From Sulfurimonas sp. HSL3-2 (GTDB lineage Bacteria; Campylobacterota; Campylobacteria; Campylobacterales; Sulfurimonadaceae): a DNA stretch of 64,000 nucleotides. Shown in pieces: positions 1 through 64,000 of this stretch. Both the position numbers and the translations under genes were made by a program. Below the pieces are notes generated by a model. That model searched no databases. It was not told where the DNA came from and saw only the letters and a program-made list of their open reading frames with translations. Each line of letters opens with the position of its first letter. Position 1 is the stretch's first letter. Where the stretch lies: NCBI RefSeq assembly GCF_039645965.1, contig NZ_CP147917.1, forward strand, positions 1,984,001-2,048,000. The letters run 5' to 3'.

Positions 1-300
1 ACTGTCAAGCGTAGTCTCATACCAGGTATCGTCTAGATCAACCAGTGTCGATGCGATACTCTCTTTTATATACGGGTTTTTCTCTAAAAAAGTTTTACGG
101 ATACGAGGAGTCTTAAGTCTGTCCTGTGCATCTACGAAATCAAATCCGTATTTCCCTTTAATACAAAGCTTTCCTTGTGAAACTACGCCGTCCGGATGAG
201 CAAAAATATTTTGTATTTTGTTATCTTTTACATTAGCTGCTATATCGCACCCAACACCACAGTAGGTACAAACGCTGTCTATAGTTTCAACATTTTCCAT
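1..300 (-). CDS. formate-dehydrogenase-like molybdopterin oxidoreductase, N-terminal part
   Basis: This is the first 100 codons of a gene that runs off the left edge of the window on the minus strand. The start reads MENVETIDSVCTYCGVGCDI, and a later LCIKGKYGFDF segment follows. Together these give the CxxCxxxC plus C pattern of the N-terminal [4Fe-4S] domain of the formate dehydrogenase/nitrate reductase superfamily; the LCIKG-x-GFDF segment is most like FdhA/FdhF. The molybdopterin domains lie outside the window, so the substrate cannot be fixed. No twin-arginine signal is seen, which points to a cytoplasmic enzyme. It is divergent from the signalling cassette at 471. moeA and moaA further along the window make the cofactor such an enzyme needs. 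Confidence 0.75.
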   Translation of the reverse strand, partial: MENVETIDSVCTYCGVGCDIAANVKDNKIQNIFAHPDGVVSQGKLCIKGKYGFDFVDAQDRLKTPRIRKTFLEKNPYIKESIASTLVDLDDTWYETTLDS

Positions 301-434
301 TAAAGTAATCCCGATTTTATTTATATGCGGAGTTTACAATTGTTTATCTTAAAAATTATGGAAGCGGATCGTGTCCTTTTATGATTAAATAAAACATAAG
401 TGGAGATCGAAGCAAGAACCATAAGATTTATTGA

Positions 435-440
435 TATAAT
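435..440 (+). promoter_or_regulatory. likely -10 box of the sensor/regulator/kinase operon
   Basis: A TATAAT hexamer lies 31 bases before the ATG at 471, in an AT-rich stretch and without a clear -35 box, which is normal for housekeeping promoters in Campylobacterota. The 301-470 gap between the divergent genes must hold both promoters; I see no other strong signal there. Confidence 0.5.
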
Positions 441-470
441 TATAAAAATTTTTAGATCGGTGTTAAATTT

Positions 471-1562
471 ATGTATAAAAGCTTTATTGCTGCCTTTATC
501 GTTATTATCATCCTTATTATCACAATATTTTTCTATTTTAGAGGCGAAGTAAAAGAGCAAAAACTCGATCATATCTTGGATCAGATCACCTCTGAACTCA
601 ATACTCAGCTCAAAACAAATCAGATGAATGCGCTTGAGATCGCTATCGTACTCTCACAAAACAGCGGACTGGTGAATGCTTTAGAAAATGATGATGAAGA
701 TCTCGGTTATAGTATCCTCTCAAAGATCACGGAAAATATTAAGAAAAATACCGACAGGTTCGTAAGAACACAGGTCATTACAAGCGATTACCTTATCTTT
801 GCAAGAAGCTGGGATAACGTATACGCAGGTATGCCCTTAGGTGATTATAGAACCGATCTTAATTATTTTAAAACTCACAGATCACCCCGTACTTCCATAG
901 AAGTAGGAAGAAGACTGGGGATCAAAGCTACCGTACCTATCTATAAAGACAACACGTTGCTCGGCTTTATCGAAGTAATAGACTTTTTTGAACCTCTTAC
1001 AGAGTTGTTCCGTGCGCAGGGGATAGACCTCTATGTCTTACTAAATGACAAATATTTCAATACGGCTATATTTATGCAGGAAAATATGACCGTCAATAAA
1101 TATATCATCGCTAACACCAACTATAACTCGAGCCATATCAAGGTTTTAAAAAGTATCGATTTTAAACAGTTAAAAGCCAACAGGATGTTATCGGCAAAAG
1201 ACAGGCATATCTTTTATGAGACGATGTATAATGGAGACGGTGAAACTATCGGAGCTTTCGTCTTTATCCTCCCCGATAAATATCTTGAATATTTTAGAGA
1301 TCCTGAAGATGATATCTCGTTTTTGATCAATGTCACCAGAAGCAGTTTATACAGTATAGAGAAAAAACAAAATGACTTTCAGGCGTACAAGTCATACACT
1401 CCTTCGGAACTCTCCTACATCAAAGATATCATCTCTGAAGAGGATGAAGCGGAGTTTTCAGAAAATGCGTACAAAAAACTGGATCAATACTCAAAAGACG
1501 AGTTGATCCAACTTATTTTGAACCGTAAAGTTGTTAAAAAAATAGATGGGAAGATCAGATGA
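471..1562 (+). CDS. membrane-anchored periplasmic sensor protein, Cache-like
   Basis: A 363-residue protein with one N-terminal membrane helix (about residues 4-23) followed by a large domain that should lie in the periplasm. The layout, a long helix and then an alpha/beta region with segments such as GIKATVPIYKDNTLLGFIEV, resembles double-Cache ligand-binding domains of chemoreceptors and kinases. No HAMP, kinase, GGDEF or methyl-accepting part follows, so it cannot signal alone. It ends 4 bases into the response regulator gene, with the histidine kinase next and soxX beyond that. I infer that it is the ligand-sensing partner of this kinase, perhaps for a sulfur compound. The Cache assignment is from the pattern only; the family was not searched. 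Confidence 0.6.
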   Translation: MYKSFIAAFIVIIILIITIFFYFRGEVKEQKLDHILDQITSELNTQLKTNQMNALEIAIVLSQNSGLVNALENDDEDLGYSILSKITENIKKNTDRFVRTQVITSDYLIFARSWDNVYAGMPLGDYRTDLNYFKTHRSPRTSIEVGRRLGIKATVPIYKDNTLLGFIEVIDFFEPLTELFRAQGIDLYVLLNDKYFNTAIFMQENMTVNKYIIANTNYNSSHIKVLKSIDFKQLKANRMLSAKDRHIFYETMYNGDGETIGAFVFILPDKYLEYFRDPEDDISFLINVTRSSLYSIEKKQNDFQAYKSYTPSELSYIKDIISEEDEAEFSENAYKKLDQYSKDELIQLILNRKVVKKIDGKIR

Positions 1563-2215
1563 AAATTTTACTTTTGGAAGATGAGTACTCTTTACGTATC
1601 AGTATAAAAGAGTTTTTAGAAGATATAGGTTACGAAGTGGACTGTTTTATGGATGGGCTAGAAGCATACGATGCTATCCATGAAAAAGCATACGAACTTT
1701 TACTTCTGGATGTCAATGTCCCTTCCATGAACGGTTTTAAACTTTTAGAGAACCTGCGCAATGATGATATGAAGATACCGACGATATTTTTGACATCAAT
1801 GACCGATGTGCAAAATCTCAAAGAGGGTTATGAAAGAGGCTGCTGTGACTACATAAGAAAGCCTTTTGACCTTGAAGAGCTGGAGCTTCGCATCAATCAT
1901 GCCTATAGAAGTTATTATCTCGATGACAGCGATATCATCGACCTCGGGCAGAATGCAACATACAATATGACCAAAGGAAAGCTCACCATCAACGGTGAAG
2001 AGATCGTACTGAGAAAAACAGAGAAAGATATGCTTGAAGTTCTGATAAAACATAAGAACTCTGTCGTCTCCATAGATATGTTCCAAGATGAAGTATGGGG
2101 TGAGTATGTAGAGCCCGCAACCATTAGAGTCCAGTTAAAAAATCTGCGTCAGAAACTGCCTGAGGGGATCATACATAACAGAAGATCTTTAGGATATATC
2201 ATTGAACGAAAATAG
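1559..2215 (+). CDS. OmpR/PhoB-family response regulator
   Basis: A 218-residue two-domain response regulator. The receiver domain occupies about residues 1-115: acidic pair at E7/D8, phospho-acceptor Asp 51 in LLLLDVNVPSMNGF, a conserved Thr near LTSMTD, and the Lys of YIRKPFD. A winged-helix DNA-binding domain follows (about 125-218), ending in the typical VQLKNLRQKL and RSLGYII segments. The start overlaps the sensor gene by 4 bases (ATGA), and the end overlaps the kinase by 14 bases, so the three are translationally coupled. OmpR-type regulators bind direct repeats about 11 bases apart; such repeats lie just before soxX, making the sox operon the natural candidate target (inference). Confidence 0.93.
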   Translation: MKILLLEDEYSLRISIKEFLEDIGYEVDCFMDGLEAYDAIHEKAYELLLLDVNVPSMNGFKLLENLRNDDMKIPTIFLTSMTDVQNLKEGYERGCCDYIRKPFDLEELELRINHAYRSYYLDDSDIIDLGQNATYNMTKGKLTINGEEIVLRKTEKDMLEVLIKHKNSVVSIDMFQDEVWGEYVEPATIRVQLKNLRQKLPEGIIHNRRSLGYIIERK

Positions 2216-3365
2216 ATACGCACTCAAAAACGCTCTTATATACACAGTGTTGATCAGCAGTATTTTGCTGGCACCGCTGTTTTTTTATTTTATCTATATG
2301 AAAAATATTTATTCTGTACAGAATGAACTGTTTTTAAAAGAGAAATCTCTGCTGATCATTAAATCGATGGAAGAGTTTAATCAAAATGATATCTATTTTG
2401 AATATCCAAGATTTAAGACTTTCAAATCAGGTCTGTACGATGTCAGATTTAGACCGATCTTTACATTGATAGATACGGAGATAAAAAGTTTTAAAAGTGG
2501 TTATTATCTCGACGGCTATAACGCTTTTTTGGTCGTACAGCTGCCAAAAAATAGATATTTCGGTGCAGATTATCTGATCTTGAACAACACCATCTCTTAT
2601 GCATCCATCTATAAGAATATTATGGTGATACTCTTTTCTATTGCCATAATCGTCTTTCTTTTAAGTATGTTTTTTCTGAACCGCTTTGCAGAACCTTTTA
2701 AAGCGGTCAACAAAAAACTGGACAACTTTATAAAAGATTCCATCCATGAGATCAACACGCCTCTGGCGATCATCAATGTCAATGTGGATCTCTATAATAG
2801 AAAAAACCCTACCAACAAATATCTCCAGCGTGTCAAAGGTGCCGCAAAAGTCTTATCGAACATTTACGACGATATGGACTATCTCATAAAGTACAACCGT
2901 CTCGAGTATGAAGATGAGAAGATCAATTTCACTCGTTTTATGAAAGAGAGGATAGAGTATTTTTATGATGTCGCTTTGATGAAAAACATACATATACAGA
3001 GCGATATAGAGGAGAATATCTTTATATTTATGAACCAGAAAAAACTGCGAAAGATCGTAGACAATAATATCTCCAATGCGATCAAGTACTCTTTTGAGAA
3101 CAGTACTATCCATATATCGCTTTTTATGAAATCAGATATATGTCATCTCAGTGTAAAAGACTCCGGAATAGGAATCAAAGATGTTAATCAGATCTTTAAA
3201 AGATACTATAGAGAAGACACAAACAAGGGTGGTTTCGGCATTGGGCTCAATATCGTAAAATCTATAATCGAAGAAGCAGGGATCGAACTCGATATCAAGT
3301 CAAAACTCAAAGAAGGTAGTACTTTTACCTACAAATTTCCGCAAAAAATCATCACTCATTCATAA
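2202..3365 (+). CDS. sensor histidine kinase
   Basis: A 387-residue inner-membrane histidine kinase with a TTG start that overlaps the regulator gene. The next in-frame ATG would remove the first membrane helix, so the TTG is preferred. Membrane helices lie at about 10-33 and 140-160, with roughly 105 periplasmic residues between them. No HAMP domain is evident. The phospho-acceptor is His 182 in SIHEINTPLAII; the N box is KIVDNNISNAIKYS, and the G boxes are KDSGIGIKD and GFGIGLNIVKSI. It should phosphorylate the regulator encoded just upstream. The separate sensor protein at 471 may supply ligand recognition. The gene ends 73 bases before soxX, so read-through into sox is possible. Confidence 0.92.
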   Translation: MNENRYALKNALIYTVLISSILLAPLFFYFIYMKNIYSVQNELFLKEKSLLIIKSMEEFNQNDIYFEYPRFKTFKSGLYDVRFRPIFTLIDTEIKSFKSGYYLDGYNAFLVVQLPKNRYFGADYLILNNTISYASIYKNIMVILFSIAIIVFLLSMFFLNRFAEPFKAVNKKLDNFIKDSIHEINTPLAIINVNVDLYNRKNPTNKYLQRVKGAAKVLSNIYDDMDYLIKYNRLEYEDEKINFTRFMKERIEYFYDVALMKNIHIQSDIEENIFIFMNQKKLRKIVDNNISNAIKYSFENSTIHISLFMKSDICHLSVKDSGIGIKDVNQIFKRYYREDTNKGGFGIGLNIVKSIIEEAGIELDIKSKLKEGSTFTYKFPQKIITHS

Positions 3366-3377
3366 ATAAAACAAATT

Positions 3378-3409
3378 TTACATTAATTTTACACTTCACT
3401 GTTACACTT
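3378..3409 (+). promoter_or_regulatory. spaced TTACA direct repeats before soxX, candidate regulator operator
   Basis: TTACA occurs at 3378, 3389 and 3402, twice within the longer TTACACTT, giving spacings of 11 and 13 bases. OmpR/PhoB-family regulators commonly bind tandem half-sites about 11 bases apart, and a gene for such a regulator lies just upstream. The repeats fill most of the short gap between the kinase gene and soxX. A good -10 box is not obvious. The operator role is inferred, not shown. Confidence 0.4.
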
Positions 3410-3438
3410 CTTGCCGAATCAAATAGGAGGAAGTTGAA

Positions 3439-3963
3439 ATGGTAAAGAATCTAACAGTTTCATTACTATTGGGATGCTCACTTTTTGCTGCTGATTACAG
3501 CAGTATTATCGAACATCCTAATGCAAGTAAGATTATTGAAAAAGATCTATTAGCTGCACCGAAAGTCTATAGTATGCCAGCAGGTTGTATAACAACAGAT
3601 GCAGCAGCGATAGCTAGAGGCGCTTATATCTTTCATAATCTTAACGGAAGTAAAGCAAAAGGGAATCCACCGGCTGGATTGAGTAAAAGTAACCCTGACG
3701 GTTCTGCAAAGCAATATGGAAATTGTGTTGCCTGCCATAACATCGAAGGTGCAAAAGGTGCCGGGAACATAGGTCCGGACCTACATAACTACAAACAGAA
3801 CTTCATCGACTCCGGTGCAAGAACTTTAGAGTTTGTGTTTCAAAAGATAGCAGATGCACGTATCGATAATCCGACAACACATATGACTATCAATTTAACT
3901 ACTAAATTATTTAACGAAAGAGAGATATGTGACCTGACTTCATATATCGTAGCTCCAAAATAA
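3439..3963 (+). CDS. soxX: SoxX, monoheme cytochrome c of the SoxXA complex
   Basis: A 174-residue periplasmic cytochrome c. A signal peptide occupies about residues 1-18, and a single heme-attachment motif CVACH lies at 96-100. A Met near the C-terminus (HMTINL region) can serve as the distal ligand, and the GNIGPDLHNY segment fits SoxX. SoxX pairs with SoxA to form the heterodimer that couples a sulfur substrate to the SoxY carrier Cys and accepts the electrons. A strong ribosome site (AGGAGG) precedes the ATG. It is the first gene of soxXYZAB, in the order I recall for Sulfurimonas. The two Cys residues outside the heme motif were not assigned a role. Confidence 0.9.
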   Translation: MVKNLTVSLLLGCSLFAADYSSIIEHPNASKIIEKDLLAAPKVYSMPAGCITTDAAAIARGAYIFHNLNGSKAKGNPPAGLSKSNPDGSAKQYGNCVACHNIEGAKGAGNIGPDLHNYKQNFIDSGARTLEFVFQKIADARIDNPTTHMTINLTTKLFNEREICDLTSYIVAPK

Positions 3964-3975
3964 AAAGGAAAGAAA

Positions 3976-4443
3976 ATGCAAAGAAGAGATTTTTTTAAAA
4001 CATTAGGAACAGTAGCAGTAGTTGGTGCGACAATCCCGGCAATGAGCTTCGCAGCTGAAACAAAAAAACAGGGTCCGAATGCTTTTACATACAAACAAGC
4101 TGTAGATGTGATCACAGGCGGTAAAACACCTAAAAAATCATCTAAGGTTCATCTAAAAGTACCTGAGATCGCAGAAAACGGTGCAGTTGTTCCTGTAACG
4201 GTCGAAGTTGACTCTCCGATGACTCCGGATGATTATGTTAAAGCGATCCATATATTTGCTACAAAAAACAATAACGTTCGTTGTTTGGATGCAAATCTGT
4301 CTCCGGCTAACGGAAAAGCAATGCTTTCTACACGTGTAAAACTTGGCGGCACACAAGATGTTGCGGCACTTGTCGAACTAAGCAACGGTGAGTTTTTAAT
4401 AGCTTCTCAAAGCGTTAAAGTGACAATCGGCGGTTGTGGTTGA
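3976..4443 (+). CDS. soxY: SoxY, sulfur-carrying subunit
   Basis: A 155-residue protein starting with the twin-arginine signal MQRRDFFKTLG and a hydrophobic stretch ending near SFAAE, so it is exported folded, as expected for SoxYZ. The protein ends VKVTIGGCG: the C-terminal swinging-arm Cys to which thiosulfate is conjugated. The usual ending is GGCGG; here one terminal Gly is missing and the TGA follows directly. SoxY works bound to SoxZ, whose gene is next. The spacing to soxX is 12 bases, consistent with one transcript. Confidence 0.95.
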   Translation: MQRRDFFKTLGTVAVVGATIPAMSFAAETKKQGPNAFTYKQAVDVITGGKTPKKSSKVHLKVPEIAENGAVVPVTVEVDSPMTPDDYVKAIHIFATKNNNVRCLDANLSPANGKAMLSTRVKLGGTQDVAALVELSNGEFLIASQSVKVTIGGCG

Positions 4444-4490
4444 TCTTGAGCAAGAAACCGCAGTAGAAAATAAAAAATAAAGGATTTAAA

Positions 4491-4826
4491 ATGGCAGAAA
4501 GAAAATCATTAATCAAAATTAAACCGAAAAAATATAAAGACGGCGAGATTGTAAAAGTAAACTTTATGATTATGCACCCTATGGAAACAGGTATGCGTAA
4601 AGATAAAAAAACAAAAGAGATCGTACCAGCTAAGTACGTTAACAGCATCAAGTTCGTGTATAACGGAAAGACTATCACAAATATGATCGTATGGGAATCT
4701 GTTTCGGCAAATCCTGTTTTCACGACATACATGAAAATAGACGGAAAAGGTGATCTGACTGTGACATACACAGACAGTACTGGTGAAGTTCACGAGCAAA
4801 GTATCAAGATTAAACCAAAAGGATAA
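4491..4826 (+). CDS. soxZ: SoxZ, partner of the sulfur carrier SoxY
   Basis: A 111-residue protein with no signal peptide, as is normal for SoxZ, which is carried to the periplasm with SoxY through the Tat system. Its sequence is typical: KPKKYKDGEIVKVNFMIMHPMETG near the start of the fold in two adjoining parts, a KTITNM segment, and a beta-rich end with VTYTDSTGE. The ribosome site AAAGGA lies before the ATG. It sits between soxY and soxA with only 3 bases before soxA. Confidence 0.93.
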   Translation: MAERKSLIKIKPKKYKDGEIVKVNFMIMHPMETGMRKDKKTKEIVPAKYVNSIKFVYNGKTITNMIVWESVSANPVFTTYMKIDGKGDLTVTYTDSTGEVHEQSIKIKPKG

Positions 4827-4829
4827 TCA

Positions 4830-5594
4830 ATGAAAACAATACTAAAGATAACTCTAAGCGTTGCTCTACTTTCTACACTCACTTTAGCCGATGAGCAGTT
4901 TGCAATGAGTGACAAAGACAGAGCCATGTATGCGGAGATGCTTGAAAACAATCCTGCAGACATGACTGTAGCCAGTGGTGAAGAGCTGCTTAGCTATATG
5001 GGCGGAGAAGCCGGACTTGCAAAGTACCTTGGTGTCAGTGAAGAAAAACTACCTGAGTATATTGCGGGTTTTCCACGTTATATTAAAAAATTCGACATGG
5101 TTGTCGGACTTGATCAAGTTTTACAAGCGATGATGCATGACGGCGGACACAAACCGCTGGAGCTTAAAAGCGGCAATATGTTTGAGATGCTTAGTTATGT
5201 TAAATCACTAGCCAACGATGTACCGATAAACATCGATGTCAATGCAAACCAACAGATGAAAGATGCGTATGCACTGGGTGAAAAAACATTTAATACAAAA
5301 AGAGGCGGACGCGGTTTAGCTTGTATAAGCTGTCACAGTTCGGATGTGATCGGTATGGTACTAAGAACACAGCCTCTACCTGATCTTGGTGTAAACAATT
5401 CAGGTGGGACATGGCCTGCATACAGAATGACAAAATCATCTGTATCAACGCTACAAAAACGTTTTCAAGGCTGTATGAAAAATGCCCTGTTAGCGGTAAT
5501 CCCTCTTGGTTCACCTGAGATGGTAGGTCTGGAAGTCTACGTCACGGACAAAGCAAAAGGGAAACCTATTGCAATTCCGGGATTAAAAAGATAG
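4830..5594 (+). CDS. soxA: SoxA, monoheme-type cytochrome of SoxXA
   Basis: A 254-residue exported cytochrome (signal peptide about 1-20). Only one heme motif is present, CISCH at 165-169; the first heme site found in diheme SoxA proteins is absent, so this is the monoheme type. Cys 214 in RFQGCMKNA matches the Cys heme ligand that is modified to a persulfide in known SoxA proteins, the proposed site of sulfur transfer to SoxY. Several QPLP and GTWPAYR segments also fit the family. The gene starts 3 bases after soxZ. Confidence 0.93.
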   Translation: MKTILKITLSVALLSTLTLADEQFAMSDKDRAMYAEMLENNPADMTVASGEELLSYMGGEAGLAKYLGVSEEKLPEYIAGFPRYIKKFDMVVGLDQVLQAMMHDGGHKPLELKSGNMFEMLSYVKSLANDVPINIDVNANQQMKDAYALGEKTFNTKRGGRGLACISCHSSDVIGMVLRTQPLPDLGVNNSGGTWPAYRMTKSSVSTLQKRFQGCMKNALLAVIPLGSPEMVGLEVYVTDKAKGKPIAIPGLKR

Positions 5595-5603
5595 GAAAAA
5601 AAT

Positions 5604-7364
5604 ATGGAAATTTCAAGAAGAGACTTTATGCATATTGCTGCGATCTTTGGTTTAGGTGCTGCAACTGCAGGATGTGCTACTCCAAAGTCCGTAGCTCAGA
5701 TCTCATTAAAAGATCTATATGACTTTAACGCAAAAGGAAACGTCACACTGCTTCATATGTGTGACCTTCACGCGCACATAAAACCGTTATACTGGAGAGA
5801 GCCTTCGACATTGATCTCGGCTCCTAACCTAGTAGGGACTCCGGGTTTCTTATGCGGTGAAGCTTTTGCAAAACATTACGGACTTGAACCAAGCAGTCTT
5901 GATGCATATTTTGACACTTATATGGACTTTGACACACTTGCAAGAAAGTTTGGAAAAATGGGCGGTATCGCTCATATGAAAACATATCTTGATCATGTGA
6001 GAGCTGAACGCGGAAATGAAAATATCCTGTTTTTAGACTCAGGAGACACATGGCAAGGTACGGGTGTAGCACTTAAGACCGGCGGTGAAGCGATCGTAAA
6101 AGCACAGAACTACCTTGGTGTCGACGTAATGGTCGGGCATTGGGAGTTTACTTACGGTAAAGAGAGAGTAAAAGAGCTGATCGAACTGCTTGATGCAAAA
6201 TTCATCTCTCAAAACATCGTCGGAAACGATCCGTTTGCAGATGACTACGAAGAGCTGATCTTTGAACCGTACACGATCGAAGAGAGAGGCGGAGCGAAGA
6301 TAGGGATCATCGGTCAGTCATTTCCATTTACCTCGACAGCGAACCCTAAAGAGTTTACAAAAGGGTGGAGTTTCGGTCTTAGACTTGAAACACTGCAGGA
6401 TTATGTAAATGAACTGAGAAATGAGCATAAAGTGGATTGTGTCGTCGTGTTATCACATGACGGTTTCAGCGTCGACCAAGAGGTGGCTAGAAAAGTCCAC
6501 GGTATCGATTTTATACTAAGCGGTCACACACATGACCCTTCTCCGCAGCCTATAACGATCAATAACACTGTTATTGTCATCGCAGGAAGCCACGGTAAAT
6601 ATGTGGGACGTTTAGATATCGATATCAAAGACGGAAAAGTCAAAGACTATGAGTACAAACTCGTACCTATCGCTTCAAATATGATACCTGCCGATCCGCA
6701 GGGTGTAAAACTGGTAGATGAGCTGTACGCTCCTTTTGCTTCTGAATTCAATGAAGTTTTAGGAAAGACAAAAAACATGCTTTATAAGAGAGATACGTTT
6801 TTCTCGACTTTCGATCAGCTGATAAACGATGCGATCATGGACGAGATGAAATGTGACATCTCATTCACACCTGGTTACAGATGGGGTACGACCGTACTTG
6901 CCGGTGAAGACATCTTAATGGATAACGTCTACGAGATGTGCGGTATCACATATCCGAACGTCTATACTTTTGAGCTCAAAGGCCAAAAGATAGCTTCTCT
7001 TTTAGAAGATATCGCGGATAACGTATTTAATGCGAATCCACTGTACCAACAAGGCGGTGATATGAGCCGTTTAGGCGGTGTTACGTATGATATCGCAGTA
7101 GCGAATAAAGCGGGCAAAAGAATATCTAATCTTAAAGTGGGAGGTAAGCCTATAGATCTAAATAAAACCTATGTAGTTTCATCATGGGGTGGAAATCTAC
7201 AAAATGCGGGGATGAATCTTCGTCAAGATATGATCAGACCTGTATATGACATTGTCAGAGATTACATAAAAAGAGAAAAGGTTGTCGACGTTAGTAACGA
7301 AGGTAATGTTACTGTAGTTGATTATGACTGCGGTTGTCCTGTCAAGGGGTCAAGAGGCTGCTAG
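5604..7364 (+). CDS. soxB: SoxB, sulfate thiol esterase
   Basis: A 586-residue periplasmic enzyme of the 5'-nucleotidase/metallophosphoesterase family that hydrolyses sulfate off SoxY-bound cysteine S-thiosulfonate. The start has a twin-arginine signal (SRRDFMHIAAIFGLG). The metal-binding pattern is clear: CDLHAHI, DSGDTWQG, GHWEFTYG, VVLSHDG and LSGHTHDP. A C-terminal nucleotidase-like domain follows from about residue 390. The last residues include four Cys in CGCPVKGSRGC and the preceding DYD region, a Cys-rich tail I cannot explain. soxB ends the soxXYZAB set; no soxCD is found in this window. Confidence 0.96.
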   Translation: MEISRRDFMHIAAIFGLGAATAGCATPKSVAQISLKDLYDFNAKGNVTLLHMCDLHAHIKPLYWREPSTLISAPNLVGTPGFLCGEAFAKHYGLEPSSLDAYFDTYMDFDTLARKFGKMGGIAHMKTYLDHVRAERGNENILFLDSGDTWQGTGVALKTGGEAIVKAQNYLGVDVMVGHWEFTYGKERVKELIELLDAKFISQNIVGNDPFADDYEELIFEPYTIEERGGAKIGIIGQSFPFTSTANPKEFTKGWSFGLRLETLQDYVNELRNEHKVDCVVVLSHDGFSVDQEVARKVHGIDFILSGHTHDPSPQPITINNTVIVIAGSHGKYVGRLDIDIKDGKVKDYEYKLVPIASNMIPADPQGVKLVDELYAPFASEFNEVLGKTKNMLYKRDTFFSTFDQLINDAIMDEMKCDISFTPGYRWGTTVLAGEDILMDNVYEMCGITYPNVYTFELKGQKIASLLEDIADNVFNANPLYQQGGDMSRLGGVTYDIAVANKAGKRISNLKVGGKPIDLNKTYVVSSWGGNLQNAGMNLRQDMIRPVYDIVRDYIKREKVVDVSNEGNVTVVDYDCGCPVKGSRGC

Positions 7365-7375
7365 TCACACGGTAT

Positions 7376-7397
7376 AACGGTAGCGGCAACTACCGTT
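7376..7397 (+). terminator. hairpin after soxB
   Basis: AACGGTAG and CTACCGTT form a perfect 8-bp stem with a 6-base loop, 11 bases after soxB ends. There is no run of T after it, so it may act as a weak terminator or an mRNA 3' end barrier that sets the ratio between sox and porin transcripts. The downstream porin starts at 7480. Confidence 0.5.
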
Positions 7398-7479
7398 AAA
7401 GTCTGTATGTGCAATAATGACAAAACAAACATCGACATTATTACACATGCAACATTATTTTTTACATAAAAGGGATGAA

Positions 7480-9018
7480 ATGAATTTGATAAAAATGAGC
7501 GCGATCACAGCGTTAGTATGTGGATTATGTATTTCAGCAAATGCTGATGACACAAAAGCAAAACGTGAATTAAAAAACAATATGATGGAAGTCTATAACA
7601 CTCTACCTAGCAGTGTTGACAACCTGGGTGATGCATTCACAAAGGGTGTATTTTACGGCCGTTTACGCATGAACGCTTTCAAATGGGACTGGAAAGATGA
7701 CGTAGCAGGTTCTATTCAAGACAATAAAGCATTCGGTCTTGGCGGTAGTCTTATCTATAAAAGTGCACCTTATATGGGTGTAAGTGCGACTGCAGGTCTT
7801 TACTATTCAGACAGTCCGTTTTCCGGTCTTCGCGACAGTGTCGCAGACTTAAAATACATCAAAGCGGGTAAAGACACATTCAGCCGTTATGATGCAAAAA
7901 CAAACGGCGATTACTATATGGCTGTGTTAGCTCAAGCATATCTTCAATACGACATCTCAAAAACTACGCTAAAAGCGGGTCGTCAAATATTTGAATCTTT
8001 CTTGACAAAATCTAACGATACAAAAATGATTCCAAATACATTTGAAGGTTTTGTATTAGAGACAAAAGAGATTCCTAAAACAAGAATTCGCGGTGCATAC
8101 TTCTATGCTCAAAAACTGCGTGACCACACGACATTTCATGATGTAATCACATACAGTGATTCAAATTCAACGTCATCACCAGCTACTTGGAACGGTAATG
8201 ACGACTCTGCAGTACATAAAGGTCTCAGCTTTAAAAACTTTGAAGCAGCAGGTAAAGATGTACACCATAAACTTATCCTTGCAGATGTAAGCAACAAATC
8301 TATCGATAACCTTAAAATCGACGTGACATACGCTGCTGTACCGGATGTCGTTTCATCGATCACAGGTGAGTTAAACTATAAGATAGCTCTACCGGGCGGA
8401 TATTCACTGACTCCGGGTATCCGTTATATGAAACAGATGGATAACGGCGGCGGTAAAGTCGGTGGTGCAAACTTAGGCGGTAGTCTTGTTACTTGGACAG
8501 GAAGTACTGCTACATATAACAGTACAAAAGGGTATAGCACTCCGGACAGTTTAGAGAGTTCACTCGGTATGGCTCGTTTAGTCCTTAAAAAAGGACCTTT
8601 AAAAGCACAGATCGCTTACTCTGCAGTTTCTGACGATGCAGATATCGTTGCTCCGTGGAGAGGTTTCCCGACAGGCGGATATACTCGTGCAATGGCTCAA
8701 TATAACTGGTATGCAAATACTAAAACTTATGATGCTGAAGTCGCATATGACTTTGGAAAAGCGGATATAATTCCGGGATTCAGCGCTATGCTTCGTTATG
8801 CGATACAAGATTTTGATGAGAAAAAACAAGCTGCCGGTGTTCAAGCAGACAGTAACGTAATCCATATGGATTTCCGTCAAAAGATCGCAAAAGGGCTTGA
8901 TGCAAAACTTCGTATCGGTCTAGTAAGTGCAGATAAACTAAGCTCTTACAGTTCAACACCGGGTATAGATAAAAACTCTTACAACGAATACCGTTTTGAG
9001 TTAAACTACCTGTTCTAA
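7480..9018 (+). CDS. outer-membrane porin, Campylobacterota Opr type
   Basis: A 512-residue beta-barrel protein. I place the start at the ATG at 7480 because AAAAGGGA lies just upstream and the signal peptide then reads normally (MNLIKMSAITALVCGL, cleavage near ANAD). An in-frame ATG at 7417 would add 21 residues that do not look like a signal peptide. The body has many alternating strands rich in aromatic residues and Gly, an FYGRLRMNAFKW start to the barrel, and the last residues FELNYLF end in Phe, the usual signal for barrel insertion. It lies right after soxB and may admit thiosulfate or other anions, which is inferred from position only. Confidence 0.85.
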   Translation: MNLIKMSAITALVCGLCISANADDTKAKRELKNNMMEVYNTLPSSVDNLGDAFTKGVFYGRLRMNAFKWDWKDDVAGSIQDNKAFGLGGSLIYKSAPYMGVSATAGLYYSDSPFSGLRDSVADLKYIKAGKDTFSRYDAKTNGDYYMAVLAQAYLQYDISKTTLKAGRQIFESFLTKSNDTKMIPNTFEGFVLETKEIPKTRIRGAYFYAQKLRDHTTFHDVITYSDSNSTSSPATWNGNDDSAVHKGLSFKNFEAAGKDVHHKLILADVSNKSIDNLKIDVTYAAVPDVVSSITGELNYKIALPGGYSLTPGIRYMKQMDNGGGKVGGANLGGSLVTWTGSTATYNSTKGYSTPDSLESSLGMARLVLKKGPLKAQIAYSAVSDDADIVAPWRGFPTGGYTRAMAQYNWYANTKTYDAEVAYDFGKADIIPGFSAMLRYAIQDFDEKKQAAGVQADSNVIHMDFRQKIAKGLDAKLRIGLVSADKLSSYSSTPGIDKNSYNEYRFELNYLF

Positions 9019-9032
9019 TAGTATTTAAAAAT

Positions 9033-9059
9033 GCTTAAAGGATTTGTCCTCCTTTAAGC
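9033..9059 (+). terminator. hairpin terminator after the porin
   Basis: GCTTAAAGGA pairs perfectly with TCCTTTAAGC across a 7-base loop, 14 bases after the porin stop. A T-run is lacking on the plus strand, so strength is uncertain. Confidence 0.6.
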
Positions 9060-9068
9060 CAATATTTC

Positions 9069-9083
9069 TGACGCATTGCGTCA
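9069..9083. promoter_or_regulatory. 15-base palindrome before the metallo-beta-lactamase-fold gene
   Basis: TGACGCA-T-TGCGTCA is a perfect 7+1+7 inverted repeat 43 bases before the ATG at 9126. Its size and position suit a dimeric regulator's operator, though it could equally be a small RNA hairpin. No second copy was noticed in the window. Confidence 0.35.
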
Positions 9084-9125
9084 AACTTTAGTAAGTGTAT
9101 AAAATTAAATAGTAAAGGTTGTGTC

Positions 9126-10028
9126 ATGAGATTACTTGTAGTAGCTGTTTTCTTCATTCATTCTCTTCTTGCATTTGAGTACCAGCTCAAACCACAACAA
9201 ATCAGTAGTAATATCTACTGTTTTTTCGGGCTACCGCAAGTAATCGATGAGCACAACAATGGCAATATGGTAAATTCATGTTTCGTTGACATGGGGACCA
9301 GTTATCTAGTCATAGACAGCGGTCCCACCTATGCCTACGCTAAAGAGGCTTACGGCAAGATCAATGCGATCAAAAAACTTCCTATATCTTATGTAATCAA
9401 TACGCATGTTCACGATGACCATTGGCTTGGAAACAGCTACTACAAAGAGCTTGGCATCGACATTGTAGGTTCCGTAAAATTCAAAAATGAAGCAAAACTG
9501 GCAATGACGAGGATGCAAAAACGCATTAGCAAAGAGGCGTATGCAAAAACGACTCAGGTATTTCCAAACGTATTCGTAGACAAAGAAAAAACACTTACCG
9601 TAAACGGCAAAAAAGTGTTTATAAAAAGTGTGAATAAAAAAGCTCATACAAGTAGTGATCTTTTAATTCATATTCCTAGCTTATCGGCACTGTTTGTCGG
9701 TGATATAGTATTTAACGATAGACTCCCGTCACTTAGAGACGGGAACATCAAAGAGTGGATAAAAGAGCTTGAAAAGGTCAAGTCATATAACGCAAAATAT
9801 ATAATCGGCGGTCACGGAGAGATGGTCACTCCACACTCCGTTGATTTTACCTATAACTATCTTGTCGAGCTAAAACAAAAAGTCTCTGCAGCCATCGAAG
9901 ATGGAGAAGAGATAGAGGATGCTGTCGACAATATCAAGATGGAGTCATACAAAAGTTCGCATATGTATAACGAACTTCAGAGACAAAATGTTGAAACGGC
10001 ATACAGAACACTGGAATGGGAACAATGA
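9126..10028 (+). CDS. exported metallo-beta-lactamase-fold hydrolase, SoxH-like
   Basis: A 300-residue protein with a signal peptide (about 1-17). The zinc-binding motif HVHDDH is at 94-99, followed by HTSSDLLIHIP and GDIVFNDRLPS, and the late GGHGEMVTP segment supplies another ligand region. The pattern fits the periplasmic subgroup near SoxH and quinoprotein-relay zinc hydrolases found next to sox genes; the physiological substrate of that group is not established. The stop overlaps the start of the next gene (ATGA), so the pair is translationally coupled. It begins a run of five exported proteins between the sox operon and 12374. Confidence 0.82.
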   Translation: MRLLVVAVFFIHSLLAFEYQLKPQQISSNIYCFFGLPQVIDEHNNGNMVNSCFVDMGTSYLVIDSGPTYAYAKEAYGKINAIKKLPISYVINTHVHDDHWLGNSYYKELGIDIVGSVKFKNEAKLAMTRMQKRISKEAYAKTTQVFPNVFVDKEKTLTVNGKKVFIKSVNKKAHTSSDLLIHIPSLSALFVGDIVFNDRLPSLRDGNIKEWIKELEKVKSYNAKYIIGGHGEMVTPHSVDFTYNYLVELKQKVSAAIEDGEEIEDAVDNIKMESYKSSHMYNELQRQNVETAYRTLEWEQ

Positions 10029-10186
10029 TAAAATCGGTTTTACTTTTTTTAACGACATCACTTTCTATGTACGCGGTGATGTTAAGAACAGTTCTACTTT
10101 TTTTAACGACGTCACTCTCTGTATATGCCGTCATGGCAAGAGTAGTTCTACTTTTTTTCGTAACGTCACTTTCATTACATGCTGTA
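10025..10186 (+). repeat. three tandem 54-base repeats, each encoding a whole signal peptide
   Basis: The units are 10025-10078, 10079-10132 and 10133-10186. By eye, units 1 and 2 agree at 42 of 54 bases and units 2 and 3 at 41 of 54. Many differences are at third codon positions, while the core VLLFLTTSLS is kept in units 1 and 2 and partly in unit 3. Each unit opens with ATG, but no ribosome site precedes the second or third. The divergence argues against an assembly artefact. Confidence 0.95.
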
Positions 10187-10507
10187 GAGTGGCACAGATA
10201 TGAAGATGCTCTCAAAGAGCAGCAGGTCAGCAACAAACCGATCATGATAGATGTGGTAAGAACAAACTGCCACTATTGCAGTGATATGGATAGAAAAGTG
10301 TTTGACGACAAAGAGATGTCGGTGTGGATAGAGAAGCGTTTTATACCCGTCAAGCTCAATCTTGATCATGATAAACTGCCACTTGGAATAAAAGTTATGT
10401 TTACCCCTACATTTTATTTTGTAAATAAAGAGGGCAAGATTTTAAAAAGAGTTCCCGGTTCTTGGGATATTCAAGACTTTAAAGATTTAACGGAGATGAT
10501 CAAATGA
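10025..10507 (+). CDS. exported thioredoxin-like protein with a triplicated signal peptide, SoxW-like
   Basis: A 160-residue protein. The start at 10025 is chosen because its ATG overlaps the upstream TGA (ATGA). The first 54 residues are three copies of an 18-residue signal peptide, each beginning with Met and ending in YAV or HAV. The globular part starts about Glu 55 and is a thioredoxin fold with the redox pair C82-H-Y-C85 and a cis-Pro segment FTPTFYFV. It resembles SoxW-type and other periplasmic thioredoxins that reduce Sox or cytochrome-maturation partners. Only the last copy is needed for an ordinary signal peptide. The stop overlaps the following DsrE-like gene by 4 bases. Confidence 0.88.
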   Translation: MIKSVLLFLTTSLSMYAVMLRTVLLFLTTSLSVYAVMARVVLLFFVTSLSLHAVEWHRYEDALKEQQVSNKPIMIDVVRTNCHYCSDMDRKVFDDKEMSVWIEKRFIPVKLNLDHDKLPLGIKVMFTPTFYFVNKEGKILKRVPGSWDIQDFKDLTEMIK

Positions 10508-10938
10508 TGAAATATATTTTTATACTGCTTTTAATGGGTACAGCACTTTTTGCAGATACAAGGTTTGCAGAGCCTAAACCTTCCATAGACAATCAGCGTC
10601 AGATCCTGTTTTCTATCAACAGCGGTGATGATGAAAAGATCAACCATGTTCTCAGCAGTGCGAACAATGTACTGAAATACTACGGACCGGAAAATGTCCA
10701 TATGAGAATAGTCGCTTATTACCACGGGATCAAAGCCGTGTTAAAAGCGAACAAAGAGATCGCCGAGCGCGTCGATACGCTTATGCAGTACGATGTGGAA
10801 TTCGTGGCATGTGAAAACACGATGATAACAAAACATATTAAAAAAGAGGAGCTGATCGACGGTACCGAAGTAGTGACAGCCGGCATCGTCGAGATAGCAG
10901 AAAGAATTAAAGAGGGATGGATCTATATCGTTCCCTAA
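10504..10938 (+). CDS. exported DsrE-family protein
   Basis: A 144-residue protein with a signal peptide (about 1-17), then the DsrE/DsrF-like alpha/beta fold: RQILFSINSGDDEK, KYYGPENVHMRIVAY and the MQYDVEFVACENTM segment carrying Cys 103, the position used as a sulfur-carrying Cys in this superfamily. Classical DsrE and TusD proteins are cytoplasmic; this one should be periplasmic. The start overlaps the thioredoxin-like gene by 4 bases (ATGATGA context). A sulfur-carrier role near sox is inferred, not shown. Confidence 0.8.
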   Translation: MMKYIFILLLMGTALFADTRFAEPKPSIDNQRQILFSINSGDDEKINHVLSSANNVLKYYGPENVHMRIVAYYHGIKAVLKANKEIAERVDTLMQYDVEFVACENTMITKHIKKEELIDGTEVVTAGIVEIAERIKEGWIYIVP

Positions 10939-10967
10939 GAAGATAAAAACAACAAAAAGGAAAAACA

Positions 10968-11885
10968 ATGAAAAAGATAATAGCACTGATCATCACTTTG
11001 AGTCTCTCGCTTTATGCAAAAAGAGACCTGCATATATTTGATGTAGACAATACCAATGGAAGCATAACGCCTGCTACCATAGCAAAAGCATTTTCACAAA
11101 ACGGCATTTCTGTCGCACTCAACAACGATATGACCACTCCGTTTAAAAAACAGTTTCAAAAGAGTGACTTCAAGATCTTCACGCTTATGACAATCTATGA
11201 ACCAAAACTGGATGACAAACTTGTAAAAAAATATCCGCATGCGGGGATATTCATCCCTAAAGGTATCGGCATCTATCAACATAATGACGAAAACACTTTA
11301 CATGTAAGCGTACTGACATCGGACGCAGAGGCAAAGATCATCGGTATCGATAACAATGATATCCTCAAAAGCATAGAGAGCAAAGTCTTAAAAAGCTTAC
11401 AAGCCGCTCTTCCTAATGCAAAACAGAGACTCAGTGAAGACAGCTTGAAAGAACATAGAGATCTCGTCACGGTATATGAATATGATCTTGACGGTGCAGA
11501 CTGGGAGGATGCAAAAGGAGAGATAGAGATGAACCTGGAAGGGGCATTTGCACCCCGCGGTTTTATCATGCCTGCTTCTATGGATTATGATGCTGATATC
11601 TTCCAAGAAGACGGCAGTGAAAACCCGTTTGATTTTTATGAGACGTACTCTATCTGTAAGCTGCCTGTTATCTATACAGTCGCAAAAAGCAGACCTGAAG
11701 CTTCTGCATTTGCACCGTGTACGACAATAGTATACAAGAAAAAAGATGAGGACAAGATAGTCATAGGCTTTCCGGCTGTTTACAACTGGATGAGCAGTGC
11801 AAAAGTCCAAGATAAAGAGGCTCAAGAGGTGCTGATGAAAGCACAAAAAGATTTTGAAGCTATTTTAAAAGAAGTTACAGAATAA
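10968..11885 (+). CDS. exported protein with DUF302-like domains
   Basis: A 305-residue protein with a signal peptide (about 1-17). The first half has SVALNNDMTTPFKKQF, KIFTLMTIYEP and HAGIFIPKGIGIYQ, which match the DUF302 pattern. The second half, containing FYETYSICKLPVIYTVAK and KIVIGFPAVYNW, looks like a second related domain. DUF302 proteins have no settled biochemical function but are often near sulfur-oxidation and redox genes. It sits between two DsrE-like genes and has a good ribosome site (AAAAAGGAAAAAC). It contains an exact TTACATGTAA site at 11298. Confidence 0.7.
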   Translation: MKKIIALIITLSLSLYAKRDLHIFDVDNTNGSITPATIAKAFSQNGISVALNNDMTTPFKKQFQKSDFKIFTLMTIYEPKLDDKLVKKYPHAGIFIPKGIGIYQHNDENTLHVSVLTSDAEAKIIGIDNNDILKSIESKVLKSLQAALPNAKQRLSEDSLKEHRDLVTVYEYDLDGADWEDAKGEIEMNLEGAFAPRGFIMPASMDYDADIFQEDGSENPFDFYETYSICKLPVIYTVAKSRPEASAFAPCTTIVYKKKDEDKIVIGFPAVYNWMSSAKVQDKEAQEVLMKAQKDFEAILKEVTE

Positions 11886-11909
11886 TAACTTACAACAAAA
11901 GGAAAATAT

Positions 11910-12374
11910 ATGAAAAAATTACTACTGCTTCTTGCATTTTTTAGTTTTTTAAATGCAGAAGAAGGGATAAAAAAAGTTGTTTTTGATCTAACGACAGGTG
12001 ATTTAAAAGTATTTGAAAAGAAAGTACTCTCAGGGATCGCACACCAAAAATCATATTATGAAGGCAAGATGGAAGAGCTGCAAGCCGCAGTCGTTATCCA
12101 CGGTGACGCTTATAAGTTTTTTGTAAAAGATGTAAGCAGTTCACCTTTTAAAGATGACAAAGAGCTTCAAAAAGAGAGTACGCAGCTTGCGACTAGGATC
12201 TCATCTCTTGTCGAGACATACGATGTAGAGTTTCTTATGTGTAATGCAGGTATGAAAAGTAAAAATATCAAAAAAGAGAATATCTTCAGTTTTGTAAAGA
12301 TCGTACCAAACTCGACTATCGGGCTCATCGATAAACAAAACGAAGGTTATGCCTATATACCTATAGCAAAATAA
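11910..12374 (+). CDS. second exported DsrE-family protein
   Basis: A 154-residue protein with signal peptide MKKLLLLLAFFSFLNAEE and a DsrE-like fold. The candidate sulfur-carrying Cys is Cys 111 in VEFLMCNAGMKSKNI, aligned with VEFVACENTM of the DsrE-like protein at 10504, so the two are distant paralogues. It is the last gene of the plus-strand sulfur cluster and ends directly against the convergent SDR gene with no gap between them. Confidence 0.78.
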   Translation: MKKLLLLLAFFSFLNAEEGIKKVVFDLTTGDLKVFEKKVLSGIAHQKSYYEGKMEELQAAVVIHGDAYKFFVKDVSSSPFKDDKELQKESTQLATRISSLVETYDVEFLMCNAGMKSKNIKKENIFSFVKIVPNSTIGLIDKQNEGYAYIPIAK

Positions 12375-13109
12375 CTACACTTTCTTAGAGACGATATAAG
12401 CGATCAGCCTCTCTTTTACCCCATGAGGCAAGAGATCGATCGTCTTTATCATCAGGTAAAACCTCAGAGGAAAAGCGTAAATTCGCTTTTTTCTCTCTAT
12501 TGCTTTTACGATCCTCTTGCTCCCCTCCTCCAAACTCATCAAAAACGGCATCGAAAAACCGTTCTTCTGTGTCAAAGGCGTATCTATAAACCCGGGCAAA
12601 ATATTGATGACATCGATGCCGTACGGCTTGTATTTATATCTCACACCCTCGGCATATGCATTTAACGCCCTTTTAGAGGAGCTGTAAGCCACGGAACTCG
12701 GCATAGTGATGATAGAGGCTAAAGAGGAGATAAAAACGATCGTACCGCTTCTCTGCTCTTTAAACTTCGGCAGAAGCGGTTCAAGTACGGCATGGTATGA
12801 AAGAAGATTTGTGTCATAGAGTCTTTTAAAATCATCAAAGGGTGTGACTTCTAAAGAGTGCCCTATCGAGATCCCCGCGTTTAGTATTGCCATATCGACA
12901 AAACCGATCTCTTTTATCTTCTCTTGTAAAAGATCAAAGTCGCAGATATCCACATCGATGATATCCACCTTACAACTAAGTGTGTTCTGCAGTTCTTGAA
13001 GTCTTGATCTGTCTCTGGCTAAAAGGATTAAATGGTTGTCGGAGGTTGCATAACGGCGGGCAAGTGCTGCACCTATGCCGCTGCTTGCACCTGTTATAAG
13101 TATCTTCAC
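12375..13109 (-). CDS. short-chain dehydrogenase/reductase
   Basis: A 244-residue classical SDR. The N-terminal ITGASSGIGAALAR is the NAD(P)-binding Gly-rich loop; the NAG motif is LNAGISIG, the catalytic Ser is in VFISSLAS, and the Tyr/Lys pair is in YSSSKRAL. The C-terminus has hydrophobic segments (FYLMIKTIDLL), as in SDRs acting on lipid-like substrates, and is followed by a short basic end. The substrate cannot be told from sequence. The gene abuts hom with no gap and is convergent with the sulfur cluster. Confidence 0.85.
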   Translation of the reverse strand: MKILITGASSGIGAALARRYATSDNHLILLARDRSRLQELQNTLSCKVDIIDVDICDFDLLQEKIKEIGFVDMAILNAGISIGHSLEVTPFDDFKRLYDTNLLSYHAVLEPLLPKFKEQRSGTIVFISSLASIITMPSSVAYSSSKRALNAYAEGVRYKYKPYGIDVINILPGFIDTPLTQKNGFSMPFLMSLEEGSKRIVKAIERKKRIYAFPLRFYLMIKTIDLLPHGVKERLIAYIVSKKV

Positions 13110-14369
13110 TTAGACGATACGGATCATAACCGGTTTAGAGTTTACAAAATCCAGCTCTTCTATGCTTTTTATCATATTTTGTATATCTTTTTCAACCGCT
13201 ATATGTGTAGAGATAAGAAGGTTTGCACTGCCGTCTTTTGAAGGGCGTTGCAGGATTGTCTCTATCGATATATTGTTCGTAGCGAAGATCGTAGTTATCT
13301 TAGAAAGAACGCCTGCTTTGTCCGAAACATTGATACGAAGATAGTATTTAGACTCGATATCATCGATCGGCTTTAACTTGAGTCCTTTTTCTAAAGGCTT
13401 GTCGAATCCAAGCATCGGCTTGCTTTTTCCGCTTCTTGCGATGTCAATGATGTTTGCGATGACCGCACTTGCAGTAGCATCGCCGCCGGCACCCGGTCCG
13501 TAGTAAAGTGTTTCGCCAACTTTATCGCCTACGACACTGATACCGTTCATAACACCGTCTATCTTAGCTATCATCTCGCTATTGTCAATGAGTGCTACAT
13601 GAACGCGAAGCTCGACTTCGTTTTTCACACGTTTTGCGATACCGAGCAGTTTTACGCTGTAACCGAACTCTTTGGCAAATGCGATATCGTCTTGAGTGAC
13701 GTTTTGGATCCCTTCGATAAGGATATCTTCAGGTTTTGCATCGATCCCGTAAGCGATACTAGCAAGAATAAGAAGTTTGTGAGCCGCATCAAATCCCCCG
13801 ATATCAAAAGTAGGATCAGCCTCTGCATAACCTAACTCCTGAGCTTCTTTAAGGATTGCATCAAATGCCACACCTTCGTTTATCATCTTTGTAAGCATAT
13901 AGTTACATGTACCGTTCATGATACCCATGATAGATTTGATATGGTTTGCTGAAAGTCCGTCACGAAGAGCGTTGATGATAGGGATGCCCCCTGCGACGCT
14001 CGCCTCGTACTCAAACGGCAGATCACCAGCCATATCTTGAAGCTCATAGCGGTGGTATGCAAGAAGTGCTTTGTTTGCAGTGACGACGGCTTTACCGTTT
14101 TCAAGTGCACGTTTTACGACTACAAATGCGTCTTCAACGCCGCCCATCAATTCTACGACGACGTCTATCTCCGGATCATCTAAAATATCGTCGGCGTTGT
14201 CTGTCAGAATGATATCAAGACCTCTGTCTTTAGAAAGATCTCTTACGACTCCGCTTTTAACGACTATCTCATCGCCGGCACGTGCCGAGATGATCTCTTG
14301 GTTATCTTTTAAGATATTTACTACTGATGTCCCGACTGTCCCGACACCAATAATCCCTACTTTTATCAC
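13110..14369 (-). CDS. hom: homoserine dehydrogenase
   Basis: A 419-residue homoserine dehydrogenase, which reduces aspartate semialdehyde to homoserine for Thr and Met synthesis. The N-terminal MIKVGIIGVGTVGTSV is the Rossmann dinucleotide loop. The catalytic domain has SVAGGIPIINAL, GIMNGTCNYML and the AEADPTFDIGGFDAAHKL segment. A C-terminal ACT domain (about 340-419, LRINVSDKAGVLSKI) suggests feedback control by an amino acid. The start codon overlaps the stop of the aminotransferase gene by one base. The hom-aminotransferase order matches what I recall for C. jejuni. Confidence 0.96.
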   Translation of the reverse strand: MIKVGIIGVGTVGTSVVNILKDNQEIISARAGDEIVVKSGVVRDLSKDRGLDIILTDNADDILDDPEIDVVVELMGGVEDAFVVVKRALENGKAVVTANKALLAYHRYELQDMAGDLPFEYEASVAGGIPIINALRDGLSANHIKSIMGIMNGTCNYMLTKMINEGVAFDAILKEAQELGYAEADPTFDIGGFDAAHKLLILASIAYGIDAKPEDILIEGIQNVTQDDIAFAKEFGYSVKLLGIAKRVKNEVELRVHVALIDNSEMIAKIDGVMNGISVVGDKVGETLYYGPGAGGDATASAVIANIIDIARSGKSKPMLGFDKPLEKGLKLKPIDDIESKYYLRINVSDKAGVLSKITTIFATNNISIETILQRPSKDGSANLLISTHIAVEKDIQNMIKSIEELDFVNSKPVMIRIV

Positions 14370-15592
14370 TATTTATCCTTAGATTCTTCAAACTGTTTTA
14401 AAAACACCTTGATATTTTTTGCGGCTTGACGGATACGCTTATCGTTTTCTATTAACGCGATACGTACATACCCTTCACCATACTCGCCGAATCCGATCCC
14501 CGGAGCAACTGCGACATGAGCTTCACGAAGCAGTTTTTTCGAGAACTCCAAAGAACCGAGATGTGCTGCACACTCAGGTATCTTTGCCCAGACGAACATA
14601 CTCGCCTGATTTCTTCTCATCGGCCAGCCTGCTTTATTGAACGCATCAAGCAGTACATCTTGACGATGGTCATATTTATCAGTGATATCTTTTACACACT
14701 GCTGGTCACCGTTTAATGCGATAGTCGCAGCGACTTGGATAGGTGTGAACATACCGTAGTCAAGCCAAGATTTTATCTTTTGAAGTGCACCGATAAGTTT
14801 TTTGTTTCCTACGAAGAACCCTACGCGCCATCCTGCCATGTTATAGCTTTTAGAGAGTGTAAATGACTCGACAGCCACATCTTTTGCACCCGGAACACTC
14901 ATAATAGACGGTGTCACATAACCGCCGAAAGTGATATCACCGTAAGCGATGTCAGAGATCACGTAAAATCTCTCTCTCTTTGCCATCTCTACCAGTCTTA
15001 CGTAAAACTCCTGAGTCACAGTCGCTGTAGTAGGATTGTGAGGGAAGTTTACAAGAACGAATTTTGGTCTTGGAGAGTTCTCTTTAAACACACGCTCTAA
15101 GTCTTCAAAAAACTTATCTTCATCGACTTTATAATCTTCATCGAACGCTAAGCCGAACTTGACGACATTTCCGCCCGCCAATATAAAAGCATACGAGTGG
15201 ATAGGATATGTCGGATCCGGTACGACTGCTACATCACCCGGGTTCGTAATAGCATACGCCAGGTGAGCATATCCCTCTTTACTTCCCATTGTAGCGACAC
15301 ACTCAGTTTGAGGGTCAAGATCGACCCCGTAACGGCGTTTATACCAGTCAGCTATCGCTTGAAGAAGTTTAGGGATACCTTTTGATGTAGAGTATCCGTG
15401 AGTTTTTGTCTTTTTGGCAGATTCAACAAGTTTTTCTCTAATGTGTAGAGGAGTGTCCCCGTCAGGGTTACCCATACTAAAATCGATAACGTCCGCACCT
15501 GCACGACGCTCTTTCATCTTAAGTTCATTGACCTCTGCGAAGACATACTTCGGAAGTCTTTCCATTCTATCAAATTTTATTTCATCAAACAT
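14369..15592 (-). CDS. class I/II PLP aminotransferase, AlaC/DapL-like
   Basis: A 407-residue fold-type I aminotransferase. The PLP lysine is in SFTLSKSYNMAGWRVGF; other family markers are DFSMGNPDGDTP, the NFPHNPTTAT region and DIAYGDITF. The YNMAGWRVGF segment is typical of AlaC-type enzymes, and database annotations often call this group LL-diaminopimelate aminotransferase. Lying next to hom, it may serve aspartate-family or alanine synthesis; the amino donor and acceptor cannot be fixed here. The 52-base gap to the next gene on the left in the same direction holds no strong signal. Confidence 0.85.
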   Translation of the reverse strand: MFDEIKFDRMERLPKYVFAEVNELKMKERRAGADVIDFSMGNPDGDTPLHIREKLVESAKKTKTHGYSTSKGIPKLLQAIADWYKRRYGVDLDPQTECVATMGSKEGYAHLAYAITNPGDVAVVPDPTYPIHSYAFILAGGNVVKFGLAFDEDYKVDEDKFFEDLERVFKENSPRPKFVLVNFPHNPTTATVTQEFYVRLVEMAKRERFYVISDIAYGDITFGGYVTPSIMSVPGAKDVAVESFTLSKSYNMAGWRVGFFVGNKKLIGALQKIKSWLDYGMFTPIQVAATIALNGDQQCVKDITDKYDHRQDVLLDAFNKAGWPMRRNQASMFVWAKIPECAAHLGSLEFSKKLLREAHVAVAPGIGFGEYGEGYVRIALIENDKRIRQAAKNIKVFLKQFEESKDK

Positions 15593-15644
15593 CTGTTTAC
15601 CTGCCTAAATAAATTGTCGAATTTTAACATAAATATTCAACTAT

Positions 15645-16487
15645 TTATCTAGAACCTACCGCTTTAATTGTAAGTCCGTTTTTTATATTTTTCAAAGTAT
15701 AGAGGTCGGCTATTTTGATATAAACTGTATCTGAGGGGATTTCGACGCTTAACTTGGTCGTTTTACTATCGATTTTTTTCACTTTCAAGATGCGTAAAGA
15801 GCGGTCGTAAAACGAGATATACGGGTACCAGCTGTTACCGTAATTTGAACTTATCACTATCTTTTTTATTAATGAGACATCAAGCCATTTCTCATATATC
15901 GAACGCTCTAGATTTATAATATCCGTCGATGCCAGTTTCAATACATTTAAACGGGCATTTTTCATATCGATCTGATAGCTCCAAGATGCAGGAGTATCGC
16001 TTGAGATATCGACTATATCACATCCGCGTTTATTGAGCTCTTTTCTCAGGATGGTAGGGTCGATCGCATACTCGCTTGTAAGTTCTATGCTCCATACAAA
16101 TTCAGACGGGTTCATATGCGCTTCTTTTGTGATGTATCTGTAATATCCGATGGCTCTGAGGGTATCTGACATCAGCTTTACAAAGAAGATCGGAGAACCG
16201 TCTGTTGAAAAGCTCATTGTTATCGTTCTCGGTTTATCGAAAAACAGGTTGAGAAGACCGTTTTCTTTAAGTGTCTGCACAACTCTTACGATATCGAGTC
16301 TGTTATCGCTGAAGTAAGCACTTTTGGGTTCAAAAATGATATTGATAAAATCTTTATTGTTATTGTATATCTTACTGCCTAAAATAGACTCTATCTTACT
16401 GTCTATAGAGGCGGTCTGATTGCTGTCAAGCGGTGCAGCGAGAAGAGAGGTATAAAATAATAAAGCTACGAATATTAACCTTACCAA
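15645..16487 (-). CDS. exported protein of unknown function
   Basis: A 280-residue protein with a signal peptide (MVRLIFVALLFYTSLLAAP). The mature part is alpha/beta with no motif I recognise; YRYITKEAHMNPSEFVW and CDIVDISSDTPASWSYQ are typical segments. Its start overlaps the end of the next gene by 7 bases, so the two envelope proteins are coupled. In C. jejuni the same position between the aminotransferase and rlmB genes holds a pair of hypothetical periplasmic and membrane proteins (recollection, not checked), which suggests a conserved envelope function. Confidence 0.75.
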   Translation of the reverse strand: MVRLIFVALLFYTSLLAAPLDSNQTASIDSKIESILGSKIYNNNKDFINIIFEPKSAYFSDNRLDIVRVVQTLKENGLLNLFFDKPRTITMSFSTDGSPIFFVKLMSDTLRAIGYYRYITKEAHMNPSEFVWSIELTSEYAIDPTILRKELNKRGCDIVDISSDTPASWSYQIDMKNARLNVLKLASTDIINLERSIYEKWLDVSLIKKIVISSNYGNSWYPYISFYDRSLRILKVKKIDSKTTKLSVEIPSDTVYIKIADLYTLKNIKNGLTIKAVGSR

Positions 16488-17272
16488 GTACTACCTCTGT
16501 TTAATGTTTTAAACTCTTTTCTTGTAAGCTCACTCAATTCGCCGTTTTCAAATTTAAAATACTTCTTGCTTACTTCATGATACTCTTTTAGTTCCATGCC
16601 GAGATCGATTTTCATCATACCGTGACCAAAGACCAAAAGATAGTTTTTTGACGGGTCTAACTCAAAGTTGTGTTGGATAGTGATCTGCTTTTTTGAAAAG
16701 TCGGACATATCGATATAGCCGATCCAAAGCGATTGATTCGTCAATATTTCCAGTCTTGTCGCTGCCAGACTTTTTTCTGATGTGTTTTCGTCTATGATAT
16801 TATTGTCTGTGATGTTGATATCTTGCGTTTGATTGATATCGGGAATAACTGATTCTGTAGTATTAAGGTCCAGATGCATTTTTGCGGATTCTATTTGTGT
16901 ATTGTTTAGCTCCATCTTATCGGAACTGCTGTTTAACATATTTGAGATTGCGTAATACCCGACTACAACGGTGATGATCAAGATAACAAAGATCAAAGCC
17001 TTACTTGATTTGCTGCCGTCTTTATCTTCTACGGTCGGTTCTAGAGGATCTTGTTCATCAGATACGTTTTGTTGTTCATATTCATTTAAAAGTTCGCTCA
17101 GATCCAAATGATATTCACGTTCTAAAATAGAGATAAATCCGCGAAACTGGATCTTCGGTATCTTATCAAATGATTTTGAGAGAATATACTCTACATTTTT
17201 ACGAGCTATATGAGTCTTCTCATATACCTTCTGTGCACCTATCTCTTTTAACTTTTCAAAATCTTCGTTCAT
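16481..17272 (-). CDS. single-pass membrane protein with an HTH-like N-terminus
   Basis: A 263-residue protein. Residues 1-70 are cytoplasmic and helical (GAQKVYEKTHIARKNVEYIL), laid out like the degenerate HTH of RodZ/YmgQ-type proteins. A membrane helix lies at about 92-112 (ALIFVILIITVVVGYYAI), then an Asn/Thr/Asp-rich linker with repeated LNTTES and DINQTQDINIT runs, and a C-terminal beta-rich periplasmic domain starting near LEILTNQSLWIGYID. The overall plan of HTH, helix, linker and beta domain is that of RodZ, a cell-shape protein, but I cannot confirm homology. It overlaps rlmB by 4 bases and the exported protein at 15645 by 7. Confidence 0.7.
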   Translation of the reverse strand: MNEDFEKLKEIGAQKVYEKTHIARKNVEYILSKSFDKIPKIQFRGFISILEREYHLDLSELLNEYEQQNVSDEQDPLEPTVEDKDGSKSSKALIFVILIITVVVGYYAISNMLNSSSDKMELNNTQIESAKMHLDLNTTESVIPDINQTQDINITDNNIIDENTSEKSLAATRLEILTNQSLWIGYIDMSDFSKKQITIQHNFELDPSKNYLLVFGHGMMKIDLGMELKEYHEVSKKYFKFENGELSELTRKEFKTLNRGSTW

Positions 17273-17949
17273 AAACGCATCCTATCCATCAAAATAGCTC
17301 CCGCAACACTAACATTTAAAGAATCAAATCCATTTTCCATCTTTATGGAAACTTTTTTATCCAGTCTGCCGACCGCTTTTGGCGGAATCCCTACAGATTC
17401 GCTTCCAAGTATGATCGCACGCTTTAGCGCAGGCTTGACATCACGTATATCTTCCCCGTCCATAACTGCACCGTAGATCGTAAAACCTGACGTCTTCAGA
17501 TCGTTGATAACATCATACAGATTCGGTACAAGACCAAAAGGCATATCAGCTAAAGCACCCGTAGAACTTCTCATGATCGGTTCCATGCTCAACTGTTTAA
17601 CACCTGTAGCTATAATACCTTCGACCCCAAAGGCATACGCGCTTCTTACAATCGCTCCAATGTTACCGACATCGGTAATAGAAGCTAAAACAACCACAAA
17701 GTCTTTATCTAAAAAAGATTTAAGAGGCGTATATTCAAACTCTTCTATCTCAGCCAAAAAGCCTTGATGGTTTGAACTCTTACACATCTTGTCAGCGGCA
17801 TCTGAGGGAATGCGTTTGACTTCAAAATCGAACTTCATCAATTTTGAGTACTCTTTTTTATCAATATCTTTTGCAAGGTACAGTTTACTGACAAGTTTGG
17901 GATGATTATGCAGTATATAATATACCGGCTGTTTTCCATAAATTAACAT
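17269..17949 (-). CDS. rlmB: TrmH-family 23S rRNA 2'-O-methyltransferase, RlmB-like
   Basis: A SpoU/TrmH-family methyltransferase. The start at MLIYGKQPVYYIL matches the usual N-terminus of the family; an in-frame ATG at 17958 and TTG at 17967 are also open. The knotted SAM domain shows all three motifs: DVGNIGAIVRSAYAFG, IILGSESVGI and IKMENGFDSLNVSVA. RlmB methylates G2251 of 23S rRNA; TrmH-family proteins are hard to separate by eye, so the exact site is less sure. A TATAAT-like sequence near 17990 on the minus strand could start this transcript, which would continue into the two envelope genes. Confidence 0.88.
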   Translation of the reverse strand: MLIYGKQPVYYILHNHPKLVSKLYLAKDIDKKEYSKLMKFDFEVKRIPSDAADKMCKSSNHQGFLAEIEEFEYTPLKSFLDKDFVVVLASITDVGNIGAIVRSAYAFGVEGIIATGVKQLSMEPIMRSSTGALADMPFGLVPNLYDVINDLKTSGFTIYGAVMDGEDIRDVKPALKRAIILGSESVGIPPKAVGRLDKKVSIKMENGFDSLNVSVAGAILMDRMRL

Positions 17950-18024
17950 GGCGTACATTTTAGCCAAAAATTCTTAAAAAATTGGAATAATTATATTCTT
18001 TTAGTTAATGTTCTTAGAGAAGCA

Positions 18025-18837
18025 CTACAGTTCGAGAAGTCTTTTGTAACAGCTTTTTGGATTTTCACCCGTTATTTTAGCAATAAGTTTTGACGCCGTC
18101 TTGATCGGGATATCAAGTTCGAGTATATCGTTTTGGCTTATATTTGAGTTTATCGCTTCACCCGCTTGGATGATCACGACCCATTCGCCTTTAAAGTTGC
18201 CTTCGAGTCTTTTTAGGATCTCGCCTGCAGTACCGTTAATATATCTTTGAAACTTTTTAGTAAGCTCTTTTGCCAAAAATATCTCTCTGCCCGGAACCTC
18301 TTTATCAAGCTCTTTTAGAAGCTTTTCAAGCCTGTGAGGAGACTCATAAAGAATAGTCGTGTAACCGTTGTAGAGTGCTTTTTGCAGTGCTTTATCACGG
18401 TCTCCGCCTTTGTGCGGCAAGAAACCGAAAAACAGAAATGATGTCTCGTTAAACCCGCTTGCCACATACGAGGTAAGGACTGCATTTGCACCGGGAAGCA
18501 CGTCATACTCGACACCGTTTTCAATACAGTAACGAACCAGCATCGCACCCGGATCACTGATGCCAGGCATCCCTGCATCGCTAGCATAAACAACATTCTT
18601 TTCAAAAAAATCAGGTGACAGGTTTTGAACAAAATGGTGTTCATTGTGTGAATGAAGCGAAATGAAATTTTGGTTTTCTTTACATGTAAGGTTGTAACGC
18701 TCTTTGAGTATTTGGATAAGTTTTTTTGTAATGCGGGTGTCTTCGCAAAGAAGGGTGTCAGCTTCACCAAGAGCTTGCATAGCTCTCAGTGTTATATCGC
18801 CGATGTTTCCAATAGGTGTTGGAACTAGAGTAAGCAA
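18025..18837 (-). CDS. rsmI: 16S rRNA C1402 2'-O-methyltransferase RsmI
   Basis: A 270-residue tetrapyrrole-methylase-fold enzyme that 2'-O-methylates C1402 of 16S rRNA. It starts MLTLVPTPIGNIGDITLRA and contains LCEDTRITKKL, SDAGMPGISDPG and VLPGANAVLTSYVASGF, all diagnostic of RsmI. It lies between rpmE and rlmB on the minus strand, with only 17 bases to rpmE. An exact TTACATGTAA at 18680 encodes part of NLTCKEN in the variable part of the protein. Confidence 0.96.
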   Translation of the reverse strand: MLTLVPTPIGNIGDITLRAMQALGEADTLLCEDTRITKKLIQILKERYNLTCKENQNFISLHSHNEHHFVQNLSPDFFEKNVVYASDAGMPGISDPGAMLVRYCIENGVEYDVLPGANAVLTSYVASGFNETSFLFFGFLPHKGGDRDKALQKALYNGYTTILYESPHRLEKLLKELDKEVPGREIFLAKELTKKFQRYINGTAGEILKRLEGNFKGEWVVIIQAGEAINSNISQNDILELDIPIKTASKLIAKITGENPKSCYKRLLEL

Positions 18838-18854
18838 AATGCGGAACTCTAGGA

Positions 18855-19055
18855 TTAGTCCATATTGTAACGTTTTTTGAATTTATCAATACGTCCAGCA
18901 GTATCGACCATACGCTCAGAACCTGTGAAGAATGGGTGACATTCATTACAGATATCTATAGCCATCTCGTTTTTTTGGCTTTTTGTTGTAAATGTGTTAC
19001 CACATGAACATGTTACTGTACAATCAACTAGTACTGGGTGGATATCTTTTTTCAT
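18855..19055 (-). CDS. rpmE: ribosomal protein bL31
   Basis: A 66-residue bL31, starting [18 protein letters not shown]. Four Cys (CTVTCSC and CNECH) form the zinc-binding C+ form of the protein. The C-terminal [10 protein letters not shown] matches the family. The AAGGAAAATT ribosome site lies just before the ATG. A 104-base gap upstream, before rsmE ends, should hold the promoter. Confidence 0.97.
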
Positions 19056-19159
19056 AAATTTTCCTTGTGATACACGTTTGTGTGCGTATATCTATATATT
19101 TTTTAAATCCGTATGGGGGCAGATTTTTGAAACCGGATTATATCTAAAAAACTCTTTAT

Positions 19160-19843
19160 TTACAATAACATCTTAGAGGCCACCGCAACGACAGCCGTCT
19201 CAGAGCGCAGGACCATAGGCGTATCAAGCCTGTAGACTTTTTGTTTTGACAGAAGCACTTTTTCACTTTGAGAGAACCCGCCTTCACTTCCGATGAGGAT
19301 CGTCTCGAACTTCTCATCGCCGCTTAAAACAGTGTCACAAAAATCAAAGACCGCGCTGTTAGGGTATTTTTTCATGAACTCATCGATGTTTTTGAGCGTC
19401 TCAAACTCCATCACGTCCGTTCTTCCGCACTGTGAAGAGGAGCTCTCCAAGATGCGTCCGAAACGGTTGAAGTCTGGTTTGAAGTTCTTTTGGGATCTGT
19501 CACAGTAGATAAAGCTTATCTTTTTTACACCGAGTTCATTCAGCATCGGCAGAACTTTTTCAACCGACTTGGTATCGATGACACACCAGCCTACATGTAA
19601 GACCTGTGAGGATTCTACTTTTTGTTCAGCCGACTCAAGAAGTCTTACATGTAAGGCTCTTGGATCGATCGATTCTACGATATAAGTGTATGCGACGGCG
19701 AGGTTTTCGTTTGAACGAAATGTCAGTTTGTCGCCCTCTTTGTGGCGCCTGACTTTTACAAGGTATTTGTAAAGTTCACCTTTGATACTTAGACTTTCTC
19801 GTCCTGCATCATTGTCGACGACGTATATCAAATCCACATCCAT
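19160..19843 (-). CDS. rsmE: 16S rRNA m3U1498 methyltransferase RsmE
   Basis: A 227-residue SPOUT methyltransferase that methylates N3 of U1498 in 16S rRNA. The N-terminal PUA-like domain is followed by the knot with CDRSQKNFKPDFNRFGRIL, SSQCGRTDVMEFE, ILIGSEGGFSQSE and the end LDTPMVLRSETAVVAVASKM. It overlaps the membrane-protein gene upstream by 16 bases. It carries one exact TTACATGTAA (19645) and one 9/10 copy (19591) only 54 bases apart. Confidence 0.95.
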   Translation of the reverse strand: MDVDLIYVVDNDAGRESLSIKGELYKYLVKVRRHKEGDKLTFRSNENLAVAYTYIVESIDPRALHVRLLESAEQKVESSQVLHVGWCVIDTKSVEKVLPMLNELGVKKISFIYCDRSQKNFKPDFNRFGRILESSSSQCGRTDVMEFETLKNIDEFMKKYPNSAVFDFCDTVLSGDEKFETILIGSEGGFSQSEKVLLSKQKVYRLDTPMVLRSETAVVAVASKMLL

Positions 19844-20232
19844 ATTGAGATAACTAAGACTATAAGAAGTTCAATAGAGAGTATCTTCTTTGCAAAATCT
19901 CTATATACCGGTATAGCCTCGGGAACATCTTTCAGGCGTTTTATCGGTTTAACACGTTTAGCTTCGAGCACGATAAACGCTATGGCAATAGCTATCATCG
20001 CGATATTTGCCAACGTAAAATCCAGATGTTTTGCAGCCATCATGATCGTTCCTGTAAAGAGTATTGAAGCCAGTAATACTGCTATTGTCGGTGTAAGATA
20101 CGCCATCTTTTTTCTATAAGAAAAAACATTTTTAGCTCTAAAAAGCAACACAAAATTAAGACCGATTAAAACCAATAGAAGTATCACGACGTAGTTGTGA
20201 AAGTCTATGCTCATATTATACATGTAATTCAT
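19828..20232 (-). CDS. small integral membrane protein, unknown function
   Basis: A 134-residue protein with four predicted membrane helices (VVILLLVLIGLNFVLLF, LTPTIAVLLASILFTG, ANIAMIAIAIAFIVL and the C-terminal ELLIVLVISIWMWI) joined by basic loops such as RAKNVFSYRKK and EAKRVKPIKRLK. No known motif is present. It overlaps rsmE by 16 bases, so it is probably transcribed with it. The start could also be the Met at codon 7 (MSIDFHN). Its first codons contain a 9/10 copy of the TTACATGTAA motif. Confidence 0.7.
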   Translation of the reverse strand: MNYMYNMSIDFHNYVVILLLVLIGLNFVLLFRAKNVFSYRKKMAYLTPTIAVLLASILFTGTIMMAAKHLDFTLANIAMIAIAIAFIVLEAKRVKPIKRLKDVPEAIPVYRDFAKKILSIELLIVLVISIWMWI

Positions 20233-20245
20233 AAGTGAATTTTAC

Positions 20246-20251
20246 TATAAT
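20246..20251 (+). promoter_or_regulatory. likely -10 box of moeA
   Basis: TATAAT sits 42 bases before the moeA ATG in the short divergent gap from the membrane-protein gene at 20232, with an AT-rich stretch before it and no clear -35 box. Confidence 0.5.
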
Positions 20252-20292
20252 ATGTTTAAATATTAAGATGTATATGATGAAGGACTTATAAA

Positions 20293-21510
20293 ATGGCTGT
20301 ATCAGTTGAAGAAGCACTGAGACTTATCTACGAAAATGTCAAGCAAAAAACTACGAAGATATTACCTATAGAATCGGCTTTAAACCATGTTATCGCGTAT
20401 GACATAATCGCAACTCACAATCTTCCCGAGTTCGATAACTCGGCAATGGACGGCTACGCAGTAAAGTGCGATGCAACAGGCAAGACGATAGAGGTACTTC
20501 ATACAATACTTGCAGGAGATAAAGAGGAGCTTTTACTAAACGACGGTGCGGCATATAAGATAATGACCGGTGCGAAAGTCCCAGCAGGATCTGAAGCGAT
20601 AGTCCCTATCGAAGACGTACAGGTAGACGGTGCCAATGTCACATTTACAAAAGAGATAAAACACGGTGCACATATAAGAATAGCTGGAGAGGATATTGAG
20701 ATAGGAGACACTATCATCGATAAAGACACCTATCTCTGTGCACACCACATCACACTTCTTGCATCTCAGGGGATCTCTCATGTATGTGTCTATAACAAGC
20801 CCCGCATCGCTCTTTTTGCTTCTGGAAGCGAGCTGAAGATGCACTATGAACAACTTGATGCGCATCAGCTCTATAACACCAACACACCGACTTTTGCGGC
20901 ACGCGCAAAAGAGCTTGGCTGTGATGTAGAGTTCATAGGAACGGCAAAAGACTCTTTAGACGAGATACAGACGATGATAACAAAAGCGCTTGATTATGAC
21001 CTTATCATCACATCAGGCGGAGTGAGTGTAGGCGATGCGGATTTTACGAAAGAGGCGTTTGCAGCTTTTAACTTTCAGCCTATATTTGAAAAAGTGGAGA
21101 TCAAACCGGGCAAACCCACGACCTTTGGAAAGATAAACGGCAGTTACGTCTTAAATCTTCCGGGTAATCCTCTTGCGGCGACACTGAACTTCGAGCTTTT
21201 CGCAAAAGCTGCCATCTTGGCAATGAGCGGAAATGAAGCAAAATACATCAACTTCATCGAGACAAAGATAAAAAATGATCTTAGATTACGCCCGGGAAAA
21301 AGAACTCTGATCCCGGGATATTTTGACGGTTCATCATTCACACCCAATGAGAAGTTCGCGCCGGGAATGGTCTCGCCGATGGCACATGCAAACGGGTTTA
21401 TTATGATAGATGAGAGTGTAAGTGAACTAAGTGCAGGTGCAAGCGTAAAGTTCATCTCTACAAGATTTGACTTTACATGTAAAGAGCAGAAAGACCTTGT
21501 GACGCGTTAA
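20293..21510 (+). CDS. moeA: molybdopterin molybdotransferase MoeA
   Basis: A 405-residue MoeA, which inserts molybdate into adenylylated molybdopterin. Typical segments are LPEFDNSAMDGYAVK, AGDKEELLLNDGAAYKIMTGA, SGGVSVGDADFTK and VLNLPGNPLAATLNFELF. The protein supplies cofactor for enzymes such as the formate-dehydrogenase-like gene at the left edge. The gene is on the plus strand against the convergent queD-queE-moaA set, from which it is separated by only 8 bases. Its last codons contain an exact TTACATGTAA (21473). Confidence 0.96.
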   Translation: MAVSVEEALRLIYENVKQKTTKILPIESALNHVIAYDIIATHNLPEFDNSAMDGYAVKCDATGKTIEVLHTILAGDKEELLLNDGAAYKIMTGAKVPAGSEAIVPIEDVQVDGANVTFTKEIKHGAHIRIAGEDIEIGDTIIDKDTYLCAHHITLLASQGISHVCVYNKPRIALFASGSELKMHYEQLDAHQLYNTNTPTFAARAKELGCDVEFIGTAKDSLDEIQTMITKALDYDLIITSGGVSVGDADFTKEAFAAFNFQPIFEKVEIKPGKPTTFGKINGSYVLNLPGNPLAATLNFELFAKAAILAMSGNEAKYINFIETKIKNDLRLRPGKRTLIPGYFDGSSFTPNEKFAPGMVSPMAHANGFIMIDESVSELSAGASVKFISTRFDFTCKEQKDLVTR

Positions 21511-21518
21511 TAAATCTT

Positions 21519-22100
21519 TTAAACGCTTTTTGGATTTGTAAAACTCTTTTTGTTTTTTATATCTTCAAAAAGGTTTGCATCCCCAAACCCCTCTTTTACT
21601 TCATCACTGAAGATGATATCTTCCAGCTCTATATAACCCATCTGTTTTGAATAGGCATCATCTCTAAAACACTGTGCATACCCTGTGTCTGTCTCATGCA
21701 CGATGACGCTGTAAAGTTTTACTTCATTCTCTCCGTTCACCTTACATGTAAGAGCTAAAAGTGCGTCTATCATCACAAAGATGACACGGCTGAACTGCTC
21801 TGCTGAGGGTGAGACAGGAAGTTCTACCCATCTGCTTGAATGCTTTTTCATATCCTCTATATACTCTTTAGAATCCCCGCTCCAAAGAGTGATGGCATGA
21901 TCGAAACTCTCTACAAGGGCTTTCATGTTCTGCTTCATAAGTCCAAAGTCGTAGACCATCTGTCCGTTATCCAGAAAATTTGATTCAAACAGGATCTCGA
22001 CTTTATATGAGTGTCCGTGCAGTGAACTTCTGCATTTTACTGAACTGCATCCGCGCACGATATGAGCATTTTCAAATTTAAAAAGTTTTCTGATTATCAT
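21519..22100 (-). CDS. queD: 6-carboxytetrahydropterin synthase QueD
   Basis: A 193-residue member of the 6-pyruvoyl-tetrahydropterin synthase family that makes 6-carboxytetrahydropterin in queuosine synthesis. The zinc ligands are in FENAHIV and SSLHGHSYKVE; the DFGLMKQNMK and SFDHAITLW segments follow. It is longer than the usual 120-140 residues, with extra sequence after about residue 150 (YIELEDIIFSDEVKEGF). It starts 3 bases after queE, so the two act in succession in one operon. An exact TTACATGTAA lies at 21742. Confidence 0.92.
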   Translation of the reverse strand: MIIRKLFKFENAHIVRGCSSVKCRSSLHGHSYKVEILFESNFLDNGQMVYDFGLMKQNMKALVESFDHAITLWSGDSKEYIEDMKKHSSRWVELPVSPSAEQFSRVIFVMIDALLALTCKVNGENEVKLYSVIVHETDTGYAQCFRDDAYSKQMGYIELEDIIFSDEVKEGFGDANLFEDIKNKKSFTNPKSV

Positions 22101-22102
22101 TA

Positions 22103-22861
22103 TTACACTCCATGATTTTGGTCCCAGATACGGATATGCAATCTATCTGAGTAAGTATAACCTTTTGTCTTACAAAACTCTATAAGCGGTTCCGAGTTTT
22201 TCTCTATCTCTCTTTTGCTTCCGCCAAGAGGCATGCAGTACACCTGTAAAAACGGTGCATAAGAGATGATCTCGTCTATCTCATCATCAAGTCCCAAGTC
22301 TATCGACTCTTCATCTATGGAGAACTTGAAAAACGCCTCTTTTGCATTTTGTGCATAGGAAAATATCACATCAGGTTTTATACGTTTTGAAAAACTTTCA
22401 GCCGAGTTAGAAAGCTTGACCGAGAGTGCATAGACGCACTCTTTATAAACCGGATATTTGAGAAAATCGATATTTATCGTCGCATTCGTCTCAAATGTCA
22501 CGCGGTAGCCGTTTTCCACCAAGTAGGTAATAAACTCGACAAACACCTTGTCATCATAGTTTAAAAGAGGCTCTCCTCCCGTTAAGACTACGTCTACGTT
22601 GTCGGGAAGTTCATAGAGATCCATGACATGCATGAGCTGCTCAGCTTTAGATATCGGTATCCATTTTGAGGAAAAGTGCTCTTTATTTACTGCATAGACC
22701 GTGTCACATCCTAGTACATCCACTCCCTCATGCGAGGTCTGGACACATCCAAAACCCTCACAGCGCATGTTACATCCGCCAAAGCGGAAAAATAGCGAGG
22801 GCACACCGGTATAGCGCCCCTCACCTTGAATGGAGTAAAAATGTTCTACTAAATGTAACAT
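22103..22861 (-). CDS. queE: 7-carboxy-7-deazaguanine synthase QueE
   Basis: A 252-residue radical SAM enzyme that converts carboxytetrahydropterin to 7-carboxy-7-deazaguanine. The start is typical (FYSIQGEGRYTGVPSLFFR), and the TGGEPLL motif follows. The cluster-binding Cys spacing is unusual: GCNMRCEGFGC gives CX3CX4C rather than the common CX3CX2C, with another Cys in LGCDTVYAV about 15 residues on. Which three Cys bind the cluster is therefore open. It overlaps moaA by one base and is followed by queD. Confidence 0.9.
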   Translation of the reverse strand: MLHLVEHFYSIQGEGRYTGVPSLFFRFGGCNMRCEGFGCVQTSHEGVDVLGCDTVYAVNKEHFSSKWIPISKAEQLMHVMDLYELPDNVDVVLTGGEPLLNYDDKVFVEFITYLVENGYRVTFETNATINIDFLKYPVYKECVYALSVKLSNSAESFSKRIKPDVIFSYAQNAKEAFFKFSIDEESIDLGLDDEIDEIISYAPFLQVYCMPLGGSKREIEKNSEPLIEFCKTKGYTYSDRLHIRIWDQNHGV

Positions 22862-23826
22862 CAGCCACCAGTCTCATAAAATGCACGGGTAGAGACCTCG
22901 TCGCTTGCCTCGCTCCAACGGTTCTTTTCAGGTTTCGTACGTACGACCTCTTTTAAGACTAACGCCGCACCTTTAATATCTCCGCGCTGGATAGACTCTT
23001 TTATGCTCATAGCCTCATCAAAATAAAGACACGGGATCAGATAACCCTCAGCAGTCAAGCGGATACGGTTACACTTTTTACAAAAATCATCTTCGTACGG
23101 TTCGATAAGACCGAACTCATACCCGTCATCCATCTTAAAGTAGTGTGAAGGAGAGTTACCGTCAAACCCCTCGTCTATAAAGTTGTAATGTTCTCTTAAA
23201 TGAGAAAGCAGCTCTGCACTTTTCATCCCTTTGATATCTATCGATGCGTGAGAGTTTTCCATATACTCGATAAAACGGATCGTCATACCGCGCTCTTTAC
23301 AAAACTCGAGCACGTCGACGATCTCATCGGCGTTCACACCCTTCATAGGAACCATGTTGATCTTTACTTTAAGCCCTACTTTCAGTGCTTCTTCTACACC
23401 TTCTAAGACATTTGCAAGGACATCCTTGCCTGCTATCTGCTGAGCGACTTCCGGTTTTAGAGAATCGATCGATATATTTAAACGTTTCAGCCCTGCATCT
23501 TTTAGTTTTTGTGCAACGCCTTTTAGAAGATATCCGTTTGTGGTCATCGCAAGATCGATATCGCTCTTATAGTCGTATATCATCTTAATGAACTTATCCA
23601 GATCTTCACGAAGAAGAGGTTCTCCACCCGTGATACGGATCTTTTTGACACCCTCGTCCATCGCAATCTTTAGAAATTCAAATAGATCTTCAAAGGAAAG
23701 AATATTCTCTTTTGGAACCCATGAAAAAGGTTTTTCCGGCATACAGTATTGACATCTGAAATTACATCTCTCGGTTACCGAGACACGAATATAGTCGACT
23801 ACTCTATCATAACTATCAATTAACAA
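22861..23826 (-). CDS. moaA: GTP 3',8-cyclase MoaA
   Basis: A 321-residue radical SAM protein for the first step of molybdenum cofactor synthesis. The N-terminal cluster motif is CNFRCQYC (C21, C25, C28), [10 protein letters not shown] follows, and the C-terminal cluster Cys are in [18 protein letters not shown]. The protein ends in GG, the tail needed for activity in known MoaA. It starts the moaA-queE-queD operon, which joins two pathways that both start from GTP. The ribosome site AAGGAAA precedes the start. Confidence 0.97.
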
Positions 23827-23854
23827 AGATTTTCCTTAGTTTTACAAGTAAGGG

Positions 23855-23860
23855 ATTATA
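23855..23860 (-). promoter_or_regulatory. likely -10 box of the moaA-queE-queD operon
   Basis: Read on the minus strand this is TATAAT, 29 bases before the moaA start. TTTACA elements and T-rich runs lie upstream. If this is the promoter, the folded sequence at 23968-24090 is not part of the moaA leader. Confidence 0.5.
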
Positions 23861-23967
23861 TCAATATGAAGTTTGTAAAGAGTTGATGTAAAGAAGAAAT
23901 AAAATTATTTTAATAATTTGTATATAAATGAAATAGATTTTTGAAGATATATGAGCACAATAACTCT

Positions 23968-24090
23968 CTTGCATCAGGACGATGCAAGTAGCTTTAACAG
24001 GAAACATCGCTACGCGAGCGGTAGCCTTGTTTTGGGGGTTGTAGGAACATATCTGTCCCTGCCGCGATTTAGGGCTTCTGCTCTAAATCG
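23968..24090. other. structured intergenic sequence between petC and moaA
   Basis: The 271-base gap holds three inverted repeats: a perfect 8-bp stem (CTTGCATC/GATGCAAG, 23968-23988), a GCTAC/GTAGC stem around 24010-24030, and an 11-bp stem with a TTCT loop and one G-T pair at 24065-24090, directly after the petC stop. On the plus strand the last stem is followed by TGTTTTGTTA. It could be the bc1 operon 3' end or an independent small RNA; no known RNA family was recognised. Confidence 0.45.
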
Positions 24091-24097
24091 TGTTTTG

Positions 24098-25039
24098 TTA
24101 GTGTAAGTCTCTCCACACTGAACGTTTCCAAAGGTAAGCAAAAATTGCAAACACTATCATGAAGAACATTACGTTTTTACCTACTTCTTCACGCTCGACA
24201 CGTTTAGTATCACCGCTGTCAGCTAAGTGTTCGATAACTTTTTCAGCTGCTTCTGCAGTAACACCGACACGTGGCATAGCAGTACCTGGAAGTGCATTTT
24301 GAGGATCCTCAATAAACGTACTTAGGTAGTGCTCACCGCGAGAACGGATATACATAGATAGATCCGGAGGAAGTTTACCCATATATTTTGTCAATGCATC
24401 TTGATAATCGATAACTTGAATATCAAACGCTAACTCATCTTTTTTGTATTTGAACGCAGGTTTTTCACCGATCTGTGTCCAGTTCTCATATCTCATAGCA
24501 TGACAACGGCCACAAGCAGTCTCAAATGCCATTTTAGGAGTAAGCTCCTCTTTTTTCACGGCAATAGACTGAAGGTAAGCGACCATATCAGCCACTTCTT
24601 GGTCTATATCTCCGCCTGCACCGTAAAACTGTGACATCGGGAATGTTTTTCCACTGTTGTCATTGAACTTATGCTCTAAAATCAGTGCATGAGTAGGATT
24701 TTTAATAAGTGCCGCTAAGAACTTCGGTTCATAGATCGCACCTACATTACTAAGATCCGGAGTGTTTACTCCATAGCTTTGTGCAGTAGTAACAGGGTCC
24801 ATAGGAGCAGGAATACTTGCGACTTTGATCGAGTGACAACCAGTACAAGCACCGGCACCCATGACTAAGTCTTTACCGCGAGTAGCATCACCTGTTTTTG
24901 TAAGTGCAGGAAGATCTGCATAAACAAACTTTTCACTTTCAATGTGCTTATGCATCTTTGAATGTGCGAAAGGCTCTACAAGGTAATATGTGACAAGCGT
25001 AAAAGCAGTAACAACCGCTAATATAAATAATTCTTTCAT
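24098..25039 (-). CDS. petC: cytochrome bc1 complex, diheme cytochrome c subunit
   Basis: A 313-residue membrane-anchored cytochrome c of the ubiquinol/menaquinol:cytochrome c oxidoreductase. It has an N-terminal helix (MKELFILAVVTAFTLVTYYLV), two heme motifs, CTGCH and CGRCH, and a C-terminal anchor (MFFMIVFAIFAYLW). Two hemes is the Campylobacterota form, unlike the monoheme cytochrome c1 of mitochondria. It is the last gene of petABC and is 12 bases downstream of petB. It would pass electrons to periplasmic cytochromes and the cbb3 oxidase. Confidence 0.93.
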   Translation of the reverse strand: MKELFILAVVTAFTLVTYYLVEPFAHSKMHKHIESEKFVYADLPALTKTGDATRGKDLVMGAGACTGCHSIKVASIPAPMDPVTTAQSYGVNTPDLSNVGAIYEPKFLAALIKNPTHALILEHKFNDNSGKTFPMSQFYGAGGDIDQEVADMVAYLQSIAVKKEELTPKMAFETACGRCHAMRYENWTQIGEKPAFKYKKDELAFDIQVIDYQDALTKYMGKLPPDLSMYIRSRGEHYLSTFIEDPQNALPGTAMPRVGVTAEAAEKVIEHLADSGDTKRVEREEVGKNVMFFMIVFAIFAYLWKRSVWRDLH

Positions 25040-25051
25040 TCTCTTCTCCCC

Positions 25052-26266
25052 TTACGCTTTTTTCTCAAATTTAGTGATGATAGGAAGAACAATCCATAGT
25101 CCTATAAACACTAACGCTGCATAGAAACCTACAGTTCCGTACGGCTCGATCGGTGGTACTTTACCCATTGCAGTAAGTATGATCATATCAATGAGCAATG
25201 CCCAGAACCAGATAGCAAACAATCCACGACGGTTAGCAGGAACAGTGTTTGGACTTCTGTCTAAGAACGGTAGCAACATATAGATAACCTGTGCAAAACC
25301 GAATGCTAGTAGACCGACATTTGTAGAAAACGGACGTAAGATCTCATAAGACCATAGGAAATACCACTCAGGATAGATGTGAGTCGGAGTTTTCAGGCCG
25401 TCTGCAGGGTCAAAGTTAACCGGATCCATCGCAAAATCATAGTGATAGAACACTAAGTAAAAGAAGAAGATCAGGTAGATAGATACGACGAACATATCTT
25501 TACTCATAAAGTCGTTAGCAAATGCAATAACTTTAGAACCTGCTTTGTCTCCGCTTTTATATTTTTTAGCTTCCGCTTCAAAATCGATCTCTTCACCGTC
25601 TTGGTTGTTAACGTGAGGAATACGAAGTGCACCGAAGTGTAAACCGATAACTCCGATAATCGCTAAAGGAAGAAGAAGTACGTGTAACATGAAGAAACGG
25701 TCAAGGAACGCTTGTGCAGGAACGTAGTCACCACGGATCCATTCGACTAGACCATTTGCATGTAATCCACCAAGACTGAAGATGTTAGTAATAACCATAC
25801 CTGCCCAGTAACTCATTTGTCCCCATGGAAGCATATAACCAGAAAACGCCTCAGCAGAGAAAGTCACGAATAACAACATACCTGATATCCAGATCATCTC
25901 ACGACCTTTTTTATAAGAACCGTAGTAGATACCTGTGAACATGTGGATATAGATTACTAAGAAAACGACTGATGCCGCTACCCCGTGAATATGTCTCCAT
26001 AACCATCCAAACTCGACTTCACGCATAATAGTGTAGTTAACACTGTCAAATGCAGTATTAATGTTTGGTTGATAATACATCAATAAAAAGATACCCGATA
26101 CTAATAAAAGAGCGAATGTGATAGCTAAAACCATCCCCATAGCCCATAAAAAGTTAATATTTTTTGGAATCCAATACTCAGTTGCCATAACACGACGAAC
26201 AGTATCAATGCCTAGGCGTTGATTTAGCCAGTCATGAACACTAGTTGCTTTTGTAAAATGTGCCAT
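25052..26266 (-). CDS. petB: cytochrome b of the bc1 complex
   Basis: A 404-residue polytopic protein. The heme-ligand His residues appear in WRHIHGVAASVVF and LHVLLLPLAIIGVIGLHFG; the Qo-site segment is PEWYFLWSYEILRPF, the PEWY motif of cytochrome b. About eight membrane helices are visible. Fused length and the continuous DxxxPEWY part indicate the full-length (not split b6/IV) form. It follows petA by 12 bases. Confidence 0.96.
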   Translation of the reverse strand: MAHFTKATSVHDWLNQRLGIDTVRRVMATEYWIPKNINFLWAMGMVLAITFALLLVSGIFLLMYYQPNINTAFDSVNYTIMREVEFGWLWRHIHGVAASVVFLVIYIHMFTGIYYGSYKKGREMIWISGMLLFVTFSAEAFSGYMLPWGQMSYWAGMVITNIFSLGGLHANGLVEWIRGDYVPAQAFLDRFFMLHVLLLPLAIIGVIGLHFGALRIPHVNNQDGEEIDFEAEAKKYKSGDKAGSKVIAFANDFMSKDMFVVSIYLIFFFYLVFYHYDFAMDPVNFDPADGLKTPTHIYPEWYFLWSYEILRPFSTNVGLLAFGFAQVIYMLLPFLDRSPNTVPANRRGLFAIWFWALLIDMIILTAMGKVPPIEPYGTVGFYAALVFIGLWIVLPIITKFEKKA

Positions 26267-26278
26267 CTATCCTCCTCC

Positions 26279-26800
26279 TTAAAGCGTAACGCCGGTTTCT
26301 TTCATTTTTTGATACTCTGGACCTTCTTCACCTAAAACCAATTTATTGCCATCGATTTTAAAAGGAGGAATATCAAGACCACGCGGTGGTGGAGCTTTTG
26401 TAACCATACCTGTAAAGTCATACATACCACCGTGACACGCACAAAGGAAATCCTCTTTGTCAGGACGGTAACCCGGGATACATCCAAGGTGAGTACAAAG
26501 ACCGATACACACCATGAAATGCTCACCGTTAACTACGACATTACGTGCTACATCCGCTTCGTTTTGTCTTGATATCATCTCTTTAGTCAGTTTTAAAACG
26601 AAAATAGGTTTCCCTCTCCATTTTTCAGTGACAAGCTCGTTCTCTTTATATGCTGACATATCAAGAGTCGTAAAACCTGCTGCACGCACACTTGGAAGTG
26701 GATCCCAAGTCTTTTTCATAGCGTAAAGAGAAGCAATAGCTCCGACACCGGCAACGGCACCGAAAGCTTTACCCATAAACCCTCTTCTTCCATTTTTCAT
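26279..26800 (-). CDS. petA: Rieske iron-sulfur protein of the bc1 complex
   Basis: A 173-residue Rieske protein. The start has a twin-arginine signal anchor (MKNGRRGFMGKAFGAVAGVG). The [2Fe-2S] ligands are in CTHLGC and CACHGG, with the GMYDF and PPPRGLD segments after them. It is the first gene of petABC on the minus strand, with TTTCCTC-rich sequence giving a GAGGAAAA ribosome site. A 61-base gap on the right separates it from the unknown gene at 26862, which runs the same way. Confidence 0.96.
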   Translation of the reverse strand: MKNGRRGFMGKAFGAVAGVGAIASLYAMKKTWDPLPSVRAAGFTTLDMSAYKENELVTEKWRGKPIFVLKLTKEMISRQNEADVARNVVVNGEHFMVCIGLCTHLGCIPGYRPDKEDFLCACHGGMYDFTGMVTKAPPPRGLDIPPFKIDGNKLVLGEEGPEYQKMKETGVTL

Positions 26801-26861
26801 CGTATTTTCCTCATTACTTTAGAATCGTAGGCTTTATGCTATATCAATTTCTCTTAAAAAA

Positions 26862-27728
26862 CTATGAATACAACTTTTCTTTAAGATAATTTACAACATT
26901 GTTACTAATTTGTTGGATTTTATTATATTTTTGTGATAAAATTTGTGACAGTACGGCATTTAGAGCATCTCTACTAAAATCGTTAATTATTGGTATATTT
27001 AGTTCTTCAAATAATCTTACAAAATATTTTGGATAATCTTCTCTTTGAAGGTAGATAGGCTTTCCGCCGCTTGCAAGATTATCGAGTACCGCTTGAGGCG
27101 ATGAAGTGATCAAGACTTTTGAAGATGTTATAAACTCGTCATATTCTTCAAACTCATAAGAATTTTTGAACTTTTTCTTTAACATATCTTCATAATCTAA
27201 AAAATAATAAAATCCTGTTAAAAATGTGACATCCAGTCCCTCTAAAAGATCAAGATGTTTCTCCAGATCTTTTTCATAATCGTCATCGCCGAAGAAAAAT
27301 CCGAGTTCGATATTTTTCTCAAACTCGCCGAAATATTTGTCATCGACCATCGCCGCTTTACATGTAAGCTCATCTTCATAATATGGAGAGATCAAAAACT
27401 CATTTTTTTCGCGTTTATCATCGATATCGTCGCTGACTCTTATAAATGTAGAGAAGTATGCGCGCATATCTTCGAGCATCAAAGGGTTCGCTTCGGCACT
27501 GTCGAAGATGATCTTATCTCCCTGATGTGCTATGTTTACGATGTTTCTGACAAGATCGATCCCGACACTGTTTTTGATGCCGAAATGTCTTGCTTCGTGA
27601 GCGATACGAAAATCTGAGCACAGCAGTGTTATCTCATCGTCTTGAAGTGCGTTTAGTATCGCGACCGCTCTTCTAAATCTGTCCAGTCCTACTCTATGAC
27701 CCGTATCGACATAATAAAATATTCTCAT
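26862..27728 (-). CDS. cytosolic protein, possibly PseG-like fold
   Basis: A 288-residue protein without signal or membrane helices. The start RIFYYVDTGHRVGLDRFRRA and the later SSPQAVLDNLASGGKPIYL resemble the two halves of PseG-like (GT-B fold) UDP-sugar hydrolases, in which an N-terminal GHR loop and a C-terminal G-G-x-P segment bind nucleotide sugar. The match is partial and the middle part is very acidic (DDDYEKDLEKHLD). I do not assign a function. An exact TTACATGTAA lies at 27358 (encodes ELTCK). Confidence 0.6.
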   Translation of the reverse strand: MRIFYYVDTGHRVGLDRFRRAVAILNALQDDEITLLCSDFRIAHEARHFGIKNSVGIDLVRNIVNIAHQGDKIIFDSAEANPLMLEDMRAYFSTFIRVSDDIDDKREKNEFLISPYYEDELTCKAAMVDDKYFGEFEKNIELGFFFGDDDYEKDLEKHLDLLEGLDVTFLTGFYYFLDYEDMLKKKFKNSYEFEEYDEFITSSKVLITSSPQAVLDNLASGGKPIYLQREDYPKYFVRLFEELNIPIINDFSRDALNAVLSQILSQKYNKIQQISNNVVNYLKEKLYS

Positions 27729-27827
27729 AATAATTCCCGTTTTTCTCTTTAAATATAGCCAGGATTATAACTACACTTAGCTTTATCGGGAATTGTATAT
27801 AAGACTAACCTGCTGTTTTTAGATACC

Positions 27828-28040
27828 TCATCTTTTGGACAGGTTCTCTTTTTTCCTTGCATATTCTTCATCATCTATCTCACCGCTTGCATATCTCTTA
27901 TCCAAGATATCCATCGCAGTCGGTTCATCGTTTTTCGTACTGTTATTTATAAAATAAACCGCTCCTACTATCAGCAGGAAAAATACAAGCCAGCCAAGTC
28001 CCATAGTAAACCCCCATCCACTCATCATATGATCAAACAT
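27828..28040 (-). CDS. small membrane protein with a SHOCT domain
   Basis: A 70-residue protein: a membrane helix at about 13-32 (LGWLVFFLLIVGAVYFI) and a C-terminal SHOCT motif, MDILDKRYASGEIDDEEYARK. The AGGAG ribosome site precedes the ATG. SHOCT proteins are small, often membrane-bound, and have oligomerising roles that are poorly known. Confidence 0.85.
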   Translation of the reverse strand: MFDHMMSGWGFTMGLGWLVFFLLIVGAVYFINNSTKNDEPTAMDILDKRYASGEIDDEEYARKKENLSKR

Positions 28041-28119
28041 GAGCTTCTCCTGTTATTTTTTCTATACGAATATTATAGTATCTATTTGTGAGGTGTTTGT
28101 GATAAAAAAAGATAAACTT

Positions 28120-28148
28120 TTAATTAGGTATCCTGTCTCCGGAATTTT
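28120..28148 (-). repeat. 29-base repeat, copy A
   Basis: This 29-base sequence, read as TTAATTAGGTATCCTGTCTC on the plus strand and continuing to 28148, matches 29061-29089 at 27 of 29 positions in the same orientation. Each copy lies at the end of a short open frame that follows one of two exported-protein genes. The sequence shared (CCGGRGACAGGATA on the minus strand) recalls elements that I associate with REP/Y1-transposase neighbourhoods, but that is from memory only. Confidence 0.85.
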
Positions 28149-28255
28149 ATGGATATATGCTCTTCATCCCAATATGGTTCAGATGAAAATTGTTCTCTAC
28201 CTTTAATGAGGTCAATTAACGCGCTTCTTGTACTTGTATGTATATTACTTAGCAT
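28124..28255 (-). pseudogene. 43-codon open frame ending in the 29-base repeat, probably a gene remnant
   Basis: A small frame beginning MLSNIHTSTRSALIDLIKG and ending FRRQDT. It has a proper ribosome site (AAGGAAC) and starts one base after the stop of the exported-protein gene, so it is likely translated. Its last 8 codons fall within the 29-base repeat, which is read here in a different frame from the copy at 29061. That suggests the original gene was cut and joined to the repeat. It may also be a genuine small protein; I recognise no family. Confidence 0.45.
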
Positions 28256-28256
28256 C

Positions 28257-29012
28257 TTAGTTCCTTATACTATCAATTACTTCAAATGAACATACATTTT
28301 TTTGTTCATTTTTATCTATCTCTACTATCTTAATTTTAGGCTTAAAACGTCCAGCGCCATATAGTGCTCCCCTGTAAAAACTATCCATATACATTTTTTT
28401 ATTATAAAAAAATAGATTTGTATCGGTTTCCAAATCCATTTTGACATTTGCAAAGTTTGAGTTTACAAATGCCTGTCTTAAAAGTTTCGTTTTTTCAATA
28501 TCTATCGATTGATCTCTTGTATTGATAACGACCATAAATACTATAAAAATTTTGGAATATCCAGCTTCATTTGGTTTGGTTCCATCTTTAAAGATGCGCA
28601 TAAACCTTTGATCTTTACCAAGAAAATCATTACGATAATCAGTAATATAAAACCATCTGTACTCAAGTGATTGATCAATATAAAATTTTTGATTGTATTG
28701 ATCAAACTTTTTATCCTTCCTATCAATCATATTTTCATATGCAGCAATTCTTTTCAGTAAAGTTAAATTTCCATTTGAAATACTTAGAGGTTCCCATTGT
28801 GGGCGAGTGAATTTTTTTGTATATGGACCTTTAAATTCTCGAAACTTCATTATCCCTTCTGGGCTCTCTTCTTGCGCCACAAACTGTTCATCCATATTGT
28901 GAGCATAATCTTTACAAATTTGTTTTTCTTTCCCTTGTAAAATCACTACTCTTACATCATCTCCATATAAGTACACTACGATTAAAGACAAAACTATTAC
29001 TAACTTTTTCAT
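28257..29012 (-). CDS. exported protein of unknown function, candidate orphan immunity protein
   Basis: A 251-residue protein with signal peptide MKKLVIVLSLIVVYLYGDD. I chose the ATG at 29012; a GTG one codon earlier is also in frame, but the AGAGGTGG ribosome site fits the ATG better. The mature part is rich in aromatic and basic residues with no known motif. The upstream leader and first codons (AGAGGTGGTGTGATGAAAAA) are nearly the same as those of the next gene at 29900, so the two arose beside copied leaders. Between the two lies a remnant of a type VI lipase-like gene, so this may be an immunity protein left behind. That role is inferred. Confidence 0.6.
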   Translation of the reverse strand: MKKLVIVLSLIVVYLYGDDVRVVILQGKEKQICKDYAHNMDEQFVAQEESPEGIMKFREFKGPYTKKFTRPQWEPLSISNGNLTLLKRIAAYENMIDRKDKKFDQYNQKFYIDQSLEYRWFYITDYRNDFLGKDQRFMRIFKDGTKPNEAGYSKIFIVFMVVINTRDQSIDIEKTKLLRQAFVNSNFANVKMDLETDTNLFFYNKKMYMDSFYRGALYGAGRFKPKIKIVEIDKNEQKNVCSFEVIDSIRN

Positions 29013-29060
29013 CACACCACCTCTCTTGTTTGATTTATTCTTTTTACATGTAAGAATTAT

Positions 29061-29089
29061 TTAATTAGCTATCCTGTCCCCGGAATTTT
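29061..29089 (-). repeat. 29-base repeat, copy B
   Basis: Second copy of the repeat at 28120-28148, with two differences. It forms the 3' end of the DUF2235 remnant and contains that frame's stop codon. An exact TTACATGTAA palindrome (29044-29053) lies 7 bases to its left. Confidence 0.85.
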
Positions 29090-29135
29090 TGTTATTACCC
29101 GTACCGTCGAAAAATACTCCTATTCTTGTTGCCAT
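29061..29135 (-). pseudogene. 5' remnant of a DUF2235 (T6SS Tle1-like lipase) gene
   Basis: A 24-codon frame beginning MATRIGVFFDGTGNNKNS. The GVFFDGTGNN segment is the characteristic N-terminus of DUF2235 alpha/beta-hydrolases, which include Tle1-type phospholipase effectors of type VI secretion. A strong ribosome site (AAAAGGAGG) precedes it, 12 bases after the stop of the exported gene at 29148. The frame ends at once where the 29-base repeat begins; the other several hundred residues expected are absent. It is therefore a truncated gene joined to the repeat. Whether the short peptide is still made is unknown. Confidence 0.7.
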
Positions 29136-29147
29136 CTCTGCCTCCTT

Positions 29148-29900
29148 TTAAAACAGTTTTTGCCAAATGCTCTGTTTGACTTCCCTAAAGTGATCCTGTG
29201 CGTTAATGTTGTCTCTACCAAGATTCGCCCTACAATTTTTCTCATCCACCAAGATATCTATCTTCATCATAGTGTCTTTGATCTCATCCACTCCAAACTC
29301 AGGATGTCCATCTGAATGTTCTTTATCTATATATCTAGTACGATTTACATCGTCGTCTATCTGCATCGTGCAGTGGAAACTACTACCTTTTCTATATTCA
29401 TACCAAAATGTTTTACATAAAAAAGTACTCTTTGGAGCGATACGAAAGTACTTTTTGTCTGTGGAAAGAGCTGATGGAGCATCAGGCTCTTTTAATGACA
29501 TCGCCCCCCCTTTAGTCTTATAATAAATTGGACTGACTTTTTGTTTATCGCTTAGAATATAGTGTATGGAGGAGAGTTCCTTATCGTGTTTGCGTTTCAT
29601 GATGAGCAGCAATCCCGCAAAGCGGTAGTTACACTCATTTTTATCATTTTTCATAATTATTGGAATTTTTATAGTGTAATTACCATCAGGAACCGAAATA
29701 TTCTTTCCCGCTATCTTGGGTCTTCTAAAACCTGTAAGTCTTACATAATGGGAACAAGCATCACTTTCAAGATTTTGGCTCACATATGTCATCATATAAC
29801 GTGCATCAAGACGAGGATCTTTCTCTCCAATAATTGTATAACTTGCCTCTTGTGCAAACAACACACCAAAAAATAAAATAGATAATAATAACTTTTTCAT
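29148..29900 (-). CDS. exported protein of unknown function, candidate orphan immunity protein
   Basis: A 250-residue protein with signal peptide MKKLLLSILFFGVLFAQEA. The start at 29900 is set by the TGATG overlap with the upstream small gene and by the AGAGGTGG ribosome site; a longer frame would begin with a non-signal sequence. The mature part has four Cys-containing segments (SDACSHYVRL, NECNYRF, TFLCKTFW, HCTMQID), suggesting disulfides in the periplasm. Together with the DUF2235 remnant that follows, it looks like part of an effector/immunity locus. No family was recognised. Confidence 0.62.
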   Translation of the reverse strand: MKKLLLSILFFGVLFAQEASYTIIGEKDPRLDARYMMTYVSQNLESDACSHYVRLTGFRRPKIAGKNISVPDGNYTIKIPIIMKNDKNECNYRFAGLLLIMKRKHDKELSSIHYILSDKQKVSPIYYKTKGGAMSLKEPDAPSALSTDKKYFRIAPKSTFLCKTFWYEYRKGSSFHCTMQIDDDVNRTRYIDKEHSDGHPEFGVDEIKDTMMKIDILVDEKNCRANLGRDNINAQDHFREVKQSIWQKLF

Positions 29901-30124
29901 CACGCCACCTCTTCTTTTGGATTTCTTTGTCTTATACCCCAAGGGCACTTTCTTTGGAGCGCATGTAAAGAATTATTTGCACTTTTTGAGACATTGTTTT
30001 TTGAGTCTGCGGTATTTATGGTTTGAAGTTGTATATGAATGAAGTCTTTGTCTGGTATGCATACCAAAGTAGAAGTTTGCAATGAAAAATCGCACTGTGA
30101 ATTGTTTAACTCATTTTCTTCCAT
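29900..30124 (-). CDS. small protein of unknown function coupled to the exported gene
   Basis: A 74-residue frame, MEENELNNSQCDFSLQTS and on, with AAAGGTGAC before the ATG pair (30127 or 30124; the second has better spacing). Its TGA overlaps the ATG of the next gene (TGATG), typical of coupled genes. No signal peptide or known motif. It could be the remnant of a longer effector gene or a genuine small partner of the exported protein. Confidence 0.5.
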   Translation of the reverse strand: MEENELNNSQCDFSLQTSTLVCIPDKDFIHIQLQTINTADSKNNVSKSANNSLHALQRKCPWGIRQRNPKEEVA

Positions 30125-30127
30125 CAT

Positions 30128-30423
30128 GTCACCTTTATGAATAGTGTTACATGTAAAAGGTCATAACTCATCACACACTACTTTGTTACTTTACCTTTTA
30201 CATTGTCTGAAAACTTGCGAATAACGATTATATAAAATGTTATTTTTTGTCGTTTTTTTAACAAAATTATGAATTAAATATAACAAAAAAAACTTGTGAT
30301 GTGATAGTAAAATATTAATAAAATATTGAATTATGAATATAATTACTTTTTGTAGCAATTAAGAAGATCTGATAAGTATTAAAGGGTATCATTCAAAATC
30401 CAGTGAATGACACTCCTTTTTTA
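30128..30423. other. AT-rich intergenic region with promoter-like sequence
   Basis: This 296-base gap between the small gene at 30124 and mnmG is very rich in A and T, with several A and T runs and TATAAT-like words around 30220-30350 on both strands. It contains a TTACATGTAA palindrome at 30147-30156 and the mnmG terminator at its left-hand (mnmG) end. I see no gene in it. Its composition fits an accessory insertion boundary. Confidence 0.5.
30386..30413 (-). terminator. hairpin after mnmG
   Basis: Nine base pairs, with one G-U pair in the minus-strand RNA, surround a 10-base loop just past the mnmG gene's outer neighbour region at 30386-30413. mnmG itself ends at 30424 and is read leftward, so its transcript passes through here. 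A short CCCTTT follows rather than a long U-run, so it may be weak. Confidence 0.5.
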
Positions 30424-32304
30424 TTACGCTTTTTTAGTTTTTGCAGATATCTTTATATAGATATGAAGTATCTCTAAAGCTGCTGGGGTCATACCGCTTA
30501 TCTGCAGTGCTGCTTGAAGAGTAGGCGGATTGAACTTCTCTAGTTTTTCGACTATCTCTTTTGAAAGACCGCTTACTTTTCTGAAGTCAAATCCTTCAGG
30601 GATCTCGATGGTGAGATATTTTTTCATCTTCTCAATCTCTTGACTTTGTTTGTCCACATATCTTGAGTATTTCGCTTCTACCAAGATCTCCTCTTTGATA
30701 TAGTCGTCATACTTTGCAAGTTCAGGCACGATGGCTACCATCTTCTCTATAGTAAAACTTTTTCTTGCCACAAGCTGTTCAGCAAAGATCGTATCTGTTA
30801 TCTTCTCTTCGTCGATACTTTCAAGAAGTGCGATGAACTCTTTGTTGGGAGTGAACTTCGTGTTTTTCAGAAGTTCTACACCCTCTTGGATCTGCTCTTT
30901 TTTGACAAGCATCTTTTGGTACGCATCCACAGGAAGAAGTCCAAGTTCGTATCCGTATCCGCTTAGACGAACGTCCGCTGACTCTTCACGAAGAAGAAGA
31001 CGGTACTCGGCACGTGAAGTAAACATTCTGTACGGCTCTTTTGTCCCTTTTGTCACAAGGTCGTCTATCAAAACGCCGATGTATGCTTCATCACGGCGAA
31101 GTACAAGCGGCTCTTTTCCCTCTAGTGAAAGCGAAGCGTTGATACCAGCCATCAGACCTTGCGCCGCTGCTTCTTCATACCCTGTCGTACCGTTTATCTG
31201 ACCAGCTAAGTAAAGGTTTTTGACCTTTTTTGTCTCAAGTGAATGTTTAAGCTCTGTCGGGTCTACATAATCATACTCTATGGCATAACCGTAACGTACG
31301 ATACGCGCATTTTCCATCCCTTTTACAGAGTGGATCATCGCTTCTTGGACATCGACGGGGAGTGAAGTACTCATACCGTTGATATAACACTCAGTGTTCT
31401 CAAAAGTCTGAGGCTCGATAAAAAGATGATGCTGCTCTTTATCACGGAAACGGTTTATCTTGTCTTCGATACTCGGACAGTAACGAGGCCCCACACCCTC
31501 TATCTGACCCGTAAAAAGAGGTGCTCTGTGAAAGTTGCCCTCGATGATCGAGTGAGTCTCAGGGTTCGTGTATGCGATGTAACACGGAAGCTGCTCTTTT
31601 GTACGTGCAAACTCTTCACGGTCTGTTCTAAAACTAAACGGCGTCGGTTTTGCGTCACCCTCTTGGATCTCCATCACGCTCAGGTCGATGCTTGACGTGT
31701 CGATACGTGCACATGTCCCTGTCTTTAAACGTCCGACTCTAAGACCGCGGCTGATGAGAGACTCTGAAAGGTTCTCTGCACTGAACTCGCCGAAACGTCC
31801 CGCACGCTTTTGGTACTCACCGATGTGGATGACGCCTTTTAGGAATGTTCCCGTTGTCAGGATGACGCGTGAAGCCATATACTCATGCATAAGCTCGGTC
31901 TTTACACCCACGACCATGTCGCCGTCAAATATCAGCGCTTCTACGGTCTCCTGTTTTAGTTCAAGGTTGGGTGTTGTAAGGATCTTGTTTCTTGCGATGA
32001 CACGGTATTTGTCCATATCTATCTGAGCACGAGTCCCGCGAACGGCAGGACCCTTTGTCTGGTTGAGTATACGGAACTGTATCCCGGCTTCATCGGTGAT
32101 CAGACCCATCTCTCCGCCAAGAGCGTCGAGCTCGCGTACAAGATGCCCTTTTGCAAGTCCGCCCACGGCAGGGTTACAGCTTGTCGCACCGACCTGCTCT
32201 GCAAGCATAGAGATCAAAAGTGTTTTATGACCCATTCTTGCTGCTGCTAACGACGCTTCGACACCTGCATGCCCGCCGCCGACAACTATTACATCATATT
32301 TCAT
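30424..32304 (-). CDS. mnmG: tRNA uridine-5-carboxymethylaminomethyl modification enzyme MnmG
   Basis: A 626-residue FAD enzyme that, with MnmE, installs the cmnm5 group on U34 of several tRNAs. The start [17 protein letters not shown] is the FAD loop; a TTG 12 bases upstream is in frame, but the GGAAAA ribosome site fits the ATG at 32304. The [18 protein letters not shown] and [12 protein letters not shown] segments are diagnostic. The C-terminal MnmE-binding part has [15 protein letters not shown]. It is divergent from ppnP. Confidence 0.97.
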
Positions 32305-32370
32305 AATATTTTCCAAAATGTAGAATAATTTTTGAAATTATACCCTTTTCTAATTAGTTTCATAATTAGA

Positions 32371-32376
32371 TATAAT
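32371..32376 (+). promoter_or_regulatory. likely -10 box of ppnP
   Basis: TATAAT lies 22 bases before the ATG at 32398, in an AT-rich gap shared with the divergent mnmG. Confidence 0.55.
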
Positions 32377-32397
32377 TTCGAAAAAAAAAGGTTAGAA

Positions 32398-32712
32398 ATG
32401 TCAAAGTTTACAAATGTCGATATCGTAAAAAAAGCAAATATCTATTTTGACGGAAAAGTCACAAGCCGTACAGTAGAGTTTCCAAACGGAGAGAGAAAAA
32501 CTTTAGGGATTATGCAGCCGGGCGAGTACACTTTCGGGACAGGCGATGCAGAGATCATGGATATGTATGCAGGAGAGTTCTCTGTCAAACTTCCTGACAG
32601 CGAAGAGTTCGTAGATATGAAAGCACCTTGTGTATTTGAAGTAGGAGCAAACACTTCATTTGATATCAAAGTCAAGACTGTAACAGACTACTGCTGTTCA
32701 TACATAAAATAA
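32398..32712 (+). CDS. ppnP: pyrimidine/purine nucleoside phosphorylase PpnP
   Basis: A 104-residue cupin-fold nucleoside phosphorylase (former DUF1255). The start at [19 protein letters not shown] is chosen because it matches the family start and lies 22 bases after a -10 box. [19 protein letters not shown] and [13 protein letters not shown] are typical. It releases ribose-1-phosphate and free base from several nucleosides. It ends at a terminator shared with the convergent rubredoxin gene. Confidence 0.93.
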
Positions 32713-32713
32713 T

Positions 32714-32741
32714 CTTTTAGAGGAGACTACTCCTCTAAAGG
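32714..32741. terminator. bidirectional terminator between ppnP and rubredoxin genes
   Basis: A 10-bp perfect stem (TTTAGAGGAG/CTCCTCTAAA) with a 4-base loop, extended by two more pairs, flanked by T's on one side and A's on the other. It contains the rubredoxin stop codon and serves both convergent genes. Confidence 0.8.
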
Positions 32742-32891
32742 TTCAAAAGCATCTTTTGACATCCCGCAGTCCGGGCATACCCAATCATCCGGAATATCTT
32801 CAAAAGCGGTTCCCGGAGCGATACCTCCATCCTCATCACCGATATCAGGATCATAAATATAATCACATGCCGTACAGATATATTTTTTCAC
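32727..32891 (-). CDS. rubredoxin
   Basis: A 54-residue rubredoxin with a GTG start ([19 protein letters not shown]). The two iron-binding pairs are CTAC and CPDC ([13 protein letters not shown]). The AAAGGATG ribosome site supports the GTG. It is a small one-electron carrier, often serving oxygen or peroxide reduction; the partner is unknown. The frame is missed by annotation that only uses ATG or a length cut. Confidence 0.93.
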
Positions 32892-33011
32892 ACTACATCC
32901 TTTAAAAGTAATATTGCAAGATTATAAGACAGCAATAATAATATCACCTCTGCCTAATCTAATTAGTCGAATTTATTAAGTTTTTATGATACTCTGTATA
33001 AAATACATCTT

Positions 33012-33206
33012 ATGTGTAAGAAAAAAGAAGAAAAAAAAGAAGATCCGTTTAAAGATTGGGTTCCGGAAGTAGTTGAGTATGACGAAGAGATTGACGGCGG
33101 CGGAGAACATCTTGTCCGTGATGAGCTTTTGGCTAAAAAAGAGGAGCTTGCTGAGAGCATCATGAAGATGAAGAACAAGCGCCGTATCAACAAACTCAGA
33201 CGTTAA
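33012..33206 (+). CDS. small charged protein of unknown function
   Basis: A 64-residue frame rich in Lys, Glu and Asp, starting MCKKKEEKKEDPFKDWVPEV and ending KMKNKRRINKLRR. No signal peptide; the second half is predicted helical. TATAAAAT at about 32997 could be its -10 box, but no strong ribosome site is seen. The reading frame shows codon use like its neighbours, so I think it is real, with doubt. Confidence 0.5.
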   Translation: MCKKKEEKKEDPFKDWVPEVVEYDEEIDGGGEHLVRDELLAKKEELAESIMKMKNKRRINKLRR

Positions 33207-33260
33207 CTTTATGATTAGACTTAGCTTTTTTCATTTACCCTAAGCTAACAATATAGAGAA

Positions 33261-33373
33261 TATAATTCCCTACTAATTTTAGATAAACGCGATAAGTCGC
33301 GCAAGCTGTCTGCTAAATTCTCAAATTTCTATAGACAGCTGGATTACGTAAATTTCACTAATAAAGACAGACT
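33261..33373 (+). promoter_or_regulatory. promoter and folded leader before the Sel1 gene
   Basis: TATAAT at 33261-33266 is followed by a leader of about 100 bases. CGCGA/TCGCG (33288-33301) forms a stem with a TAAG loop. AGCTGTCT (33304-33311) pairs perfectly with AGACAGCT (33333-33340). The same CTGTCT could instead pair with AGACAG at 33365-33370, right before the ATG. Two mutually exclusive pairings, one blocking the start, suggest translational control (inference). Confidence 0.4.
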
Positions 33374-34060
33374 ATGCTAAAACAAGCACATGAGGCTTAC
33401 AATAAACAAGATTTCAAAACTGCACTTGATATATACACAAAACTAAGTAATGAGGGTAACGCAGAAGCCGAGACTTCTCTGGCTTTCATGTACCAAAACG
33501 GGCAAGGATGCGAGCAAGACCTGCAAAAAGCGGTAGAACTTTACATGGTTGCTGCAGAGAAAAAACAGCCCTACGCGATGTACAACCTTGCACTTTTTTA
33601 TGCAAACGGACTAAACGGCGTGCCTTTTGACCAGTACAAAGCGCACCAGCTTTTTTTAGAAGCTGCCGTTAGAGAAGTTCCGCCTGCGATGTATGAGGTG
33701 GGTGTGATGTTTGAAAAAGGGCTAGGCTGCGAAGGTAACTTCAGTGAAGCGGCATTTTGGTATGAGGAAGCGGCAAAACGCGGACATCTTGAGGCATTTA
33801 ACAACCTTGGCGTTCTCTACAAAGACGGTCACGGAGTCATTCAGGACGATAAACGCGCTTTTATCTGTTTTTCACGTGCGGCTGAGGGAGACTTAAAAGA
33901 GGGTCTTTACAACCTTGGACTTCTTTACGATCAGGGGATCGGATGCGAAGAGGATCACGACAAAGCACTTGATCTATGTAGAAAAGCGGCATATAAAGGG
34001 CACTTAAAAGCAAAAGAGATCATCAAATCTCTTCAAGAAGACGGAAAGATAGTTTTCTAA
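33374..34060 (+). CDS. Sel1-like repeat protein
   Basis: A 228-residue protein without a signal peptide, built almost wholly of Sel1-like TPR repeats (about six, for example AEAETSLAFMYQNGQGCEQD, AMYNLALFYANG, AFNNLGVLYKDGHGV, GLYNLGLLYDQGIGCEED). Such proteins are scaffolds for other proteins. Since no export signal is seen, it should stay in the cytosol, unlike the secreted Hcp proteins of Helicobacter. It is followed by ribE 25 bases later. Confidence 0.85.
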   Translation: MLKQAHEAYNKQDFKTALDIYTKLSNEGNAEAETSLAFMYQNGQGCEQDLQKAVELYMVAAEKKQPYAMYNLALFYANGLNGVPFDQYKAHQLFLEAAVREVPPAMYEVGVMFEKGLGCEGNFSEAAFWYEEAAKRGHLEAFNNLGVLYKDGHGVIQDDKRAFICFSRAAEGDLKEGLYNLGLLYDQGIGCEEDHDKALDLCRKAAYKGHLKAKEIIKSLQEDGKIVF

Positions 34061-34085
34061 AACACAATCAAATTAAAGGAAGCAC

Positions 34086-34697
34086 TTGTTTACTGGACTT
34101 ATACGCGAGATGGCAGAGGTCAAAAGCTTGTCAAACAACACTCTTACACTTCGTGCAAAATATAAAGCAGGCATAGGTGATTCCATTGCCATCAACGGTG
34201 CCTGCCTGACGGTCACAAAAGTGAACAGTGACGGCTTTAGCGTGGAGCTTTCCCCAGAAAGTCAAAAGATACTGGCGATGGAAAACTACAAGAACAAAGT
34301 CCATATAGAACCTGCCATGAGCATGGGCGACAAGTTCGAAGGACACATAGTCCAGGGTCATGTCGACACCATCGGAACGGTAAAGTCCATCAAAAACAAC
34401 GGCAACAGCTATGATGTCTTTATTGAGGTCAAAGAGAAGTTTATCCCCTATATCGTGCCTAAAGGTTCTATCACCATCGACGGTGTGAGTCTTACGGTAA
34501 ACGAAGTGTTTAAAGACTCGTTTAGACTTACCATCATCCCCCACACTATGAAAGAGACACTGTTTTCTACATACAAGACCGGTTCACATGTAAACATAGA
34601 GACTGATATGTTCGCACGCTATGTCGCACATATACTACAACATCAAAAATCATCGCCTTCTTGGGATGACGTAGACAAGATAAGTTCATTATACTAA
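34086..34697 (+). CDS. ribE: riboflavin synthase alpha subunit
   Basis: A 203-residue riboflavin synthase with two homologous barrels; it makes riboflavin from two 6,7-dimethyl-8-ribityllumazine. The start is TTG (MFTGLIREMAEVKSL), supported by AAAGGAAGCAC. Barrel one has NGACLTV, barrel two HIVQGHVDTIGTV and DGVSLTVNEV. The next gene begins one base after its stop. Confidence 0.95.
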   Translation: MFTGLIREMAEVKSLSNNTLTLRAKYKAGIGDSIAINGACLTVTKVNSDGFSVELSPESQKILAMENYKNKVHIEPAMSMGDKFEGHIVQGHVDTIGTVKSIKNNGNSYDVFIEVKEKFIPYIVPKGSITIDGVSLTVNEVFKDSFRLTIIPHTMKETLFSTYKTGSHVNIETDMFARYVAHILQHQKSSPSWDDVDKISSLY

Positions 34698-34698
34698 G

Positions 34699-34956
34699 AT
34701 GCACAACGATAAAGCCGTAGCGTTAAAATATGACCAAGAAAAAAATACGGCCCCAAAAGTTGTCGCCTCGGGAAAAGGTGAACTCGCACAAAGAATAATC
34801 CAAAAAGCAAAAGAGTATAATGTTCCTATATTTTCAAATCCGGAACTTGCATCATCCCTGATAGACCTTGATCTAGACAAAGAGATCCCCTCTCAGTTAT
34901 ATCAGGCTGTTGCAGATGTCTTTATCTGGCTTATGAAGAACGAATCTAAACACTAG
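34699..34956 (+). CDS. FlhB C-terminal homologue (FlhX-like)
   Basis: An 85-residue protein matching the C-terminal cytosolic domain of FlhB/EscU (ALKYDQEKNTAPKVVASGKG, AKEYNVPIFSNPELASSLID, LYQAVADVFIWLM). The N-P-x-H self-cleavage motif of full FlhB is absent, and so is the membrane part. Stand-alone versions (FlhX) occur in Campylobacterota, where they can partly replace the cleaved FlhB C-terminus in flagellar export. No other flagellar genes are in this window. Confidence 0.85.
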   Translation: MHNDKAVALKYDQEKNTAPKVVASGKGELAQRIIQKAKEYNVPIFSNPELASSLIDLDLDKEIPSQLYQAVADVFIWLMKNESKH

Positions 34957-34964
34957 GCGCCATT

Positions 34965-35387
34965 ATGATCAATAAAAAGATAGTTGGAAGAAAAGAGATC
35001 ATCTCGATTATCGATTTAGAACTATACGATTTAGATGCAAAGGTCGATACGGGTGCAGACTCCAATGCTCTGCACTGTGATGATATATCTATAGACAAAG
35101 ACAACTTTGTACACTTCACCCTTTTGGATGAAGTCCATCCCTCCTATCACGGTAAAAAGATGAAGATGCCCATCTATAAGATAAAAAAGGTCAAAAGTTC
35201 AAACGGAGTAGTACAGGAAAGAGCATCCATAAAAGTCACGGTAGATTTTTTTGGAAAAAAATATAAAACAGTGATCTCGCTGACAAACAGAGCAGATATG
35301 AAATACCCGATGCTTATAGGCAGAAAGTTTCTGGCAAACAAATTTTTAGTCGATGTCTCACAAGAGTATCTTACAAAGCAATCATAA
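34965..35387 (+). CDS. RimB-like ATP-dependent zinc protease (retropepsin-like)
   Basis: A 140-residue protein with the retropepsin-like core: KVDTGADSNALHCDDI holds the active-site D-T-G-A, and YPMLIGRKFL is the second conserved segment. Members called RimB cleave or trim glutamate tails added by RimK in Pseudomonas. Here it sits 12 bases before rimK, which favours the same partnership. It is named a zinc protease in databases, but the aspartic-type motif is what I see. Confidence 0.85.
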   Translation: MINKKIVGRKEIISIIDLELYDLDAKVDTGADSNALHCDDISIDKDNFVHFTLLDEVHPSYHGKKMKMPIYKIKKVKSSNGVVQERASIKVTVDFFGKKYKTVISLTNRADMKYPMLIGRKFLANKFLVDVSQEYLTKQS

Positions 35388-35399
35388 TAAGGAAGCAAT

Positions 35400-36332
35400 A
35401 TGAGAGTCTATATATTATCAAGAAACAAAAAACTTTATTCGACAAAAAGAATGGTCGAAGCAGCGCAGCAAAGAGGATGGGAAGTAAGAGTCATCGATTA
35501 TTTAAAATGCAGTATTGAGATCATGAAAGGGCACCTGCGTATCAACTATCTGGGCGAGGAGCTTCCTGTTCCTGATGCCATCATCCCCAGAATAGGTGCG
35601 AGCAGAACATTTTACGGTACGGCGATGGTACGTCACTTTGAGATGATGGACTGTTTTAGCGTCACGGGAAGCCTTGCCATCAAAAGAAGCCGAGACAAAC
35701 TAAGAAGCCTTCAGATACTTTCTAAAAACGGTGTAGATATGCCCCGTACAGTCTTTGCATCAAATAAATCAAGTGCAAAAGACGTGATAGCACTCAGCGG
35801 AGGGGCACCTTTAGTTCTTAAGATCCTTGAAGGCACGCAAGGTGTGGGTGTCGTCCTAGTCGACAGCGAAAAAGCGGCGAAATCGGTCCTTGACGCGTTT
35901 TACGGCATGGATGTCAACCTTCTTGTCCAAGAGTACATAGAAGAAGCCGGAGGAGCGGACATTCGTGCGTTTATCGTCGGCGGTGAAGTAGTAGGTGCTA
36001 TGAAAAGACAGGGTGCCGAAGGTGACTTTAGATCAAATCTTCACCAAGGTGGAAGTGCGACTGCACATAAACTTTCAAGAAAAGAGAAAGCTGTCGCACT
36101 GGCAGCTGCAAAATCGATGGGTCTTGGCGTGTGCGGAGTGGATATGATACCTTCATCACGCGGTCCGCTTGTTATGGAGGTAAACTCTTCTCCGGGCTTA
36201 GAGGGGATCGAAAAATCGACAAATATCGATATTGCAGGCAAGATAATGGATTACATAGAAAAAAATGTGACTCCTAAAAGCGATACTACATCGAAGAAGA
36301 AAAAATTGAAAAAGGACAGCATAGGAGCCTAA
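35400..36332 (+). CDS. RimK-family alpha-L-glutamate ligase (ATP-grasp)
   Basis: A 310-residue ATP-grasp protein. The N-terminal domain ([18 protein letters not shown]) leads to [17 protein letters not shown] (ATP lysine), [21 protein letters not shown], and the catalytic [15 protein letters not shown]. RimK adds glutamate to ribosomal protein uS6 in E. coli; relatives act on small peptides or cofactors. The tail is basic (SKKKKLKKD). It is followed with no gap by the AstE-like gene, so substrate and product may be processed by the same operon. Confidence 0.9.
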
Positions 36333-37382
36333 ATGCCGAATGAGAAATTTATTGTAGGCGGTCAAGAGATACCAAGAGGCTCCAATATCGTTATTAACAT
36401 CGACCTGCCAAAACTTTACAATACACCGACAGAGCTCCCTATAAGAGTCATACGCGGTAAAAGAAACGGCCCTGTTGTCTTTATCAGTGCCGCTATTCAC
36501 GGTGATGAACTAAACGGCATAGAGATCATAAGAAGGTTTAAAAAGCTCGATATCTTACAGAAGCTCAAAGGCACCGTGATCTTGGTACCGATCGTAAACG
36601 TTTACGGGATCATGACACTTTCAAGATATCTTCCAGATAGACGTGATCTTAACAGAAGTTTTCCGGGAAGTACAAAAGGCTCGCTCACAAGCAGAGTCGC
36701 GAAAATATTTTTTGATGAGATAGTCAAAAAATGCGATCTAGGCATAGACCTGCATACGGCTTCCATCCATAAATCGAACCTTCCTCAAGTCAGGACAAAT
36801 ATAGAAAACGAGTATACCTTTAAACTGGCGAAGGCGTTTCAGGCACCGGTGATCCTGCACTCAGAACTCAGAGACGGCTCACTCAGAGCAGTCGCTCAGG
36901 AAAACGGTGTGCCGATACTTCTCTATGAGGCGGGAGAAGCACTCAGATTTGATGAGACAAGCATCCGCATCGGTGTAAAAGGACTTGTCAATGTCCTGAG
37001 AGAAAACGGGATGCTGCCGAAAAAAGGGATGAAAAAAAGTATGAAGATCCCCATCATCAGCAAGACCAGCCAATGGGTACGCTCAAGTGAAAGCGGGATA
37101 CTAAGAACGATAAAAGCACTTGGAGACACGGTAAAAAAAGATGAGACCATCGCATATATCAACAATCCGTTGGATGATGAGAGCTTTGAGATCAAAGCTG
37201 TCTTTGACGGTGTCATCATAGGAAAATCCGAGATACCTTTAGTCCAAGAGGGAGATGCCGTCTTTCACATCGCGAAGTTCAGAAACCTTGAAGCAGCCGA
37301 GGATAAGATAGAGTATTTCAATGAAGAGGTACAAGAACTGAGTGAGTTTATAGAATTAAATGAAGAGGATACAATAGAGTAG
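36333..37382 (+). CDS. succinylglutamate desuccinylase/aspartoacylase-like metallohydrolase
   Basis: A 349-residue M14-like zinc hydrolase. Metal ligands are in AIHGDELNGIE and DLHTAS; other conserved parts are LNRSFPGS and LLYEAGEAL. A C-terminal barrel-sandwich domain starts near residue 240 (ESGILRTIKALGDTVKKDE). Enzymes of this family cut acyl or peptide bonds next to acidic amino acids, which fits a partner of a glutamate ligase. Starts one base after the rimK-like stop. Confidence 0.87.
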   Translation: MPNEKFIVGGQEIPRGSNIVINIDLPKLYNTPTELPIRVIRGKRNGPVVFISAAIHGDELNGIEIIRRFKKLDILQKLKGTVILVPIVNVYGIMTLSRYLPDRRDLNRSFPGSTKGSLTSRVAKIFFDEIVKKCDLGIDLHTASIHKSNLPQVRTNIENEYTFKLAKAFQAPVILHSELRDGSLRAVAQENGVPILLYEAGEALRFDETSIRIGVKGLVNVLRENGMLPKKGMKKSMKIPIISKTSQWVRSSESGILRTIKALGDTVKKDETIAYINNPLDDESFEIKAVFDGVIIGKSEIPLVQEGDAVFHIAKFRNLEAAEDKIEYFNEEVQELSEFIELNEEDTIE

Positions 37383-37384
37383 CC

Positions 37385-38422
37385 ATGGAACAGTTTTACG
37401 ATATTTTAAAACAGCTGATACGTATACCAAGCGTCGTAGGGGCAGAACATCCGTTCTTTATGTTTGTAAAGCGCGAGCTTGAAGAGATGGGGGTCACGGT
37501 CGAATACTACGACGGTGTCTTAGTCGCAAAAGGAGATGATCCGACAAGCGGATACCTCTCTGCCCACTCTGACAGAAACGGCCTTATCTGTACCGGACAC
37601 AACGAGTTTCAGTATGCGGCTTTCATTGCAAAGAACAGAGCCGATCTGACAGGAAACTCGAACTCTGAACAGATGCTAAACAACTTTACAAGCCGTTTTG
37701 TGGATGAGAAGGTCCAAGCTTATCAGCCATGGTCTGGAAGCTACCTCGGTCTTGGCGTCATCAAAGAAGCTTTCCTTTGTACAAGACGAAACAACATTAT
37801 CTTCAAAGTCGAGGGGTTTGATTATCTTTTTCCCGGTACTCCCATCGCTTTTATGGACAGACTTGATATCAAAGACGACCTTATCAGCGCACAGCTCGAT
37901 AATGTCCTCTCCGTTGCCATCATCATCTACATGTATCAGATAGGCTATCAGGGAACGGCATTTTTCACCTCCTCTGAAGAAGCGGGGAAAAGCTGGAGGT
38001 TTCTGCTTGAATGGTTTAGAAGATTTGATATCTCGACCGATGAACTGCTTGTATTAGATACCAGCCCCTACAAGACACTTGAGGAATTAAAAAGTATAGA
38101 CATCGTGCTAAGACACAGAGATGCAAATGCCGTCTTCAGATCACCGCTCAAAGAGAAGATCAAGAAGATCGCTACAAAAGAGAAGATACGCTACCAGTTC
38201 AAAGACACCTATCTTAAAAACAAGATGGCTCAAAACGGTACAAAAGGCTCGATCGGCGTGACCGAACTTGGAAGGTTGATACACGCGACCAAAGGCGGCA
38301 TACAAGGAACGACCCTTCAGATACCGACCATCGGTTACCATACCGTCAATGAAACGACATCGGATAAAGCGGTACAAAGCATCATCACGGTGTTAAGAAA
38401 ACTATATATCGACGTCGCTTAA
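37385..38422 (+). CDS. M42/M20-like metallopeptidase
   Basis: A 345-residue protein with the di-zinc peptidase pattern: SAHSDRNG (H-x-D), SAQLDNVLS (bridging Asp), SSEEAG (catalytic Glu pair), VLDTSPY and TIGYHTVNE (His). It starts LKQLIRIPSVVGAEHP, the usual M20/M42 beginning. It follows the AstE-like gene by 2 bases and completes a four-gene set with the protease and ligase. The 3' end overlaps the convergent mnmC-like gene by 21 bases. Confidence 0.85.
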   Translation: MEQFYDILKQLIRIPSVVGAEHPFFMFVKRELEEMGVTVEYYDGVLVAKGDDPTSGYLSAHSDRNGLICTGHNEFQYAAFIAKNRADLTGNSNSEQMLNNFTSRFVDEKVQAYQPWSGSYLGLGVIKEAFLCTRRNNIIFKVEGFDYLFPGTPIAFMDRLDIKDDLISAQLDNVLSVAIIIYMYQIGYQGTAFFTSSEEAGKSWRFLLEWFRRFDISTDELLVLDTSPYKTLEELKSIDIVLRHRDANAVFRSPLKEKIKKIATKEKIRYQFKDTYLKNKMAQNGTKGSIGVTELGRLIHATKGGIQGTTLQIPTIGYHTVNETTSDKAVQSIITVLRKLYIDVA

Positions 38423-39160
38423 AGCTTTTACGTCGGGATTGCAGGATATTTTGTGAGGCATATCGATCTCCTCATATCCCTCGATCTTTGAAGGCGAAGC
38501 GATAGTAGAACTTCTGCACCCCTCCGGTGTCGCAAGGTAGATATGAAACCCGTTCTCATAGAGTGCGAGTCTTGTCTGCAGAGAGATGGAGTATGTCGTC
38601 AGCACTCCGTCCTCTTTCATCAATCTTCTCACATCTTGAAAATACTCTTTTGTCCAAAGAATAGGATTTGACGCAGGAGAGAATGCATCCTGATACACGA
38701 TGTCAAACTTCTCCTTACATGTAAGCAGATACTCTCTCGCATCGCCAAGATAAAGGCTTACATGTAAGTCGTCGTCTTTGTACTCTCCCGTCGTTGCAAG
38801 GGAGATGATGATCTCTTTAAAATCATCGAAGATACCCGGGTATTGAAAGTGCTTCAGAGAGCTTATAAGCTCTTTGTCAAACTCAGGAGAGAAGATAGAA
38901 AGTTTTTTTTGAATCCCCTCGCGCTTCATGTAGTAAAGCGTAGCCAGTGTATTGAACCCCAGACCAAAACAGATATCCAGGATGGTAAGTTCATCTTTCT
39001 CTTTTGAGAGTTCAAATGCCGGGATGACATGCTTTTGTAAAGACTCCTGCAAGGCACCGTCTTTTGTGGAATGGTAATGCTCGTCAAACTCTTTAGAATA
39101 AGCAGTAAACGAGCCGTCCTCGCTTTGAACCATCTTGTGCCCATCAGTGTCAAAACCCAT
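38402..39160 (-). CDS. MnmC-family tRNA-modifying methyltransferase
   Basis: A 252-residue SAM-dependent methyltransferase of the MnmC N-terminal (MnmD) family. It shows DICFGLGFNTLATLYY (SAM loop), the DAFSPASNPILWT catalytic segment, and CRSSTIASPSKIEG near the C-terminus. It would methylate the nm5 group at U34 of tRNA, completing the pathway begun by MnmG/MnmE. The FAD-dependent oxidase domain of fused MnmC is absent. Two exact TTACATGTAA sites (38715, 38758) lie within 53 bases, in different reading frames. Confidence 0.88.
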   Translation of the reverse strand: MGFDTDGHKMVQSEDGSFTAYSKEFDEHYHSTKDGALQESLQKHVIPAFELSKEKDELTILDICFGLGFNTLATLYYMKREGIQKKLSIFSPEFDKELISSLKHFQYPGIFDDFKEIIISLATTGEYKDDDLHVSLYLGDAREYLLTCKEKFDIVYQDAFSPASNPILWTKEYFQDVRRLMKEDGVLTTYSISLQTRLALYENGFHIYLATPEGCRSSTIASPSKIEGYEEIDMPHKISCNPDVKALSDVDI

Positions 39161-39268
39161 TGTCTCTCCTGTTTTTAAAGAAGGAATTTTATCTAAATAG
39201 TGCTATTACTTTACTCTACTTGGTTATAAATTGACCACGTTTCTTTCTATATAGCCCTATATTTCACT

Positions 39269-39274
39269 ATAATA
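39269..39274 (+). promoter_or_regulatory. likely -10 box of the glucosylglycerate operon
   Basis: TATAAT at 39269 puts the expected transcript start near 39281, just after the ATG at 39279. That excludes the 39279 start and supports the next ATG, at 39300, as the true one. Confidence 0.55.
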
Positions 39275-39299
39275 TAGCATGTCCGTATACGAACAAAAC

Positions 39300-40055
39300 A
39301 TGAAAACTATCATTTTCACTGATCTAGACGGTACCTTGCTCGATCATGACACGTACAGCTTTGATGCTGCTCTTGAGATGCTTCATTATCTCAAACGTCA
39401 GGCGATCCCTCTTGTGGTCGTCACCAGCAAGACAGCCGCAGAGGTGCAAGAACTCTTGCTCTCACTCGATCTTCAAACCCCTGCCATCGTAGAAAACGGT
39501 GCAGGTATCATACAAAATTCCCATGTCACCGCTTTTGGAAAAACATACGAAGAGATACGCACCGCTTTTACAAGATATGCAAAAGAGTTTGAACTACAAG
39601 GCTTTTTTGATATGAGCATTGAAGAGGTCATCCGTCTTACAGGTCTTGCGCAAAAACAGGCTCAAGATGCTAAAAAACGTCTCTTCACCGAACCTTTCAT
39701 CATGAAAAATCCCGCAGATCTTCCTCGTCTTGAGCAGCTTGCCGCTGCTGATGGATTGGCGGTCATTCAAGGAGGACGGTTTTACCACCTCATCACAAAA
39801 GGACAGGATAAAGCGGCTGCCATCGCAAGAGTAAAACAGATGTACGAAGCAAAAGACGCAAAAAACTACACTGCTCTCGCACTCGGTGACGGTGCCAATG
39901 ATATCTCGATGCTCAAGTGTGCAGATAGAGCTTTTCTTATCCCAAAGACCGACGGCAGTTACCTAGAGTGTGAGATTTCAGGTCTTATCAAAGCACCTTA
40001 CCCCGGTCCAAAGGGCTGGAATACCGTGTTAAAGGAGTATTTTCATGTCTCGTAA
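39300..40055 (+). CDS. HAD-IIB phosphatase, glucosyl-3-phosphoglycerate phosphatase (GpgP/MpgP-like)
   Basis: A 251-residue HAD-superfamily phosphatase. It starts MKTIIFTDLDGTLLDHDTYSF (nucleophile and acid Asp) and ends with ALGDGANDISML. The 39279 ATG is rejected because a -10 box overlaps it. Members called mannosyl-3-phosphoglycerate phosphatase remove the phosphate from glucosyl- or mannosyl-3-phosphoglycerate to give the neutral-side product glucosylglycerate. It overlaps the glycerate kinase gene by 11 bases and is the first gene of the operon. Confidence 0.83.
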   Translation: MKTIIFTDLDGTLLDHDTYSFDAALEMLHYLKRQAIPLVVVTSKTAAEVQELLLSLDLQTPAIVENGAGIIQNSHVTAFGKTYEEIRTAFTRYAKEFELQGFFDMSIEEVIRLTGLAQKQAQDAKKRLFTEPFIMKNPADLPRLEQLAAADGLAVIQGGRFYHLITKGQDKAAAIARVKQMYEAKDAKNYTALALGDGANDISMLKCADRAFLIPKTDGSYLECEISGLIKAPYPGPKGWNTVLKEYFHVS

Positions 40056-41364
40056 ACAGCTTCTTTTTGATGTCTATATGCAAACACTGCAAGAGATAAC
40101 ACCCCAGCGTCTCATCACTAAACAATGCCGCCTTGAAAAAGAGATGCTTCATATAAACGGTACTGTTTATGATCTCAGCCGCTATAAACGCATCGTCCTG
40201 CTTGGGTCGGGTAAAGCGGTCATCCCTATGGCAGAAGCTGTACAGGAACTCCTTGGAGACAAGATCATAGAGACCCTGCTTGTCGGGCCCTATACATATA
40301 CGCCTCAGAGTCCAAATACCCGTTATATCAAAAGCTCGCATCCTCTGCCGTCACCCTCGAGCATTGAGGCAGCCGAAGCATTGATGCAGAGTTTACGTGA
40401 ACTCGATAGTGAGGATCTTTTTATCTATCTGCTCTCAGGCGGTAACTCTGCTTTGGTCGAGTATCCTCAAGAGGGGATCACGCTCGAAGATTACGAAACC
40501 GCTACATCCGAGATGCTTCGCAGCGGTATGCCTATAAAGATGATGAACTCTGTACGCAAGCATATCTCCAAGGTCAAAGGAGGAAATCTTGCTTCAATGA
40601 CACAAGCTGAGGGCATCGTCCTTGTTCTTTCAGATGTAATCGGCGATGATCTTCACGCTATCGGTTCGGGACCGCTTTATTGCGACAAATCTACATTTGC
40701 CGATGCCGTCGATTCCCTGCGTGAGTATGATATATTTGAAAAGATTCCAAAAGCTGTACAAAGATATCTGATTGATGGTGTAGAGGGCATACATCCCGAA
40801 ACTCCCAAATCTCCGCATAAGCATATAACGCATCATATCCTCGGATCAAATAGTGAAGTGATGCGAATCGCAGAGCAGCTGCTCAAATCACAGGGGATCG
40901 TTACATGTAGAGTAGATACACCTATGCAAGGCGACACAGAGACTGTCTTAAAGACTCTGCTAAAACTTTTAAAAGACCGCAGTCAGCAGAGTTACTGTTA
41001 TATTCTTGGCGGTGAGTCCACTGTCAAAGTCACGGGCATCGGACGTGGCGGACGCAATCAGCATCTTGCACTCGCACTGCTTAATACACTTGATAAGGAA
41101 GAAAAAGAGATCACCTTCTTAAGTGCTTCAACAGACGGGATCGACGGCAATTCCGGTGCAGCAGGCGCACTTATAGACTCTCACAGCAGGATCCAAGCGA
41201 TGAACCACCATCTTGATCCGCAGCACTATTTAAGAGAGTTTGATTCAAACACTTTTTTTACTGCGACCGATGAACTGCTTACACCCGGTCCGACCCACAA
41301 TAATCTGCTAGACATCGTACTGATGCTTGTAGAAAATCCAAAATACAGGAGAGATGATGGCTGA
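40045..41364 (+). CDS. glycerate kinase, MOFRL type
   Basis: A 439-residue type II glycerate kinase. The N-terminal domain shows VLLGSGKAVIPMAEAV, SSHPLPSPSSIEAAEAL and FIYLLSGGNSALVEYP; the MOFRL part has ILGGESTVKVTGIGRGGRNQHLAL. Enzymes of this class phosphorylate glycerate, usually at C2, to phosphoglycerate. Here it lies between the phosphatase and the synthase, and would reuse the glycerate freed by the phosphorylase at 42568. It overlaps the next gene by 11 bases. Confidence 0.92.
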   Translation: MSRKQLLFDVYMQTLQEITPQRLITKQCRLEKEMLHINGTVYDLSRYKRIVLLGSGKAVIPMAEAVQELLGDKIIETLLVGPYTYTPQSPNTRYIKSSHPLPSPSSIEAAEALMQSLRELDSEDLFIYLLSGGNSALVEYPQEGITLEDYETATSEMLRSGMPIKMMNSVRKHISKVKGGNLASMTQAEGIVLVLSDVIGDDLHAIGSGPLYCDKSTFADAVDSLREYDIFEKIPKAVQRYLIDGVEGIHPETPKSPHKHITHHILGSNSEVMRIAEQLLKSQGIVTCRVDTPMQGDTETVLKTLLKLLKDRSQQSYCYILGGESTVKVTGIGRGGRNQHLALALLNTLDKEEKEITFLSASTDGIDGNSGAAGALIDSHSRIQAMNHHLDPQHYLREFDSNTFFTATDELLTPGPTHNNLLDIVLMLVENPKYRRDDG

Positions 41365-42568
41365 TTTTTTTCAAAACGGCGTTATTACGACACTACAACG
41401 TTTAGGTGAACGTTCTTTAGAAGATATGGAAAAAGAGCTCGAAGGTTATGCCCAGCGCCACCATATGGTACTGCTGTTGCCGGCTCTTTACTCCGAGTTT
41501 GAGACTCCTGCGATGCAAAAGATCATCGAAGAACTCAAAGATGTCAAATATCTTTATAAGATCATTTTAGGACTTGATCGCGCGACTCAGGAGCAGTTTG
41601 AAGAGGTCAAACAGCGCATGAGTGTCCTTCCCTGTGAAGTTGACGTGCTATGGAACGACGGACCCAATATACAGCAGTTTTACTCCCAGCTAACCGATGA
41701 GGGATTCCCCGGCTTAAACACTCCGGGCAAAGGGCGAAATGTCTGGACAATGCTCGGATACGGTCTCACCGATCAGGATGCATATGCTTTTGCCCTGCAT
41801 GACTGCGACATCGTAAACTACAGCAGAGAGATCGTAGCACGGCTCTTTTTCCCTATTGTCCACCCTGCTCTTGATTTTGAGTTTAATAAGGGCTTTTACT
41901 CCCGTGTGACTGACCGTCTTCACGGCAGAGTCACACGCCTTTTCTACACCCCTTTGATCACTTCACTGACAAAAGTCTTCGGTTCAAACCGCTATCTTGA
42001 CTACATGGAGAGCTTTCGTTACGCTCTCTCGGGTGAGTTTGCTTTTATTCGCTCTTTGGGACGCGGTATCGCCATCTCTCCTACTTGGGGATTAGAGGTC
42101 TCGACACTCAGTGAAGTCTACAAGAACACTTCTAACCGCCGTATCTGCCAGACGGAGATCATGGATAGCTATGAACATAAGCACCAAGAGCTAGGTTCCA
42201 AAGAGGATGGAGGAGGTGTCTACAAAATGGCGTGCGATATCGCCAAGACACTTTTTCGCTTTATGGCGCAGGAGGGTGTCGTTTTTTCAAAAGCGACTTT
42301 TAAGACCCTTGAAGCTACCTATTTTCAGGAATCCAGATTTGAGATCTCCAAATACAATGCACTGAGTAAAGTCAACGGATTAGAATATAACCGTGAAAAA
42401 GAGATAAACGCTGTCAATGCTTTTCAAGAGGCGATCAACAAAGCTGCAGAAGAGTTTTATGATGATCCGATGGGTGTCCCGTCACTCTCTCAATGGACAA
42501 CAGTACGTTCTGTTCTACCGCATTTTTCAGATAAGTTTGTCAAACTTGTTTGTGAGGATAATAAATAA
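41354..42568 (+). CDS. glucosyl-3-phosphoglycerate synthase (GpgS-like glycosyltransferase)
   Basis: A 404-residue family GT81-like glycosyltransferase. Segments LLPALYSEFETPAM, IILGLDRATQEQ, GKGRNVWTMLGYGL and the DxD-type FALHDCDIVNYSRE fit GpgS, which joins glucose from UDP- or ADP-glucose to 3-phosphoglycerate. RSLGRGIAISPTWGLEVSTL is another marker. The GalU gene at the end of the operon points to UDP-glucose as donor. A mannosyl (MpgS) specificity is possible but less likely with this set. The end overlaps the next start by one base (TAATG). Confidence 0.88.
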   Translation: MMADFFQNGVITTLQRLGERSLEDMEKELEGYAQRHHMVLLLPALYSEFETPAMQKIIEELKDVKYLYKIILGLDRATQEQFEEVKQRMSVLPCEVDVLWNDGPNIQQFYSQLTDEGFPGLNTPGKGRNVWTMLGYGLTDQDAYAFALHDCDIVNYSREIVARLFFPIVHPALDFEFNKGFYSRVTDRLHGRVTRLFYTPLITSLTKVFGSNRYLDYMESFRYALSGEFAFIRSLGRGIAISPTWGLEVSTLSEVYKNTSNRRICQTEIMDSYEHKHQELGSKEDGGGVYKMACDIAKTLFRFMAQEGVVFSKATFKTLEATYFQESRFEISKYNALSKVNGLEYNREKEINAVNAFQEAINKAAEEFYDDPMGVPSLSQWTTVRSVLPHFSDKFVKLVCEDNK

Positions 42569-44301
42569 TGCACATCTCAAACCCGGAACATTCTATCAAC
42601 AAACGCCTGCATCAGCTATACCCAGAAGCGATCGCCGAGCAGGCACTCCACTCGATCATCGACCTTATCTTCAAATACAAAAGCCGTATCGACTCAAAAC
42701 CCTATCATCTCAGTGAAAAAGATGTGATCCTCATCACCTACGGAGATCAGATCCAGCGCCACCATGAGCCATCGCTCCAGACGCTCTGCGATTTTATGGA
42801 TAACCATCTTCAGGGCACCATCAACTCTGTTCATATACTGCCTTTTTATCCCTCCTCCTCCGACGGCGGTTTTTCGGTGGTAAACTACAGCCGTGTAGAC
42901 CCGCATATGGGCTCATGGAGAGAGATCGACGTCATAGCCTTAAAATACCGCCTGATGGTAGACGGTGTCATCAACCATGTCTCCCAGTTTTCGGATTGGT
43001 TTAAAGCCTATCTTGCAGGTGACAGCTACTTTAAAGACTATTTCATCGAGGTCGATCCCGCAACTGACCTTTCAAAAGTCATCCGCCCTAGATCAACACC
43101 CGTACTCAGTGAGTTTGTGGACAATGCCGGAAAGATCCACCATATTTGGACGACCTTCAGTAAAGATCAGGTCGATCTCAACTATAAAAACCACCGTGTT
43201 CTGCGTAATGTCCTGGACGCACTTTTTTACTACATAGAAAAGGGTGCGACACTTATCCGTCTGGATGCCATCGCATTTGTATGGAAAGAGATCGGAACAG
43301 AATGTGTGCATCTTAAGCAGACCCATGAACTGATACAGCTGATGCGTGAAGTCCTGCATGAGGTCTCACCGGAAGTTATCATCATCACGGAGACCAATGT
43401 CCCCCATAGCGAAAACGTATCCTATTTTGGAAGCGGAGACGATGAAGCGCAGATGGTTTATAACTTTGCCCTGCCGCCGCTGCTTATACACTCCATCCTT
43501 CATCAAGACACCCAGACATTGACGAAGTGGGCGCAGTCGCTTGAGCTCCCAAATGACAAAGTCTGTTTTTTTAATTTTACGGCAAGTCATGACGGTATCG
43601 GACTGCGTCCGGTTCAAAACATCCTCAATGATGACGAGATCGACTACATGATACAAAAGGTACAAGAGTACGGCGGTCTGGTCTCATACCGGGCAGAAGC
43701 CGACGGAACCGAGAGTCCTTATGAGCTCAACTGCAGCTATATAGACGCCCTCACTCATCCCGACGAAAGTGATGCCCTCCGCCTAAAACGCATGCTCTTA
43801 GCACAAGGTACACTTCTAGCTATGCCCGGTGTCCCCGGGATATATTTTCACTCAATGGTAGGTTCGCGTAACTATCTTGACGGTGTCAAACACAGTGGTA
43901 TCAACCGTAATATCAATCGTGAGAAGTACCATATAGACTGGCTTGAAAACGAGTTAAGTACGCAGGGCAGTCTGCCAAAGAGCATCTTTGACAGTATGAA
44001 AAAGCTTATCTCTATCCGTACTCATGAAGCGGCATTCAACCCGTTTGGAAGGTTTGAGTTTTTTGACATCGATCCGCGTCTTTTTACAATATATCAAGTC
44101 TGTTCAAAAGATGAGGAAGAGATCTTCGCCATTCATAACTTTGCAAACGAGACAGTGCAGTGTACTCTGCCATTTTCTAAAGAGTACCCATGCATCGACC
44201 TTATTTCCGGCAAAGAATTTGACGACGGCGAGACCATTACACTAGAGCCCTATCAGATGATGTGGCTTAAAAATCAATCACATAAAAAGGAACACCTATG
44301 A
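42568..44301 (+). CDS. GH13_18 phosphorylase, likely glucosylglycerate phosphorylase
   Basis: A 577-residue sucrose-phosphorylase-like (GH13 subfamily 18) protein. GH13 motifs: FYPSSSDGGFSVVNYSRVD, DGVINHVSQFSDW, IRLDAIAFVWKE (nucleophile Asp), ITETNVPHSENVSYFG (acid/base Glu region) and SHDGIGLRP. Known enzymes with this sequence type (for example E. coli YcjM) phosphorolyse glucosylglycerate to glucose-1-phosphate and glycerate. Sucrose or glucosylglycerol are other possible substrates, but the neighbouring synthase, phosphatase and glycerate kinase genes favour glucosylglycerate. It overlaps galU by 4 bases. Confidence 0.88.
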   Translation: MHISNPEHSINKRLHQLYPEAIAEQALHSIIDLIFKYKSRIDSKPYHLSEKDVILITYGDQIQRHHEPSLQTLCDFMDNHLQGTINSVHILPFYPSSSDGGFSVVNYSRVDPHMGSWREIDVIALKYRLMVDGVINHVSQFSDWFKAYLAGDSYFKDYFIEVDPATDLSKVIRPRSTPVLSEFVDNAGKIHHIWTTFSKDQVDLNYKNHRVLRNVLDALFYYIEKGATLIRLDAIAFVWKEIGTECVHLKQTHELIQLMREVLHEVSPEVIIITETNVPHSENVSYFGSGDDEAQMVYNFALPPLLIHSILHQDTQTLTKWAQSLELPNDKVCFFNFTASHDGIGLRPVQNILNDDEIDYMIQKVQEYGGLVSYRAEADGTESPYELNCSYIDALTHPDESDALRLKRMLLAQGTLLAMPGVPGIYFHSMVGSRNYLDGVKHSGINRNINREKYHIDWLENELSTQGSLPKSIFDSMKKLISIRTHEAAFNPFGRFEFFDIDPRLFTIYQVCSKDEEEIFAIHNFANETVQCTLPFSKEYPCIDLISGKEFDDGETITLEPYQMMWLKNQSHKKEHL

Positions 44302-45125
44302 TAAAAAAATGTCTATTCCCCGCAGCCGGATACGGAACCCGCTTTCTTCCCGCTACAAAAGCGATGCCAAAAGAGATGCTGCCCGTACTTACTAAACCAT
44401 TAATCCAGTACGGTGTCGAAGAGGCGATGGAAGCAGGATGTGACGTTATGGCTATCATCACGGGACGCGGAAAGCGTGCCATAACAGACCACTTTGACAT
44501 CTCTTACGAGCTTGAACATCAGATCCAAGGTTCTTCTAAAGAGGAAATGCTAAGCGAGATCCGTAATATCCTTGACAAATGTACCTTCACCTATACCCGT
44601 CAAAACGAGATGAAAGGTCTGGGTGATGCGATCTACAAAGGCAATGTGCTTGTCGGATTTGCCAACCCTTTTGCAGTGATCTTGGCAGATGACCTCTGCT
44701 ACAATTCAGACGGTCCGGGAGTGCTCAAACAGATGGTAGATCTTTACAGCAAATATAAATGTTGTATCGTCGCTACCATGGAAGTACCTCATGACGAAGT
44801 ACATAAGTACGGTGTGATCGAAGGTAGAGAGATTGAAGACGGCGTCTTTATGGTCGATAACATGGTCGAAAAACCAAAAACTGAAGATGCCCCTTCAAAC
44901 CTTGCCGTCATTGGACGCTATATCCTTACACCGGATATCTTCGATGTCATCAAAGAGACAAAACCGGGTAAAAACGGAGAGCTTCAGATCACTGATGCTC
45001 TTTGTGAACAGGCTAAAAAAGGGATGGTCATCGCTTATAAATTTAAAGGAAAAAGATTCGACTGCGGAAGTGTAGACGGTTTTGTCGAAGCGACAAACTT
45101 CTTTTATCAACTAGAGCGCCAATAG
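44298..45125 (+). CDS. galU: UTP-glucose-1-phosphate uridylyltransferase
   Basis: A 275-residue GalU, starting MIKKCLFPAAGYGTRFLPAT; then AMPKEMLPVLTKPLIQYGVEE, AVILADDLCYN and FDCGSVDGF. It makes UDP-glucose from glucose-1-phosphate and UTP. As the last gene of the operon it can return the glucose-1-phosphate made by the phosphorylase to UDP-glucose for the synthase. ATGA overlap with the upstream gene. Confidence 0.95.
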   Translation: MIKKCLFPAAGYGTRFLPATKAMPKEMLPVLTKPLIQYGVEEAMEAGCDVMAIITGRGKRAITDHFDISYELEHQIQGSSKEEMLSEIRNILDKCTFTYTRQNEMKGLGDAIYKGNVLVGFANPFAVILADDLCYNSDGPGVLKQMVDLYSKYKCCIVATMEVPHDEVHKYGVIEGREIEDGVFMVDNMVEKPKTEDAPSNLAVIGRYILTPDIFDVIKETKPGKNGELQITDALCEQAKKGMVIAYKFKGKRFDCGSVDGFVEATNFFYQLERQ

Positions 45126-45208
45126 TAGTCGTTCAAAACAGACTGCTATTCACTGCTTTAAGCATATATTTACTTACTAACACACATAATATAAAAAAGG
45201 AAATTAAA

Positions 45209-45370
45209 ATGCTTAAATCGATTTTACTTATCATCATGGCAACGATCGCCTTGACTTTTAGCGCATGTTCATCATCACAGCCGTCAGGACAACCGGCACA
45301 CAATTCAGACGCTGTAATGTGGCAACAGTTTCAATCTGATAAAGCTGTAAATTCACTTGATAAAGAGTGA
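45209..45370 (+). CDS. small lipoprotein
   Basis: A 53-residue frame with a lipoprotein signal peptide: MLKSILLIIMATIALTFSAC, the Cys being the lipid site. The mature part of about 34 residues is Ser/Gln-rich (SSSQPSGQPAHNSD) and ends SLDKE. A good AAAAAAGGAAA ribosome site lies upstream and a strong terminator after it. Function unknown. It lies 83 bases after galU and may be part of the same transcript. Confidence 0.75.
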   Translation: MLKSILLIIMATIALTFSACSSSQPSGQPAHNSDAVMWQQFQSDKAVNSLDKE

Positions 45371-45381
45371 GATAATATAAC

Positions 45382-45418
45382 GGAGATCAATTCTTACGGA
45401 TGGATCTCCTCTTTTTTT
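45382..45418 (+). terminator. terminator after galU and the lipoprotein gene
   Basis: GGAGATC pairs with GATCTCC across a 14-base loop and is followed by a CTCTTTTTTT run, a classic intrinsic terminator. The convergent gene at 45417 ends in the T-run. Confidence 0.85.
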
Positions 45419-45896
45419 AAAGCCCGTTACCCCACATGTGCATCTTCTTTGCCATAATGAGATCGTACCCTTCTATGATATCTATCTCGTTTGGGGCACG
45501 GAACTCATGCTGTTCCAGGGTTGCTTTCACCTTTTGGATATCCATGCTTCCCTCTTCTTCGATGATGATGATATATGCAGCATTAGCGAGCGTCATATAT
45601 GCATTTTTGAGCATCCTTCCCTGTTGTGAATGCTTTAAAAACACCTCATGAAAGATGACGATATCGTTGTCTCTGGGCAAAGCTCGAAACATATCATCAT
45701 AATTAGCTATGTTTTGAACTCTCATGTTCTCAGCCGACTCTACTGTCTCATCACTGTAGATCGCCAGGTTTAGCTTTCCGCCTACACCACCCAGCATCTC
45801 CAAGAGTATCGAAGTCATCTCATCGACTTTGGAGGTTACATGTAAGATGGTGTATCCGGGAAGTGGATTTATCAGCTCTTTAATACGCGAGATCAT
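45417..45896 (-). CDS. cytosolic protein of unknown function
   Basis: A 159-residue protein without signal or membrane helices. The pattern TILHVTSKVDEMTSILLEML, RALPRDNDIVIFHEVF, MLKNAYMTLANAAYIIIIEE is like a SAM-methyltransferase or Rossmann fold in which the usual Gly-rich motif is weak (GGVGGKLNLAIY). It overlaps the gene at 46182 by 17 bases. I assign no function. An exact TTACATGTAA lies at 45836. Confidence 0.65.
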   Translation of the reverse strand: MISRIKELINPLPGYTILHVTSKVDEMTSILLEMLGGVGGKLNLAIYSDETVESAENMRVQNIANYDDMFRALPRDNDIVIFHEVFLKHSQQGRMLKNAYMTLANAAYIIIIEEEGSMDIQKVKATLEQHEFRAPNEIDIIEGYDLIMAKKMHMWGNGL

Positions 45897-46182
45897 GGAG
45901 TTCTTTAAACAGATATGCTTCTACTATGTCGTCGATATATCTTTGCGTATGAGCGACAAGCACCTGCATCTGCTCTTCGATAAAAGGCCAGACATATTCA
46001 TTGTCGTCACACACTACGACCGTCTCTGCAATAGGTTCAAAATCTTCTCTCTTATCTGCAAACAAGATCTCTACGACCTGCCCCTCTTCCACCACAAGCA
46101 TCGCCCATTTAACGACATCGTTTATCTTGCAAAGCTTTGCTTCTTCTACGTCGTCACAGTCCATTGCCAATAAAATATTCAT
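45880..46182 (-). CDS. small protein, possibly NifX/NifB-cofactor-carrier-like
   Basis: A 100-residue cytosolic protein, MNILLAMDCDDVEEAKLCK... with WAMLVVEEGQVVEILFADKRED. Its short alpha/beta layout is like the NifX/dinitrogenase iron-molybdenum-cofactor family, in which the usual start is a K-I-A-I-x-x-D strand, but the match is loose. It overlaps the next gene in a two-gene unit. No nif genes are in the window. Confidence 0.5.
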   Translation of the reverse strand: MNILLAMDCDDVEEAKLCKINDVVKWAMLVVEEGQVVEILFADKREDFEPIAETVVVCDDNEYVWPFIEEQMQVLVAHTQRYIDDIVEAYLFKELHDLAY

Positions 46183-46274
46183 ATTATCATTCCTAATTTT
46201 TTTGAGATTCTATCATTATTTATATATTACTATAACTTAGCTATACTCTTAATAGTTAAATTTAAAGGTCGCTT

Positions 46275-47597
46275 ATGAAAAAGTTACTGATACTTTACAC
46301 ACTTGGCTCCTCTTTACTTTTTGGCTCTACTATCTCAAACGAGCCTCTTTCTACTTCTCTTGTAGTCTATAACTCAAATCTTGCACTCGTGCATGAAAAA
46401 AGAGAACTCTATTTAGACAAAGACCGAAGCACCATTATCTATAACGGAGTAGCCTCCAACATCATCACCGACAGCGTCAATATATCGCTTCCAAGCAGTG
46501 TGACCCTCTTTTCGCAACAGTACCGTTACGATAAGCTCGAACTCTCTAAACTGCTGCAAAAGAACATTGGCGAAGAGGTGCGTTATGAGGAGGATAAAGC
46601 TATCCTGCTCTCTTTTAACGGTCAAAATGCCATCGTCAAAAACGAACGCGGTCATATCTATAGTGTGGATGCGAAAAAACTCGCTTTTCTTTCCATCCCA
46701 TCGACACTCATTCTGAAGCCCTCTCTTGTGTGGAACCTCTACTCGCCAAAGAAGATGAAACAAGATATCTCTGTGGATTATCTTGTAAGAGGCATTAGCT
46801 GGAAGAGCGACTATATCCTCCGCGTTGCAAATGACAAGGCAGACCTCACGGGATGGATCACCATAGACAATAGAAGCGGTAAGCCATATGTCGACTCGAA
46901 GCTTTCTGTTTTAGCCGGCGATGTAGCAGTAAACACTCCTGTTTATAAACAAAGAGCTTATGATATGCTTGCCGAAAAAGCGGCTCCCATGACTGATGTA
47001 ACAACTGCTCCGCTGCAGGGGTACCATATCTACTCCATTCCATTTAAAGTGACTCTTGCCGACAATGAAAAGACGCAGATCAAGTTCATCCAAAAGAACA
47101 ACATTCTCATAGAAAAACTCTATAGTGCCATGATGAGCCATCCTGACTATCTAAGCCAAAAGAGAGAACATCAGGTCGATCAGACCATTACTTTCAAAAA
47201 CAAAGATTATGAGCTTCCTAAAGGTGTTATACGTACCTATACGAAGTTTCAAGACGACACGGTCTTTACAGGAGAAGCTAACATAGCCCACACTCCAAAA
47301 AACGATACCGTCAAGGTCACCATAGGAAAAGCGTTTGATATAAAAGCAAGCGAGAGCATCGTAAAACGCACAAGCACAAAAACTTATCTTGATGAGGAGC
47401 TTCTCTACAGCATCAAAAACTCTACGGACAAGACAAAAACAGTCACGCTCAAAGTCCCGTTTGTAAAAAATGAAAACGCTAAAGTGATCACATCACAACC
47501 ACACAGTTTCAAAGACGGCTACATCATCTTTGACGTACATGTAAAAGCAAACAACGAGGAGAAGTTCAAAGTAAGGTATGAGATTAAAAGATATTAG
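46275..47597 (+). CDS. exported DUF4139-domain protein
   Basis: A 440-residue protein with signal peptide (about 1-18, MKKLLILYTLGSSLLFGS). The DUF4139 pattern appears as SLVVYNSNLALVHEKREL and VDYLVRGISWKSDYILR, then WITIDNRSGKPYVDSKLSVLAG. The second half is beta-rich (DETLLYSIKNSTDKTKTVTLK). The function of DUF4139 is unknown; the domain is found in envelope proteins of many bacteria. A TATACT -10 box lies at 46242-46247. Confidence 0.82.
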   Translation: MKKLLILYTLGSSLLFGSTISNEPLSTSLVVYNSNLALVHEKRELYLDKDRSTIIYNGVASNIITDSVNISLPSSVTLFSQQYRYDKLELSKLLQKNIGEEVRYEEDKAILLSFNGQNAIVKNERGHIYSVDAKKLAFLSIPSTLILKPSLVWNLYSPKKMKQDISVDYLVRGISWKSDYILRVANDKADLTGWITIDNRSGKPYVDSKLSVLAGDVAVNTPVYKQRAYDMLAEKAAPMTDVTTAPLQGYHIYSIPFKVTLADNEKTQIKFIQKNNILIEKLYSAMMSHPDYLSQKREHQVDQTITFKNKDYELPKGVIRTYTKFQDDTVFTGEANIAHTPKNDTVKVTIGKAFDIKASESIVKRTSTKTYLDEELLYSIKNSTDKTKTVTLKVPFVKNENAKVITSQPHSFKDGYIIFDVHVKANNEEKFKVRYEIKRY

Positions 47598-47641
47598 AAA
47601 AAAAGTAGAAGTTAAAAACAAGGATTAAAAATTTTAGATTT

Positions 47642-47717
47642 AGTGTAAGTTGTGTCCAAGTCGGACTGAGGTAGCACTAGCAGTGCACCGACGTCCGTTT
47701 TGGACGCAAGGTACACT
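47642..47717. repeat. 76-base near-palindrome after porB, MITE-like or terminator
   Basis: The two ends are imperfect inverted repeats of about 25 bases: AGTGTA, TTG, GTCCAA and CGGAC match on both sides, with 2-base internal loops. A perfect GCACT/AGTGC stem lies in the middle. The whole element folds into one long hairpin in RNA or DNA. It sits between convergent genes (DUF4139 gene and porB), 17 bases past the porB stop. It could be a transcription barrier or a short insertion remnant. No T-run follows. Confidence 0.6.
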
Positions 47718-47733
47718 GAAGATGAAGCTTTTA

Positions 47734-48690
47734 TTAGACGCGTGCTTCTTCGCGGCGTTGTAGATATGCCCATTGCTTATCTACACGCTCTTGCCACTCT
47801 TTGATAAGGTATTTGTATTCATCTTTGAAAAGATGTTTGAAACGACCTTGAGCTGCAAGATATTCCTCTACAGGAACGATGTTTTTAGGACGGTAAGTGA
47901 TGTTTAACTCATGTCCGTCGATGATCTCGTAAAGTGGGAACACTAAAGAGTCTGTAGCTAGATCAGAGATCGCCATAGTGTCTTTAGGATCGAACTTCCA
48001 CTCAGTTGTACAAGCACTCATAGCATTGATAAATACAGGACCGTCAACTGAAAAACCGTGTTGGATCTTCTTGACCATGTCTTTCCATTTATTTGGAGCA
48101 ACTTGCGCAGAGTATGGGATACCGTGAGAAGCCATGATCGCAACCATGTCTTTTTTGTTTTGTTTCTCACCGTAGCTTTTACGACCTGCCGGAGAAGTCG
48201 TAGCGCTTGAACCGATAGGTGTTGAAGATGAACGTTGTCCACCAGTGTTCGCATATACTTCATTGTCAAGTACAACGTGCATGATGTTGTGTCCACGTTC
48301 CATACAACCAGAGATCCATTGGAAACCGATATCGTAAGATGCACCGTCACCTGCAAAAGAGATGAACTTAGGATCACGATCAGGTTGTTTTAGACGACCT
48401 TTTCTTTTGAGCGCTTTATGCATAGCTTCAGCACCTGCAACAGCAGTCGAACCGTTTTCAAAACCGATATGTATCCATGAAGCATCCCAAGATGTATATG
48501 GATAAACCGCTGTACAAACCTCTAGACATCCAGTAGATGCAGAAAGGATAAGATCATCGTTTGTAGCATTTAGTACTTCACGAACGATAATAGAGTGAGC
48601 ACAACCTGGACAAAGAAGATTTGCACCCTCAAAACGATCCGCTGATGTTGAGAACTCTTTTAAGTTTTTTATTTTTTTCATTTCACTCAT
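47734..48690 (-). CDS. porB: pyruvate:acceptor oxidoreductase, beta subunit
   Basis: A 318-residue TPP-binding subunit. LCPGCAHSI gives part of the cluster, ISFAGDGASYDIGFQW the TPP/Mg motif, and VLDNEVYANTGGQRSSSTP the end of the site. The C-terminal RRPKNIVPVEEYLAAQ and YLIKEWQERVDKQW match PorB of the Helicobacter four-subunit enzyme. It is the last gene of porG-porD-porA-porB, 12 bases after porA, and is followed by a large folded element. Confidence 0.95.
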   Translation of the reverse strand: MSEMKKIKNLKEFSTSADRFEGANLLCPGCAHSIIVREVLNATNDDLILSASTGCLEVCTAVYPYTSWDASWIHIGFENGSTAVAGAEAMHKALKRKGRLKQPDRDPKFISFAGDGASYDIGFQWISGCMERGHNIMHVVLDNEVYANTGGQRSSSTPIGSSATTSPAGRKSYGEKQNKKDMVAIMASHGIPYSAQVAPNKWKDMVKKIQHGFSVDGPVFINAMSACTTEWKFDPKDTMAISDLATDSLVFPLYEIIDGHELNITYRPKNIVPVEEYLAAQGRFKHLFKDEYKYLIKEWQERVDKQWAYLQRREEARV

Positions 48691-48702
48691 AAGAATCTCC
48701 TT

Positions 48703-49926
48703 CTATAAAAATGCCAGTTTCGGACCGCGAACGCCGATAAACTGTTGTAGTTGAGTTGTAACTTTACCTGCATCAACGTTAGCTTGAAGCTCTTTGAACA
48801 GGTCAACTAAATGAGCTTTTGTAAGGTCACGACCACCTAAACCGTAAACATAACCAGAAAGTAATGCTTTAGTGTCAGTGTTAAAAAGTGCTCCGGCAAG
48901 CTCGTTAAATAGCATACCAGGTGCACCGTTTGGAGATGAACGGTCAAGTGCAGCAATAGCTTTTACATCTTTCAATGTTTCAGCGATCTCAGCAAACGGG
49001 AAAGGTCTGATAACACGTAGACCGACAACACCTGCTTTAATGCCTTGTGCTCTCATCTCTTTTGCGACTTCACGAGCTGTCTCAACTGATGTTCCCATAC
49101 ATACAACGGCAACGTCAGCGTCTTCCATATCGTATTTTTCAACCATGTTGTATTTACGTCCGCTTAGTTTTTCGAACGCATCAAATGCTGCTTGAAGTTT
49201 TGGAGCAACGTTTAGCATAAGGTCTCTGTGTTGACGAGCTTTATGCTCAAAGTGCCAGTCCTCTTCAGTTTGAACACCGTGAGTAACAGGATGGTCAAGG
49301 TCAAGCATATCGTTCATCGGTTGGAATTCACCGACAAATCCGTAAGCTTGATCATCAGTCAAAGTTTTTACACCTTGAGCTGTATGAGAAGTCATGAATC
49401 CGTCTTGGTGAACCATACACGGAAGACGTACATCGTGATCTTCAGCGACTTTGAAAGCTATGAAGTTTAGGTCATACGCTTCTTGCGGGTTGTAAGCATC
49501 AAGCTGTATCCAACCGCTGTCACGTCCAAGATACATATCAGAGTGGTCACCGTTAACGTTAAGCGGCGCAGCAAGTGCACGGTTTACAACGTTAAGTACG
49601 ATCGGTAAACGCATACCTGAAGCTTGGTAAAGTGTCTCTACCATTAGTGCGAAACCTTGAGACGAAGTCGCAGTAGCAACACGTCCACCTGCAGCTGCAG
49701 CACCGATACATCCTGACATTGCAGCATGCTCAGACTCAACCATAACAAATTCACCCTCTACATATCCATCAGCTAAGAACTTAGCGTAACCCTCAACGAT
49801 CGGAGTCGACGGAGTAATAGGATATGCGGCAACAACATCGATCTGACACTGTCTCATAGCTTGAGCAGCAGCGAAGTTACCGTCCCAAACCTCAATGTCA
49901 CGTAGTTCCATTTTATCAAATGCCAT
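48703..49926 (-). CDS. porA: pyruvate:acceptor oxidoreductase, alpha subunit
   Basis: A 407-residue subunit with pyruvate-binding parts: CQIDVVAAYPITPSTPIVE, VESEHAAMSGCIGAAAAG, TATSSQGFALM and LMNVAPK-like region followed by VGLRVIRPFP. The order and sequence fit the Por enzyme of Campylobacterota, which passes electrons to flavodoxin or ferredoxin. It overlaps porD by one base. Confidence 0.95.
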   Translation of the reverse strand: MAFDKMELRDIEVWDGNFAAAQAMRQCQIDVVAAYPITPSTPIVEGYAKFLADGYVEGEFVMVESEHAAMSGCIGAAAAGGRVATATSSQGFALMVETLYQASGMRLPIVLNVVNRALAAPLNVNGDHSDMYLGRDSGWIQLDAYNPQEAYDLNFIAFKVAEDHDVRLPCMVHQDGFMTSHTAQGVKTLTDDQAYGFVGEFQPMNDMLDLDHPVTHGVQTEEDWHFEHKARQHRDLMLNVAPKLQAAFDAFEKLSGRKYNMVEKYDMEDADVAVVCMGTSVETAREVAKEMRAQGIKAGVVGLRVIRPFPFAEIAETLKDVKAIAALDRSSPNGAPGMLFNELAGALFNTDTKALLSGYVYGLGGRDLTKAHLVDLFKELQANVDAGKVTTQLQQFIGVRGPKLAFL

Positions 49927-50324
49927 TATTTTTCTCCTGTCTCTTTACTAGGCCAAGCAGCTAGTGCTTCTTCCTCATCTGTTTGTTCTGAATACATAAG
50001 TAGTGATTTCGGATTTGTAGGACAAACCTCGACACAAATACCACAACCTTTACAGTGATCCATATCCACACCTACCATCTTTTTGTCACGAGAGATGATA
50101 GAGATATCCGGACAATATATCCAACAAAATTGACAATCGATACAATAGTCTTTGTTAAATACCGGTTTTTCTATACGCCAGTCAGCAACACTTGCAGTGA
50201 AAGAGTTATTTTCTGAATAATCTCTGTCCTCTTGATGAGTTGTTGCAATGTCACTTATTGGACCATTAAATGAACGGAGCATCGCACCAATTTCGAATTC
50301 ATCCCATCCTTTATTTGCCATCAT
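49926..50324 (-). CDS. porD: pyruvate:acceptor oxidoreductase, delta subunit (ferredoxin-type)
   Basis: A 132-residue subunit with two [4Fe-4S] motifs, CIDCQFCWIYCPD and CKGCGICVEVCPTNP. It has an N-terminal extension (IGAMLRSFNGPISDI) typical of this small subunit. It is expected to carry electrons from PorB to the acceptor. The start lies 7 bases after the porG stop. Confidence 0.95.
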   Translation of the reverse strand: MMANKGWDEFEIGAMLRSFNGPISDIATTHQEDRDYSENNSFTASVADWRIEKPVFNKDYCIDCQFCWIYCPDISIISRDKKMVGVDMDHCKGCGICVEVCPTNPKSLLMYSEQTDEEEALAAWPSKETGEK

Positions 50325-50331
50325 TCGCTCC

Positions 50332-50889
50332 TTATTTCACTTCATCATATGCACGTTGAATAGCCAACATATTTGCATCAATGATTTTTTGAGGTAACTT
50401 ACCTAGAATACGTTTCATATTCTCTTTGAAGAACTCTATGTCATACATCTCTGATATCTTCATAAATGCACCTAGCATCGGTGTATTTGGAATAGCACGT
50501 CCGATAGTCTCCTGAGCTATTTTGATACAATCAACCGTAAAAACTTTTTTTCCTGCAAGTTTTGGTTGAGAAGCAACAAGCTCGTCAGTACTCATATGAG
50601 TCGTAATGATATAAACAGTGTTCTCTTTATCGTTGATAGTCACATCTGTCGTATAAACAAGAGCTGGATCTATAACAAAGACATAATCTGGACTCATAAA
50701 CTTTTCGTGATTCATGATCGGTTTGTCATCTACACGATTATAAGCAGTCATAGCTGCCCCACGTTTAGCAGATCCGTAAAATGCAAATGCCTGCACCTCT
50801 TTCCCTGTTGTCGAAACAACGTCTGCCAAACCTTTTGCACCAGTAACAGCACCCTGTCCTGCACGGCTGTGCCATCTGATTTCTAGCAT
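50332..50889 (-). CDS. porG: pyruvate:acceptor oxidoreductase, gamma subunit
   Basis: A 185-residue subunit: LEIRWHSRAGQGAVTGAKGLAD at the start, QAFAFYGSAKRGAAMTAYNR, and PNTPMLGAFMKISEMY. This is the coenzyme-A-contacting subunit of the four-part enzyme. It is the first gene of porGDAB; the 120-base gap upstream is AT-rich and should hold the promoter. The order is as in Helicobacter porGDAB (recollection). Confidence 0.95.
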   Translation of the reverse strand: MLEIRWHSRAGQGAVTGAKGLADVVSTTGKEVQAFAFYGSAKRGAAMTAYNRVDDKPIMNHEKFMSPDYVFVIDPALVYTTDVTINDKENTVYIITTHMSTDELVASQPKLAGKKVFTVDCIKIAQETIGRAIPNTPMLGAFMKISEMYDIEFFKENMKRILGKLPQKIIDANMLAIQRAYDEVK

Positions 50890-51009
50890 AAAGTCCCCTT
50901 ACAATTAAAATTCAAAAAAGAATTGTTTTATGTTTGCTGTATTTTATGAAAGTTGCTCTTAAATATAGCTTGTTTTAGCAATGTTATTTATGTAAGTGAT
51001 AAAACTGTG

Positions 51010-51648
51010 TTATATCTTCCTATCAAGGATAGTTCGGACAGCTTCGAGCGCATTAGTTTTAATTATATCTGTGTGTTTTTTCAGTTCCTCGACAGCCTCA
51101 TATTCACTTACTACGGCAACACTTTTCACTCCGGCATTTTTTGCAGAAATCAGATCCATTCTGGTATCTCCGATCATCCAGCAATCATCCTTAGAAACAC
51201 TTAAGAAATCTATCGCTTTTTGGATCGGTTCGGGATGCGGTTTTGGGTTTGTGACATCTTCTCGGCCGACTAAGATTTCAAAATGTTGCATTACGTTAAA
51301 ATGCTCCATCAAGATTTTAGAATATTTGCCTGTTTTTGTAGTGACGATTCCGACTCTTGCATGTTGGCTTGCAAGCTCGATCGCTTCTTTTGCATAGGGA
51401 AGAAGTATGGTTTTTTCTCTAGATATCTCTCTGTAATGCTCTTTATATGCATCGACCATGTCCCATACGATCTTTTCTTCGACACCCAAAGAACTGTACA
51501 TCACGTCCAGCGGATGACCGATAAGGGACTTTATATCTGCATCCTTGGGAGAAGGAAGCCCAAATATCCTGTATGAGTTGTGAAAACTCTCTAAAATAGC
51601 CTCTGTCGAGTCTATCAATGTTCCGTCGAGATCAAAAAGTATCGTCAT
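51010..51648 (-). CDS. HAD-superfamily phosphatase, phosphoglycolate phosphatase-like
   Basis: A 212-residue HAD hydrolase of subfamily IA. Motifs: ILFDLDGTLIDSTEAI, GIVTTKTGKY, KPHPEPIQKAIDF and MIGDTRMDLISAKNAG. It is like Gph and PpaX; the substrate cannot be told apart by sequence. It overlaps the methyltransferase gene by 4 bases. Confidence 0.9.
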   Translation of the reverse strand: MTILFDLDGTLIDSTEAILESFHNSYRIFGLPSPKDADIKSLIGHPLDVMYSSLGVEEKIVWDMVDAYKEHYREISREKTILLPYAKEAIELASQHARVGIVTTKTGKYSKILMEHFNVMQHFEILVGREDVTNPKPHPEPIQKAIDFLSVSKDDCWMIGDTRMDLISAKNAGVKSVAVVSEYEAVEELKKHTDIIKTNALEAVRTILDRKI

Positions 51649-52244
51649 TTTTTCGCTGTCAGCAAGAAGATGCCATAAGGCTCTTTGCCCTCTTTTTCTA
51701 CTTCGAATATCTTTTGATATCTCACCTCTTTAAAGCCGTGCTTTTTTGCTATATCGAAGAGATCCGTCTCATCGAATCCAAAGTGATGCACGCCTTCGTT
51801 GTCACCGTGGAATGTCCCGTCCTCACTCATCAGATCGGCTATGGCGATAAACCCGCCCTCTTTTAAAAGTTCGTGCATTTTTTCAAAGAGTTTGTCCAGT
51901 TCTTTGATGTGGTGCATCGTCATAGAACTTACGATCCCGTCAAACTTTTTGACGCTCTTAAACTCACAAAAATCGCCGTAGCAGGAGACTACGTTATCCA
52001 TCTCCAAAGCATCAAGTTTTTCAAGCATCCCTTTTGAAGTATCGATGCCAAGCAGCGAGTTTACATGTAAAGCGATGTTTCTGCTTAAGAGTCCCGTTCC
52101 GGCACCAAAATCGATAACGTCCATCTCTTTTGTAAGAGACACCTCTTTTACGATCGCATTATAGATATTTTGCGCAAGCTGCACACGCATGCTTGAACTG
52201 TCCCAGCTGTCTGCTCTGTTGTCGAATGTACTTTTTTCACTCAT
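51645..52244 (-). CDS. class I SAM-dependent methyltransferase
   Basis: A 199-residue class I methyltransferase with VIDFGAGTGLLSRNIA (SAM loop), LLGIDTSKGML and SSMTMHHIKELDKLF, and a short end EPYGIFLLTAKK. The layout resembles UbiE/small-molecule methyltransferases; the substrate is not clear. It overlaps both neighbours (4 and 8 bases). An exact TTACATGTAA lies at 52061. Confidence 0.87.
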   Translation of the reverse strand: MSEKSTFDNRADSWDSSSMRVQLAQNIYNAIVKEVSLTKEMDVIDFGAGTGLLSRNIALHVNSLLGIDTSKGMLEKLDALEMDNVVSCYGDFCEFKSVKKFDGIVSSMTMHHIKELDKLFEKMHELLKEGGFIAIADLMSEDGTFHGDNEGVHHFGFDETDLFDIAKKHGFKEVRYQKIFEVEKEGKEPYGIFLLTAKK

Positions 52245-53742
52245 CTGTCATCTCCCAATCTTTATAATTGTGCCAGATTCCGCTAGGGCTCGGCTCAATG
52301 TTTTTTATCTTTTTATTTGCTACTGCTATGTTGTTCGGTATAAACAAAAACAGATATGGATTGTCCTGTACGATATCGGCAAAAATACTCTGCCAGACAT
52401 GTGCCAAGGCATCTCTGTCGACCATGTTCTGCATCATCTCGATCTCACGGTCAACTCTTTTATTATGATACCCAATAAAGTTAAATCCACCCTTTTTATC
52501 ATTGTCGCTGTGCCACAAAAGATAGGGATCGGGTGTGGATGAGAGCGACCAGCCAAGCAGTACGGTATCGAACTTTCTGGGAAAGACTACCATGTTTAAA
52601 AATGCCTGCCACTCCATAACGCGAAGCGTGACTTTGACTCCCGCTTTATGAAGCTGGTACTGCAGTATCTGCGCAGCATAAGGACGCACGGAACTCGAGT
52701 TTGACGTCGCTATCTCAAAGGTGAGCGGATGCTTTTCATCATACCCTGCTTCGCGTAAAAGCTCTTTTGCCTTTTGAATGTTTTGTTTAGGCGCTTTTAC
52801 CTCTTTGTTAAATGCGGATCCTGTAGGCAAAAACGGTCCTGTACAGACTCTTGCATGACCTAAAAAGAGGATGTCAACGAGTTCATCCCTGTCAATCGCC
52901 AAGGAGAGAGCTTCACGCACACGAGGGTCTTGAAACTTCTTCTTCCTTAGATTAAATCCGAGGTAGGTATAGGCATGGGCGATATCCTCATACTTTTTAA
53001 ATGTCTTAAAAAAGCTTTCATCGACCTGTCTTTCAAACTCCATCGGCTCCAAAGAACCGACATCTATCTTAGCCGACTTTAACATCAAAAAGCGGGTCAT
53101 CGGGTCGGGGATAACATGAAAGATGATCTCATCTATCTTTGGACGCCCTAAAAAATAGTCGTCATTTGCACTTAGGACTATGTCCTTTGAGTACTCAAGC
53201 TGTTTTAACTTGTATGCTCCCGTACCTACAGGATGGGTGTTAAAAGAGGAGTTCATAAGGTTTTGCTCATCTTTTAGGATATGGTAGGGAAGTATCCCCA
53301 TCATCCACGTCTCGAGTGCTTTAAAGTAGGGTTTTTTATAAACGACTTTTACCGTGTTACTGTCGACTGCCTCTACACTTTTTACCATCCTGAAATTTGC
53401 CGTATAGGGGGAGACTACATTCTTTGAGTTTATAAGTTCATATGTAAAGACCACATCTTTTGAACTAAAGGGCTCGCCGTCTTGCCACTTGACGTTTTTA
53501 TGGAGTTTAAAGATAAGTGTCGTGTTGTTTTCAAAGTAAAAGCTTTTTGCCAGATCACCGATGATGGTGGATGAGTCTTTGTCATACTTCACCAGCCCGT
53601 TAAAGATAAAGTCTGCTATCTCTGATGAGCTCGAATCTGTCGCAAGGATCGGATTTAAACGTGAGGGGTTTGCTGAAGTGGAGAGATGCAGAGTCGATGC
53701 CTGCAAAGATATAAAGATGATCAAAAGGTAAAAATAGCGCAC
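52237..53742 (-). CDS. periplasmic peptide-binding protein (SBP family 5)
   Basis: A 501-residue solute-binding protein of the DppA/OppA/NikA family with a signal peptide (about 1-15). Conserved parts: LHLSTSANPSRLNPILATD, FKLHKNVKWQDGEPFSSKDVVF, GTGAYKLKQLEY and the C-terminal PDPYLLWHSDNDKKGGFN. No ABC permease or ATPase genes are next to it, so it must work with a transporter encoded elsewhere. It overlaps the methyltransferase gene by 8 bases. Confidence 0.88.
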   Translation of the reverse strand: MRYFYLLIIFISLQASTLHLSTSANPSRLNPILATDSSSSEIADFIFNGLVKYDKDSSTIIGDLAKSFYFENNTTLIFKLHKNVKWQDGEPFSSKDVVFTYELINSKNVVSPYTANFRMVKSVEAVDSNTVKVVYKKPYFKALETWMMGILPYHILKDEQNLMNSSFNTHPVGTGAYKLKQLEYSKDIVLSANDDYFLGRPKIDEIIFHVIPDPMTRFLMLKSAKIDVGSLEPMEFERQVDESFFKTFKKYEDIAHAYTYLGFNLRKKKFQDPRVREALSLAIDRDELVDILFLGHARVCTGPFLPTGSAFNKEVKAPKQNIQKAKELLREAGYDEKHPLTFEIATSNSSSVRPYAAQILQYQLHKAGVKVTLRVMEWQAFLNMVVFPRKFDTVLLGWSLSSTPDPYLLWHSDNDKKGGFNFIGYHNKRVDREIEMMQNMVDRDALAHVWQSIFADIVQDNPYLFLFIPNNIAVANKKIKNIEPSPSGIWHNYKDWEMTDE

Positions 53743-53803
53743 TGTAACTCTTTTTTGTGTGAATTATATCAAATATAAAAAGATTAGCGGGAGTCGTAAA
53801 TAA

Positions 53804-54208
53804 CTATTGACCGATATTTACTTTCCACTTACCGTCAACTTTTACAAGCTGCATATGTTCTTTAAAGTTTTTCCCCTCTATATTTTCGATGACTATGACA
53901 GTGGCTGTCGTATCTGTCTCTGAAACTACCTGAATATCTTCTATGCGCATATGACTAAAAAAATCTTTCATACATGCGCTCATGAACTCATTTGTATCGC
54001 TATACTCATTGGTGTCCGTTTGGCATTGCATAGCCGCACCCATGCTAAAACGCATTATCGTAGGTTCTGTCGCATACTCGTTCAGTTTTTTTAAATCGCC
54101 TTTGGATAAAGCGTCATACATCTCTGTGACTGTATCTTTTGGAGCGGAACTGCATCCTAAAAATAAAAGGCCGGAAGCAGCGAGTAAAGTTATCTTTGTA
54201 AAGTTCAT
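53804..54208 (-). CDS. lipoprotein with a DUF4878/NTF2-like domain
   Basis: A 134-residue lipoprotein, signal MNFTKITLLAASGLLFLGC with the Cys followed by SS. The mature part has the DUF4878 layout: DTVTEMYDALSKGDLKKL, a pair of Cys (QCQTD, SACMKD), and the C-terminal QLVKVDGKWKVNIGQ, which is typical of the NTF2-like fold. Function unknown; probably envelope-associated. Confidence 0.8.
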   Translation of the reverse strand: MNFTKITLLAASGLLFLGCSSAPKDTVTEMYDALSKGDLKKLNEYATEPTIMRFSMGAAMQCQTDTNEYSDTNEFMSACMKDFFSHMRIEDIQVVSETDTTATVIVIENIEGKNFKEHMQLVKVDGKWKVNIGQ

Positions 54209-54358
54209 ATATATCTCCAGAATTTTAAAAATTTATTTTATCGTAAATAATCGTTTCTATTTTTTGATCTGAAAAAAAGATCGTTTGAATGCAGAGACTT
54301 TATCAGTGTTGTAAAAAAATATAGGGGTAAAAAAGAAAAAGTGTAAAGAGGAAAAAAC

Positions 54359-54383
54359 GGAAAAACCCGAAAGGGCTTTTTCC
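54359..54383 (-). terminator. terminator after rpsI
   Basis: On the minus strand GGAAAAA-G-CCC pairs with GGG-TTTTTCC across a TTTC loop (one bulged G), followed by a GTTTTTT run: a clear intrinsic terminator 10 bases past the rpsI stop at 54393. Confidence 0.88.
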
Positions 54384-54392
54384 ATGAAACGA

Positions 54393-54785
54393 TTAACGTT
54401 TACTGAATTGAGGTGAACGGCGTGCTTTTCTAAGACCTGGTTTCTTACGTTCAACAGTACGTGAATCACGAGTCATCATACCTTCAGGTTTTAGTATTGC
54501 TCTAAACGATGCATCAAATTTAACTAATGCACGAGAGATACCGTGGCGTAATGCGTCAGATTGACCACCGAAACCACCACCTAAAGTAGTAGCTACGATA
54601 TCAACTGATGTATCTTGTTTTGTTAATGCAAGTGGTTGTTTTACACGAAGTTTTTTCGCTTCAAGACCACCTAACCATGCGTCTAATGAAAGACCGTTGA
54701 TTGTGATTTTACCAGTACCCGGAGTTAACCACACTTTTGCTATTGAAGACTTACGACGTCCTGTTGCATATATTTTGTTAGCCAT
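54393..54785 (-). CDS. rpsI: ribosomal protein uS9
   Basis: A 130-residue uS9. It starts [20 protein letters not shown]; the last residues RRSPQFSKR are the conserved basic tail that reaches the P-site tRNA. It follows rplM by 11 bases, the normal rplM-rpsI order. Confidence 0.98.
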
Positions 54786-54796
54786 CTATAATGTCC

Positions 54797-55219
54797 TTAC
54801 TTCGCTATTTGCGCAGTATGTGGATGTTCCGCACCTGCATAAACTTTTAGTTTTTTGATCATTTTAGCACCAAGTTTAGTTTTTGGTAACATACCACGAG
54901 TAGCTAATTTGAATAGTTTCTCAGGATTGTTTTCTAAAAGCTCAGTCATCTTAACACTTTTAGTTGATCCAAAGTAACCGCTGTGAGTAAAATACTCTTT
55001 ACCAGCTATCTTACCAGCACCTTTGAATACAGCTTTAGAAGCATTAACTACTACCACGTAATCACCACAATCAAAGTTAGGTGTATAACATGGTTTATCT
55101 TTACCACGAAGACGAGTAGCGATCTCAGTTACGATACGCCCAAATGTCTTCCCTTCAGCATCAATCAAAACCCATTTTTGATCGATTTGTTCAGGAGTTG
55201 CAATTTTTGTAAATTTCAT
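54797..55219 (-). CDS. rplM: ribosomal protein uL13
   Basis: A 140-residue uL13. Conserved parts include WVLIDAEGKTFGRIVTEIA, YTPNFDCGDYVVVVNA and RGMLPKTKLGAKMIKKLKVY. First gene of rplM-rpsI; the 81-base gap upstream to addA should hold its promoter. Confidence 0.98.
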   Translation of the reverse strand: MKFTKIATPEQIDQKWVLIDAEGKTFGRIVTEIATRLRGKDKPCYTPNFDCGDYVVVVNASKAVFKGAGKIAGKEYFTHSGYFGSTKSVKMTELLENNPEKLFKLATRGMLPKTKLGAKMIKKLKVYAGAEHPHTAQIAK

Positions 55220-55300
55220 TCTCGAACCTTTCGTCGAATTAAAGTGCGAAAGTATATCTACATAAACTTATAATGACCTTAAATTAAGGTTTATATAAGT

Positions 55301-58018
55301 TCATAAAATCTCTTTTATTACTACCTCATCTTCCCTTATATAGCAGAGATATCCATTGACTGGGGATGACGTGATCTCCTGCACCGCTTTTTTGTATCCT
55401 TGCACCTGTTTTACATGATGTTCGCTAGGAGATTGCGAGCTTTTATAATCGATGATATTATACCCGCCGTCAGCTCTTTTTACAAGCAGGTCCATATATC
55501 TGAGCTCGCCCTTTACCAGCATCCCCTTCTCTTTAAAACGCTCTCCCTCGGTCAGTGCTAAAAACTGCTCACTTTCTAAAAGCATCTCTACGCGTTTTTG
55601 TATGCTTTGAAGTTCATCTGCATCTAGGATATTCCCATATCTGTTTAGCATTGCACTGTAAGCTTTTTGTGTGCTCTGTTGCGTGAACTCCTGCATCATC
55701 TCCAAGTAGTAGTGAAGAGCCAGACCGAAGTTGATGGCACGCTGGTCATCCTCCTCCTCTTTTGCGACTGAGAGTATCTCCGTTTGGATTCCGTAACGCA
55801 GTGCTTTGTACTCAAGAGGTCTGCCCTGCTCTTTTTTCACCTCTTTACGCTCTTTTACATGTAAAGTACCGTAGCTCACCGCCGCTAGATCCAGCGGCTC
55901 AAAAACGGAGTCTTTCTCCTTGGAGATGATAAAAAGGTTCTCTCTTGCTCTTGTAAATGCGACATACAGAGCGTTTAGACTGTCTTCTAAGACAAGATCT
56001 TTCTCTTTTTGAAGTGCAGCTGCATATGCGCTGTCCAAAGCGTCACGGCCGCTCATCCTGAGATAGATGTTATGCAGCACTATTCCATCATACTCATAAA
56101 TGATAGGAGCACGCGAAGGTGGCGCTTTTTTCAGTCTGTCCATCACGATGACATGCTCATACTCCAGCCCTTTTGATTTATGCACGGTAAGCACTCTCAC
56201 CCCGTTTAGATCGGACGCAGCAGCAGTCGTATCATCTCTCTCGTACTCAAAGATGAACTGCTCTATATCCTGATAGTTATCCAGCATACCCATAAAGCGA
56301 AGAAGATGGAACTCACCGTCAAAGAGAGCGTATCTGTCAATGGCATCTTTTACTATCTCTTTTAAAGAGAGTGCATTCAGATCCACTTTTGCAAGTGCAA
56401 ATTCTTCACGCCCGAGCAGTGCAAAGAAGTTGTACTTGTAGATATCTTCGTTGAAATAGAGATATTTCAGATACTCGATAAGTGCTTTTACCACATCCTG
56501 ATTTATCAGTTTTGTCGTCGTCTCCGTCACGACATCTATTCCTGCATCTTTTAGTACCGCTTCGATCTCCTGCCCGTCGCCGTTTGTCGCCGTAAGTACG
56601 GCTATCTCGTTTACATCCGCTCCAAGATCTATTAGCTCTTGAAGTTTACAAAGCGTCGTTTGCAGGATATCGTCGCTTTTGACGACCTCGACATATCCGC
56701 CTGCTGCATCTGCCTTGACGCTTTGGTCTTTGTAGCCTTTGATCCTCTCTCTAAACACGCTGTTTACAAAGTTTACGACCTCTTTTTGAGAGCGGTAGTT
56801 GACCACCAGCGGCTCTACCTCTACATCGTTATCGTGCTTTACAAAATCAAAAAGCGCGCTCACTCCGCCGCGAAACCTGTAGATGGACTGTTTGACATCC
56901 CCGACAAAGAAAAAGCTTCCCCTCTCATGTACGCCCTGGCCTGAAGTTATCTCTTTGATAAGCGGACGGAGTATCTCGTACTGCAGCACGCTTGTGTCTT
57001 GAAACTCATCGAGCAGAATGTGCTCTATCTTGGAATCCAGTCTGAAATACAGAAAATCGCTGTCGACTCTGCTTGAAAGCAGTTCATGCACAAGAGCCGA
57101 GATATCGTCAAATCCTAGCTCTGCGATCTCATAAGCCAGAGCTTTTTTACTTTTGACATAGGTATCCAAAAGAGTAAAAAGAGAACTGAAAAAACTCTGT
57201 TCACGGGCTTTCATATAGAGTTCTACGTTCTCTTTGATAACGGCGAGTTCACTGTCCATAAAAGGCTGAAAACACTTTTTAAACGTAGAGTAGTCAAGTG
57301 TGTCTCTAGAGAGCCACGCTTTTGACAGGATAGACTCAAACTCTTCGCCCTCCACCGCATTTTTTACCGTAGTCGAAGCATCCTTACATGTAAGCACTGC
57401 CTCGCGTATCTTCAAGAACGCGTCAAGCGCTTTTTGCTCATACTCTTTATAGGGCGCATACTCAAATGAGAGTTTTTTTATCTCTGCGAGTTTTGAGTAG
57501 AGTTCATTAAGCAGTGAAAATATATCGCTTACACGCTTATCCATCATAAGCGAAAGGTCGATAAGCGTCTCATCTTTAAACGCTACGCTTATCTCATCCA
57601 AAAATCGTGCAAAGAGTTTTTGTTCATGCTGCGATGCGAATGTCGTGAAGTTGGGCATCAGTCCTGCATAAAGTGAAAACTTTCTAAGTATCTTTGCAAA
57701 GAACTTATCGAGTGTCATTATCTTCACGTCTGCATTTAAGAACTGCTCTAAGATCTCTTTCTTCTTCTTTAGTATCTCATCTTTTGAGATCCCGGTCACA
57801 TCAGAGATGACACTAAGTTCATCTCTGTCTTCAAGCTCTTTAAGTGTAAGGACGATGCGTTCTTGCATCTCCGAAGCGGCTTTGTTCGTAAAGGTAAGAG
57901 CAAGTACTTTTGAAGGCGATGCTCCCATAAAAAGAAGACTCAGATATCTCACTACAAGATTAAAGGTCTTTCCGCTTCCCGCACTTGCCTCGTAGGCTAA
58001 CTTATTTTTAAACATCAT
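55301..58018 (-). CDS. addA: AddA-like helicase-nuclease
   Basis: A 905-residue UvrD-type helicase with a C-terminal nuclease, the AddA partner in double-strand-break processing. Motifs: YEASAGSGKTFNLV (Walker A), VLALTFTNKAASEM, ILLDEFQDTS (DExx), FFVGDVKQSIYRFRGG, LTVHKSKGLEYEHVIV, YVAFTRARENLF, and the nuclease DYKSSQ near the C-terminus. The start is the ATG at 58018 (ATGA overlap with the addB stop); an in-frame GTG at 58030 is less likely. It carries two exact TTACATGTAA sites (55855, 57384). The order with rpsI/rplM is as I recall for C. jejuni. Confidence 0.93.
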   Translation of the reverse strand: MMFKNKLAYEASAGSGKTFNLVVRYLSLLFMGASPSKVLALTFTNKAASEMQERIVLTLKELEDRDELSVISDVTGISKDEILKKKKEILEQFLNADVKIMTLDKFFAKILRKFSLYAGLMPNFTTFASQHEQKLFARFLDEISVAFKDETLIDLSLMMDKRVSDIFSLLNELYSKLAEIKKLSFEYAPYKEYEQKALDAFLKIREAVLTCKDASTTVKNAVEGEEFESILSKAWLSRDTLDYSTFKKCFQPFMDSELAVIKENVELYMKAREQSFFSSLFTLLDTYVKSKKALAYEIAELGFDDISALVHELLSSRVDSDFLYFRLDSKIEHILLDEFQDTSVLQYEILRPLIKEITSGQGVHERGSFFFVGDVKQSIYRFRGGVSALFDFVKHDNDVEVEPLVVNYRSQKEVVNFVNSVFRERIKGYKDQSVKADAAGGYVEVVKSDDILQTTLCKLQELIDLGADVNEIAVLTATNGDGQEIEAVLKDAGIDVVTETTTKLINQDVVKALIEYLKYLYFNEDIYKYNFFALLGREEFALAKVDLNALSLKEIVKDAIDRYALFDGEFHLLRFMGMLDNYQDIEQFIFEYERDDTTAAASDLNGVRVLTVHKSKGLEYEHVIVMDRLKKAPPSRAPIIYEYDGIVLHNIYLRMSGRDALDSAYAAALQKEKDLVLEDSLNALYVAFTRARENLFIISKEKDSVFEPLDLAAVSYGTLHVKERKEVKKEQGRPLEYKALRYGIQTEILSVAKEEEDDQRAINFGLALHYYLEMMQEFTQQSTQKAYSAMLNRYGNILDADELQSIQKRVEMLLESEQFLALTEGERFKEKGMLVKGELRYMDLLVKRADGGYNIIDYKSSQSPSEHHVKQVQGYKKAVQEITSSPVNGYLCYIREDEVVIKEIL

Positions 58019-60363
58019 CCACGTCCGCACAGATATACAAATTCACAATACTTACACTTGTTCTCATCTTCAGTCTTATCAAAGCTAAAACTTTTTTGCT
58101 CAAGCATCTCTTTTAGATGTCTCTGTAAAAGCTCCAGCTTCTCTTCAAGAAGTGTCTCATCCACGATCTTTCCGCTGTTTAGGTCATAATATCCGCAGCC
58201 GCCGACCTTTTTGACCGTCGATGCCAAGAGATAGTAAAACTCAAGTTGAAAGTCGGTAGCTTTTTCCAACGTCCTTGTCGTATACGCAGGATACTTTCCG
58301 CTTTTATAATCAAGTACGAAAAGTCTCTCATCTTTGATATCCATCCTGTCTATCTGACCCGTCAGCTCCATTCCCGCAAAGCTACATGTAAGCGACTTCT
58401 CACAGTCATTGACCTCGTACCCCTGCTCAAATCTTTGCATCTCGTTTTCAACAAAAGAGCTCAGTTTCTTATTCCATAGTTTTAGCTGGTAATGTTCCAG
58501 TGAACTGCTTCCCGAAATACGCTCGAGTTCTTTGAATATTGCACTTTGAAGCTCTCTTTTGTCTGTGTAGACAGATCTTTTCATGTAGACGTTTTTCAGT
58601 GCTTCATGCAGATCAAGACCTATCTGGTTCTCAGTCGGAAAATCTTGAGGGAGTTCATGCTTTGCAAGGTGCATGATATGTCTGTAGTAGTATCTTCTTC
58701 TGCACTCCAAAAACGTTTTTAACGATGTCGCAGATAGCCTGACTTTTGAAAAATCATATTCTCGTACTATCTCTTCATCTAACTCTTTTTTCTCTTGCGG
58801 CACACTTTTATGAAGTATCGCTGCAAATGCTGCTTCATTCTCTGCCTCTTTTGGTTGTATGCCAAGCTGTGTCAAAAATCGTGAAGGCATCGCAGATGTC
58901 GAAGCGACATAGGAGATGCTTACATGCTTTGCTCTGTTTATAAGCAGAGAGTAGTAATGTTTTTGCAGGTTCTCCCTGTCGTTTTGCGTCGGAAGGTTCG
59001 CATGTGCTCTGATATCTGAGTTTAAGAACAGGTCTTTTTCACTTCTTTTTGGAACATTTGAGTCATTAAAATCGACTATGATGACACCTTCGTAGTCCAC
59101 ATAACGGCTCTCTAAAACACCCATCACCGTTATCTTCCCGCCGCGGACATCATCTATGCTTCTTTGAACAAGCCTCTGCATAAAAAGATGAAGAGTCGAT
59201 TTGAGGTTAAGTTCATCATAGAGATGTTTTAGTTTTGTAAAACTGTACAGTTCCTCTTCTATCACCTTTTTATGCGAGCTTACATGTAAGCAGTCCATAT
59301 ACTTCTCGATCAGCTCTTTGAGATCGACCTCTTTCATATCCGCGTAGTAGAGTGGTGATAAGAGCTCGTAGAACGATGAGCCGTATCTTTGAAGCCTTGC
59401 ACCGTTTTGCACGGTCGGATTTTCTATATACTCGCATACTGCATTTAGATGCATATAGGCCTCAGTACGGCTAAAGCCCTCTCCCATAGCAAAGTTAAAG
59501 TTTGTCTCGCTGTCATAAAGCTTCAAAGCTGATGCGAACGATTCGTTGGGCAGGATAACGACGATATCTTCGCACGCCAGACCGCTTTGTATGTACTCAT
59601 ACACCTTCTGCTTTACAAATGCAGCCTGCAGGATCTGTTCGCTGAAACCGAAACACTCTATATTGGTGTTATCGGTCATCTTCTCCTGCGAGACGATCTC
59701 ACGTTTGTTGAAGTCCAAAAGATATCTGTATCCGCTTTTTAAAGAAAATCCGAGAGACTCGAACCGCTCTCTCACTTTTTGATTGAACTTTGTAGTCGTC
59801 ATCTCTAAAGTCAGTTCAGCGACCTCGCTGCATCTTTGCAGTATCTCTATCTCAAAAGCGGTAAGATACCCTTCTACGATCAGTTTGATCTCTCCCAGGC
59901 TTTTTATATATTCTATATTGAACTCATACCACTTAGGCAAGAAGATAGGATCGAAGATCTTTTTCTCCAAACAGAGTTTCTCATAACGCGTATATAGTGC
60001 TTTGAGAATGGTTATATGCTCTTCATAGTCTCCGTAGGTATCTGCCAGTTCCAGATCGTCCAGCTCTACTTTTTCACCGCTGAGTTCCGTGAAAAGAGAG
60101 AAGATATAACTGCTGTTTTGTGTAAATGTAAAAAAGTTTCTCTCTATCTGCAGATTTTCAAACTCTTTAAAATCAGATGCTTCCAAAAGCAGAAGCACTC
60201 TTGTATCGTTATCGATCTTTTTAAATCCCTCGACGATACAGCTGCGCTCAATAAACTCGGAGATAGTTATATATTTTTGTAAAAACGTGGTGGATTTTTC
60301 AAATGAAAGCAACTCGTGCCTGATAGCACGAGATGTAGGAAAGATGAGAGTCTGCTCTTGCAT
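58015..60363 (-). CDS. addB: AddB-like nuclease subunit
   Basis: A 782-residue AddB-like protein. The N-terminal half has a degenerate helicase domain (LIFPTSRAIRHELLSF start); the C-terminus has the PD-(D/E)xK nuclease with LFVLDYKSGKYPAY. Four Cys for an iron-sulfur cluster lie in LECRRRYYYR and CKYCEFVYLC. It works with AddA to resect broken ends. An exact TTACATGTAA (59280) and a 9/10 copy (58382) lie in the gene. Confidence 0.9.
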   Translation of the reverse strand: MQEQTLIFPTSRAIRHELLSFEKSTTFLQKYITISEFIERSCIVEGFKKIDNDTRVLLLLEASDFKEFENLQIERNFFTFTQNSSYIFSLFTELSGEKVELDDLELADTYGDYEEHITILKALYTRYEKLCLEKKIFDPIFLPKWYEFNIEYIKSLGEIKLIVEGYLTAFEIEILQRCSEVAELTLEMTTTKFNQKVRERFESLGFSLKSGYRYLLDFNKREIVSQEKMTDNTNIECFGFSEQILQAAFVKQKVYEYIQSGLACEDIVVILPNESFASALKLYDSETNFNFAMGEGFSRTEAYMHLNAVCEYIENPTVQNGARLQRYGSSFYELLSPLYYADMKEVDLKELIEKYMDCLHVSSHKKVIEEELYSFTKLKHLYDELNLKSTLHLFMQRLVQRSIDDVRGGKITVMGVLESRYVDYEGVIIVDFNDSNVPKRSEKDLFLNSDIRAHANLPTQNDRENLQKHYYSLLINRAKHVSISYVASTSAMPSRFLTQLGIQPKEAENEAAFAAILHKSVPQEKKELDEEIVREYDFSKVRLSATSLKTFLECRRRYYYRHIMHLAKHELPQDFPTENQIGLDLHEALKNVYMKRSVYTDKRELQSAIFKELERISGSSSLEHYQLKLWNKKLSSFVENEMQRFEQGYEVNDCEKSLTCSFAGMELTGQIDRMDIKDERLFVLDYKSGKYPAYTTRTLEKATDFQLEFYYLLASTVKKVGGCGYYDLNSGKIVDETLLEEKLELLQRHLKEMLEQKSFSFDKTEDENKCKYCEFVYLCGRG

Positions 60364-60369
60364 AACCTT

Positions 60370-60876
60370 TTAGTATTCTGTCGGTTTTTTATCTGATCTT
60401 GTATCTGCTTTGAGATTGTAATAACGTTTGTTTTCACCCACTTCGATCTGCGCCATGATGTTCCATCTGCCGATACCCGGTAGCTTTGTTTCAAAACTAT
60501 ATGTACCGTTTGCCACTTTCGGGTTTTCTAGCGTAAAATCATAGTCATGTGTCTGTGGTCTTGTCACGATCAGCTTGACTTTCGCATCATCGATGTTTTT
60601 ACCATCTTTTGTAGTGATCTTGTAAGCTATTTCAGAGTTATTAACATCTAACTGTTTTCCAAGATATTCAATATTATATTTTTTGTTGAATTCTATTGCA
60701 GCGTTTATGATCTTATTGGCATTGGCGTCAGCATCTTGATAATAAGTCATATAAATATCACTCTCTTGTACTGGCATCTTGGAAGCTTCCATGATAGTCC
60801 AAGCACCTAGAGCAACAACACCAAGTATAGATAAACCTATGCCTATCGGCCAAATAATACCGCTATTCTTTTTCAT
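60370..60876 (-). CDS. FixH-like (CcoH) membrane protein
   Basis: A 168-residue protein with one N-terminal helix (IIWPIGIGLSILGVVALGAW) and a FixH-like periplasmic domain: DIYMTYYQDADANANKII and LTLENP-like YDFTLENPKVANGTYSF. FixH/CcoH assists maturation or copper loading of the cbb3 oxidase. It overlaps the TPM-domain gene by 14 bases and belongs to the cco transcript. Confidence 0.82.
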   Translation of the reverse strand: MKKNSGIIWPIGIGLSILGVVALGAWTIMEASKMPVQESDIYMTYYQDADANANKIINAAIEFNKKYNIEYLGKQLDVNNSEIAYKITTKDGKNIDDAKVKLIVTRPQTHDYDFTLENPKVANGTYSFETKLPGIGRWNIMAQIEVGENKRYYNLKADTRSDKKPTEY

Positions 60877-61570
60877 GTTTATTCTTCTTTATGTAGATTT
60901 TTCTCTTTATATACGCATAAAGTCCATACAATACAAATGAGTAAAATATTATCTTCATAACTTCGATAGTATAACGGTTCGAGTTACCGACCGCAGTATC
61001 AAGCTTAACATTCTTTGCCGATGCGACCTGCTCAGCAATGTCTGCATAGCCGTTAAACAGCGCGACGCTATACTTGTTTATAATATCTTCCCCTTTTGCT
61101 TTTTCAGCAAGGATAGGGATGATACTTCCACCGTAGCTACTCATATTTTCTTTAAAGTTATCATAACTGCTGCTAAAGAATACAGCCATAAAAAATGCCT
61201 GTAATCCTGTTGCCGTAGGAGATAACACCTGCTTTCTATCAAAATATTTGTATAAAGATTCCGGACGTGCTAGTATATCAACTTTTTGGTTCATCTCGGA
61301 AAACGTCAATAAAATAGTCGGCTCGTTGAAGTTTTCTATCAGACTTTTTTCATAATCGACAATGGTCTGATTTTCATCAAGCTCTTTTACTACGACAAGA
61401 CGTAAAGCGATACCTGTTTTTTCATGTAGTTCTTTTCCCATAGCTTCAACATCTTGAGTCAGCTTTGGATTGAATAACACTTCATCTTTATATAAATACT
61501 CTGCGTTAAGAGGAGCGGTAGCGTAAACTGTGAGGACGAGGGCAAGAAGCCCTCTTTTAAACTTATTCAA
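60863..61570 (-). CDS. TPM-domain membrane protein
   Basis: A 235-residue protein with a signal peptide (about 1-23), a TPM (Psb32/YgcG-like) domain including LHEKTGIALRLVVVKELDEN and NEPTILLTFSEMNQKVDI, and a C-terminal helix followed by a basic tail (YIKRKIYIKKNKHEKE). TPM domains serve membrane-protein quality control or assembly in other systems. It lies in the cbb3 operon, as in other Campylobacterota (recollection). Confidence 0.75.
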   Translation of the reverse strand: MNKFKRGLLALVLTVYATAPLNAEYLYKDEVLFNPKLTQDVEAMGKELHEKTGIALRLVVVKELDENQTIVDYEKSLIENFNEPTILLTFSEMNQKVDILARPESLYKYFDRKQVLSPTATGLQAFFMAVFFSSSYDNFKENMSSYGGSIIPILAEKAKGEDIINKYSVALFNGYADIAEQVASAKNVKLDTAVGNSNRYTIEVMKIIFYSFVLYGLYAYIKRKIYIKKNKHEKE

Positions 61571-61576
61571 GTCTTA

Positions 61577-61666
61577 TTAACCTATATACAGGTGGTTTGG
61601 AGTAAGAACTGCCCACAAAGTGACAACTGCTAATATAGCCATACCAATTGTTAAAATTTTATCCAT
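61577..61666 (-). CDS. 29-residue single-helix membrane protein in the cbb3 operon
   Basis: A small frame, MDKILTIGMAILAVVTLWAV plus a nine-residue tail LTPNHLYIG. Residues 4-20 form one membrane helix. The AAGGAG ribosome site is ideal (AAGGAGTTATGTTATG). It sits 11 bases downstream of the DUF4006 stop and 6 bases before the TPM gene. Such mini-subunits are known in cbb3 oxidases (for example CcoQ-like CcoM), so a stabilising role is possible. It is below common length cut-offs and easy to miss. Confidence 0.7.
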   Translation of the reverse strand: MDKILTIGMAILAVVTLWAVLTPNHLYIG

Positions 61667-61677
61667 AACATAACTCC

Positions 61678-61896
61678 TTAGTTTACTAGGACACGATGAG
61701 TGCCGCTAGTAGGATCTATCATTTTGATAGACTTTTCATCAGTAATTTTATAGAATTTTGTTTGGTTAGCATTTTGAACACCTAATCCCCAAACAGTTAA
61801 ACCTGCAAGGATAGATAGTAATAAAACAGTAGCTATTAACATACCTGTAATTCCATCAAGTGAAAATACACCAGAACCTTTGAAATTATTATCCAT
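61678..61896 (-). CDS. DUF4006 membrane protein
   Basis: A 72-residue single-helix protein (GITGMLIATVLLLSILAGLTVW, about residues 15-36), starting MDNNFKGSGVFSLDG. This family (DUF4006) sits after ccoP in Campylobacterota. Function unknown. It starts 2 bases after ccoP ends. Confidence 0.85.
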   Translation of the reverse strand: MDNNFKGSGVFSLDGITGMLIATVLLLSILAGLTVWGLGVQNANQTKFYKITDEKSIKMIDPTSGTHRVLVN

Positions 61897-61898
61897 TA

Positions 61899-62858
61899 CT
61901 ATTCTCCTTTACTTATGTCAGTGATATAAGTCGATACAGCTTTAATCTGAGTATCATTTAGATTAGTAAATGCTGGCATAGTACCTATAGCACCTTTTTT
62001 ACCGTGTGAAAGAATGTCAGCAACTAAAGCCGGAGTAAACGCAGCTATATTTGGTGCAACAAAATCCATACCTTTACCATCTGCTCCGTGACAAGATGCA
62101 CAAGTACCTGCAAAGATATCAGCACCGTCACCTTTCATACCGTTAGCAACATAATTTGCAACAGTTTCAATCTCAGCATCAGTGATTAACGCACCAGTGC
62201 TAGCATTGAATAAACCGTTACGATCAGGCATCATACTAGTAGTTTTAACTAACTTACCGTTAGTCATCTCTTCATGTACAGCGATACCGTTGTTTGAACC
62301 GTGTGTTACTACGAATGCAACAGTTTTAGCTTCTAAACGTTTGTTTAGGTTTGCAGCTTTACCGTCCATACCGTCAGCAGCAAGACCGTGACAAGGAGCA
62401 CAATCAACAAGGAATACTGACTCACCCATGTTGTGTAGTTCTTCTTGACTCAAGTTTGCATATTTCTTTTCGAACTTAGCGTTAGCTACTGCTGAATCTT
62501 CATTATACTCACCGATTTGAGAGTATGCATTAACTGGATAACCAGCTAAATAGTACCATCCTGCCCAAACGAGTAGTCCTAAGAATATAATTGCCCATCC
62601 CATTGGAAGTGGGTTTTTATATTCGCCTATATCATCCCATTTTTCATCTGCAAGTTCACCGCCAGCAGTGTCTGATTGCATCTGGCGAACATATTTTGTA
62701 ACAACGAAAACTGTTACGATTACAAGTACAACAGCACCAGCGACAGCTAACATATTGACTATGTCATTGTTTAAACCGCCCTTGATGTCCATCGCAACAT
62801 ATGTAAAACCTAGCATCGCAGCAACAAATACTACACCTGCCAAATAAAGCTTATTCAT
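61899..62858 (-). CDS. ccoP: cbb3 oxidase diheme cytochrome c subunit CcoP
   Basis: A 319-residue subunit with two membrane helices at the N-terminus (about 5-22 and 38-58), then two cytochrome c domains with CAPCH and CASCH motifs. The GWAIIFLGLLVWAGWYYL stretch after the first helix pair is a third hydrophobic segment typical of CcoP. It receives electrons from bc1 and soluble cytochromes. ccoQ precedes it by 9 bases. Confidence 0.96.
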   Translation of the reverse strand: MNKLYLAGVVFVAAMLGFTYVAMDIKGGLNNDIVNMLAVAGAVVLVIVTVFVVTKYVRQMQSDTAGGELADEKWDDIGEYKNPLPMGWAIIFLGLLVWAGWYYLAGYPVNAYSQIGEYNEDSAVANAKFEKKYANLSQEELHNMGESVFLVDCAPCHGLAADGMDGKAANLNKRLEAKTVAFVVTHGSNNGIAVHEEMTNGKLVKTTSMMPDRNGLFNASTGALITDAEIETVANYVANGMKGDGADIFAGTCASCHGADGKGMDFVAPNIAAFTPALVADILSHGKKGAIGTMPAFTNLNDTQIKAVSTYITDISKGE

Positions 62859-62867
62859 ATATGCCTC

Positions 62868-63071
62868 CTACTTATTTTTTTCATCTTTTGAGATAGGTTC
62901 TACCGGAGTATCGTCTATCTCGTCATTTAAAGCGATATTGCCATACTTCTCAAAATCTTTCGTACCTTTTTTTTCACTGCTGTATAGATGATAAATATAA
63001 CTATATAAAATTACTACCAGCAATACAACTAGTACGAAATAAGCATATCCTTGAAGCTGAACAATATCCAC
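62868..63071 (-). CDS. ccoQ: cbb3 oxidase small subunit CcoQ
   Basis: A 67-residue single-helix protein, MDIVQLQGYAYFVLVVLLVV, followed by a charged tail SEKKGTKDFEKYGNIALND. It stabilises the oxidase. It sits between ccoO and ccoP, as in the usual ccoNOQP order. Confidence 0.9.
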   Translation of the reverse strand: MDIVQLQGYAYFVLVVLLVVILYSYIYHLYSSEKKGTKDFEKYGNIALNDEIDDTPVEPISKDEKNK

Positions 63072-63080
63072 TTTACACCC

Positions 63081-63773
63081 CTATTTTAAACTGTTTAAAT
63101 ATGCAATTAAAGCTACGATTTCAGGGATTTTTCCTGCTGCAACCATATCTTGTACATTTTTATCTTTCATATCAGCAGTGATCACTTTTGCTTCAGCTAA
63201 TGCCATTGCATGCGCTTCTGCTACTGAATTTGCCATAGGAACTGTAACTGTACTACCATCTTTCATAGGTACAGGTTTGTTATATGGAACACTGAAAAAT
63301 TCTGCATTAGTTAACTGAGATGCATAAGCAGTATCAATATCAGCTAAATTTGTGAACATCCAAGCATATGCAGGCATAATTGAACCTGGAACAACACCGG
63401 CAGGATCTTTCATATGATTTTCATGCCAGTCAGTAGTACGATAGTTACCAACACGGTGAAGATCCGGACCTGTACGTTTTGAACCCCAAAGGAATGGACG
63501 ATCATAAGCATACTCACCACTTAAAGAGTAGTGACCGTAACGGTCAGTTTCAGCTTTAAACGGACGAATAAGTTGTGAGTGACAAGCATTACAACTGTTT
63601 TTGATGTAAACATCACGACCAGCCATCTCTAAAAGAGTGTATGGCTTAGTACCTACAACCGGTTGAGCCGCTTGAGCGAAGTTTGGCAGAATCTCTACTA
63701 AACCAGCAAAAGCAATTACTAAAAACACACCTACCGCAAAAAAGAACGGACGTTTTTCTAACCAATGAAACAT
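63081..63773 (-). CDS. ccoO: cbb3 oxidase monoheme cytochrome c subunit CcoO
   Basis: A 230-residue subunit starting MFHWLEKRPFFFAVGVF. I use the ATG at 63773 because it lies 20 bases after the ccoN stop and has AGAAGGGGGAAAA upstream; an extension to 63839 would run into ccoN. One heme motif CNACH is followed by SQLIRPF, and the GPDLHRVGNYRTTDWHENHMKD and GSIMPAYAWM parts are typical of CcoO. Confidence 0.96.
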   Translation of the reverse strand: MFHWLEKRPFFFAVGVFLVIAFAGLVEILPNFAQAAQPVVGTKPYTLLEMAGRDVYIKNSCNACHSQLIRPFKAETDRYGHYSLSGEYAYDRPFLWGSKRTGPDLHRVGNYRTTDWHENHMKDPAGVVPGSIMPAYAWMFTNLADIDTAYASQLTNAEFFSVPYNKPVPMKDGSTVTVPMANSVAEAHAMALAEAKVITADMKDKNVQDMVAAGKIPEIVALIAYLNSLK

Positions 63774-63792
63774 ATTATTTTCCCCCTTCTTT

Positions 63793-64000
63793 CTACGCTG
63801 CCATAGGAGAAGCGTTTTGTAACTCGCTCTCTTCAACACGACGACCAGCTGTCATAGTTTTATAGATATTCCATGCGAACATTAAGAAACCTATTAAGTA
63901 TAAAGCACCACCAACAGCACGAATTGTATAGTATGGGTGAAGAGCAGTAACTGTATCGATAAATGAGTAAGCTAAGTTACCGTATTCATCGTGAGCACGC
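63793..64000 (-). CDS. ccoN: cbb3 oxidase catalytic subunit CcoN, C-terminal part
   Basis: The last 68 codons of the heme-copper oxidase subunit, cut by the right edge of the window. The visible part has RAHDEYGNLAYSFIDTVTAL and HPYYTIRAVGGALYLIGFLM, the last membrane helix of CcoN, and ends ASPMAA. ccoN precedes ccoO in the operon. Confidence 0.93.
   Translation of the reverse strand, partial: RAHDEYGNLAYSFIDTVTALHPYYTIRAVGGALYLIGFLMFAWNIYKTMTAGRRVEESELQNASPMAA

Follow-up and report, generated by a model that had tools for sequence, protein, structure and literature searches.

Three tandem copies of a predicted Sec signal peptide precede a SoxW-like thioredoxin in Sulfurimonas sp. HSL3-2

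Described tandem leaders and the sox locus

Tandem leaders are known from microcin PDI, whose McpM precursor carries two back-to-back 18-residue double-glycine leaders, only the first of which is required for export (PMC5311971); microcin S is probably a further example (PMC10233263). Sec signals have been placed in tandem before one mature protein by engineering, as in the SPamyQ-SPBsGGT construct, an artificial fusion of two different signals in Bacillus subtilis (PMC12652682). Autotransporters have long N-terminal Sec signals with an extra N-terminal part; they are described by domain organisation, and we found no repeat of a whole signal peptide in the abstract (PMC2805444). A literature search, conducted mostly in papers accessible without subscription, found no natural duplicated or triplicated Sec signal peptide. 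The original prediction that no such triplication had been described was too strong in view of microcin PDI, although the leaders of that system are not Sec signals.

The gene studied here belongs with the single-signal SoxW-like thioredoxins of related sox clusters, with which it shares a soxH-like gene directly upstream, a CxxC thioredoxin fold and a start codon overlapping or adjoining the upstream stop (precursors 34–73% identical). A described example is Sulfurovum indicum, in which a cluster of dsrE, soxW and soxH1 adjoins soxABXYZ and its expression rises under thiosulfate oxidation (PMC10045233). All of these relatives carry one signal peptide, whereas the present gene encodes three. 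It lies in a stretch of 64,000 nucleotides, referred to below as the window, together with the following genes:

5604–7364, + strand: soxB (thiosulfohydrolase; TIGR04486 at 805 bits, cut-off 550)
9126–10028, + strand: gene for a SoxH-like hydrolase of the metallo-beta-lactamase fold, upstream, with a stop codon that overlaps the thioredoxin start
10184–10507, + strand: predicted mature periplasmic thioredoxin-fold protein, SoxW-like, with a CHYC motif (Pfam Thioredox_DsbH, 5.5e-12; Thioredoxin_7, 4.7e-9)
10504–12374, + strand: DsrE-domain, DUF302 and DsrE-domain genes, downstream (family search)

The protein has the thioredoxin fold with a CxxC. The CHYC motif is present, both cysteines of the CxxC are invariant across 48 sequences, and the AlphaFold2 model of the domain has a pLDDT of 93–98, with DsbH, DsbD-gamma and thioredoxins as its best matches among solved folds in the PDB. 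The protein reached no equivalog model in an NCBIfam search, and the models nearest to the upstream gene are SoxH-related, matched below their curated cut-offs. Given soxB, the SoxH-like neighbour and the Sulfurovum indicum cluster, we call the gene SoxW-like; it lies in the sox thiosulfate-oxidation cluster, and its product may exchange electrons with Sox proteins in the periplasm.

The cluster as a whole (3439–12374) looks complete and collinear: soxXYZAB-like genes, an OprD-like porin gene, the soxH-like and soxW-like genes, and the DsrE, DUF302 and DsrE genes. Just upstream of it, positions 471–3365 hold sensor, response-regulator and histidine-kinase-like genes. The names of soxX, Y, Z and A and of the regulators come from the sequence only; those of soxB, the porin and the downstream genes come from a family search. 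The two DsrE-domain genes (10504–10938 and 11910–12374), each with its own signal peptide, stand on either side of the DUF302 gene, and a periplasmic sulfur-carrier role for this pair is a possible question.

The repeat array and its absence from relatives

The leader of the soxW-like gene consists of three units of 54 bp, each encoding 18 residues from Met to Ala-Val, all in frame with the thioredoxin domain:

10025–10078, + strand: signal-peptide unit 1, MIKSVLLFLTTSLSMYAV; begins with an ATG that overlaps the upstream stop codon (ATGA) and is preceded by a weak Shine-Dalgarno-like stretch, GGAATGGGA; low hydrophobicity
10079–10132, + strand: signal-peptide unit 2, MLRTVLLFLTTSLSVYAV; 78% identical to unit 1 and 74% to unit 3; low hydrophobicity
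10133–10186, + strand: signal-peptide unit 3, MARVVLLFFVTSLSLHAV; closest of the three to the orthologues in hydrophobicity and in having Leu at -3 and Ala at -1; no Shine-Dalgarno sequence at its ATG

The array is far from a chance likeness. At a shift of 54 the sequence matches itself at 82 of 108 positions, against 0.284 per position by chance (binomial tail 2e-24), which makes it the strongest tandem signal in the window (best score elsewhere 60, periods 12 to 300), and Tandem Repeats Finder recovered it independently (period 54, score 160). Three consecutive whole signal peptides before a thioredoxin-fold domain, as first proposed, were thus found at exactly the positions given. The proposed identity of about three quarters was right for units 1 and 2 (42/54, 78%) and units 2 and 3 (40/54, 74%), and too high for units 1 and 3 (35/54, 65%).

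Elsewhere in the window, the second-best tandem signal, at 33480–33700, is weak (60/108 at period 111, 59/108 at period 219), and a 16-bp unit occurs twice at 32387–32418 (Tandem Repeats Finder score 50).

Several other accounts of the repeat were considered and set aside. Overlapping or antisense genes (a 94-aa ORF on the + strand and a 103-aa ORF on the - strand) are unsupported by anything, and these frames stay open because the 54-bp period holds every frame in register. No evidence was found for phase variation through T7 runs; the copies stay in frame, the period being a multiple of three. RNA structure as the cause of the repeat was likewise rejected, the mRNA being not unusually structured (z -0.88).

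We compared the locus with 69 related genes, obtained by genome searches from at least 10 genera within its family and order, and measured how far the first CxxC cysteine lies from the start codon and from the stop codon of the upstream gene. All 69 have one signal peptide and a start-to-CxxC distance of 40–51 aa, with a mode of 45, against 81 (45 + 36) in the window gene. In a few rows (e.g. L019, L054, L056 and L063) the automatic start choice took an internal start, leaving leaders about 4–7 aa short, which does not affect the conclusion. The nearest relative, from the sister genome G003, is 73% identical and has a leader of one unit, MIKIPLLCLITALSLYAV, likewise of 18 residues. The upstream stop lies 239 nt from the Cys in the window and 131 nt in G003 (121–149 nt in other relatives with the same upstream gene). 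The difference, exactly 108 nt or 2 x 54, indicates a gain of exactly two whole in-frame units, and as these distances describe it, the triplication is precise, in-frame and lineage-specific.

No further tandem leader was found among the orthologues of 228 family genomes, and a search of 399 genomes of the order for the triple leader with the mature start gave no second tandem case. A scan of genome contigs matched only the sister MAG contig JAHJGM010000068.1, and the single hit in a pattern scan of viral contigs is taken as chance. The soxW-like gene does not occur throughout the genus: G004, G005 and G006 have no close orthologue at E 1e-20, although G005 has a completeness of only 83%.

Age of the units and constraint upon them

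The units differ from one another at 12, 14 and 19 of 54 positions and from the G003 leader at 15–16 of 54. Synonymous divergence (dS) among them is 0.43–1.22, against 1.10 for the mature region compared with G003, although these are rough values from about 14 synonymous sites. Units 1 and 2 have in common a Thr-Thr in the core that is absent from unit 3 and from the sister, and in a fitted star tree unit 2 is the least changed. Since the divergence among units approximates that of the sister-species split, the array is old rather than an assembly artefact, in agreement with the view that the duplications are not recent; on these rough values, the duplication would fall near the split from the sister lineage.

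The same comparison had been taken to suggest that the peptides are under selection, of which we see some sign. In a neutral simulation run at the observed number of nucleotide differences, units 1 and 2 would share 10.6 residues and units 1 and 3 would share 7.2; the observed numbers are 14 (P 0.017) and 11 (P 0.011), and units 2 and 3 share 12 against 9.6 (P 0.098). A codon model of the three units gave an omega of 0.34 (2dlnL 5.27), with 2 of 60 neutral simulations as extreme (bootstrap P about 0.03). The test is a weak one, however, and with the sister added omega was 0.52 and 2dlnL fell to 2.55. All units retain Ala at -1 and Val at +1, each residue being encoded by three different codons (GCG/GCC/GCT and GTG/GTC/GTA). 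Because the tests are not mutually independent and the stretch is short (54 bp), the extra units are likely to be under constraint, the statistical evidence being weak and short of proof; they may instead be drifting, or be positively useful.

Export and processing of the composite signal

Each unit has the features of a Sec signal cleaved by signal peptidase I: a basic residue at position 3 (K, R and R), a hydrophobic core with VLLF, and Ala at position 17. The hydrophobic core is kept between units, as originally claimed, yet in hydrophobicity units 1 and 2 fall below almost every single-copy orthologue (1–2 of 69 lower than unit 1, 0–2 of 69 lower than unit 2). Unit 3 ranks mid-range, with 35–41 of the 69 lower and a Kyte-Doolittle 12-residue maximum of 2.59 against an orthologue median of 2.58. 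It also has Leu at -3, as do 38 of the 42 orthologues with the 45-aa spacing; unit 1 has Met at this position and unit 2 has Val. Reading the site from the sequence and the orthologues, we place the likely working cleavage after the Ala of unit 3 (codon 10181–10183), between SLHA and VEWH.

Double-glycine cleavage motifs (GG/GA) do not occur in the units, which end in YAV, YAV and HAV, and no dedicated type I exporter gene adjoins the array, its neighbours being sox, DsrE and DUF302 genes. The gene thus lacks the defining features of the microcin type, a bacteriocin with two double-glycine leaders and a type I (ABC) exporter, and the array, Sec-type and attached to a thioredoxin, is best classed as a novel form of the ordinary Sec signal.

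With moderate confidence, we favor the following account. In one lineage, the part of the soxW-like gene that runs from its start codon through the codon of the first mature residue would have been triplicated in tandem and in frame, by replication slippage or unequal exchange. Translation would begin at the first ATG by coupling to the stop of the soxH-like gene, and the precursor would carry a composite Sec signal of about 53 residues. Signal peptidase I would cut after unit 3, either at once or after units 1 and 2 had been cut, and would release a soluble periplasmic thioredoxin identical in kind to that of the relatives; the resulting protein is probably ordinary. The extra units would persist since they do little harm, and would stay hydrophobic and cleavable because they must still pass through or pair with the Sec machinery.

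A second account, which we consider doubtful, treats the triplication as adaptive: the leaders would be cut at each Ala in turn, and the units would alter the rate, timing or yield of export. The Ala and Val residues held in all three units through different codons speak for it, as does the residue identity of unit 1 with units 2 and 3 above the neutral simulation. Precedents exist in the two sequentially cut leaders of microcin PDI (PMC5311971) and in an engineered tandem Sec signal that raised secretion of gamma-glutamyl transpeptidase by B. subtilis by 63% over the single signal (PMC12652682), but these are artificial or belong to another secretion system. The weakened cores and non-Leu -3 residues of units 1 and 2 also count against stepwise cutting, and the occurrence of the tandem leader in one lineage only makes a general benefit doubtful. 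That the array is a natural, maintained triple Sec signal, its units engaged or cut in turn and tuning the export of a Sox thioredoxin in this one lineage, is a tentative idea, with perhaps one chance in several of being right.

Both remaining functional accounts are less likely than the composite signal. Uncut units 1–2 or 1–3 could tether the thioredoxin to the inner membrane near an electron donor, and the hydrophobic N-terminal 54 residues and the unusual -3 Met at the unit 1 site would fit such anchoring. However, unit 3 keeps an intact site, hairpins would need longer linkers than those present, and the fold model gives the leader as one long helix (residues 2–49) rather than three hairpins, although such a prediction is poor evidence on leader topology. 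Each core has about 14 residues and an estimated insertion energy near zero (0.06 to 0.60). Since the cores are so short and marginal, three separate membrane segments, one of the two outcomes first suggested for the product, look unlikely, and anchoring as a whole is improbable.

The other suggested outcome was internal initiation at one of the three Met codons; with a start at the second or third Met, only one signal would be made and units 1–2 would form an untranslated or regulatory leader. An ATG does open each unit, and unit 3 alone would restore the normal 45-aa spacing. Assuming the usual 16S tail, however, Shine-Dalgarno pairing is absent at ATG3 (+0.7 kcal/mol) and confined at ATG2 to bases directly adjoining the start codon, whereas ATG1 has GGAATGGGA upstream (duplex -6.1 kcal/mol) and retains the coupled ATGA overlap with the soxH-like stop found in most relatives. 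A plausible ribosome-binding context is thus predicted at ATG1 only, the mRNA structure is ordinary, and coding constraint is seen across the units; we rate internal initiation slightly below anchoring and find the suggestion unsupported. A sequencing or assembly artefact can be dismissed as highly improbable, because the copies differ at 22–35% of sites without loss of frame or codon pattern, and the genome forms one contig of 2.24 Mb that is 99.98% complete.

Overall, the gene variant is real, old and unusual. It amounts to a natural experiment on the tolerance of the Sec system, in which a whole signal peptide was tripled in frame and kept during divergence on the scale of sister species. 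The array offers a direct test of which signal in a series is read by Sec and signal peptidase, be it the first, the last or each of them, a question of relevance to the use of tandem signals for producing proteins. Stepwise processing at the first two units, if true, would be of greater interest; should the extra units simply be tolerated, the locus would show a route by which long, odd signal sequences arise.
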